DNA from: Gammaproteobacteria bacterium
Lineage (GTDB): Bacteria; Pseudomonadota; Gammaproteobacteria; SZUA-152
Reading direction: 5' to 3'
DNA length: 39,295 nt
Assembly: GCA_013151575.1 (NCBI GenBank)
Contig: JAADHZ010000042.1
Coordinates: 1-39,295 of the forward strand
Shown here: positions 1 to 39,295 of the stretch, piece by piece
How the letters are laid out: each line of letters begins with the position of its first letter
How positions within the stretch are numbered: position 1 is the first letter of the stretch
Notes under the pieces: model-generated
What the model was told of the DNA's origin: nothing
Databases searched by the model: none
What the model saw: the letters and a program-made list of their open reading frames with translations, nothing else
Position numbers and translations under genes: made by a program

Positions 1-1
1 A

Positions 2-1246
2 CGCGGCATGTGGGGCGTGGAGCCGATGTATCCCAGCAATAACTTTTATGTTGAGCCCGATCGTTTCACTGTGAAGCGGGGTGACCCGGGGGCAAATGGG
101 GGCACCGACGTCACCGAACCTTACGTGACCCGTGAGTATCAGATATGCCTCAAGTGCCATTCCAATTACGGTTACGATCAGCCGCCTATGTTGGGCGTCA
201 GCACGGTGACTACCATGCCCGGCACCAATGCTATGTATCGGTACACTAATCAGGCGCGGGAGTACAATTCGCCTGACAGCCATAAGGGGGAGTTCGGCAG
301 TGGTGGCGGCAGCTGCGTGGGTAGTGGCATGGGGCTGGATGGTGGAGCTGATGCCGCTTACAATTGTGGGAATCATCGTTCCTGGCACCCGGTAATGAAT
401 AACACGGGCCGGGAGCCTTTCGTGCGCAATGCGGACGCCAACAACTGGATATCACCTTTTAATAACGCTGTGGGCACGCAGACCATGTATTGCAGCGATT
501 GTCATGGCTCGGATACCGCCCCCGGCACTGCCGATCCCGATCCGGGTCAGGAAAACGGCCCGGTATGGGGTCCGCATGGCTCCACCAATAATTTTTTGCT
601 GAAAGGCCCATGGTCAGCTGACCGGGTAGGTGGTACTGGTGAGACGGCCTACGCTGGAGGCCCTACCTACAGTGGAGGCCCTCTTTCTGCCCAGGTTGAT
701 CCCGTTCTTGATCACCTATGTTTTAAGTGTCACGACTTTAATCAGTACGCCAACCCCTTTCCGCCCGTAGTGCAGCCAAGCGGGTTTGGTGGTAATGGCC
801 CATGCTTAGGTTGCGGCCTCGGTAATGATTCTAGCAATTACCATACCTTCCATGCCCTGCAGGTGAGTAATTTCCGCTGCAATTTTTGCCACGTTGCGGT
901 GCCTCACGGCTGGAAAAACAAAGCTTTTCTGGTGAATTTGAATGATGTCGGTTCCGAGGCCGGTTTTCCTGGGCCGGGTAACCAGGTTCGTAACGGCACG
1001 CTGGATTCGCCGGTGTCTCAGAGGGCGGGTTATACTCAGGGTCCTTATTACAATCGTGCGGTCCTCAAAATTGCTAGCTTTGCCCGTAGCGGTGAATGGC
1101 AGGATAGCAACTGTGGTTCGGCCGGATCGCCGGGCAACGGATTAACAGGCATCCCCTGGATGATGGGTCATGCAGTCTATAACTATAATGAAGACGGCAG
1201 CGTTACCTATATTGCTTATGGAGAAGGCTGCATAGCTGTGCCATGA
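2..1246 (+). CDS. Multihaem c-type cytochrome, 5'-truncated by window edge (4 CxxCH: CLKCH, CSDCH, CFKCH, CNFCH)
   Basis: Frame open to the window start; first ATG at 8 is not followed by a signal peptide; four CxxCH motifs in the translation. Confidence 0.85.
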   Translation, partial: RGMWGVEPMYPSNNFYVEPDRFTVKRGDPGANGGTDVTEPYVTREYQICLKCHSNYGYDQPPMLGVSTVTTMPGTNAMYRYTNQAREYNSPDSHKGEFGSGGGSCVGSGMGLDGGADAAYNCGNHRSWHPVMNNTGREPFVRNADANNWISPFNNAVGTQTMYCSDCHGSDTAPGTADPDPGQENGPVWGPHGSTNNFLLKGPWSADRVGGTGETAYAGGPTYSGGPLSAQVDPVLDHLCFKCHDFNQYANPFPPVVQPSGFGGNGPCLGCGLGNDSSNYHTFHALQVSNFRCNFCHVAVPHGWKNKAFLVNLNDVGSEAGFPGPGNQVRNGTLDSPVSQRAGYTQGPYYNRAVLKIASFARSGEWQDSNCGSAGSPGNGLTGIPWMMGHAVYNYNEDGSVTYIAYGEGCIAVP

Positions 1247-1318
1247 GTCGTCTGTCTATTCAGAAATACGAAGAATATTTTCCGCTGAACTTTCCCTGTT
1301 GAAGGTCGAGAGGTACGA

Positions 1319-3466
1319 ATGATTCGCCGTGGATACGGGGTGGTTTTGTTGCTGTTGTTTGCGGGTGTTGGGTCGGCTGCGGGTACGGCGCGGTATGCCT
1401 TCACTGCTAACACCTACGACAAAAGTCTGGCCAGTTACCGATTAGATGCCAGTGGCATGTTGCATGCCACCGGTCACCAGTTGGTGGAGGCCCGGTCTGT
1501 GCCTACTGCGGTGGGAGTACACCCCTCGGGACGTTTTCTGTTGACCACGTCCAAGTCACTGGCTCATATTGCTGTTTACCGTATTGACCCCGAGACTGGT
1601 GGGCTGGCCCAAGTGCCGGGTTCGCCGTTCTCTGCTGTGGGGCGCTCGCCATTTTTTATTGCTTTCCATCCCTCGGGCCGGTATGTCTACTTTCCTGATC
1701 GCTTCGACGGTATCCTGGCTTTCGCCTTCAATCCAAATAGCGGTGCTCTGAGTCCCATTGATGGCATGCCTTATCGCTCAGGCAAGCGTACTCGTACGTT
1801 GGTTATGCACCCCTCGGGGCGTTTTCTGTACGCTACCGATGCCTATTCCAACACGATCAGTGCTTACGTTATCGATCCTGCCACAGGTAAGCTGGCGGCG
1901 CTTGAGGGTTCGCCTTTCCCGGCGGGTGACAGCTTTCCCCTTAACGCCGAGCTGGCAATGTTGACAAGATTTTCTGCTGAGGTCGGTGGGTTACCTTATT
2001 TTGCGGCAGTGCATCCATCGGGCCGGTTTTTATATGTGACCAACTGGCTCGCTGCCAGCCTGTCAGCCTTTCATATCGACCCGGACAGCGGCGCGCTTAG
2101 CCTGCTGGATGGTTTTCCGCGCACTACCGGCATCAATCCCTACGCGGTTGCCGTTCACCCCTCCGGACAGTATTTATATGTCACTAACTGGGCGGATGAT
2201 GCATTGTGGGCTTACCGTATTGATTCCGTCGACGGCGATCTGACTCCGGTGTCCGGCTCGCCTTTTGCCGTCGAGGGCATCGGGCCCGTAGCGATTACCT
2301 TTGACCCCGCTGGCCGACATGCCTACGTACCTAATGCCCAGTCCAGTAATGTCAGCGTGTTCGATGTAGACGTGACCAGTGGTGCGTTAAGCCTGCGAGA
2401 CACTTTGCAAACGCGCCCCACCCCTTGGTCTTTGGCCGTGGTGCCTGGTGAGGTATTGACGCCGCCAGTGCAACGCCTTGCCTTCGGCCTGTCCGGAAAA
2501 AACCTTGTTATGCTGAGCCAGTCCGCAGTCAGTGGTGAGCTGAAGTGGTTGGCGAGCATTGAGGCGGGCAATAAACCTGTGGCCGTAGTAGCGCATCATG
2601 ATGGTCGTTTCGTTTACGTGGCCGATGCCGGCAGTGACCGTATTCATGCCTTTCGAATCGAAGGTGAGCAATTACTCCCTGTTTCCGGTTCACCTTTTGC
2701 CGCTGGCAAGGGGCTCCGTGATTTGACCGTGGACATAAATGGTTTCTATCTTTACGCCGTTAACGAAAATTCTAATACTCTCTCGGTGTACGTCGTTGAT
2801 GTTGCCAGTGGAGCGTTGGCGGAAATGCGCGGCTCGCCGTTTCGTACCGGAGATGGTCCGGTTGCGGTAACCCTGGATGCAGCGGCGCGCTATGTTTTGG
2901 TCGCCAATACTGACGCGGGCAATGTCTCGGTGTTTCGTTATCAGACCAGCCTGAGCCCGCTGGTTTTCGAAATCGACAAATACGGTTCGCCATTCGCCGC
3001 CGGTAAGCGTCCTGTGGCTTTGGCGGAAGACCCCACTGGCAAACATCTCTATGTGGTCGATGCCGATGCGGACCGCCTGTTTTTGTTCCGGGTGCATTTT
3101 CAGAGCGGGGTGTTGGAAGCGTTACCTGGCTCGCCGCTGTCCACCGGCAAATCACCCCTTTCAGTACAAGTGCACCCGAATGGCGGCTGGGTTTATGTGC
3201 TCAACGGCGGCAGTCATGACATCAGCCGTTATCGCCGTGATCGGCTACAGGGCGCGTTGGATGAAGCCCTGCCCCGGGTTGCCGTGGGTTTGCAGGCCCA
3301 GAGCCTGCGGCTGGGCCCCGCCGGGCGTTATCTTTATGTGCTTGCGGAAGACGGCAAGCCGTCACAACGCTATGCGGTGGACGCAGCCAACGGTGCGCTG
3401 GAGTTACAAAAAACACGGCAACACGAGGGACTTCGGGAGTTGGTATTCCCGGTATTTTCAGACTAA
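1319..3466 (+). CDS. Exported YncE / lactonase-like beta-propeller protein, probably two propellers in tandem
   Basis: N-terminal hydrophobic signal (MIRRGYGVVLLLLFAGVGSAAG); many repeated HPSGRFLYVTN / GxLxxLxGSPF units over 715 aa. Confidence 0.85.
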   Translation: MIRRGYGVVLLLLFAGVGSAAGTARYAFTANTYDKSLASYRLDASGMLHATGHQLVEARSVPTAVGVHPSGRFLLTTSKSLAHIAVYRIDPETGGLAQVPGSPFSAVGRSPFFIAFHPSGRYVYFPDRFDGILAFAFNPNSGALSPIDGMPYRSGKRTRTLVMHPSGRFLYATDAYSNTISAYVIDPATGKLAALEGSPFPAGDSFPLNAELAMLTRFSAEVGGLPYFAAVHPSGRFLYVTNWLAASLSAFHIDPDSGALSLLDGFPRTTGINPYAVAVHPSGQYLYVTNWADDALWAYRIDSVDGDLTPVSGSPFAVEGIGPVAITFDPAGRHAYVPNAQSSNVSVFDVDVTSGALSLRDTLQTRPTPWSLAVVPGEVLTPPVQRLAFGLSGKNLVMLSQSAVSGELKWLASIEAGNKPVAVVAHHDGRFVYVADAGSDRIHAFRIEGEQLLPVSGSPFAAGKGLRDLTVDINGFYLYAVNENSNTLSVYVVDVASGALAEMRGSPFRTGDGPVAVTLDAAARYVLVANTDAGNVSVFRYQTSLSPLVFEIDKYGSPFAAGKRPVALAEDPTGKHLYVVDADADRLFLFRVHFQSGVLEALPGSPLSTGKSPLSVQVHPNGGWVYVLNGGSHDISRYRRDRLQGALDEALPRVAVGLQAQSLRLGPAGRYLYVLAEDGKPSQRYAVDAANGALELQKTRQHEGLRELVFPVFSD

Positions 3467-3606
3467 AAAAGCCTGGGAATAAAACGGTATTTCACAAAGC
3501 GGCGACAGATCTCAATAGTTGGTCAGCGGCTTGCGGGTCCGGTGGCTGGGCGCGGTATAATCTGCGCTCGATTTTAACGCGGCTTTCGGAGTCTTAAAAT
3601 TTCCTC

Positions 3607-4656
3607 ATGTTTTCGTGGTTTCGTCTGCTGGCCTCCTTAAAGCTGACCCTGGTGGGGATGGTGTTGCTGGGTGGAGGAGCCGCCCTCAGTTATAACAACC
3701 CGGTGGATGTGTCGGTGTGGGTGCTGGTGCTGCCGCTGAGTCTGCTGGCCGTAAATCTGACGGCTGCGATCATCACCAATCCGCGCATTAATCGGCAGAT
3801 TGGTTTGCTTGTGTTTCATGTGTGCCTGTTGGCCACCGTGCTGTTGGCTGGCGTGGGGCGCATGACGCATTTGGATGCCCACCTGGAAATCACCAATGGG
3901 CAGGGCTTTACCCCCGACTTGCTGCTGGATGTGCGAAAAGGCCCCTGGCATACCGGCAGCCTGAAAAAAGTCGCCTTTGTACAAGGTGATTTCACGGTAG
4001 ATTATTCTGCTGGTTTGAAAAGAAACTTGACCCATAGCATGGTTTATCTGCCAGAGAACGGGCGAATGCGCGAGCAGGATGTGGGGGATGACCGACCGCT
4101 GGTGTTGGAGCGCTATCGTTTTTACACCACCCACAACAAGGGTTTTTCGCCAGTGCTAACTTGGGTGCCGGATCAAGGGGCGACGGTGACCGGGCGTATC
4201 AATATGCCCTCCTATCCCTTGTTCGATTATAAGCAGAGCAATCAATGGACACCGCCGGGAAGCCGACAGGAAATCAAATTCTGGCTGCAACTGAACACGG
4301 GCTTGAGCGTGGGAGACGCCTGGGTGCTGGATGCTCGGAACTCCAGTGGGGTGCTGGTGGTCACAATCGATGGTTTGCGAGTGGAGTTGGAGAAGGGCGA
4401 GTCTGTGCGCTTGCCGGACGGACAGCTGCGCTACGACGATCTCACCAGCTGGATGGGATATCGGGTTTTTTATGACCCCACCTTGCAGTGGCTGTTTTGG
4501 GTAACGATTGCGGGGGTGTTGGGCTTGATGCATTTTTTCTGGAAAAAACTGAATCTGGTGCCATGGATGGATGAGGCAACATCGGCATCGGTTTTGCCGG
4601 CTGAGAAGCTGGCAGGCGCGCCTGAAAAACAGGGCAGCAAGGGGCAGGCAGTATGA
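3607..4656 (+). CDS. ResB-like cytochrome c biogenesis protein (System II-like)
   Basis: N-terminal LLASLKLTL...ALSYNNP, multiple TM helices, large soluble domain and C-terminal TM; directly precedes a CcsA-like gene with overlapping stop/start. Confidence 0.8.
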   Translation: MFSWFRLLASLKLTLVGMVLLGGGAALSYNNPVDVSVWVLVLPLSLLAVNLTAAIITNPRINRQIGLLVFHVCLLATVLLAGVGRMTHLDAHLEITNGQGFTPDLLLDVRKGPWHTGSLKKVAFVQGDFTVDYSAGLKRNLTHSMVYLPENGRMREQDVGDDRPLVLERYRFYTTHNKGFSPVLTWVPDQGATVTGRINMPSYPLFDYKQSNQWTPPGSRQEIKFWLQLNTGLSVGDAWVLDARNSSGVLVVTIDGLRVELEKGESVRLPDGQLRYDDLTSWMGYRVFYDPTLQWLFWVTIAGVLGLMHFFWKKLNLVPWMDEATSASVLPAEKLAGAPEKQGSKGQAV

Positions 4657-5501
4657 ATGACATGGTGGCGGAGCAGCCCTGGTTGTGGGCGGGCTTGGGG
4701 GCGTATTTTGTCGCCACCTTGCTGGCCATGTGGGGTGTGTCGCCGCGCCACTCTGGCGACGATGCGGAAACCAGCCACCGACACCAGCGGTGGGTGTTAG
4801 CGTTTATTGTACTGGGGGTGTTGTTGTTGACGGTGGCCATCGGCGCGCGTTGGGTGCGCATTGGGCATGGACCCTGGATCAATTTGTTTGAATTGTTGAT
4901 GAGTCAAATGTGGAGCTTGGGCTTGGTGTTCGCCGCCCTCTACTGGCGATTGCCGGGATTGCGGCCCAGCGCCGTGGTGGTGTTGCCGGTGATGTGGGTG
5001 CTGGGGTCGTGGGTGTTGACGCTGGAACCGGCCGTCAGCCATTTCCCCGCTACGTATTACAATGTCTGGAAATGGTCCCATGTAGGGCTGGGGAAGATTT
5101 TTCTGGCGCTGCTATTGACCGGGGTTGGCCTTGCAGGGGTGTTGATTTTGCGGCGCACCCAGCGGGGGCAGGTGTGGTTTCGCGCCATGCCCTCGGATGC
5201 CGTGATCGACAAGCTGGCCTGGAGGCTGATGATGCTGGCGCTGGTGTTTGACAGTTTCATGCTCATCGCTGGGGCAGTATGGGCGCAGGATGCTTGGGGG
5301 CGTTACTGGGCCTGGGACTCGCTGGAGACCTCTGCTTTTCTCACCTGGCTGTTTCTCGCCATTGGCCTGCACGTACGGCTGAGTTACAAGGTGCCACCGT
5401 GGGTGAGTGGCACAATTATAATCGGTATTTTTGCGATGGCTTTCAGTACGTATTTCGGTACACCGTACCTGAGCCCATCGGCCCACAAGGGAGTCGTGTG
5501 A
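4653..5501 (+). CDS. CcsA/ResC-like cytochrome c assembly protein
   Basis: Polytopic membrane protein with WWD-like segment WGRYWAWDSLETSAFLTWL. Confidence 0.85.
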   Translation: MNDMVAEQPWLWAGLGAYFVATLLAMWGVSPRHSGDDAETSHRHQRWVLAFIVLGVLLLTVAIGARWVRIGHGPWINLFELLMSQMWSLGLVFAALYWRLPGLRPSAVVVLPVMWVLGSWVLTLEPAVSHFPATYYNVWKWSHVGLGKIFLALLLTGVGLAGVLILRRTQRGQVWFRAMPSDAVIDKLAWRLMMLALVFDSFMLIAGAVWAQDAWGRYWAWDSLETSAFLTWLFLAIGLHVRLSYKVPPWVSGTIIIGIFAMAFSTYFGTPYLSPSAHKGVV

Positions 5502-6208
5502 TGAATGCAGCGGTTGAAAAAAAGCCCGCACCCAGACAGGATTTCGAAGCCCTGACAGTAACTCTGTCGGTGGCCGCAGTGGCGGCCGTCGCCTCGCTGA
5601 TTTTTTCTCTGTCCAGCTGGCAGGCCGTGCCTTCGCGGGAGGATGGCGTCGAAGGCTACACCCGGCCTGCCGCCGCGCAGGGCGAAATGCTCCCCTCCGG
5701 CAGGGAGGGCGAACATGCCTCGAGTGATGCAAACGGGGAGCCGCAAACCAAGCTGGAAAAACAGGTGGCCGAACGCTTCCAGCAGGCCGTGGCGTTGATG
5801 CACGCCAAACGTTATGACTACGCCATCACCGCGCTGGATGCCGTGCTGACGCTCGCCCCCAATTTGCCCGAGGCCTACGTGAACATGGGGTATGCCTTTC
5901 TGGGGCTGGAAGAATTCGGCCCGGCACGAGGGGCTTTTGAAAAAGCGCTGAGCATGAAACTGGATCAGGTGAATGCCTACTATGGTTTGGCGGTGGCCTT
6001 CGAAGCCAAGGGTGATTACGAGGCCGCACTAGGTGCCATGCGCAGTTATATTCACCTCTCTAAACCTGATGACCCCTTTTTGGCCAAGGCCCGTTCCGCC
6101 CTGTGGGAATGGGAGGCGCAGCTGGGGCGTGTCGAGGGTGTGACGTCGGCCCCGGAAGGGGGGCAGGGAACATCGGTCAAACCGCCTGGTTGGAAGGATG
6201 GGCACTAG
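5501..6208 (+). CDS. TPR-repeat membrane-anchored protein
   Basis: ATG at 5501 overlaps the upstream TGA (TGATG); N-terminal TM plus TPR-like repeats (AYVNMGYAFLGLEEFGPARGAFEKAL). The ORF-track start at 5279 lies inside the upstream gene. Confidence 0.75.
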   Translation: MNAAVEKKPAPRQDFEALTVTLSVAAVAAVASLIFSLSSWQAVPSREDGVEGYTRPAAAQGEMLPSGREGEHASSDANGEPQTKLEKQVAERFQQAVALMHAKRYDYAITALDAVLTLAPNLPEAYVNMGYAFLGLEEFGPARGAFEKALSMKLDQVNAYYGLAVAFEAKGDYEAALGAMRSYIHLSKPDDPFLAKARSALWEWEAQLGRVEGVTSAPEGGQGTSVKPPGWKDGH

Positions 6209-6812
6209 CGGCATAGCCCGATGGACACTGTTGTTGATCCTGGGGCTGTTATTACAGGCCTGTAGTGAGCCGGGTGGAGCACGTAAACTTCAGGTGGGGC
6301 AAAAGCTGCCGATGCTGGACGTGCTGGATCTGCAAGGCCGCCCGGTAACGTTTGCGCCGCAGCCGGGTAAATTGTTGATGATCAACCTGTGGGCCACTTG
6401 GTGCGCCCCCTGCCGTCATGAAATGCCCAGTCTGCAACGCCTAGCCCGGAAGTTGGGTGCCGATCGTCTTACTCTGGTGGGTTTGTCCGTGGATGACGAT
6501 GAGCACGTAGCGCGGGAATACCTCATCGAAAACGGCATCGATTTTGTCAGCCTGCGTGATCCGGCCTATGTTATGGGCGGCACTGGTGGGGTCGCCAATG
6601 GTGTGTTTGGGGTGCGGGTTTTTCCATCCACTTTTTTTGTGGCAGCTGACGGTACCTTGCTGCGCGTGATCGAGGGCTGGCGCGACTGGGATTCTCCAGA
6701 AATATTGGAGGACGTGCGGGCCTTGCTGCCACCTCGACAGGCGCCCGTAAATAATTCCGGGCGGGCTGGTGGAGATAGAGCGCTTAAAAATGCTACACTG
6801 ATCGGCTTTTAA
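6198..6812 (+). CDS. TlpA/ResA-like thioredoxin-fold lipoprotein
   Basis: Lipobox LLLQAC; thioredoxin motif WATWCAPCRHEMP. Confidence 0.87.
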   Translation: MGTSGIARWTLLLILGLLLQACSEPGGARKLQVGQKLPMLDVLDLQGRPVTFAPQPGKLLMINLWATWCAPCRHEMPSLQRLARKLGADRLTLVGLSVDDDEHVAREYLIENGIDFVSLRDPAYVMGGTGGVANGVFGVRVFPSTFFVAADGTLLRVIEGWRDWDSPEILEDVRALLPPRQAPVNNSGRAGGDRALKNATLIGF

Positions 6813-6902
6813 AGGCTCAGAGTGTCGCTGTTATGAATTTGCGGCTGGGCCCGCACTCCGTCGATACAAGGTTGGCGAAGTACCAGGGGAGATGTCAGAC
6901 GG

Positions 6903-7520
6903 ATGCTGCAAGTCCGCGAACTTGAGTGTGTACGTGGCGATCATCGTCTCTTCACCGGATTAAATTTTCAACTGCGAGGCGGGGAACTTCTACGCCTGCG
7001 GGGGTCCAACGGTAGTGGCAAAACCAGTTTGCTGCGGACCGTGTGCGGCCTGCTGGAACCCACCGAGGGAGAAGTGCTCTGGAACGGCGAGAATATCCGC
7101 CGTCAGCGCGATGAGTTCAACTCGGCGCTGTTGTATCTTGGGCATCACAATGGCATTAAATCTGAGCTGACAGCCTTCGAAAACCTGCGGCTGGGCAGTG
7201 CCCTGAGTGGCGGCGGGGTGTCGGACGAACAAATTTACGATGCGCTGGAAAAAATCGGCCTGGGTGGCCGTGAAGATCTACCCACGCAGGTGTTGTCCCA
7301 AGGGCAAAAACGGCGTGTGGCGCTGAGCCGGTTGTTATTGAGTGAGGCACCATTATGGGTGTTGGACGAGCCCTTTACCGCGCTGGACGTGGGCGCGGTG
7401 GACAGGTTGGCCCGATTGGTTGAGGCACACCTGAAAAAGGGCAATATGGTGATGTTCACCACTCATCAGGAAGTGGATTTGCGCGCCGGTACTTTGCGTG
7501 AAGTGTCTTTGGATTCATGA
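6903..7520 (+). CDS. ccmA: Haem exporter ATP-binding protein CcmA
   Basis: Walker A GSNGSGKTS, LSQGQKRR signature, Walker B LWVLDEP; followed by ccmB/C/D/E/F. Confidence 0.95.
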   Translation: MLQVRELECVRGDHRLFTGLNFQLRGGELLRLRGSNGSGKTSLLRTVCGLLEPTEGEVLWNGENIRRQRDEFNSALLYLGHHNGIKSELTAFENLRLGSALSGGGVSDEQIYDALEKIGLGGREDLPTQVLSQGQKRRVALSRLLLSEAPLWVLDEPFTALDVGAVDRLARLVEAHLKKGNMVMFTTHQEVDLRAGTLREVSLDS

Positions 7521-7544
7521 AGGTTAGGTCATGAGAAAGGCATC

Positions 7545-8228
7545 ATGAATCAGTCGAGTTTGTCGGGCATGTGGCGTGCCATGGTGTCGCGGGATCTGAC
7601 TCTGGCCATGCGGCGCCGGGCCGATGTGCTGACCACGTTGTTTTTTTTCATCATCGTGGTGAGCTTGTTCCCGCTGGGGGTTAGCCCGGAGATGGAATTG
7701 TTGCGCTCAATCGCCCCGGGGGTGATCTGGGTGGCGGCGCTGCTGGCGTCCATGTTGTCGCTGGGACGGCTGTTCTCTGATGATTTTCAGGACGGCACCC
7801 TGGAGCAGATGTTGCTGCTTCCGCAGCCCCTGTCGGTACTGGTGCTGGCCAAGGTGTTTGCGCACTGGCTGGTGTCGGGGTTGCCGCTGGTGTTGTTGTC
7901 TCCGTTGCTGGGGATGCAGCTGGGACTGGATAGTGACGGCATTGTGCTGATGATGGTGACCTTGCTGCTGGGTACACCGGTGTTAAGTCTGATCGGCGCG
8001 GTGGGGGCGGCCCTGACTCTGGGAGTGCGTGGCGGCGGGGTGCTGGTTTCGTTGCTGGTGTTGCCGCTGTATATTCCAGTGCTGATTTTCGGCACCGGCG
8101 CGGTGGATGCGGCTACGTCGGGCATGGATTACGAGGGGCATCTGTCCCTGCTGGGGGCCTTTTTGGTGTTGTCGGTGGTGTTGACGCCGCTGGGCACCGC
8201 AGCGGCATTGCGCATCAGCGTGGAATGA
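7545..8228 (+). CDS. ccmB: Haem exporter permease CcmB
   Basis: Polytopic protein with F-(S)DDFQDGTLEQMLLLP motif; position in operon. Confidence 0.95.
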   Translation: MNQSSLSGMWRAMVSRDLTLAMRRRADVLTTLFFFIIVVSLFPLGVSPEMELLRSIAPGVIWVAALLASMLSLGRLFSDDFQDGTLEQMLLLPQPLSVLVLAKVFAHWLVSGLPLVLLSPLLGMQLGLDSDGIVLMMVTLLLGTPVLSLIGAVGAALTLGVRGGGVLVSLLVLPLYIPVLIFGTGAVDAATSGMDYEGHLSLLGAFLVLSVVLTPLGTAAALRISVE

Positions 8229-8285
8229 TGCGCCGGTTTTGGTTTATTGGACGAACGGACGGAAAATAGTAAATGGGCTTTAACC

Positions 8286-9056
8286 ATGGTTTCTGAAAAC
8301 GCCATTGCGTGGTACCACTTTTCTTCACCGAAGAATTTTTATCCTCTGGCCGGACGTCTGATCCCTTGGTTCTGGGGGCTGGCTGTTATCCTGCTGGTGG
8401 TCGGGCTGTATATGAGTTTTTTCGTGGCCCCCACCGACTATAAACAGGGCGAAAGCTACCGCATTATTTTTGTACATGTGCCAGCGGCGTGGATGTCCAT
8501 GTTTATTTACCTGGTGATGGCGGCCTATGCCATCATCGGGCTGACCTGGAAACTGCGCATGGCCGAGATGATGGCCAGCGCGCTGGCACCCACCGGCGCC
8601 ATGTTCACTTTTCTGGCGTTGTGGACCGGCGCCTTTTGGGGCAAACCTACCTGGGGTGCTTATTGGGTATGGGACGCACGCCTCACCTCGGAATTGATCC
8701 TGTTATTTCTTTACATTGGTTACATGTCCCTGCAATCCGCCATCGATGACCCGCGCCGCGCCGCCCGTGCTAGCGCCTTGCTAGCCATCGTTGGGGTGAT
8801 CAACCTGCCCGTTATTTATTGGTCGGTGAAGTGGTGGAACACCCTGCACCAGGGGGCCTCGGTGAGCCCCACTATGGCGCCGAAAATGGCTTCTATCATG
8901 ATTACCACCATGTTGGTGATGACGTTTGCCTTTTGGATGTACACCATCGCGGTAGTATTGATGCGTGCACGACGCGTGATACTGGAGCGTGAACGTCAGA
9001 CTTCGTGGGTGATGGAAATGGTGAACGCTGACCCGCAGGCGGAGATGAAAAAATGA
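8286..9056 (+). CDS. ccmC: Haem exporter/handling protein CcmC
   Basis: WWD domain segment WGKPTWGAYWVWDARLTSELIL; start at ATG 8286 is a judgement (ORF track uses 8247). Confidence 0.93.
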   Translation: MVSENAIAWYHFSSPKNFYPLAGRLIPWFWGLAVILLVVGLYMSFFVAPTDYKQGESYRIIFVHVPAAWMSMFIYLVMAAYAIIGLTWKLRMAEMMASALAPTGAMFTFLALWTGAFWGKPTWGAYWVWDARLTSELILLFLYIGYMSLQSAIDDPRRAARASALLAIVGVINLPVIYWSVKWWNTLHQGASVSPTMAPKMASIMITTMLVMTFAFWMYTIAVVLMRARRVILERERQTSWVMEMVNADPQAEMKK

Positions 9057-9223
9057 GCGATTTTTTTGCCATGGGCGGGCACGGTTTTTTTATCTGGATG
9101 TCGTTCGGGGTGACCGCCCTTTTTATGGTCATCGAAGTGATCGCAGTCAAACGCAGTCGACAGACGGTACTTAAACAATTGCTTCGCTTGGCGCGCGCTG
9201 ATTTGCGTAAAGCCCAGAGTTAA
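9053..9223 (+). CDS. ccmD: CcmD small membrane protein (56 aa; below the ORF-track cutoff)
   Basis: ATG overlaps ccmC TGA (AATGA); MSDFFAMGGHGFFIWMSFGVTALFMVIEVIAVKRSRQTVLKQLLRLARADLRKAQS; lies between ccmC and ccmE. Confidence 0.92.
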   Translation: MSDFFAMGGHGFFIWMSFGVTALFMVIEVIAVKRSRQTVLKQLLRLARADLRKAQS

Positions 9224-9279
9224 TAAGTTAACAAATGAGTAGGTTGGTGGTGAGCTTGCGAACCCCAACAGGCGTTGGC
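9224..9279. repeat. REP-like dispersed repeat copy A (hairpin GTTGG-t-GGT...ACC-CCAAC)
   Basis: 52/56 identity with 18705..18760 by manual alignment. Confidence 0.9.
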
Positions 9280-9304
9280 TAAAAATACAGATGTTGGAGT
9301 CAGT

Positions 9305-9757
9305 ATGAAAACACGGCATAAACGAATGGCGCTTATTTTGGTGGGATTGGCGGGGCTGGCGGCCGCCGCTGGTTTGGTGCTCAATGCTTTGAACAGTAAT
9401 CTGGCGTTGTACATCAGTCCGTCGGATGTACTGGCTGGCAATGCGCCGAAGGACCAGACCTTCCGCCTCGGCGGAGTGGTGGTCGAGGGCAGTATGGAGC
9501 GCCAAGATGATGGCCTTACCGTGCACTTCAATGTTACCGATAATCATAAGACCATCCCCGTTGCGTTCACCGGTATCCTGCCTGACCTGTTCCAGGAGGG
9601 GCAGGGTGTGGTGGCGCAGGGACGTATGTCCGACGGCATGTTCAAGGCTACTGAAGTGCTGGCCAAACATGACGAAAATTATATGCCGCCGCAGGTGGCG
9701 GATATGTTGGAAAAGGGTGAGCAGGCCAAACAATCCGCTGCTGGCGCGACGCCCTGA
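9305..9757 (+). CDS. ccmE: Haem chaperone CcmE
   Basis: Signal anchor; haem-binding-His motif HDENYMPP. Confidence 0.95.
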   Translation: MKTRHKRMALILVGLAGLAAAAGLVLNALNSNLALYISPSDVLAGNAPKDQTFRLGGVVVEGSMERQDDGLTVHFNVTDNHKTIPVAFTGILPDLFQEGQGVVAQGRMSDGMFKATEVLAKHDENYMPPQVADMLEKGEQAKQSAAGATP

Positions 9758-9826
9758 TACGATGGCATTTTCAGCATCACTTTCCGCATTGAAACAAGCA
9801 ATGAATCCTATGAGGTGTAAACGAAT

Positions 9827-11836
9827 ATGATCCCGGAAATTGGACATTTTGCGCTTATTTTGGCGCTGTGCGTAGCGGTGGTGCAGGGGGTGGTTTCCAT
9901 TGCCGGGGCACAGTTGGGCATTCGTTCCTGGATGGCCATGGCGCGGCCCGCAGCGCAGGCACACTTTATCTTTATCGGCATTGCTTTCGGTTGTCTGATG
10001 TATGCCTTCGTGGCCAATGATTTTTCCGTGAAATACGTGGCAACGGTATCCAATTCCATGTTGCCGGTACAGTATCGTGTTGCCGCATTGTGGGGTGGTC
10101 ACGAAGGGTCACTGTTGTTATGGGCCATGTTGCTAGCCACCTGGACCCTGGCGGTATCGCGTTTTTCCCGCAACCTGCCGCTGGATATGGTGTCCCGCGT
10201 GATCGGTGTCATGGGCCTGGTTTCCGTGGGTTTCATCATGTTTATGTTGTTCACCTCCAATCCCTTCGATCGTCTGCTGCCGGCGGCGCTGGATGGCCGT
10301 GACCTCAACCCGTTATTGCAGGATCCTGGGCTGATTATTCATCCGCCTTTGCTGTACGCCGGTTATGTAGGCTTTTCAGTGGCCTTTGCTTTTGCCATTG
10401 CCGCGTTGCTGAGTGGGCACATGGATGCCACCTGGGCGCGTTGGTCTCGCCCCTGGACCACCGTGGCGTGGATTTTTCTCACCCTGGGCATTGCGTTGGG
10501 CAGTTGGTGGGCCTATTACGAACTAGGCTGGGGCGGCTGGTGGTTCTGGGATCCGGTGGAGAACGCCTCGTTCATGCCCTGGCTGGTGGGTACCGCGCTG
10601 GTGCATTCATTGGCGGTGACGGAGAAGCGCGGTAGTTTCAAAAACTGGACGGTGTTGCTGGCCATTTTCACCTTTTCCCTGAGTTTATTGGGTACCTTCT
10701 TGGTGCGCTCCGGCGTATTGACCTCGGTGCACGCCTTCGCCACCGACCCCGAACGTGGTGTATTTATTCTAGCGTTCCTGGTGGTAGTGATCGGCGGCTC
10801 GTTGGCCCTGTTTGCCTGGCGTGCTCCAAAGGTGGGGCTGGGCGGAAGATTTTCTCTGGTGTCGCGTGAGACTTTCCTACTGGTGAATAACGTCATGTTG
10901 GTGGTAGCGGCTGGCGCAGTGCTGCTGGGCACCCTGTATCCTCTGCTGCTGGATGCGTTGGATTTGGGCAAAATTTCAGTGGGCCCACCCTATTTCGATA
11001 CGGTGTTCCTGCCGTTGATGACCCCCATGTTGTTCCTGATGGGAGTGGCTCCCATTGCGCGCTGGAAGCAGACCGAGTTGCCGGATTTGGCCGCGCGCCT
11101 CAAGTGGGCAGCGGCGGTGAGTTTGGTGACCGCGCTGATCGTGCCCTTCGTGATGGGTGAGTGGTCCGCACTCACCAGTCTCGGATTGGTGCTGGCGTTC
11201 TGGATTTTCAGCAGCACTGTGGTGAACATGCGGGAACGTCTGTCCAAGAGCAAGGAGCAGGGGCTGCTGGCCCGCTTCACTGGTTTGCCCAACGCGTATC
11301 TCGGCATGAATCTCGCTCACGTGGGTATCGGCGTGTTCATCGTTGGTGTGACCATGGTGCAGTCTTACGAGGTGGAAAAGGACATGCGCATGGAGGTGGG
11401 CGACACCGTGACCATGGGGGACTACACCTTCCGCTTTGACGGCGTCACCGAAATTGAAGGCCCCAACTATACCGCTAGCCGGGGACAGGTGTTGGTCACG
11501 ACGTCTGACGGCGCGACGGAAACCGTGCTGTTTCCAGAGAAACGTGTTTACCGCGTGCAGACCATGCCCATGACCGAGGCGGCTATTGACACGGGTCTGT
11601 TCCGCGACCTGTATGTGTCATTGGGTGAAGCAGTGGGCGGTGGCGCGTGGAGCGTACGTGTCTACTACAAACCTTTCGTAGACTGGATCTGGGGTGGCAG
11701 CTTCATCATGGCATTGGGTGGCCTTTTGGCCATCAGTGATCGCCGCTATCGTTTGGCTTCGCGCAAGGTTAAGGCCGCCGCAAAAGCCACGAAAGGTCAG
11801 ACTGCCAACGCCAAACTGGCGACGGAAGAACAATAG
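9827..11836 (+). CDS. ccmF: Haem lyase subunit CcmF
   Basis: WWD domain ELGWGGWWFWDPVENASFMPWL, 669 aa polytopic. Confidence 0.97.
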   Translation: MIPEIGHFALILALCVAVVQGVVSIAGAQLGIRSWMAMARPAAQAHFIFIGIAFGCLMYAFVANDFSVKYVATVSNSMLPVQYRVAALWGGHEGSLLLWAMLLATWTLAVSRFSRNLPLDMVSRVIGVMGLVSVGFIMFMLFTSNPFDRLLPAALDGRDLNPLLQDPGLIIHPPLLYAGYVGFSVAFAFAIAALLSGHMDATWARWSRPWTTVAWIFLTLGIALGSWWAYYELGWGGWWFWDPVENASFMPWLVGTALVHSLAVTEKRGSFKNWTVLLAIFTFSLSLLGTFLVRSGVLTSVHAFATDPERGVFILAFLVVVIGGSLALFAWRAPKVGLGGRFSLVSRETFLLVNNVMLVVAAGAVLLGTLYPLLLDALDLGKISVGPPYFDTVFLPLMTPMLFLMGVAPIARWKQTELPDLAARLKWAAAVSLVTALIVPFVMGEWSALTSLGLVLAFWIFSSTVVNMRERLSKSKEQGLLARFTGLPNAYLGMNLAHVGIGVFIVGVTMVQSYEVEKDMRMEVGDTVTMGDYTFRFDGVTEIEGPNYTASRGQVLVTTSDGATETVLFPEKRVYRVQTMPMTEAAIDTGLFRDLYVSLGEAVGGGAWSVRVYYKPFVDWIWGGSFIMALGGLLAISDRRYRLASRKVKAAAKATKGQTANAKLATEEQ

Positions 11837-11859
11837 AAAGAGCAGAGGATCAGCCAAGC

Positions 11860-12432
11860 ATGTTGCGTTACATTGTGCCTTTAGTCGTATTTTTGGGGGT
11901 GGCGGCCTTTTTGTTGAAAGGGCTGGATTTAAACCCCCGTGAAGTTCCGTCGCCGTTTATCGACAAACCAGCACCGGCTTTCACGTTACCAAAACTGCAT
12001 GAGCCTGCCAGCACGTTTTCCAACCAAAACATGCTGGGTAAGGTTTGGTTGTTGAATGTGTGGGCCTCGTGGTGTGTGGCCTGTCGCTCCGAGCACCCCC
12101 TGTTGGTCCAATTGTCACGGGCCAATTTGGTGCCTATTTATGGCTTGAATTACAAAGACGCGCCCAGCGATGCCAAAAATTGGCTACGGGAGCTGGGCAA
12201 TCCCTATGTCGCTAGTCTCAGCGACCAAAAAGGTAATGTCGGTATCGATTACGGCGTTTACGGTGTGCCGGAAACCTTTGTGATCGACAAGCAGGGCATC
12301 ATTCGCCACAAGGTGATTGGCCCCGTCACACCAGCGGCGCTGGATAACTGTGTGCTGCCCCTGATAGAAAAATTACAAAAAGCCTCTGCACAGACCGTTG
12401 TAACCCGTAAAGAAGTGGAGGGTTGCGCATGA
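11860..12432 (+). CDS. ccmG: Thiol:disulfide oxidoreductase CcmG/DsbE
   Basis: WASWCVACRSEHP, position after ccmF. Confidence 0.93.
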   Translation: MLRYIVPLVVFLGVAAFLLKGLDLNPREVPSPFIDKPAPAFTLPKLHEPASTFSNQNMLGKVWLLNVWASWCVACRSEHPLLVQLSRANLVPIYGLNYKDAPSDAKNWLRELGNPYVASLSDQKGNVGIDYGVYGVPETFVIDKQGIIRHKVIGPVTPAALDNCVLPLIEKLQKASAQTVVTRKEVEGCA

Positions 12433-12941
12433 ACACAATGTGCCGTTGTTTTGTCATTGTGCTGTTGACGCTGGTATTCGTCGTTTTTTCTTCCGCACCC
12501 TTTTCTAAAGAAGCGACTTCGATGGCCGAGGACCCTGCGATGGAAAAAACGGTGAATGAAATTTCCAGCGAGTTGCGGTGCCTGGTGTGTCAAAATCAGA
12601 CCATTGCAGACTCCCATGCTGAGCTGGCTGTGGACCTGAAAAACCAGGTGCGTGACATGGTCCGGGAAGGGCAGTCGCAGGATGAAATCGTCGACTACAT
12701 GGTGCAGCGCTACGGTGATTTTGTGCGTTATCGCCCGGCAATGAAACCTTCGACGATTTTACTGTGGGCCGGCCCTTTCCTATTGTTGTTGATCGGACTC
12801 ACTGTGCTGATTGTCAACCTGCGCAAGCGCAGCAAAATGGTGGCCGATGACGCTCCCCTGTCAGACGATGAAAGTGACCGTTTGAACTCATTGCTACACG
12901 CCGAAGATAAGAATAAAAAAATGAAGGAAAGTCACTCATGA
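12429..12941 (+). CDS. ccmH: CcmH (CcmL-type) cytochrome c biogenesis protein
   Basis: LRCLVCQNQTIADSHAELA motif (LRCxxCQ). Confidence 0.93.
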   Translation: MNTMCRCFVIVLLTLVFVVFSSAPFSKEATSMAEDPAMEKTVNEISSELRCLVCQNQTIADSHAELAVDLKNQVRDMVREGQSQDEIVDYMVQRYGDFVRYRPAMKPSTILLWAGPFLLLLIGLTVLIVNLRKRSKMVADDAPLSDDESDRLNSLLHAEDKNKKMKESHS

Positions 12942-14191
12942 TGGTGTTTTGGATAGTGGCAGCGTTGTTGCTCGTTGCCGCCTTGCTGTTTCTGGTGCCG
13001 CCGCTGGTGCAGAAAGTGCAAGGTAAGGATGTGTTGGCGAGGGACGAATTGAACGCCACCATATTCAAAGATCAGCTTGCTGAACTGGAACGCGATTTAT
13101 CGGCTGGTATTGTGACCAAGGAGCAGTACGATATTGCCCGCCACGATCTCGAACGCAGTTTTTTGCAGGAAGCGGAGAGCGGTGAGGAAAAAGAGCAATC
13201 ACAGACGGACCGTGTTGTCGGTCGTGCTGCTGCCGTGGTTATTGCGCTGCTGATTCCTATTTTTGCAGTGGTTTTGTATGGCAAGCTGGGCGCTGGCGAA
13301 TCGGGCCTGCATCCTGAAGACGCAAAACCCCAGCTACAAGCGGAAGGCCACGACGGCACTTTGGAACAGCAGGTGCGTAAATTGCAGGACCACTTGCAAG
13401 CGAACCCCGATGATGCCGAAGGCTGGGTGATGCTGGGACGTTCTTATTATTTCCTCAAACAGTATGGCCCCGCCAGTGAATCCTTCGGTCGCGCTTCCAG
13501 TTTGCAGCAGGATTCCAGTGCAGAACTGCTGGCCGATTATGCCGATGCCCTGGCGATGGCTAACGGACGTAACATGGCGGGGCGCCCTTACGAACTCGTG
13601 AAAAGGGCGCTGGCCATTGAGCCGGAAAATCAAAAGGCATTATGGTTGGGAGGCACTGCGTCGTATCAGGCGCAGGATTTTGAAACGACCCTGGATTATT
13701 GGAAGCGGTTGTTACAATTGTTCCCCGAAGGTTCAGAAAACTACGTGCAGATGCAGCGTAACATTGTCGAAATTCAGCAACGCCTGGGCATGCCGGTGGA
13801 CGCGGAAACTGTAGCCAGTGCCGCGCAAGGCGATGGTGCGGGTCAGGCTAGTATTTCCGGCGTGGTGCGTCTCGACGAGACGCTGGCTCTGGAAGCATCC
13901 ATCGACGACACACTCTTTGTTTTCGCACGCGCCGCTTCTGGGCCGCGTATGCCATTGGCTATTTTGCGCAAAACAGTGAAAGACCTGCCGTTCACTTTCA
14001 CTCTGAATGATGCCATGGCCATGAATCCCGCGATGAAATTGTCTAATTTCCAGCAGGTAGTAATTGGTGCGAGAATTTCCAAAAGTGGTAATGCTATGCC
14101 CCAGCCCGGGGATCTTAAAGGTTCCTTTGGCCCGGTTAACGTGAATGCGCCAGGTAACGTAGAATTGATCATCGACGACGTGGTGCGATGA
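12938..14191 (+). CDS. ccmI: CcmI TPR-containing cytochrome c biogenesis protein
   Basis: N-terminal membrane segment, TPR region (AEGWVMLGRSYYFLKQYGPASESF), terminal position in ccm operon. Confidence 0.88.
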   Translation: MMVFWIVAALLLVAALLFLVPPLVQKVQGKDVLARDELNATIFKDQLAELERDLSAGIVTKEQYDIARHDLERSFLQEAESGEEKEQSQTDRVVGRAAAVVIALLIPIFAVVLYGKLGAGESGLHPEDAKPQLQAEGHDGTLEQQVRKLQDHLQANPDDAEGWVMLGRSYYFLKQYGPASESFGRASSLQQDSSAELLADYADALAMANGRNMAGRPYELVKRALAIEPENQKALWLGGTASYQAQDFETTLDYWKRLLQLFPEGSENYVQMQRNIVEIQQRLGMPVDAETVASAAQGDGAGQASISGVVRLDETLALEASIDDTLFVFARAASGPRMPLAILRKTVKDLPFTFTLNDAMAMNPAMKLSNFQQVVIGARISKSGNAMPQPGDLKGSFGPVNVNAPGNVELIIDDVVR

Positions 14192-14259
14192 TCTGTAGTG
14201 CAGGACGCGGTGCAGGGTTTCATCAGCCGCTTAGTAATAACGACAGGAGAGATTGAGTC

Positions 14260-14568
14260 ATGAAAAAACGTATCGCTGTTTTTCTTACGTTAGTGCTTTT
14301 TTTAACATTTGTTGGTTCGGTTATGGCCGGGAATCCGATGCGAGGTCGCACGGTGTATAACAAGCATTGCTTGGGATGTCACGGGGGCAATGGGGTGTCT
14401 CCGGTGGGTGATATGGTCAATTTTTCGTTGGGTGAAGGCCTAATGCAACCAGATCAAGCCCTGGAGCTAACGATAAAAAATGGCAAGGGTATTATGCCGG
14501 GTTATGCTGGCACATTAACGGATCAGCAAATTTCGGACGTCATTGCGCACCTCAGGACTTTTTTCTGA
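14260..14568 (+). CDS. Small exported monohaem class I c-type cytochrome
   Basis: Signal peptide MKKRIAVFLTLVLFLTFVGSVMAG; CLGCHGG; distal GIMPGYAG Met ligand region. Confidence 0.9.
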   Translation: MKKRIAVFLTLVLFLTFVGSVMAGNPMRGRTVYNKHCLGCHGGNGVSPVGDMVNFSLGEGLMQPDQALELTIKNGKGIMPGYAGTLTDQQISDVIAHLRTFF

Positions 14569-14618
14569 CATTTTCTAAGTGCAGTATTTTGATTCAATAT
14601 AATTAGGACATAGTGTTA

Positions 14619-15755
14619 ATGGGCTTTATCAAAACCAGATGGTGGGGGGTTGCCGTTGTCTCGGTGACACTTTTTGGGTGTTCGGGTGATGACGCCCCTC
14701 CGTCAACGCCGAGTGTTGCAACGCAAACACCGTCAGAGGTGGCCGCAGAGAGTGAGGTTACGAACAAAGATGGATATCGTGTTGCTGCGAGTTTTGGTGT
14801 TGGTGAAGACACCTACGTTCGTTCGATGGCTATCGACACCCAATCTAATGCTCTATGGGTAGGTACCAGTGTCGGAGTCATGGCGGTGGATTTAACTAGC
14901 ACCGATTTACGCGCGAGCTATACGCGCGAACAGGGGTTGGCCAATGAATACGTGTTCGGCATTCACATTGACCAAAAAGGCGATCGCTGGTTTGGTACCA
15001 ATGGTGGCGGCGTCTCAAAATTTACGACAGATAAGCAGTGGAAAACCTACTTCCCCATGCATGGCCTCGCGGACTATTGGGTGTATTCGTTCGCCGAGCA
15101 ATCCGACGGTACCTTATGGGTGGGAACTTGGGCTGGCCTCAGTCGGTTTGATCCCGAAAAAGAAATTTTCCATACGTATCTTGATGAGCTGGTGAACGAA
15201 TGGGTATATGGCCTGGGGGTGGACTCTAGGGATCGGGTGTGGATCGGTACCGAGGGCGGGGTCAATATGTTTGACGGGGCCTCCTGGTCTACATGGAAAC
15301 ATGAAGACGGCCTGGGTGCAGCCAACGATCAAAATCTTCCTCTCAGTACCAATACCGGCCTGGGGACGCGCTCGCGTCACGACCTGAGCGTTATGGGAGG
15401 GGGGCAGCTAACCTATAATCCCAATTACGTATTTTCTTTGATTGTCGCGACGGACGATACTATTTGGGCGGGTACTTGGGGTGGTGGTGTGGCCCACTAC
15501 GATGGCAAGAGCTGGACTAATTTTTCAAGCAAAGATGGGTTGGCCGGCAATATTGTCTACAGCGTCGCCCAGGATGAAAAAGGCGGCCTGTGGTTTGGCA
15601 CCAACGGTGGGTTGTCATATTTTGACGGTAAAACATGGCTCACTTTTGATCAATCCGACGGCTTGCTGGACAATAATATTTATGCCATTGCGCCGGACGC
15701 TGATGGACGTATTTGGGTGGGTAGCCGATCCGGCGTTGCTATGCTGGCACGCTAA
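14619..15755 (+). CDS. Reg_prop-type beta-propeller lipoprotein
   Basis: Lipobox TLFGC; repeated WVGTxGGV / GLANEYVFGI / DGxxWFGTNGG units; AGGA upstream of ATG 14619. Confidence 0.8.
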   Translation: MGFIKTRWWGVAVVSVTLFGCSGDDAPPSTPSVATQTPSEVAAESEVTNKDGYRVAASFGVGEDTYVRSMAIDTQSNALWVGTSVGVMAVDLTSTDLRASYTREQGLANEYVFGIHIDQKGDRWFGTNGGGVSKFTTDKQWKTYFPMHGLADYWVYSFAEQSDGTLWVGTWAGLSRFDPEKEIFHTYLDELVNEWVYGLGVDSRDRVWIGTEGGVNMFDGASWSTWKHEDGLGAANDQNLPLSTNTGLGTRSRHDLSVMGGGQLTYNPNYVFSLIVATDDTIWAGTWGGGVAHYDGKSWTNFSSKDGLAGNIVYSVAQDEKGGLWFGTNGGLSYFDGKTWLTFDQSDGLLDNNIYAIAPDADGRIWVGSRSGVAMLAR

Positions 15756-15835
15756 CTAAAGATGGCGAGTTACCGGGAATTTTTGGAATTTTGGACGATG
15801 CGCTCAGTGGTTGATGCGTTAGAGGGGAGAATGTT

Positions 15836-17080
15836 GTGAATATTGGTACGAAGGGTGCAGCAATAGCGATACTTCTTGTTGGAGGTTTAGTATTAGCCTC
15901 CTACAATTTTGGTTCTCGGCAGTCGGAAAAACAACCTGCAGCAGTGGTGTCGGCTGAGCAGATAGGGGAGAGGGGCGCGGGAGAGATGCCTCCCGGGCAT
16001 CCGGGGCCAGCAGCCGGTCGTGATTTGCTGCCCAGTGGCCAGGCTCAAGGTTCCGCTCGGTTCACGCATTTTCGCGTTGGCAATCGCAACGTCAAAGGCA
16101 TGATGGCCACTGAAAATGAAGTTTGGGTCGGGACCTCTGGTGGTGTTATTCGTTATGACCTGAAAACTGACGATTACAAATTATATGATGTGAAAAGTGG
16201 CAGCCTGATTTCCAATGGCGTGTTCCATGTCAGCAAAATTCGCGGCAAAATTATGGTGGGCACCTATGGCGGCGGACTCTCGGTGTATTCCCCGGATGCA
16301 GATGCCTGGAAAAACTACAATATTCCCGACGGCCTTGCCGATCAATTCGTGTATGACATTGCCGAGGATACCAATGGTGACTTTTGGATCGCGACCTGGT
16401 CCGGTGTGAATCGTGTACCTAATGGTAACCTGGATGACCCTGATGCTTGGGAAACCTTCACGGTGGAAAACACTAATGGCGGCCTTCCCAATGATTGGGT
16501 CTACGGTGTGGAAATAGGCAAAAATGGTGAAGTCTGGTTTGCCACCGAAGGTGGGTTAGCCAAGTTTAAGGATCGTAAGTGGACCAACTGGAAGCACGAA
16601 GATGGCTTAGGCGCACCGTACGAAAAAGTGAAGGCTGACATCACGTTTGCCAACGACCCCGCCAAATCCTCCAAACACCATGCGGCGCAAAAAAAGGAGC
16701 AGGGACTGAGTGACATAAAGGTCGGTTATAACCCCAATTACATTGTTTCGATGGTGGTGGACGAGCAGGGTGATGTGTGGGCAGGTACATGGGGTGGTGG
16801 TCTATCGCATTTTGATGGAAAAAAATGGGAAACCTTTACGGTACAGGAAGGCTTGCCGGGTAACCACGTGTTTATGTTGCGAAAAGAACGCGGCGGTAGC
16901 TTGTGGATCGGCACCAATCAAGGGCTTGCAAGGTTCAGTCAGGATGGAAAAGGTTTTAGAGTGATGACCAAGGCCGATGGTCTGTTTGCCAATAATGTGT
17001 TCTCTATGGCCAAGGCTTCCGATGGAAGCTTATGGGTCGGCAGTTTTGGTGGTGTTGCGAGAATTACGGATTACGAATAG
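15836..17080 (+). CDS. Exported Reg_prop-type beta-propeller protein, paralogue of preceding gene
   Basis: N-terminal TM/signal; WVGTSGGVIRYDL repeats; shared WKHEDGLGA and YNPNY segments; GTG start preceded by GAGGGGAG. Confidence 0.8.
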   Translation: MNIGTKGAAIAILLVGGLVLASYNFGSRQSEKQPAAVVSAEQIGERGAGEMPPGHPGPAAGRDLLPSGQAQGSARFTHFRVGNRNVKGMMATENEVWVGTSGGVIRYDLKTDDYKLYDVKSGSLISNGVFHVSKIRGKIMVGTYGGGLSVYSPDADAWKNYNIPDGLADQFVYDIAEDTNGDFWIATWSGVNRVPNGNLDDPDAWETFTVENTNGGLPNDWVYGVEIGKNGEVWFATEGGLAKFKDRKWTNWKHEDGLGAPYEKVKADITFANDPAKSSKHHAAQKKEQGLSDIKVGYNPNYIVSMVVDEQGDVWAGTWGGGLSHFDGKKWETFTVQEGLPGNHVFMLRKERGGSLWIGTNQGLARFSQDGKGFRVMTKADGLFANNVFSMAKASDGSLWVGSFGGVARITDYE

Positions 17081-17110
17081 TCACTATTTTAGTGTTATAT
17101 TGAAGTGAGG

Positions 17111-17141
17111 CCTCGCCAGGAATTTTTCCGGCGAGGTTTTT
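17111..17141 (+). terminator. Rho-independent terminator between Reg_prop protein and Kelch gene
   Basis: CCTCGCC...GGCGAGG followed by TTTTT. Confidence 0.8.
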
Positions 17142-17176
17142 CAGTTTTAAAGGTTGAATAAGTTGGAGACGCAAAA

Positions 17177-18505
17177 ATGAAAAATTTAGGCTTGGCTGGA
17201 GGGATGCTCTTGTTGCTATTAACATTGTTTTCGTGCGCCCCAGCAAAAGAATCGGTGTGGATACCCGGCTGGAAGGAATCGGCCGCCATGCAGGAATCTC
17301 GTGCTGGCGCCGCAGTGGTGGTAAACAACAACTTCATTTATATGATCGCTGGTGTAGACGGCCGAAACTTTTTGCGCAGCACAGAATATGCCCCCATTCT
17401 CGAAGATGGCGGCATCGGTGAATGGAAGCAAGGCCCTGCCCTGATAGAAGAACGTGGTTTCACCGAAGCAGTGGTGCGCAACGGCTATATTTATGTTGTT
17501 GGTGGAGGCAACGGACCCAATGGCCACAATTTGTTGCGTACTGTTGAACGCGCAAAAATAAATACGGATGGAAGTCTAGCGCCTTGGCGCCGCGAGAGCA
17601 GCCAGACGGTCTTGCCAAGACGCTGCACTAAATTGAGTGTGATTGGCGACTACTTGTATTCCTTTGGCGGTTTCGGTGGGGCACTGCTGGATAGTGTTGA
17701 ATACGCAAAAATAAACAGTGATGGTAGCGTGGGTGAATGGACGATGGCTTCAGAATCCATGACCTTGCCTCGTTATGTGAACAGTGTGAAGGCAGTCAAA
17801 GGGCAGGCCCTGGTTATCGGTGGTCATGACCAGAAAAAAGGTGTCGGTATTTCTGATGTGGAATGGGCTCGACCGGATAAAAATGGTGATATCCACACCT
17901 GGAAAAAAACCAGTTCTTTGAAAACGGGGCGTTACGGGTTAGCGTCGGCAAAGATGGGTAGCACCATTTTTGCTATCGGTGGCTTGACCGGACTCGAGTA
18001 TTTGAAAAGTATCGAAAAAACATCAGTCTTGAGCGCTGGGGGCGTATCTGCTTGGCAGGAAACCACCCCTCTTAGTGTGCCGCGTGCAACTTTCAGCGCG
18101 GTGGCCCACAATGGCTACCTCTATGTATTGGGGGGTTCCAATCGTGACGGTTATCTACGCAGCGTTGAGTTTGCTGCGATCAACCCGCAGGGGGATCCGG
18201 GCTTTTGGGGTAGCCTGGAGGAGCGAGATGGCTATAATGCCCGACTAACAATGCTGGCCGAGTCAAGCCCCGCACTGCCTAATCAAGGTGTTGTAAAACA
18301 GATTTTGAATACAGAAATGTACAGCTATGTGGAGGTACTGAGTCAGGGGACGTTGTTTTGGCTGGCCGGGCCCAAAGTGGATTTTCCGGTGAATACCCGT
18401 ATCCATTTCAGCAAGGGAGTGAAAATGACTAATTTTTTCAGCAAGGAGTTACAGCGGCCATTCCCAGAAGTCAACTTTGTTAGCCGTATCGAAAAAGCCA
18501 AGTGA
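17177..18505 (+). CDS. Kelch-repeat-like lipoprotein
   Basis: Lipobox TLFSC; repeated YVVGGxNG...LRTVERAKI / YVLGGSNRDGYLRSVEFA units. Confidence 0.8.
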   Translation: MKNLGLAGGMLLLLLTLFSCAPAKESVWIPGWKESAAMQESRAGAAVVVNNNFIYMIAGVDGRNFLRSTEYAPILEDGGIGEWKQGPALIEERGFTEAVVRNGYIYVVGGGNGPNGHNLLRTVERAKINTDGSLAPWRRESSQTVLPRRCTKLSVIGDYLYSFGGFGGALLDSVEYAKINSDGSVGEWTMASESMTLPRYVNSVKAVKGQALVIGGHDQKKGVGISDVEWARPDKNGDIHTWKKTSSLKTGRYGLASAKMGSTIFAIGGLTGLEYLKSIEKTSVLSAGGVSAWQETTPLSVPRATFSAVAHNGYLYVLGGSNRDGYLRSVEFAAINPQGDPGFWGSLEERDGYNARLTMLAESSPALPNQGVVKQILNTEMYSYVEVLSQGTLFWLAGPKVDFPVNTRIHFSKGVKMTNFFSKELQRPFPEVNFVSRIEKAK

Positions 18506-18531
18506 GCCCGTCGAGAACAGATTTCACCTTT

Positions 18532-18560
18532 TGGGCATAGGTTTAAGTGCCCAGCATTTT
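18532..18560 (+). terminator. Probable terminator after Kelch gene
   Basis: TGGGCA(10-nt loop)TGCCCA then GCATTTTTC. Confidence 0.6.
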
Positions 18561-18704
18561 TCTGTTCAAAGGGGTGTCTCTTGGTCATGAATTCGGCCCG
18601 GGGCGCGTCGCAGCTTGCAGCGGCTATTGATTCAATAGCGATGAAGTAAGTGGGTTTGTATCAACGCCTTGTTTTATGTGCAAACTCTTGCCTGTCCAAT
18701 GCGT

Positions 18705-18760
18705 TAAGTTAACAAATTAGTAGGTTGGTGGTGAGCACGCGAACCCCAATAGGCGTTGGC
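18705..18760. repeat. REP-like dispersed repeat copy B
   Basis: 52/56 identity with 9224..9279, same orientation. Confidence 0.9.
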
Positions 18761-18844
18761 AACGTTGGGTCCGCAAGTTTGCCGCCGATCTCTACAGCAG
18801 AGCAAGAAAAGTGACTTAACTTAGTCTCTTTGGGTTCAATTCCC

Positions 18845-18945
18845 CGCAGCTTGCTGCGTAAGTTTTTTGTTCAAACGTGTAAGCGTTTGAGCTGGCAGTT
18901 TAATACCCCGCTTCGTTCGCGCAGCGAGATAGCTTGCTGCGGGGT
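18845..18945. repeat. Cluster of three hairpins with an 11-bp direct repeat AGCTTGCTGCG (18848 and 18931)
   Basis: CGCAGC/GCTGCG at 18845..18858; TCAAACG/CGTTTGA at 18871..18890; ACCCCGC/GCGGGGT at 18905..18945. Confidence 0.7.
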
Positions 18946-19335
18946 TGTTTATTTGGCATTGCTTGCCCATCCGTTTCTTTTTTGTGAGCGATACCGATTT
19001 TTTCGATCCCTGTAAATTTGGTGTCCACCCCTGCACTGCAAAACATGGGGCAAATCAGTGTTGTTTTGTTAACAAGATTTTACTGCGGCGCAGTTGAGTC
19101 CACACGAGGTAGACAGCACGATTGGTGCTTACTGAGGGAGAGATGAGTTGAGTCAACCTCTTCCGTCGAGCCTACTTCGCCGCGTAGCATTTTGAGTGTT
19201 TTGAGCAGATAGGGCGCGGGTATCCACTAATATCAACGATTTCCTGGATGCCCCCGAAAGGGTTTGCGCACACTCTAACCTGAATGCGCCAATGATTGCT
19301 CATTGGAAAGCGAAGAAGATTGGATTTTCAGACAT

Positions 19336-19372
19336 CAAAAAGCCCCCCCATCACACGATGGGGAGGTTTTTA
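19336..19372 (-). terminator. Probable bidirectional terminator downstream of minus-strand cytochrome operon
   Basis: AAAAAGCCCCCCCATCACACGATGGGGAGGTTTTT. Confidence 0.75.
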
Positions 19373-19399
19373 ATTACAGCATTTGTGGGTACGTGATGA

Positions 19400-20458
19400 C
19401 TATTTGGCGTGGCAGGTCAGGCAGAGTGCACTCGGCCCCCCGCTGAAGCTCCCGCCTTGTGCGATGCCCGTGGTGCCTGCATGAGTGCCGGCAACACCGT
19501 TATTGACGCGCAGAAAACTGGGGTTAAAGCGCGAGGTAGGGTCTCCGGGCTTGGAAGGCACGCCGTGTGGGTCATGGCAGGAAGCACATTCCACCTCGTA
19601 GCCACCGCCACTATCATACAGCCGTACTTCGCTGGGGTCCGCGTGGCTGTTACCATTGAGGTCAAAAAAGGCTATGCCTCCTTTTCCCCCTCCGCGGGCC
19701 TGTCTGACTGAAGGGTTATTGAAATCCCCCTGGCCTGGGTCCGGGAAAAGGATGCCGACCGGGTGGTCGTTTCGCAGGTCTGTGCCGAGCATGAACGCTG
19801 CGTAGCTTCCAATACGGCCATTAACCATACTGTTGTGACAGCCTGCACATGTGTCGGTTACTGACCCGACAGTTAGGCTCGGATCTTGCCCTGCCAGCTC
19901 CGGCCCTAGCGTGGCATGCTGTCCTGGGGGTGGGCCGGTAAAACCGCCTGCATTCCATTTGCTCAGGAAGGCTATATTGGATGTGCCCTCAGAGTTGTTT
20001 GCCAGGCCACTGTTCGTGGGATCCAGTCCTGAACCGGGCATGTTCAACACCGAGTCAATGGCAATGGTACCATCGTGGCAGGACAAACAGGTCAGAGAGG
20101 CCGGGCCAGGCGCGCCGATTGGACGGTTCAGGGTGCGGGGTTTGTCATAAATAATGTAATTTCCAGGGTTGACTGTGCGGTTCCACAGCGGTGCATCCAC
20201 CTTCGTATTACCCCCGTGCGGGGTGTGACAGTAAACACAAACGGCACCATAGTCGTTGCGTTTAGCATTCATGTTGAAGCCGAGATCCCTGTCCCCACCA
20301 AATTCTTTGTAGTTCATGGTCAAATTATGCCGAGTATTGCCTATGCTGCCTTTGGTGGTGGCGCTAGACCCTGGGTCCCAACCGTCGGCAACTGTGTAAC
20401 TGCTGATGGCTAACAAAACGGTGCCGACCGATGCCCCTATTTTGATTTTTAGTTCCAC
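19400..20458 (-). CDS. Exported multihaem c-type cytochrome, 5 CxxCH (CVYCH, CLSCH, CAGCH, CASCH, CLTCH)
   Basis: Signal peptide; five CxxCH; GTDLRNDHP motif; ends CLTCHAK*. Confidence 0.92.
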   Translation of the reverse strand: MELKIKIGASVGTVLLAISSYTVADGWDPGSSATTKGSIGNTRHNLTMNYKEFGGDRDLGFNMNAKRNDYGAVCVYCHTPHGGNTKVDAPLWNRTVNPGNYIIYDKPRTLNRPIGAPGPASLTCLSCHDGTIAIDSVLNMPGSGLDPTNSGLANNSEGTSNIAFLSKWNAGGFTGPPPGQHATLGPELAGQDPSLTVGSVTDTCAGCHNSMVNGRIGSYAAFMLGTDLRNDHPVGILFPDPGQGDFNNPSVRQARGGGKGGIAFFDLNGNSHADPSEVRLYDSGGGYEVECASCHDPHGVPSKPGDPTSRFNPSFLRVNNGVAGTHAGTTGIAQGGSFSGGPSALCLTCHAK

Positions 20459-20628
20459 TGGAAACGCTCCCTGTAGAGTGTTCTGTTAATTTGGTGCAGC
20501 GTACGAGGTGGTGCCCGCTACAAATGTGAGGTCAAAACCGTGCCGATCAATTGCCGACAACTTATTTATACGTTTATAGGATTAATATATACCATGCTGG
20601 GGGGGTTAATTGCAATTCAGACGCGTGG

Positions 20629-21747
20629 TTAGTCCTTCGGCGGAGCTAGGTGTTCTCCCCCCAGGTAGCCCTGCTCGGCCGTGAGGCTGCTCGGCCGAAA
20701 AACGTCCACTTTGCGGAAAAATTGATCGGCAACGTACACTCGGTCGTCTTCATCGATAGCAATACCGGAGGGCAACAGGTAGTTAGCGGGACCGCCCTGC
20801 CTGCCGCGCTGACCAATGTACATGAGTAGTCTGGCTTTATTGTCGAATATCTGAAAATTTCCGAATGCGGAGTCAACCACGTAGATATTACCCTTGCTGT
20901 CGGTGGCTATGCCTTTGGGGCGGGAAAAATTGCCGCTTTTGCGGCCTACGTTGCCGAATGCAAATTTCAGGCTGCCATCGGGGTTAAATGCCTGTACTCG
21001 AAAGTTGCCGGTATCGGTAACATAAATGGTGCCTTCAGCATCGGTGGTTACCTGTAGTGGTAAATTAAAATCCCCTTCTTGCGTGCCCCGGGTGCCGATG
21101 GTCTGCTTGAGTTCGCCAGTTTTGGCGTCAAATACGTACAGGTGATGCTCTTGGGTGTCGATGCCCCCAGTATCGATAACATAAGCGGTGTTGCCGTCCG
21201 GGCTGACGGCGACTCCGGATGGGCGTCTGAGGATTGTACGGTCCCCAAAGGCACGTAGGAATTCACCATCAGTGTTGAATATCACGATGCGTTTGCCGGT
21301 GTTATCAGCGACAAAAATTTCATCTTGCGACGATACGGCAATACCGATGGGCTTACGTAATGTCCCCGGCCCCTTTGTGCCGAACATCTTGAAATTTCGG
21401 CCGGGCACGTCGAACATTAAAACGGCACGTTTGACGGTGTCCGTGACATAGACTCTGCCTTTGCGTACGGCGATGCCATAGGGTTTGCCCAGCGCGGTGG
21501 CGGTACCCATGCTGCCGGTGGCAAATTGTCGTAATTTGTCCGCAGCGGTTACTTCCTTTACGTCGAAGCTGCTGCGCAAAGTGAGTTCATAGGTGAGGCG
21601 TGCTTTAGCAGGTGGTGATGGGAAAATTAGCTCTTTCTTGGGGCCGCGAATATCGTCGCTGGCACAGCCCGCAAGGGCTAGCGCGACGCCACTTAAAAGG
21701 GTGAAGTGGCAAATCGTCTTTTTTATTTTATGTGGCAGGTGAAACAT
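20629..21747 (-). CDS. NHL-repeat (six-bladed propeller) lipoprotein
   Basis: Lipobox ALAGC; repeats such as LRKPIGIAVSSQDEIFVADNTGKRIVIFNTDGEFLRAFG. Confidence 0.9.
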   Translation of the reverse strand: MFHLPHKIKKTICHFTLLSGVALALAGCASDDIRGPKKELIFPSPPAKARLTYELTLRSSFDVKEVTAADKLRQFATGSMGTATALGKPYGIAVRKGRVYVTDTVKRAVLMFDVPGRNFKMFGTKGPGTLRKPIGIAVSSQDEIFVADNTGKRIVIFNTDGEFLRAFGDRTILRRPSGVAVSPDGNTAYVIDTGGIDTQEHHLYVFDAKTGELKQTIGTRGTQEGDFNLPLQVTTDAEGTIYVTDTGNFRVQAFNPDGSLKFAFGNVGRKSGNFSRPKGIATDSKGNIYVVDSAFGNFQIFDNKARLLMYIGQRGRQGGPANYLLPSGIAIDEDDRVYVADQFFRKVDVFRPSSLTAEQGYLGGEHLAPPKD

Positions 21748-22589
21748 AGGACCTCGGCGTTAGCTCTCAATAGCAGTTCTCTTGATGGGTCATGCACGTT
21801 ATGGCATGTCATGCATTCCACTTTTCCATTATACAGTTTTACTCCGTTGTCAAACCCATTGGACGTATCCGGGGGACGAAAGTCTACATCCCGAAAATTC
21901 AGGCCGGCGTATTGCATGGAAATCGGATGGTCATTACGCAGGTCCGTGCCTAGCATTTTGACAGAAATATCATGTGCAATCTGTCCATTGTGGCACTTGC
22001 CGCAGCTTTCGATGTTGTCGTCGGGGCTGATGCGCATGTGCATGGCATTGTCTTCCGCCGGGTCAAACGTTGCGGGTCGGAATACCACCATATCGATCGC
22101 CATGGTGCCATCGTGGCAGGAGAGACACAACATGCTGATGGGGTTGGGGCCGCTGGTTTTGTTGTCCAGCGTTGCGCTATCGTAGAGTTGGTAATTGCTT
22201 AAGGCCGGGACATAGCGGTTCCATCCATCAATGCCGCCGAAATCCTGCGGGTCTGCTCCAACTTCCTCCGGCGGAATGTGGCAATACACACAGGAATAGC
22301 CGTAGTCTGAAAAGGCGACGCCGGCCATGGCCACTACTCCCGCGCGGTCATTGAGGCCGGTGAAGTCGTGTTTGGAACCGAGAATAGGGTCATCTGCTCC
22401 CAGCACAGGGTCGCCGACGATTGCTTGGGAAAATGCGAAGGTTGCCCAGGAAAGTCCGGCAAGCAACAGAGAAAAAAAGACGAGTTTTTCGCCAATGCCT
22501 GGGGTTTTTGGGCGTGTTGACATAGTTATTATTCCAAGCTGTAAACGATCGTTCGGTGGGGTGGTTTGCCCCAGTCGGCGATTAGTCAT
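21723..22589 (-). CDS. Exported multihaem c-type cytochrome, 5 CxxCH (CVYCH, CLSCH, CGKCH, CMTCH, CFTCH), paralogue of 19400..20458
   Basis: Five CxxCH; shared GTDLRNDHP and CLSCHDGTxAID; ends CFTCHIK*. Start may lie downstream of 22589. Confidence 0.9.
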   Translation of the reverse strand: MTNRRLGQTTPPNDRLQLGIITMSTRPKTPGIGEKLVFFSLLLAGLSWATFAFSQAIVGDPVLGADDPILGSKHDFTGLNDRAGVVAMAGVAFSDYGYSCVYCHIPPEEVGADPQDFGGIDGWNRYVPALSNYQLYDSATLDNKTSGPNPISMLCLSCHDGTMAIDMVVFRPATFDPAEDNAMHMRISPDDNIESCGKCHNGQIAHDISVKMLGTDLRNDHPISMQYAGLNFRDVDFRPPDTSNGFDNGVKLYNGKVECMTCHNVHDPSRELLLRANAEVLCFTCHIK

Positions 22590-22914
22590 GTGACTGCGCT
22601 TTCGCTAATATTCGTTATACGACAACTTACTCATTACTCACTGCATGCGACAGCCGATCATTTTCGGTGTCAAACGGACCATTGACTGAGCATAGGTGAT
22701 CTTTAGAGTAGCGCAAAACTTATTTTTACGCCACAATCCTGCGCACTTTTGGTTCGATTCAAGGCTTGGTTTCCTCCATTGACGAGGGAATGCTGGAAAT
22801 GTGGGTGGGGTGTTTAGGCTGAGCCCCATTAGTAAATTTGTTGGGTTATTGTCAGAATTTAGTATCCGTTTGTCCACGATTATACGCATTAGTTAAATAG
22901 GTGTTTAGATAGAA

Positions 22915-24219
22915 ATGAACAAAAAAACTGCTTGGGTTCTAGCTGCTGTGCTTAGTGCAAATTTGGGAGTGCTGAGCGGGCTGCATGCCGCACCAGCTGT
23001 GCAGACTAAGGAACAAAGTATTCCAAAACTTTATCAGAAATATTGTTCTATTTGTCATGGTGACAAGGGAAATGCACAAACGCGCGCGCGCTCAGGCATG
23101 ACCCCCAAACCCCGGGATTTTTCCTCCGCGAAAGCGGCTATTGAACTGACCCGTGAGCGCATGATAAAGGCCGTGACGGAAGGTCGTCCGGGTACGGCGA
23201 TGGTCGGGCATAAGCGTGTGCTGTCCGAAGAGCAGATCGCCGGGATCGTGGATTATATTCGTGCCAATTTCATGCAGTTGCCCGTGGCGGAGGAGTCCAG
23301 CGTGTCGGAGCCGGTGAGTCCTGGCGAAAAGGTCTACGTTAAAAATTGTCGCGTATGCCACGGCGACAAGGGGAATACCTCATATTGGGCAAAAAATGGC
23401 CTGAATCCACCACCCCGGGACTTTACGGCCTCCGAGGCGCAGCGCATCTTTACGCGCCAACGCATGATTAATTCGATCACTCACGGGCGTCCTGGCACCG
23501 GTATGATGCCTTTTAACTCGCGTCTGTCAGAGGTCGAAATTGCCGCTGTGGTGCGCTACATACGCTTCGCTTTCATGGGGGTGAACCCTGATACTGACAC
23601 GGGCGCTACACCGCTTCTCCAAGTGAGTTCTGAGTCGCCTTCGGAGTTGACCCCGAGCAGCCCCGCTCCCGTATCAGCCCCGTTGGAAAGTGCCCCCAAA
23701 ACGACTGAACCTTCACCTCCGCCCGTAGCGGCTGCTCTGGGTCTGGGAATGCCGGGTGAGCAGGCAATGTCGGCGCTGTCCGTTGCTACACCGGGGGGAG
23801 GTGGAAAGGGGCACATGGACGTGGATATGTCATTGCCCTTTCCCAATGATTTAGCTGGGGATTTTGCCGCTGGGCGTGAGTTTTACATGAAAAATTGCTT
23901 CACTTGTCACGGGGTAAAGGGGAACGGCAATGGGCCGCGCGCCTATTTCAATACCCCTCGTCCGCGCGATTTCACCAGCACGGCATCGCGCCAGATTCTC
24001 AACCGTCCGCGTCTGCTTGATGGTATCACCAAAGGGCGGCCGGGTACGGTCATGCCAGCCTGGGGCAAGGTGCTTTCGCCGCAGGAAGTTGCCAACGTGG
24101 CGGAATTTGTGTTCCAGACTTTTGTCCACCCCGCCAAGGCGGAACCCGCTGATGGCAAGGGCCCCAGTCGCGACGGTGGTGATGCTGTCGAAACAGAAGG
24201 CAAAAAAAAAGCCGGTTAA
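22915..24219 (+). CDS. Exported tri-domain c-type cytochrome (CSICH, CRVCH, CFTCH); possibly the N-terminal part of a hexahaem protein
   Basis: Signal peptide MNKKTAWVLAAVLSANLGVLSGLHA; three repeated CxxCHGxxGN...PRDF...GRPGTxM domains; ends right after an A9 run. Confidence 0.9.
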   Translation: MNKKTAWVLAAVLSANLGVLSGLHAAPAVQTKEQSIPKLYQKYCSICHGDKGNAQTRARSGMTPKPRDFSSAKAAIELTRERMIKAVTEGRPGTAMVGHKRVLSEEQIAGIVDYIRANFMQLPVAEESSVSEPVSPGEKVYVKNCRVCHGDKGNTSYWAKNGLNPPPRDFTASEAQRIFTRQRMINSITHGRPGTGMMPFNSRLSEVEIAAVVRYIRFAFMGVNPDTDTGATPLLQVSSESPSELTPSSPAPVSAPLESAPKTTEPSPPPVAAALGLGMPGEQAMSALSVATPGGGGKGHMDVDMSLPFPNDLAGDFAAGREFYMKNCFTCHGVKGNGNGPRAYFNTPRPRDFTSTASRQILNRPRLLDGITKGRPGTVMPAWGKVLSPQEVANVAEFVFQTFVHPAKAEPADGKGPSRDGGDAVETEGKKKAG

Positions 24220-25184
24220 AGGCAGCGGGCCAGCCGACGGCTCTCGATAAAATCCAGCGACCCCGCCACGAGCGGGGTCGCGCTATTTACAATTTTCGCT
24301 GTTATTTTTGTCATGGTTATTCTGGTGATGCCAAAACCCTCGCGGCCAGTTATTTGACTCCGCGCCCGCGCAGTTTCATTGCTACTGATCCGGGCGACAT
24401 CAGCCGCGAGACCATGCTTGCTGCCGTCACCCATGGGCGCGCCAACACTGCCATGCAGAGCTTTGCCAACACCATCAGTGTGGAGGACATCGCACTGGTG
24501 GTGGATTTTGTGCGGGATGAATTCATGCGCGACAAGGCCGTCAATACGCGCTATCACACCGTCGAAAACGGCTGGCCAAAGCACGAACAATACGCTGACG
24601 CCTTTCCGTTTGCGCTGGGTGATATCCTGCTGGATACGCCCGATGCGCAACTCAGCCCGACGCAGTTGCGCGGCAAGCGGATTTTCATGCAAGGCTGCGT
24701 GACTTGCCACGACCGTGCCAAGGTGGCGGATGAAGGCGTTATTTGGGATGCGCGCCCAGTGTCATTCCCTCGCAATCAGTATTCCCATCGTGAAAGTGAG
24801 CGCTCACCTTCGGTGGATAGTATGAGCGAGGCATCACCGTATGCCCGTCATGAGCGGGCCCCGGTGCTGGCGAACCTTACTGTCGAGGAGCGGGCCGGGG
24901 AGCACATTTTTCAGAAAAATTGCGCTTTTTGCCACGCCCCCGACGGCACAGGAAAAAACTGGATAGGCAGTTTTTTAGAACCGCACCCCCGCAATCTCAC
25001 GGATGAAAAATTTATGTCGGGCATGACCCGGCAGCGTTTGACGACGGTGATTCGGAAGGGATTGCCGGGCACCACCATGCCCGCATGGGGCGGGGTGTTG
25101 GATGGGGAGCAGATCGCTGCCGTGGTCGCCTACGTCAATCGGGCTTTTCATCCTCTGGCCGATGGCGCCATTTCAGCAGATTAA
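24210..25184 (+). CDS. Continuation of the cytochrome in the -1 frame (CYFCH, CVTCH, CAFCH); no independent ATG/GTG/TTG start ahead of the first haem motif
   Basis: Reading the frame of ORF 24354..25184 upstream gives ...SRLKAAGQPTALDKIQRPRHERGRAIYNFRCYFCHGYSGDAKTLAASYLTPRPRSF; in-frame upstream stop is TGA at 24180..24182. Confidence 0.75.
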   Translation, partial: SRLKAAGQPTALDKIQRPRHERGRAIYNFRCYFCHGYSGDAKTLAASYLTPRPRSFIATDPGDISRETMLAAVTHGRANTAMQSFANTISVEDIALVVDFVRDEFMRDKAVNTRYHTVENGWPKHEQYADAFPFALGDILLDTPDAQLSPTQLRGKRIFMQGCVTCHDRAKVADEGVIWDARPVSFPRNQYSHRESERSPSVDSMSEASPYARHERAPVLANLTVEERAGEHIFQKNCAFCHAPDGTGKNWIGSFLEPHPRNLTDEKFMSGMTRQRLTTVIRKGLPGTTMPAWGGVLDGEQIAAVVAYVNRAFHPLADGAISAD

Positions 25185-25352
25185 ATTTGTACGCAAGCCT
25201 GACCCGCAAGCCAATGTTGAGCGATATGCCATGAGCGAGCTCCCTCAAACATCCCCGCCTTCGGGGCGGGTGTGTATCGCCTGCAAGTCTTTCGCTTTGT
25301 GTCTCCAGCCCTTACCATTGGTGGTTCAAACAGTTATTGGAGCGGTACAGGT

Positions 25353-26396
25353 ATGGTGAAGGTCGGCATTGTAGGTGGCACGGGTTACACGGGGGTGGAG
25401 TTACTGCGCCTGTTGGCGGCCCATCCCGAGGTGGAACTGGTGCTGATTACCTCTCGTTCCGAGGCAGGGCTACCAGTGGCGGAGCTGTTTCCTAACCTGC
25501 GCGGCCATGTGGATCTTACCTTCAGTGTGCCTGATCCGGCGGCATTGGCTGCGTGTGACGTGGTGTTCTTTGCTACTCCCAACGGTGTGGCCATGCAGTC
25601 GGTGCCGGAATTGTTAGCGGCAGGGGTGAAGGTCATCGACTTGGCCGCCGATTTCCGGCTGAAGGACGAGGCCGAGTGGGCGCAATGGTACGATCAACCC
25701 CATGCCTGCCCACATCTGCTCAGTGAGGCCGTGTACGGTCTGCCTGAGGTGAATCGCGCCGCCATCAGCGAGGCGCGGTTGATTGCCAACCCCGGCTGTT
25801 ATCCCACGGCCGTGCAGTTGGGGTTATTGCCGCTGCTGAAGGCAGGTCTGGTGGATGCCGAACGTCTGATTGCGGACTGCAAATCCGCTGTCAGTGGCGC
25901 GGGTCGTAAAGCCAATGTCGGCACATTACTGTGCGAGGCTAGCGAAAGTTTCAAAGCCTACGGAGTGCCGGGACACCGGCACCTGCCGGAGATTCGTCAG
26001 GGTTTGAATGCTGTTGTTGAAGCCGATGTGGGGCTGACTTTTGTGCCGCACCTCACACCCATGCTGCGGGGTATTCACGCCACGTTGTACGCGACATTGC
26101 TCAGCAGCAGTGATACAACCGATGCGGACTTACAAGCGCTGTACGAGCAGCATTACGCCAGCGAGCCTTTCGTGGATGTGCTGCCCGCTGGCAGCCACCC
26201 GGAAACTCGCAGCGTAAAGGGTGCCAATACCTGTCGCATTGCCATCCACCGCCCGCAGGGAGGAGACACCGTGGTGATTCTCGCGGTGATCGACAACTTG
26301 GTGAAAGGGGCGGCCGGGCAGGCCGTGCAAAATATGAACATTCTCTGTGGTTTGCCGGAAACCGTCGGCCTGGAAGGGATTGCACTTGTCCCGTAG
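25353..26396 (+). CDS. argC: N-acetyl-gamma-glutamyl-phosphate reductase
   Basis: [37 protein letters not shown] active-site motif; start ATG 25353. Confidence 0.97.
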
Positions 26397-26456
26397 ATCG
26401 GTCTGATAGAGACCCGGATGGAACAGCGTCAGTGTAATGGTGTTGTCTGGAAAAAT

Positions 26457-27179
26457 ATGGCATCGAAATTAATTATCCAATCGCACCACCCCTGGCGCAC
26501 GCGCATAAAAACAGGGGGGGCGGTTGTTGTGTTGGCAGGGCTGGTGTGGGGTGCGTTCGAATACGGCCACTCCCGTGCCGGTCTAGACAACCAATCCCTG
26601 CTAAAAGAGCGAGCGGCATTGCGCGAACAGCTTGTCGACAGCGAGCAACAAAACCGCACATTACGTGAGCGTAGCGCCGTGCTGGAACGCGCCAACCAGG
26701 TGGACAAACAGGCCTACGGTGAGGTGGAAAATTCACTCAAGCAGCGACAGAACGAGATGCTGGAGCTCAAGGAAGAGGTGGCCTTTTACCGTGGCATTGT
26801 GTCTCCGACAGAAACCGCCAGCGGCCTGAATGTGGCGGATTTCCGGATCACCGGCATCGGTGCAGACCGCGAGTACCGCTTTAAACTGGTGCTGACCCAG
26901 GTAAAGTCCAACAGCCGCGTGGTCAAGGGTTATGTGCGTATGGCCTTCGAGGGGGTGAGGGGCGGTGTACAGGCGGAGGTGGGCATGAAAGAACTCTCCG
27001 GCGGGGCGCTGGGCACACTAAAGCTGCGCTTCAAGTATTTTCAGCATATCGAGGGTGAAGTGGTTTTGCCGGAAGGATTTGTGCCTTCCCGGGTGCTGGT
27101 GGAAGTGGTGCCCAGCGGCAAGGGCCGGACCCGACTCAAAAAAACCTTTGATTGGTCAGATATTATTGACCAACAATAG
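26457..27179 (+). CDS. Single-TM coiled-coil protein, DUF6776-like
   Basis: One N-terminal TM followed by coiled coil; sits between argC and bactofilin. Confidence 0.6.
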   Translation: MASKLIIQSHHPWRTRIKTGGAVVVLAGLVWGAFEYGHSRAGLDNQSLLKERAALREQLVDSEQQNRTLRERSAVLERANQVDKQAYGEVENSLKQRQNEMLELKEEVAFYRGIVSPTETASGLNVADFRITGIGADREYRFKLVLTQVKSNSRVVKGYVRMAFEGVRGGVQAEVGMKELSGGALGTLKLRFKYFQHIEGEVVLPEGFVPSRVLVEVVPSGKGRTRLKKTFDWSDIIDQQ

Positions 27180-27208
27180 TTATGCATCTTGCGTATATAG
27201 AATGCTAA

Positions 27209-27386
27209 GGGACGGAACACAATAACTTATAGTAAGTGGCGCTCTGATTTAGTTCGTATTCGTTCGTTCTGATTGAGTAAAAGCGCAGGAATAGTCGCTC
27301 TTATTTCGAGCTTTTACGATTGAAGAACGGGCGAAGACGGGCTGAAGCAGGGATGTCAATTGTAATGAGTTATTGTGTTCCGTCCC
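27209..27386. mobile_element. MITE-like non-autonomous element, complete copy (178 bp, 19-bp perfect TIRs, TAA flanks)
   Basis: GGGACGGAACACAATAACT (27209..27227) / AGTTATTGTGTTCCGTCCC (27368..27386); TAA at 27206..27208 and 27387..27389; second inverted copy at 39121..39295. Confidence 0.85.
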
Positions 27387-27457
27387 TAAGCCCATTGCTG
27401 GCTGCGCTTGTTCATTTTTGTATTGAAAGAGTTAAGGACTGAAGGAGTCAGCAATAC

Positions 27458-27886
27458 ATGTTTTTTGGTCAAAAGAAAAACCGACGCAACGGACAGATCG
27501 ATTCACTCATTGGCAGCGGCACTGAATTGTATGGGGACGTGCATTTCAAGGACGGCCTGCACATTGATGGTGTGGTGAAAGGCAACGTGATCGCCGTGGG
27601 CGAGAACACCATGCTAACCATGAGCGAGCAGGGTCGCATTGAAGGCGAAGTGCGAGTGCATAACATTGTGCTCAATGGCGAAGTGGTGGGTGACGTGCAC
27701 GCCTCCGAGCACATTGAACTGGCGACGGCGGCTCGGGTCACAGGTAACGTTTATTACAATCTGATCGAAATGGCCATGGGCGCCGAGGTCAACGGCAACC
27801 TGGTGCATGAAAAAGACAGGCCTGAGGAAGTCGTTGCGGCCGAGGCTGCTGACGGCGCGCTGTTGACGGAGTCTGGCAATACTTGA
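27458..27886 (+). CDS. Bactofilin family polymer-forming protein
   Basis: SLIGSGTELYGDVHFKDGLHIDGVVKGNV...GEVRVHNIVLNGEVVGDVHASEHIEL beta-helix repeats. Confidence 0.92.
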   Translation: MFFGQKKNRRNGQIDSLIGSGTELYGDVHFKDGLHIDGVVKGNVIAVGENTMLTMSEQGRIEGEVRVHNIVLNGEVVGDVHASEHIELATAARVTGNVYYNLIEMAMGAEVNGNLVHEKDRPEEVVAAEAADGALLTESGNT

Positions 27887-28004
27887 CTATAATAGTCTGA
27901 TATGATTCGCTTTAGAAAATGCTGATTATGGTTCCGTTTGTGAGGAGCCTGTATTGACGTGAATCTTACGGAATTTTACAAACGGTAGAAATTAGGTAGT
28001 AACT

Positions 28005-28367
28005 ATGTCCTCCAACATTGAATCCACCCTTCCCGGCGATGACCTACTGGCGGTCACTGTCAATGCAGCCAACAAGGTTAAGGCGTTGATCGAGGAAGAA
28101 GGTAACGAGGCTCTGAAGCTGCGCGTATTCGTCACCGGCGGCGGTTGCTCCGGCTTTCAATACGGCTTCACCTTCGATGAAAACGTCAACGACGGCGATA
28201 CCACCATCGAAAAAGACGGTGTCACCTTCCTGGTGGACCCCATGAGTTTTCAGTATTTGGTGGGTGCGGAGCTGGACTACAAGGAAGGCCTCGAAGGCGC
28301 CATGTTTTTCATCAACAACCCCAATGCCACCACCACCTGTGGTTGCGGGTCCTCATTTTCCATCTGA
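28005..28367 (+). CDS. erpA: Iron-sulfur cluster insertion protein ErpA
   Basis: A-type carrier with [10 protein letters not shown] and CGCGSSFSI motifs. Confidence 0.95.
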
Positions 28368-28381
28368 CGCGCGTCGGCTGA

Positions 28382-28412
28382 CAAAAACGGGGAAGCGCGT
28401 AGCCCCTTTTTT
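28382..28412 (+). terminator. Probable terminator after erpA
   Basis: AAAAACGGGGAAGCGCGTAGCCCCTTTTTT. Confidence 0.6.
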
Positions 28413-28488
28413 GTTGCTACCACAATGCTTGTGGGGCGTCGTTGTTTGTTATGCTTGCGGCTTTACCGATCCAGTGCGGAGATTTTTT

Positions 28489-29646
28489 ATGAGCGAATAC
28501 CTGCCCGGGCTTGCCGGCGTGCCAGCCACTAAATCCAATATTTCGGATATCGATGGCGAAAAAGGCGTGCTCTATTACCGGGGTTATCCCATTGAGCAGC
28601 TGGCCAAGCACAGCAGCTTTGAAGAGACCTCTCTGCTGCTGTTGGACGGCGAACTGCCCACCACGGCAAAACTGGCAGAGTTTGATAGCCAGCTGCGCGA
28701 AAACCGCCAGGTTAAATATCACATCCGTGAGCTGATGAAGGCCCTGCCCGCGACGGGCCACCCCATGGAAATGCTGCAAACTGCGGTGGCCAGTTTGTCC
28801 ATGTTCTACCCTGGCAACGAATGTCTCACTAGCACCGAGATGTGCGAAGATCTCAATTACATCCACAACATGACGGTGAAAATCATCGCCCGCATGGGCA
28901 CCATCGTTGCCATGTGGCAGCACCTGCGCCACGGTTACGAGCCCCCAGTGCCGCGTGAGGATCTCACTTATGCTGAGAATTTCCTGTACATGCTCAACCG
29001 TGAGGAGCCGGACCCATTGCTGGCGCACATCATGGATGTGTGCCTTATTCTGCACGCCGAACACACCATCAATGCCTCGACTTTTTCGGCGTTGGTGACG
29101 GCCTCCACCCTGTCAAGCCCCTACAGCGTGATCACCGCTGCTATCGGCACGTTGTCCGGCCCGCTGCATGGCGGTGCCAATCAGCGGGTGCTGGAGATGC
29201 TCAACGACATCGGCAGCCCTGACAAAGCTGAGGCTTACGTGGATGAAAAACTCGCCAACAAACAAGTCATCTGGGGCATGGGGCACCGCGAGTACAAAAC
29301 CAAAGACCCCCGCGCCATCATCTTGCAGGGCCTGGTGGCGGAGTTGATGGAGGCTCGTGGCGGTGATGTGAATCCGCTGATGGAGATTGCACTGGAAGTG
29401 GAGCGGGTGGTGGAAGACCGGCTGGCCCACAAGGGCGTTTACCCCAATGTGGATTTTTATTCAGGCATTCTGTATCACGAAATGGGTATACCGGCCGACC
29501 AGTTCACGGCGATTTTTGCCATCTCCCGTACCGCTGGCTGGCTGGCCCACTGGCGCGAGCAGCTGGCGGATAACCGTATTTTCCGCCCAACCCAAATGTA
29601 TATTGGTTCCGAGCCGCGAGAATTCGTGCCGATTGGCCGACGCTAA
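28489..29646 (+). CDS. gltA: Citrate synthase
   Basis: GLAGVPATKSNISDIDGEKGVLYYRGYPIEQLA; GPLHGGANQRVLEML; GMGHREYKTKDPRA; start ATG 28489. Confidence 0.93.
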   Translation: MSEYLPGLAGVPATKSNISDIDGEKGVLYYRGYPIEQLAKHSSFEETSLLLLDGELPTTAKLAEFDSQLRENRQVKYHIRELMKALPATGHPMEMLQTAVASLSMFYPGNECLTSTEMCEDLNYIHNMTVKIIARMGTIVAMWQHLRHGYEPPVPREDLTYAENFLYMLNREEPDPLLAHIMDVCLILHAEHTINASTFSALVTASTLSSPYSVITAAIGTLSGPLHGGANQRVLEMLNDIGSPDKAEAYVDEKLANKQVIWGMGHREYKTKDPRAIILQGLVAELMEARGGDVNPLMEIALEVERVVEDRLAHKGVYPNVDFYSGILYHEMGIPADQFTAIFAISRTAGWLAHWREQLADNRIFRPTQMYIGSEPREFVPIGRR

Positions 29647-30737
29647 GTTGGGTATACCGCCCCCAGCACCACCGGGCCATCGGCCCCGGTGACCGTCGGC
29701 ACATTACCTGGTCGGCCTGCGAGAGTTTCGCGGGCTAGCCAGGCAAAAGCCACCGCTTCCACCCATTGCGCCGGCAGGCCCAGGTCATCGGTGGTGTGCA
29801 GTGGCATGTCGCCCAGCTGCGCCGCCAGGCGTTTCATGAGCTGCGCATTGTAGGCTCCGCCGCCACACACAATGACTTCGTCGCAAGTGTCGCGCGTCGC
29901 CTGCGCAATGGTGGTGGCGGTCAATTCGCACAAGGTCGCCTGCACGTCCTCCAGCGCAATATCGCCACCGGTTCGAGACAGACACTGCCGCAACCACTCT
30001 CCGTTGAAGTGCTCGCGCCCGGTGGATTTGGGGCCCTGCTCGGCAAAATAACCATCCTCCAGGCAAGTCGCCAGCAGGGCGGGATTCACTTCTCCCGAAG
30101 CCGCCCAGGTCCCATCGGTATCGTAGGGTTGTTGCTGGTGCCGCTGAATCCACAGATCCATCAGGCCGTTACCGGGGCCGGTGTCGAAGCCGGATACGGG
30201 CCCCTGACCACCGGCGGGTAGCAGAGTGGCATTGGCGATGCCGCCAATATTGACGATGGCCCGGCGGCGTCGCGAGTCACTGAACATTGCGGCGTGAAAG
30301 GCGCACACCAGCGGCGCTCCCTGACCGCCAGCGGCCATATCGCGGCGGCGGAAGTCAGCCACCGTGGTGATGCCGGTGAGCTGGGTAATACGATTGGGGT
30401 CGCCGATTTGCAGGCTGAAGCCCAGCGCGGGAAGGTGACGGATGGTTTGGCCGTGGCTGCCGATGGCGAGGATGTCACCGGCCTCCCGTTGCGTTGCCGC
30501 GAGCAGCGCCCGCACCGCCTCTGCAAATCGCTCTCCCAGTTGCACGTCGGCTCGCCCCATGCGCTCGATTTCATTGTCGCCGGGCTGGCACAACTCCAGC
30601 AACGCGCTGTGCAGCGAGTCAGGAATGGGGAGGTTCAGGGCGTGGATCAGTTGTGGGAATGGTGCGTCGAAGTCCACCAGCACCGCGTCAATGGCGTCCA
30701 GACTGGTGCCGGAGATGAGGCCGATGTAGTGGTTCAT
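29643..30737 (-). CDS. anmK: Anhydro-N-acetylmuramic acid kinase
   Basis: MNHYIGLISGTSLDAIDAVLVDF; FDTGPGNGLMD; VCGGGAYN. Confidence 0.95.
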   Translation of the reverse strand: MNHYIGLISGTSLDAIDAVLVDFDAPFPQLIHALNLPIPDSLHSALLELCQPGDNEIERMGRADVQLGERFAEAVRALLAATQREAGDILAIGSHGQTIRHLPALGFSLQIGDPNRITQLTGITTVADFRRRDMAAGGQGAPLVCAFHAAMFSDSRRRRAIVNIGGIANATLLPAGGQGPVSGFDTGPGNGLMDLWIQRHQQQPYDTDGTWAASGEVNPALLATCLEDGYFAEQGPKSTGREHFNGEWLRQCLSRTGGDIALEDVQATLCELTATTIAQATRDTCDEVIVCGGGAYNAQLMKRLAAQLGDMPLHTTDDLGLPAQWVEAVAFAWLARETLAGRPGNVPTVTGADGPVVLGAVYPT

Positions 30738-31041
30738 GGGATTCCAGCGGGGCATAAATAGCGTCGTGACATTGGCGTCCCCTTCATTTTATAAACATTG
30801 CCGCAATTCGCCGTGATGGGCGAGTATTTGACCACTATCAACGAAAGAGGGGAGAAAATCATGCCCAAGATTACGATGAGTGGACAGAGTTTGGCAAAAG
30901 TACGTTTCATCTGACGGGCGGCTATCCCGCTTTATTCGCTATATCTCCTACTTCGAGGTGGCATCGTGTTCAGGGCGCGAAAACGCCGTTGTTTTATGCT
31001 AGCCTGTAGCGTTCCTGTTGAATAATGTTGACCGTGATGTA

Positions 31042-32448
31042 ATGGACGCCAAGCAAGAACCCATCCCTGTTTTTTTCCAGCCGCTGCGCGCTTCCCAGCC
31101 GCAGCGTAAGCTGTACATCAAGACCTTCGGCTGCCAGATGAACGAGTACGATTCCGGCAAGACGGCGGAGCTGCTCGGCGAGAGCCATGGAATGATCCTG
31201 GTGGCCAGCCCCGAAGAGGCTGACGTGCTATTGCTGAACACCTGTTCGGTGCGGGAGAAGGCGCAGGAAAAGGTCTTTTCCCAGCTGGGCATGTGGCGCG
31301 AAATCAAGCGGCGTCGGCCCGGGCTAGTGATTGGTGTGGGCGGTTGTGTGGCCAGCCAAGAGGGCAAGGCCATTCGCGCTCGCGCGCCCTTTGTGGATCT
31401 GGTGTTCGGCCCTCAAACCCTGCACCGTCTGCCGCAGATGCTGGTTGCCTTGCAACGGGACGCCAAGCCGCAGGTGGATGTTTCTTTTCCCGAGATTGAA
31501 AAATTCGACAACCTGCCTGCCCCCAGAGCCGACGGTCCCACGGCTTTTGTGTCCATCATGGAAGGCTGTAGTAAGTACTGCACCTTTTGCGTGGTGCCGT
31601 ACACCCGCGGCGAGGAAATCAGTCGGCCGTTTGACGACGTGCTGACCGAAGTGGCGCAACTGGCACAGCAAGGCGTGCGCGAGGTCACCTTGCTGGGGCA
31701 GAACGTCAACGCTTATCGTGGTCTGATGGACGACGGTGAGCTGGCCGACCTGGCCCTGCTGATTCATTACGTGGCCGCAGTGGACGGCATCGACCGTATT
31801 CGTTACACCACCTCGCACCCGATGGAACTCAGTGACTCGCTGATCCAGGTTTACGCTGAGGTGCCGGAACTGGTGGGCCACCTGCATTTACCGGTGCAGA
31901 CCGGCTCCGACCGCATTTTGGCGCAGATGAAACGTGGCCACACCGCGTTGGAATACCAGGCTCGCGTGCGCGCCTTGCGCGCTGCGCGCCCCGGCCTCAG
32001 CCTGTCATCGGATTTTATTATCGGTTTTCCCGGCGAGACCGAGGTCGATTTTCAGGCGACCATGGACCTCATCGAATCCACGGGCTTCGATCACAGCTTC
32101 AGTTTTGTGTACAGTGCGCGACCGGGCACCCCTGCTGCCGTCTTGCCGGACGATGTGCCACAGGCTGAGAAAAAACAGCGCCTCGCCACGTTGCAGGCGC
32201 GCATCAGTGAGATGGCCGCCGCCATCAGTGCTGATATGGTGGGCACGGTGCAGCGGGTACTGGTGGAACGGCCTTCACGCAAGGATGCGGCGCAAATGTC
32301 CGGCCGCACCGAAAACAACCGGGTGGTGAATTTTGACGGCGACCCCCGCCTCATTGGCGAGTTCGTTGATGTGCGCATTACCCAGGCTATGCCCAATAGT
32401 TTGCGGGGCGACGTAGTGACCACGGATAATGTGGCTCACTGTGTCTGA
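31042..32448 (+). CDS. miaB: tRNA-2-methylthio-N6-dimethylallyladenosine synthase MiaB (alternative TTG start at 31018)
   Basis: [16 protein letters not shown]; radical-SAM [19 protein letters not shown]-like C-terminus. Confidence 0.97.
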
Positions 32449-32487
32449 TCGCATCTTCCTTTCCTTCGCTGGTTTTCACCTACTTCA

Positions 32488-33513
32488 TTGAACAAGCCGC
32501 TCGATACCCGTAGCTTCGCCCTCGAACCTGCCGACAACCAACGGTTGGCCAGTCTTTGCGGCCAATTCAATGAACATCTACGCCAGGTAGAAAGCCGCCT
32601 GGGCGTGGAGATCAGCAACCGAGGCAACACGTTCACGGTGATGGGGGACGCTGACTCTGTGCGTGACGCGGGTGCCGTGTTGAAAGAGCTGTATGAAGAA
32701 ACCGGCAAAGGTGAACTGGCGGCCAGCCAGGTGCACCTGGTTTTACAAGGTATGCAGGGCGCGACGGACAAAGATGACGCATCCGCCCACAACGTCAACG
32801 TGGGGGGGGATATTGGCATCACCACCCGCCGGGGCGTAGTGAAAGGGCGCGGAACCAATCAATGCCGTTACCTGCATAACGTGCTGACCCATGATCTCAA
32901 CTTCGGCGTTGGTCCCGCAGGCACGGGCAAAACCTACCTGGCCGTGGCCTGCGCGGTGGAAGCACTGGAAAAACAAACCGTGCGCCGCATCGTGCTGGTA
33001 CGGCCAGCGGTGGAGGCTGGCGAACGACTGGGGTTTCTGCCGGGCGATCTGGCGCAAAAAGTCGACCCATACCTGCGTCCCTTGTACGACGCGTTATACG
33101 AAATGCTGGGTTTCGAGCGGGTGGACAAACTGATCGAGCGTAGCGTGATTGAAGTGGCACCCCTGGCCTACATGCGTGGCCGCACACTGAACGACTCCTT
33201 CATTATTCTGGACGAGGCGCAAAACACCACCGTCGAACAGATGAAAATGTTTTTGACCCGCATCGGCTTCGGTTCCACTGCCGTGGTCACCGGTGACGTG
33301 ACCCAGGTCGATCTGCCTCGGCATACTCGTTCCGGGCTGCGCCACGTCATTGACGTGCTGGTGGATGTCGATGACGTTAGCTTCACTTTTTTCAAAGCCA
33401 AAGATGTGGTGCGCCACCCGCTGGTACAACGGGTGGTAACCGCCTACGCCGATTACGAGCTCAAAGAGCAGCGTGAAGAACAATCTAAAAAGGACGAGCG
33501 GAAAAAATTGTGA
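32488..33513 (+). CDS. ybeZ: PhoH-like ATPase (YbeZ)
   Basis: Walker A GPAGTGKTYLA; FIILDEAQNTT; TTG start; miaB-ybeZ-ybeY order. Confidence 0.95.
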   Translation: MNKPLDTRSFALEPADNQRLASLCGQFNEHLRQVESRLGVEISNRGNTFTVMGDADSVRDAGAVLKELYEETGKGELAASQVHLVLQGMQGATDKDDASAHNVNVGGDIGITTRRGVVKGRGTNQCRYLHNVLTHDLNFGVGPAGTGKTYLAVACAVEALEKQTVRRIVLVRPAVEAGERLGFLPGDLAQKVDPYLRPLYDALYEMLGFERVDKLIERSVIEVAPLAYMRGRTLNDSFIILDEAQNTTVEQMKMFLTRIGFGSTAVVTGDVTQVDLPRHTRSGLRHVIDVLVDVDDVSFTFFKAKDVVRHPLVQRVVTAYADYELKEQREEQSKKDERKKL

Positions 33514-34007
33514 GCCCGCATGTCGACGTACAGTTTGCGGTAGGCGGGCCGGCTTTGGGTGACGAGCCAACGGTCGAACAAATAATGGCCTGGACAACGG
33601 CGGTTTTGGCTGCGGTGGACGATGCGCACAGGTCTGATGCGACACTGACAATACGCATTGTCGGGCGTGATGAAATAACTGCGCTTAACGCCGATTACCG
33701 GCAAAAACACGGCGCCACCAATGTGCTGTCATTTCCCTTTGAAATGCCGCCGGGAGTCGATGATGCTGAGCTGGCCGCCATGTTAGGTGATGTGGTGGTG
33801 TGCGCACCGGTAGTGCGGGACGAAGCGGGCGAACAGGGCAAGGCCGTTGCCGCGCACTGGGCGCACATGGTCGTACACGGAACCTTGCACCTGCTGGGTT
33901 ACGACCACACCGTGGAGACTGAAGCCCGGCAGATGGAAACGTTGGAAATTCGCATTTTGGCGGGGCTCGGCGTTGACAATCCGTATGCCGATGAGTTGGC
34001 TGGGTGA
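33510..34007 (+). CDS. ybeY: Endoribonuclease YbeY
   Basis: Metal site HMVVHGTLHLLGYDH; GTG start overlapping ybeZ stop. Confidence 0.96.
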   Translation: MSPHVDVQFAVGGPALGDEPTVEQIMAWTTAVLAAVDDAHRSDATLTIRIVGRDEITALNADYRQKHGATNVLSFPFEMPPGVDDAELAAMLGDVVVCAPVVRDEAGEQGKAVAAHWAHMVVHGTLHLLGYDHTVETEARQMETLEIRILAGLGVDNPYADELAG

Positions 34008-34065
34008 GTGCTGAAAATGATGTTCAACAAAATACTGTTTTAAACAAGGTGGGCAACAAAACAAC

Positions 34066-35043
34066 ATGAACGAAGATCGATCTAGCGGCGCGGCCACTGC
34101 GGATGTTTCGCAGGGTCGCGCGGGAACGGCCAAAACTGGGCGGCAGGAAACCGATTCACGCCAGTCATGGTTACAGAAACTGATGCGGGTTCTCTTGCGT
34201 CGAGATCCGGATTTTGATCTCGAAAACCGCGAACAGCTAAAAGCTGTTATGCGACATGCTGAAAAACGTAATCTGCTGGATGCAGACGCCCATTCCATGA
34301 TCGAAGGTGTGCTCAGCGTGTCTGACATGCAGGTGCGTGATGTCATGGTGCCGCGTTCACAAATGGTGGTGGTTGGGGAAGCTGAGACGCCAGAGTCATT
34401 TTTGCCGTTGGTGGTGGAGTCCGCGCATTCACGTTTCCCCGTGATTGGCGATGACCGGGACGAGGTGCAGGGAATCTTGCTGGCCAAGGATGTGTTGGCC
34501 TATTTCGCAGAACGCAGCGCCAAGGCTGCGGATGACAAGAGCGTCAGATTTCATTTGCGCGACATGCTGCGTCCGGCGGTGTTCATCCCTGAAAGTAAAC
34601 GCCTCAATGTGCTGCTCAAGGATTTCCGTGCTAACCGCAATCATATGGCCATTGTGGTGGACGAATACGGCGGTGTGGCGGGGCTGGTGACCATCGAGGA
34701 CGTACTGGAACAGATTGTCGGTGATATCGAAGACGAACACGATCTGGATGACGATGTGTTTATTGTGCATCATTCCGATACTCGCTACACCCTCAAAGCG
34801 CTGACGCCTATCGAGGAATTTAATCAGCGTTTTGATGCCCGTCTGGACGACGACGGATTCGACACCGTGGGTGGTCTGTTGATGCAGGAATTCGGACGGT
34901 TGCCCGAACGAGGTGCCAGTTGCCAGCTAGGCAATTACCGTTTCACGATCCTGCGCGCCGACAGTCGGCGCATCCATTTATTGCAGCTCAACATTCTCCC
35001 CGAAGAAACCCCAGCCGAGCCCGAGGCCGACAGCGTATCGTGA
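34066..35043 (+). CDS. corC: CBS-domain transporter-associated protein CorC/YbeX
   Basis: VRDVMVPRSQMVVV; VVDEYGGVAGLVTIEDVLEQIVGDIEDEHD. Confidence 0.94.
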   Translation: MNEDRSSGAATADVSQGRAGTAKTGRQETDSRQSWLQKLMRVLLRRDPDFDLENREQLKAVMRHAEKRNLLDADAHSMIEGVLSVSDMQVRDVMVPRSQMVVVGEAETPESFLPLVVESAHSRFPVIGDDRDEVQGILLAKDVLAYFAERSAKAADDKSVRFHLRDMLRPAVFIPESKRLNVLLKDFRANRNHMAIVVDEYGGVAGLVTIEDVLEQIVGDIEDEHDLDDDVFIVHHSDTRYTLKALTPIEEFNQRFDARLDDDGFDTVGGLLMQEFGRLPERGASCQLGNYRFTILRADSRRIHLLQLNILPEETPAEPEADSVS

Positions 35044-36572
35044 CGGGAGGCGGCATCACTGCGCATCGCAGCGTTTGGGAGTACCTGCTGCCTTTGCTGG
35101 CGGGGGCAGCATTACCGTTTGCTTTTGCACCGGCCGGTGTATTCCCGCTGGCTGTTATTTCTCCCGCCGTACTTTTTGGGTTGTGGCTGGCCATGACGCC
35201 GCGCCGGGCATTGGTGGCGGGTTATCTGTTTGGTGTGGGATTTTTTGGCGTTGGCATATCGTGGGTATCCATCAGCATGTATCGCTTTGGTGGTATGGGC
35301 GCGATGTTGGCGGGACTGACGACGCTGTTGTTCGTGTTGCTTCTGGCGCTTTATCCCGCGTTGCTGGGCTGGTGTAGTCGGCGTTTTTTTTCTCGGTTAC
35401 CCGCGCCGCTGTTTTTGTTGCTGTTACTGCCCGCTGGCTGGGTGATGCTGGAATGGGTGCGTGGCTGGATTTTTACCGGATTTCCGTGGCTGGGCCTGGG
35501 GTATAGCCAAACTGATTCTCCGCTGGCGGGGCTGGCGCCGGTGTTGGGGTTGTACGGCATTTCTTGGGCCGTATTGCTCAGCTCAGCGCTACTGGTGCTG
35601 GGGGTTCGGCAATGGCGCGTTGCAGGTGCGATGCGCTGGTGGCCTTGGGCGGGTTTGGCGGCATTGTGGCTTGGCGGTGGCCTGCTGTTGCTGCCTCAGT
35701 GGTCGGCACCCCACGGTAAACCGCTAACGGCGAGCCTGATCCAGGGCAACGTGCCACAGGAACTAAAGTGGCGTGCCGATCAGCGTGCTCCCACCATTGA
35801 TCTGTATACTCGTTTGAGCCGCGAGCGTTGGGACCGGGACATCATCATCTGGCCGGAAACGGCCCTGCCAGCCTATTACCATCAAGCGGAAACTTTTTTG
35901 AACGGCTTGGCACGTGAGGCGCGGGAGAACGGTGGGGCCACGTTGTTGATTGGTTTGCCCGTCATGGGTAAGTCAGAATCACAGGGGTATTTCAACAGCG
36001 TTGTGCGTGTGGGGACATCGTCGGAAGACCCTTCGCAGTTTTATTACAAATCTCATTTGGTGCCCTTCGGGGAATATATTCCGTTGAAATCCACGCTGGG
36101 TAACCTGCTGAAATTGTTGCAGGTGCCCATGGCAAATTTCAGCCGAGGCGCGAAAAATCAGCCGTTGATCACCGCCGCAGGGCATTCAGTGGGTGTGTCC
36201 ATTTGTTACGAAGACGCTTTCGGGGAAGAGGTGATTCGCACCCTGCCCGAAGCCTCGCTGCTGGTGAACGTGAGCAACGATGCCTGGTTTGGTGATTCGC
36301 TGGCCCCCCACCAGCATCTGCAAATGGCGCGCATGCGCAGCATGGAAACCTCACGCCCCATGTTGCGCGCCACTAACAACGGCGTATCAGCCATTATCGA
36401 CGAACGGGGTGCCGTGCTGGCCACCTCCCCGCAATTCGAAGTGGCTGTGCTGGATGGCGAAATTCAGCCGCGCAGTGGTGCCACACCCTATGTGCGCACC
36501 GGCAATGCGCTGGTGTTGTTGCTGATGACGCTGGTTCTGGCGGTGTGCATCTGGCGGACGCGCCGGGCGTAA
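35040..36572 (+). CDS. lnt: Apolipoprotein N-acyltransferase
   Basis: WPETALPAYY; ICYEDAFGEE; VNVSNDAWFGDSLAPHQHLQMARMRSMETSRPMLRATNNG; GTG at 35040 overlaps corC stop. Confidence 0.95.
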   Translation: MTGGGITAHRSVWEYLLPLLAGAALPFAFAPAGVFPLAVISPAVLFGLWLAMTPRRALVAGYLFGVGFFGVGISWVSISMYRFGGMGAMLAGLTTLLFVLLLALYPALLGWCSRRFFSRLPAPLFLLLLLPAGWVMLEWVRGWIFTGFPWLGLGYSQTDSPLAGLAPVLGLYGISWAVLLSSALLVLGVRQWRVAGAMRWWPWAGLAALWLGGGLLLLPQWSAPHGKPLTASLIQGNVPQELKWRADQRAPTIDLYTRLSRERWDRDIIIWPETALPAYYHQAETFLNGLAREARENGGATLLIGLPVMGKSESQGYFNSVVRVGTSSEDPSQFYYKSHLVPFGEYIPLKSTLGNLLKLLQVPMANFSRGAKNQPLITAAGHSVGVSICYEDAFGEEVIRTLPEASLLVNVSNDAWFGDSLAPHQHLQMARMRSMETSRPMLRATNNGVSAIIDERGAVLATSPQFEVAVLDGEIQPRSGATPYVRTGNALVLLLMTLVLAVCIWRTRRA

Positions 36573-36709
36573 TGCTTCAATCTGCCGACACCTTCCCGTA
36601 GAACGGAAGGACGTTTGGTGTCATCACCTATAAATTGACCTTGTCCTGCCGCTACTACTCATTGGTTAGTCTTGTGGCGCGAGATCATTCATTGAACAGA
36701 GGAACGGGC

Positions 36710-38134
36710 ATGGTCGATCAACAGGAAACAGAAATCTCCTTTCGCGATAGTGTGGACCACATGGTGGACCGCGCCCTGGCAACTATGGACCTGGCCCCGG
36801 ACGTAGCGGAGGCGGTGAAGGCATGCAACGCGGTCATTCAGCTCCGGTTTCCAGTGAAAATACGCGGCAAGGTGGAAGTGTTTTGTGGCTGGCGCGCTGT
36901 GCACAGCACCCATCGGCTGCCCGCTAAGGGCGGCATTCGTTACGCCCCCTACGTGAACCAGGATGAAGTGGAGGCGTTGGCGGCGCTGATGACCTACAAG
37001 TGCGCCATCGTCGATGTGCCTTTCGGTGGTTCCAAAGGGGGGCTGGCCATCGATCCTCGCAAATACGAACGCGATGAAATGGAGCTGATTACCCGCCGCT
37101 TCACCCTGGAACTGGTGCGTAAGGGGTTTCTCAGTCCCTCCACCAATGTGCCGGCACCGGACGTGGGCACCGGCCAGCGCGAAATGGCCTGGATGGCGGA
37201 CACCTACAAACATCTCATGCCGGAAGACATCAACTACACCGCCTGTGTGACGGGAAAACCGGTGGAACACGGCGGTATTCGTGGGCGCACCGAGGCGACC
37301 GGACGGGGTGTGCAGTACGCTCTTCAGTCGTTTTTTCGTCATCCCGAGGTGGTGAGCGAGGCGAGCCTGCACGGTAGTCTCGACGGCAAACGGGTGGTGA
37401 TTCAGGGATTTGGCAATGTGGGCTATCATGCCGCAAAATTTCTTTCCGAGCAGGACGGCTGCAAAATTATCGCCATCGTCGATCGTTCCGGGCAAATTTA
37501 CAGCGAAAAAGGTCTGCCGGTGGAAGCCGTGCGTAACCACAAGCTGGTACACAAAACCCTGGACGGTTTTCCCGGCGCCGAGTTCAGTGAAAATGGTCTG
37601 GCGGCGCTGGAACGGGATTGCGATATATTGATCCCCGCGGCCCTGGAAGGGGTGATCAACCTGGGCAACGTGGCACGCGTCAAGGCCCGACTTATCGTCG
37701 AGGCGGCCAATGGCCCGGTGACGTTTGCCGCCGACCAAGTGCTCCACGAGCGCGGCATTGTGGTGATCCCTGATGCTTACGCCAATGCTGGCGGTGTTAT
37801 CGTCTCCTATTTCGAGTGGATTCGTAACCTGTCCCATATTCGCTTCGGTCGCATGCAGCGCCGTTTCGACGAATTGCGTGGAGCCCATTATGTGGACGCG
37901 CTGGAGGCGGTAACGGGCCAGCAGGTTCCGGCTGGTGTACAGGCGAAAATAAGAAGCGGCGCTAGCGAGGAGGACCTGGTGCGCTCGGGGCTGGACGATT
38001 CCATGCGGCAGGCCTTCGACGGCATATTGGAAACGCGCGCGAGCACTGAGAAAATCACCGACCTGCGCACTGCCGCCTACGTTAACGCCATCCGCAAAAT
38101 AGCGCGTTCGTATTTGGATATTGGGGTGTATTAA
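36710..38134 (+). CDS. Glu/Leu/Phe/Val family dehydrogenase, probable glutamate dehydrogenase
   Basis: KGGIRYAPYVNQDEVEALAALMTYKCAIVDVPFGGSKGG; VIQGFGNVGYHAA; start ATG 36710. Confidence 0.93.
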   Translation: MVDQQETEISFRDSVDHMVDRALATMDLAPDVAEAVKACNAVIQLRFPVKIRGKVEVFCGWRAVHSTHRLPAKGGIRYAPYVNQDEVEALAALMTYKCAIVDVPFGGSKGGLAIDPRKYERDEMELITRRFTLELVRKGFLSPSTNVPAPDVGTGQREMAWMADTYKHLMPEDINYTACVTGKPVEHGGIRGRTEATGRGVQYALQSFFRHPEVVSEASLHGSLDGKRVVIQGFGNVGYHAAKFLSEQDGCKIIAIVDRSGQIYSEKGLPVEAVRNHKLVHKTLDGFPGAEFSENGLAALERDCDILIPAALEGVINLGNVARVKARLIVEAANGPVTFAADQVLHERGIVVIPDAYANAGGVIVSYFEWIRNLSHIRFGRMQRRFDELRGAHYVDALEAVTGQQVPAGVQAKIRSGASEEDLVRSGLDDSMRQAFDGILETRASTEKITDLRTAAYVNAIRKIARSYLDIGVY

Positions 38135-38162
38135 ACTCGCGCGCCCGGTGGCGGGCTGACTG

Positions 38163-38219
38163 CCGGGCCTTCCATAAACTACCGGGCCTCTTATAAACTG
38201 CCGGGCCTCTTATAAATAG
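38163..38219. repeat. Three tandem 19-bp units (CCGGGCCTCTTATAAACTG type)
   Basis: Units at 38163..38181, 38182..38200, 38201..38219. Confidence 0.9.
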
Positions 38220-38748
38220 TGGCGTGGCATTTTGGGCAGGGCGGTATGTGTCCGGTTTTATGAAAATGAATTTTTTCACCACAGGCACTGCAAAGTAGCG
38301 TACCTGGCCCGGTAATTTCACCGGTGTGCCATTCGCCGAAATATTCGGCACGCGCTTTTAGTTGATTAAGCTCAACGGTGGTTTGATCAACCAGCAGCGA
38401 AAGCGACTCCCAGATTCGTTCTTCAATGAGTTCAATATCAAAATTCAGCCAGTCAGCCAACTCCCCACGCTGTTGTTTGATGTATTCTCCGGCATCGCGC
38501 AAATCACGTTGCAAATAGGTGCTAATCAGTTCGGCTTCGTCTTTGCTGAGTTCGCCCAGATGAATGGCCTGTTGCTTTGCCGAGTCGAGCGCATCAATCA
38601 GATTGGGTAATAAATCCTGAGTAGTGTCATCAAGGAATTGGCGGGTGCGCTCCTGCATGCGTTCATAGGCGTTGGCGCGGCCATCATCTTCACGGCTGGA
38701 GTCTGTCTGACGGGGTTTTTTATCTGGGGTTTGGAGGTTGTTATTCAT
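38191..38748 (-). CDS. Zinc-ribbon-containing protein (DUF1451-like)
   Basis: C-terminal CSACGEKIHFHKTGHIPPCPKC; start at MNNNLQ chosen because of AGGTAG upstream; ORF track uses 38871. Confidence 0.8.
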   Translation of the reverse strand: MNNNLQTPDKKPRQTDSSREDDGRANAYERMQERTRQFLDDTTQDLLPNLIDALDSAKQQAIHLGELSKDEAELISTYLQRDLRDAGEYIKQQRGELADWLNFDIELIEERIWESLSLLVDQTTVELNQLKARAEYFGEWHTGEITGPGTLLCSACGEKIHFHKTGHIPPCPKCHATIYKRPGSL

Positions 38749-39120
38749 TATTGCTACCTTTTTCATACAAACTGTAATATGAGTATGGTAGAAGGGTGTG
38801 TGGCTGTACAGGTGATGTTGGTGAGTTACTCGGCAGATGATGGGGTGCGCTGAAAAATGGTAATAATTCACATGGACAAGGTTGCGCCTGCCCGTGAGAG
38901 TTAGCGAGATTACATTGGGCCTGGCCTATTTTTAAATGAGTAATATTTAAGCAGTTGTTTGTCCGTGAACTTGTTTTTGCGCATAAAGACCTTCATTGCG
39001 AGGAGTATCACGGTGACTGTCTTTTTATGAATATAAATATTTGAAGCCGCGAATTTGATTTGTTCAGAATTGATTCGGTTTTTTTGCTTTTATCGCCCGG
39101 CATTGCGCCTGGGCACTTTC

Positions 39121-39295
39121 GGGACGGAAATTAAATAACTCATACAATTGACATCCCTGCTTCAGCCTGTCTTTGCCTAAAGCACCTACTGTTGGCGCCC
39201 GTTTTTCAATCGTAAAAGTTCGAAATAAGAGCGACTATTCCTGCACTTTTACTCAATCAGAACGAACAAATACGGACTAAATCAGAGCGCCACTT
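39121..39295. mobile_element. Second copy of the MITE-like element, inverted, truncated by window end
   Basis: Reverse complement closely matches 27234..27386; terminus GGGACGGAAATTAAATAACT; about 20 nt extra internal sequence. Confidence 0.85.

Follow-up and report, generated by a model that had tools for sequence, protein, structure and literature searches.

Reading frames of the split cytochrome

In the stretch of DNA analysed here (39,295 nucleotides, referred to as the window), a cytochrome gene is divided between two overlapping reading frames at a run of nine adenines (A9), raising the question of whether it is a broken gene, a sequence error, or a gene from which two proteins are made. 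The window makes up one contig of a 2.48-Mb draft genome (173 contigs, 86% complete). On the forward strand, the upstream part (0 frame; 22915..24219) encodes an exported tri-haem c-type cytochrome of 434 aa that ends in KKKAG*, with the haem motifs CSICH, CRVCH and CFTCH and an N-terminus, MNKKTAWVLAAVLSANLGVLSGLHAAPA, that was recognized by eye as a Sec signal. The A9 run lies at 24202..24210, in phase as AAA AAA AAA G, with a C before it and GCC GGT TAA after it; the ORF thus ends in ...GGC AAA AAA AAA GCC GGT TAA, and the stop that terminates the tri-haem product (24217..24219) is two codons past the run. The downstream part (24210..25184) is in the -1 frame and consists of a short linker followed by three haem domains (haems 4-6) with the motifs CYFCH, CVTCH and CAFCH. 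Its frame begins after a TGA at 24180..24182 and ends at 25184, and no ATG, GTG or TTG was found in this frame before the haem motif at 24300. In both halves the CxxCH motifs lie in Cytochrome_CBB3-type domains that score above the Pfam cut-off, with three Cytochrome_CBB3 stretches in the upstream part, and each half is a Cytochrome_CBB3-type tri-haem protein.

An earlier note on this DNA, made from the letters alone, had placed the ORFs, the A9 run, an AGAAGG element and the stops where direct reading also places them, and its account of a downstream frame that runs back to the TGA with no start before the haem motif is correct for the window. Its proposal that a -1 shift at A9 fuses both parts into a protein of about 756 aa with six CxxCH motifs was borne out by translation (432 + 324 = 756 residues). 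The assembly holds 29 runs of exactly nine As, and this is the only one situated between two long overlapping frames.

Conservation of the A run and the frame relation

Each half was searched against 57 genomes, comprising the window's own and related ones, and adjacent matches of both halves were found in most genomes of the window's family and also in two further families. Complete cases number 22 (the window plus 21 relatives, from three families). Every one has exactly nine As in phase, and in each of them the downstream cytochrome is in the -1 frame and lacks a signal peptide. The 0-frame stop is two codons past A9 in 19 of the 22 and at most six codons past it in every case, and 14, the window included, have no ATG, GTG or TTG at all before haem 4. 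A wider scan of 84,980 species genomes gave 271 relatives, of which 80 were kept, and further relatives came from searches by class and family; after removal of duplicates, this wider Pseudomonadota set contained 68 distinct loci with a run of eight to ten As in the overlap. The run was A9 in 61 loci, A10 in six and A8 in one. The frame relation was -1 in all 68 and never in frame, with phases 0, 1 and 2 all present, and in 60 loci the 0-frame stop was within four codons of the run. The earlier note had suggested looking for A9 together with the frame break in relatives, and both are clearly conserved. In 33 of the 68 loci the window from the -1-frame stop to the 0-frame stop is 30 nt or less (minimum 13), and the shift must therefore take place at the run. 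The site, its conservation and the fixed -1 relation are matters of observation. Every one of the 165 lysine codons at the 55 in-phase sites is AAA, compared with 51% elsewhere in the same genes, an excess with a naive log10 P of about -60 that ignores shared ancestry.

Strong purifying selection acts on the downstream part (median dN/dS of 0.087 over 28 pairs of relatives), whose haem motifs are conserved in every row of the alignment. That a second start and signal are missing, and that the downstream frame is under selection, can likewise be read directly from the DNA. Downstream-type cytochromes without an adjacent tri-haem partner were also observed (L204, L209 and L170, in genomes G380 and G115).

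It is hardly credible that a sequencing or assembly indel conceals a true run of eight or ten As in what is simply one ORF: homopolymers are prone to errors and the window comes from a fragmented assembly, but the same A9 and frame relation recur in the 21 relatives, which were assembled separately, and among the 68 loci an in-frame version of the A run is absent. No more credible is a pseudogene with a dead downstream half, which would account for the broken frame and the lack of its own start, but not for a dN/dS of about 0.09, haem motifs kept in all rows and an identical break common to several families.

Other architectures of the locus

In one genus (six loci) the A run is absent, and the overlap instead carries CCG GGA AAG, which gives G_GGA_AAG in X_XXY_YYZ phase. 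Past this heptamer the -1 frame always encodes the peptide EVGGYQH, while the 0-frame peptide is variable, and the synonymous share of codon differences is 29% in the -1 frame versus 14% in the 0 frame. A GGAG is found about 14 nt upstream of the heptamer in most of these loci, which are close relatives. Two sister loci (L130/L225 and L138/L226) combine an A9 or A8 run with a G_GGA_AAG that follows it, directly ahead of a displaced stop, and represent an intermediate stage in the replacement of one site by the other. A slip-prone motif in a frame fit for re-pairing is present in the overlap as A9 (24202..24210) in the window, as A8-A10 in the 68 loci, and as G_GGA_AAG in the six loci plus the two with both motifs; a canonical heptamer is present as A_AAA_AAA in the A9 sites and as G_GGA_AAG in the derived genus.

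Homopolymer runs act as contingency switches in many bacteria, and the A run could in principle be one, replication slippage producing cells in which the gene is ON (in frame) or OFF. This form of phase variation is most improbable, since none of the 68 loci has its run in frame, against an expectation of about one third, run length is near-invariant, and the replacement G_GGA_AAG is incapable of replication slippage.

The earlier note had also called for a search for unsplit homologues, and one continuous ORF, with no A run, was found in two genomes, G213 (L202/L218) and G398 (L219), so that a fused protein does exist as a type of product. Four other candidate single-ORF fusions (L111, L131, L139 and L170) were rejected because the haem-3 query had matched haem 4, and a fifth (L132) was an artefact.

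In about 38 further loci the A run is missing and the second gene is equipped with a start of its own and with a hydrophobic signal, of either Sec or lipoprotein type. Their hosts include Aromatoleum, Azoarcus, Gallionella, Magnetococcales and Motiliproteus, among others. The proteins are homologous to those of the A-run loci and are encoded in the same order; unlike in the A-run loci, the second gene has its own start and signal and the run is missing. Many of these two-gene relatives have ATGA-like overlaps, also in a -1 relation. Such loci invite the explanation that the A-run loci too make two separate proteins, the downstream part arising by coupled or non-AUG re-initiation. This is very unlikely. 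The maximum 12-aa hydropathy before haem 4 is at most 1.43 in shift and fused loci versus at least 1.64 in two-gene loci, with no overlap (L005, which the script had sorted into the wrong hydropathy class, is counted in the A class); the A-run loci thus lack a hydrophobic segment before haem 4, and a separate product could therefore not be exported for haem attachment. Moreover, the 14 of 22 loci devoid of any ATG, GTG or TTG include the window itself, and re-initiation leaves the A run without explanation. Among the shift, two-gene and fused states at least six changes are needed on a 123-row tree, which is unrooted, has many weak branches and does not distinguish gain from loss.

According to the earlier note, a programmed shift would be refuted by relatives in which a start and a signal peptide belong to the downstream part itself. 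Such relatives do exist, and it is a counterpoint to the programmed shift that about 38 homologous loci manage without a slip, but all of them lack the A run; they are an alternative architecture and no refutation for loci that have neither start nor signal. The note's candidate reading, a programmed -1 frameshift as opposed to a broken gene or an indel, is strongly supported, because A9 occupies an identical position in genomes assembled independently of one another and always with a -1 relation, and because the downstream part is under purifying selection, G_GGA_AAG replaces the run in one genus and single-ORF relatives exist. We are therefore confident that one gene gives rise to both a tri-haem and a hexa-haem protein by programmed -1 recoding. 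The frame break is neither error nor decay, and although the gene looks broken, it very probably is not.

Mechanism, function and comparison with known systems

Under programmed recoding, ordinary decoding would read AAA AAA AAA GCC GGT TAA and end at the tri-haem protein, while in a fraction of decoding events a -1 slip at A9 would bypass the TAA and add three more haem domains. The slipped product would be one hexa-haem protein, about 756 aa in length, whose export would rely on the sole N-terminal signal peptide. The molecular step of the slip is one that we infer from sequence, and two routes may be considered. RNA polymerase slippage could add one A, turning A9 into A10 in the mRNA, or tandem tRNA-Lys slippage could occur on A_AAA_AAA, as an alternative or a partner. 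At A9 the two are inseparable on sequence grounds. We slightly favour the view that polymerase slippage contributes or dominates at these sites, with tRNA-Lys slippage nearly as probable.

Bacterial polymerase slips efficiently at runs of nine As or Ts (PMC5009743), and frameshifting in cassettes reached 10, 40 and 63% with 7, 9 and 11 As, respectively (PMC3711429). Transcriptional slippage is expected to leave a homopolymer of about nine or more, conserved in length and in any phase, and A9 or A10 was found in 67 of 68 loci. Free direction of the shift, a criterion of transcriptional slippage used by Antonov et al., was not seen, all loci being -1; these authors take constant direction across orthologues to point to the ribosome and not to transcriptional slippage (PMC3711429). 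Here the direction is weak evidence and may be inherited, because the two-gene relatives are mostly -1 too.

A purely ribosomal -1 slip on A_AAA_AAA, in which the polymerase plays no part, is a serious possibility, although we lean somewhat against it. The constant -1 direction agrees with it, as does the genus that swapped A9 for a ribosomal heptamer with GGAG about 14 nt upstream in most loci. However, ribosomes would accept, and even prefer, AAG as the last codon, and none of the in-phase sites has AAG; the run is nine or longer in all but one locus, and stimulators are not conserved. The earlier note had seen a dnaX-type stimulator in the SD-like AGAAGG (24195..24200, forward strand), but this element occurs at only one of 68 sites, so that its role is unsupported and a dnaX-type mechanism is not specifically supported. 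SD-like elements upstream of the run were weakly enriched (10 of 68 loci versus 7% in the control), and no conserved 3' structure was found in the A-run loci at the spacing of programmed ribosomal frameshifting (PRF; +3..+60; mean z -0.65 versus -0.44 in controls). Since both are unremarkable, dnaX-type stimulators are unsupported. The constant nine As fit RNA polymerase slippage at least as well as a dnaX-type mechanism.

A stable hairpin (GCGACCCCGC-CACGA-GCGGGGTCGC) does lie within 24257..24284 on the forward strand, about 45 nt 3' of A9, and is also present in close relatives; it sits too far off for a usual PRF stimulator. The same site forms a strong hairpin in L033-L037, about 40-75 nt 3' of the run, and by eye the stem pairing is kept among genus members via paired changes, for example CCCCGCTC/GAGCGGGG to CCCTGTTC/GAACAGGG.

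In the derived genus with G_GGA_AAG, it is most likely the ribosome that slips. For ribosomal slippage in E. coli, V_VV.A_AA.G heptamers perform best, and G_GG.A_AA.G is among the three best -1 heptamers there (PMC4066793). The natural variants (loci with A9, with both sites or with G_GGA_AAG only, single ORFs and two genes) make the question of polymerase or ribosome directly testable.

Divergent from the cytochrome gene, on the reverse strand, are a 5-haem paired-CXXCH cytochrome that matches PDB 7tfs (21723..22589), an NHL-propeller lipoprotein (20629..21747) and a second 5-haem paired-CXXCH cytochrome that matches PDB 9yuq and 7tfs (19400..20458). The 7tfs matches of the two 5-haem proteins have E-values of 1e-13 and 6e-11, and 7tfs is the OmcE filament of Geobacter. 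Where at least 4 kb of upstream sequence was available, homologues of the NHL gene were found at 31/31 A-run and 25/25 two-gene loci, and those of the 5-haem genes at 31/31 and 18/25, respectively. The divergent cluster (19400..22589) may give these bacteria a cytochrome-filament system. Nearby, at 14613..18505, lie the genes for three propeller-type proteins (two Reg_prop and one Kelch), and such proteins also occur beside some relatives' loci. Because 5-haem cytochromes with 7tfs matches and an NHL gene adjoin the locus, we infer a role in extracellular electron transfer, in which the slip would fix the proportion of tri-haem to hexa-haem carriers, both probably periplasmic, for an OmcE-like cluster. 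More tentatively still, a -1 fusion that this electron-transfer locus requires may be maintained by interchangeable routes, namely polymerase slippage at A9, ribosome slippage at G_GGA_AAG or permanent fusion, while other lineages use two genes, and the slip may set the tri-/hexa-haem ratio of an extracellular electron-transfer chain. If so, a switch from transcriptional to translational recoding would be naturally recorded in the clade that has both sites.

To our knowledge, few conserved programmed frameshifts exist in ordinary bacterial chromosomal genes. A search of the full-text literature for frameshifting together with multihaem, hexahaem or c-type cytochromes, which covered only a minority of subscription papers and supplementary tables, returned nothing relevant, and neither the GeneTack survey nor the part of a recoding review that was covered mentions such a cytochrome case. 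Programmed -1 recoding is already known as a kind; what is unusual here is the range of natural variants. The frameshifted cytochrome spans many genera and is easily mistaken in annotation for a pseudogene, or for a truncated ORF with a start inside a haem domain. For many uncultured Gammaproteobacteria, the haem inventory is corrected to one hexa-haem protein in place of two fragments.

The Uet pathway of Tenderiales and Gallionella, which serves extracellular electron uptake, resembles this cluster in combining multihaem cytochromes with NHL-repeat proteins, but UetD/E/G are Cytochrome_C7-type tri-haem proteins (PMC10734462). Membership of the halves in that pathway was rejected, as they match Cytochrome_CBB3/Cytochrom_C. 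Transposases of the IS1/IS3 type also fuse two ORFs by a -1 shift at A_AAA_AAA/G or G_GGA_AAG (PMC4066793); these belong to mobile elements, whereas the cytochrome locus is a chromosomal electron-transfer gene that lacks conserved stimulators. Like the cytochrome locus, dnaX is a cellular gene with a slip site in an A or T run and two products of fixed relation, and either the ribosome or the polymerase slips depending on lineage, with ribosomal A_AAA_AAG in E. coli and polymerase slippage at a nine-base run in Thermus (PMC5009743). The E. coli shift truncates its product and has an SD and a 3' stem-loop as stimulators, while the cytochrome shift extends the product by three haem domains and conserves neither stimulator. 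Another parallel is provided by two-ORF dnaX genes, for example those of Chlorobium and Chloroherpeton (7-10 As; PMC3711429), whose long product, like the hexa-haem protein, needs a slip at a poly-A run of comparable length; they differ in gene and in bacterial group, and of the cytochrome clades one has switched to G_GGA_AAG and another has fused its frames.
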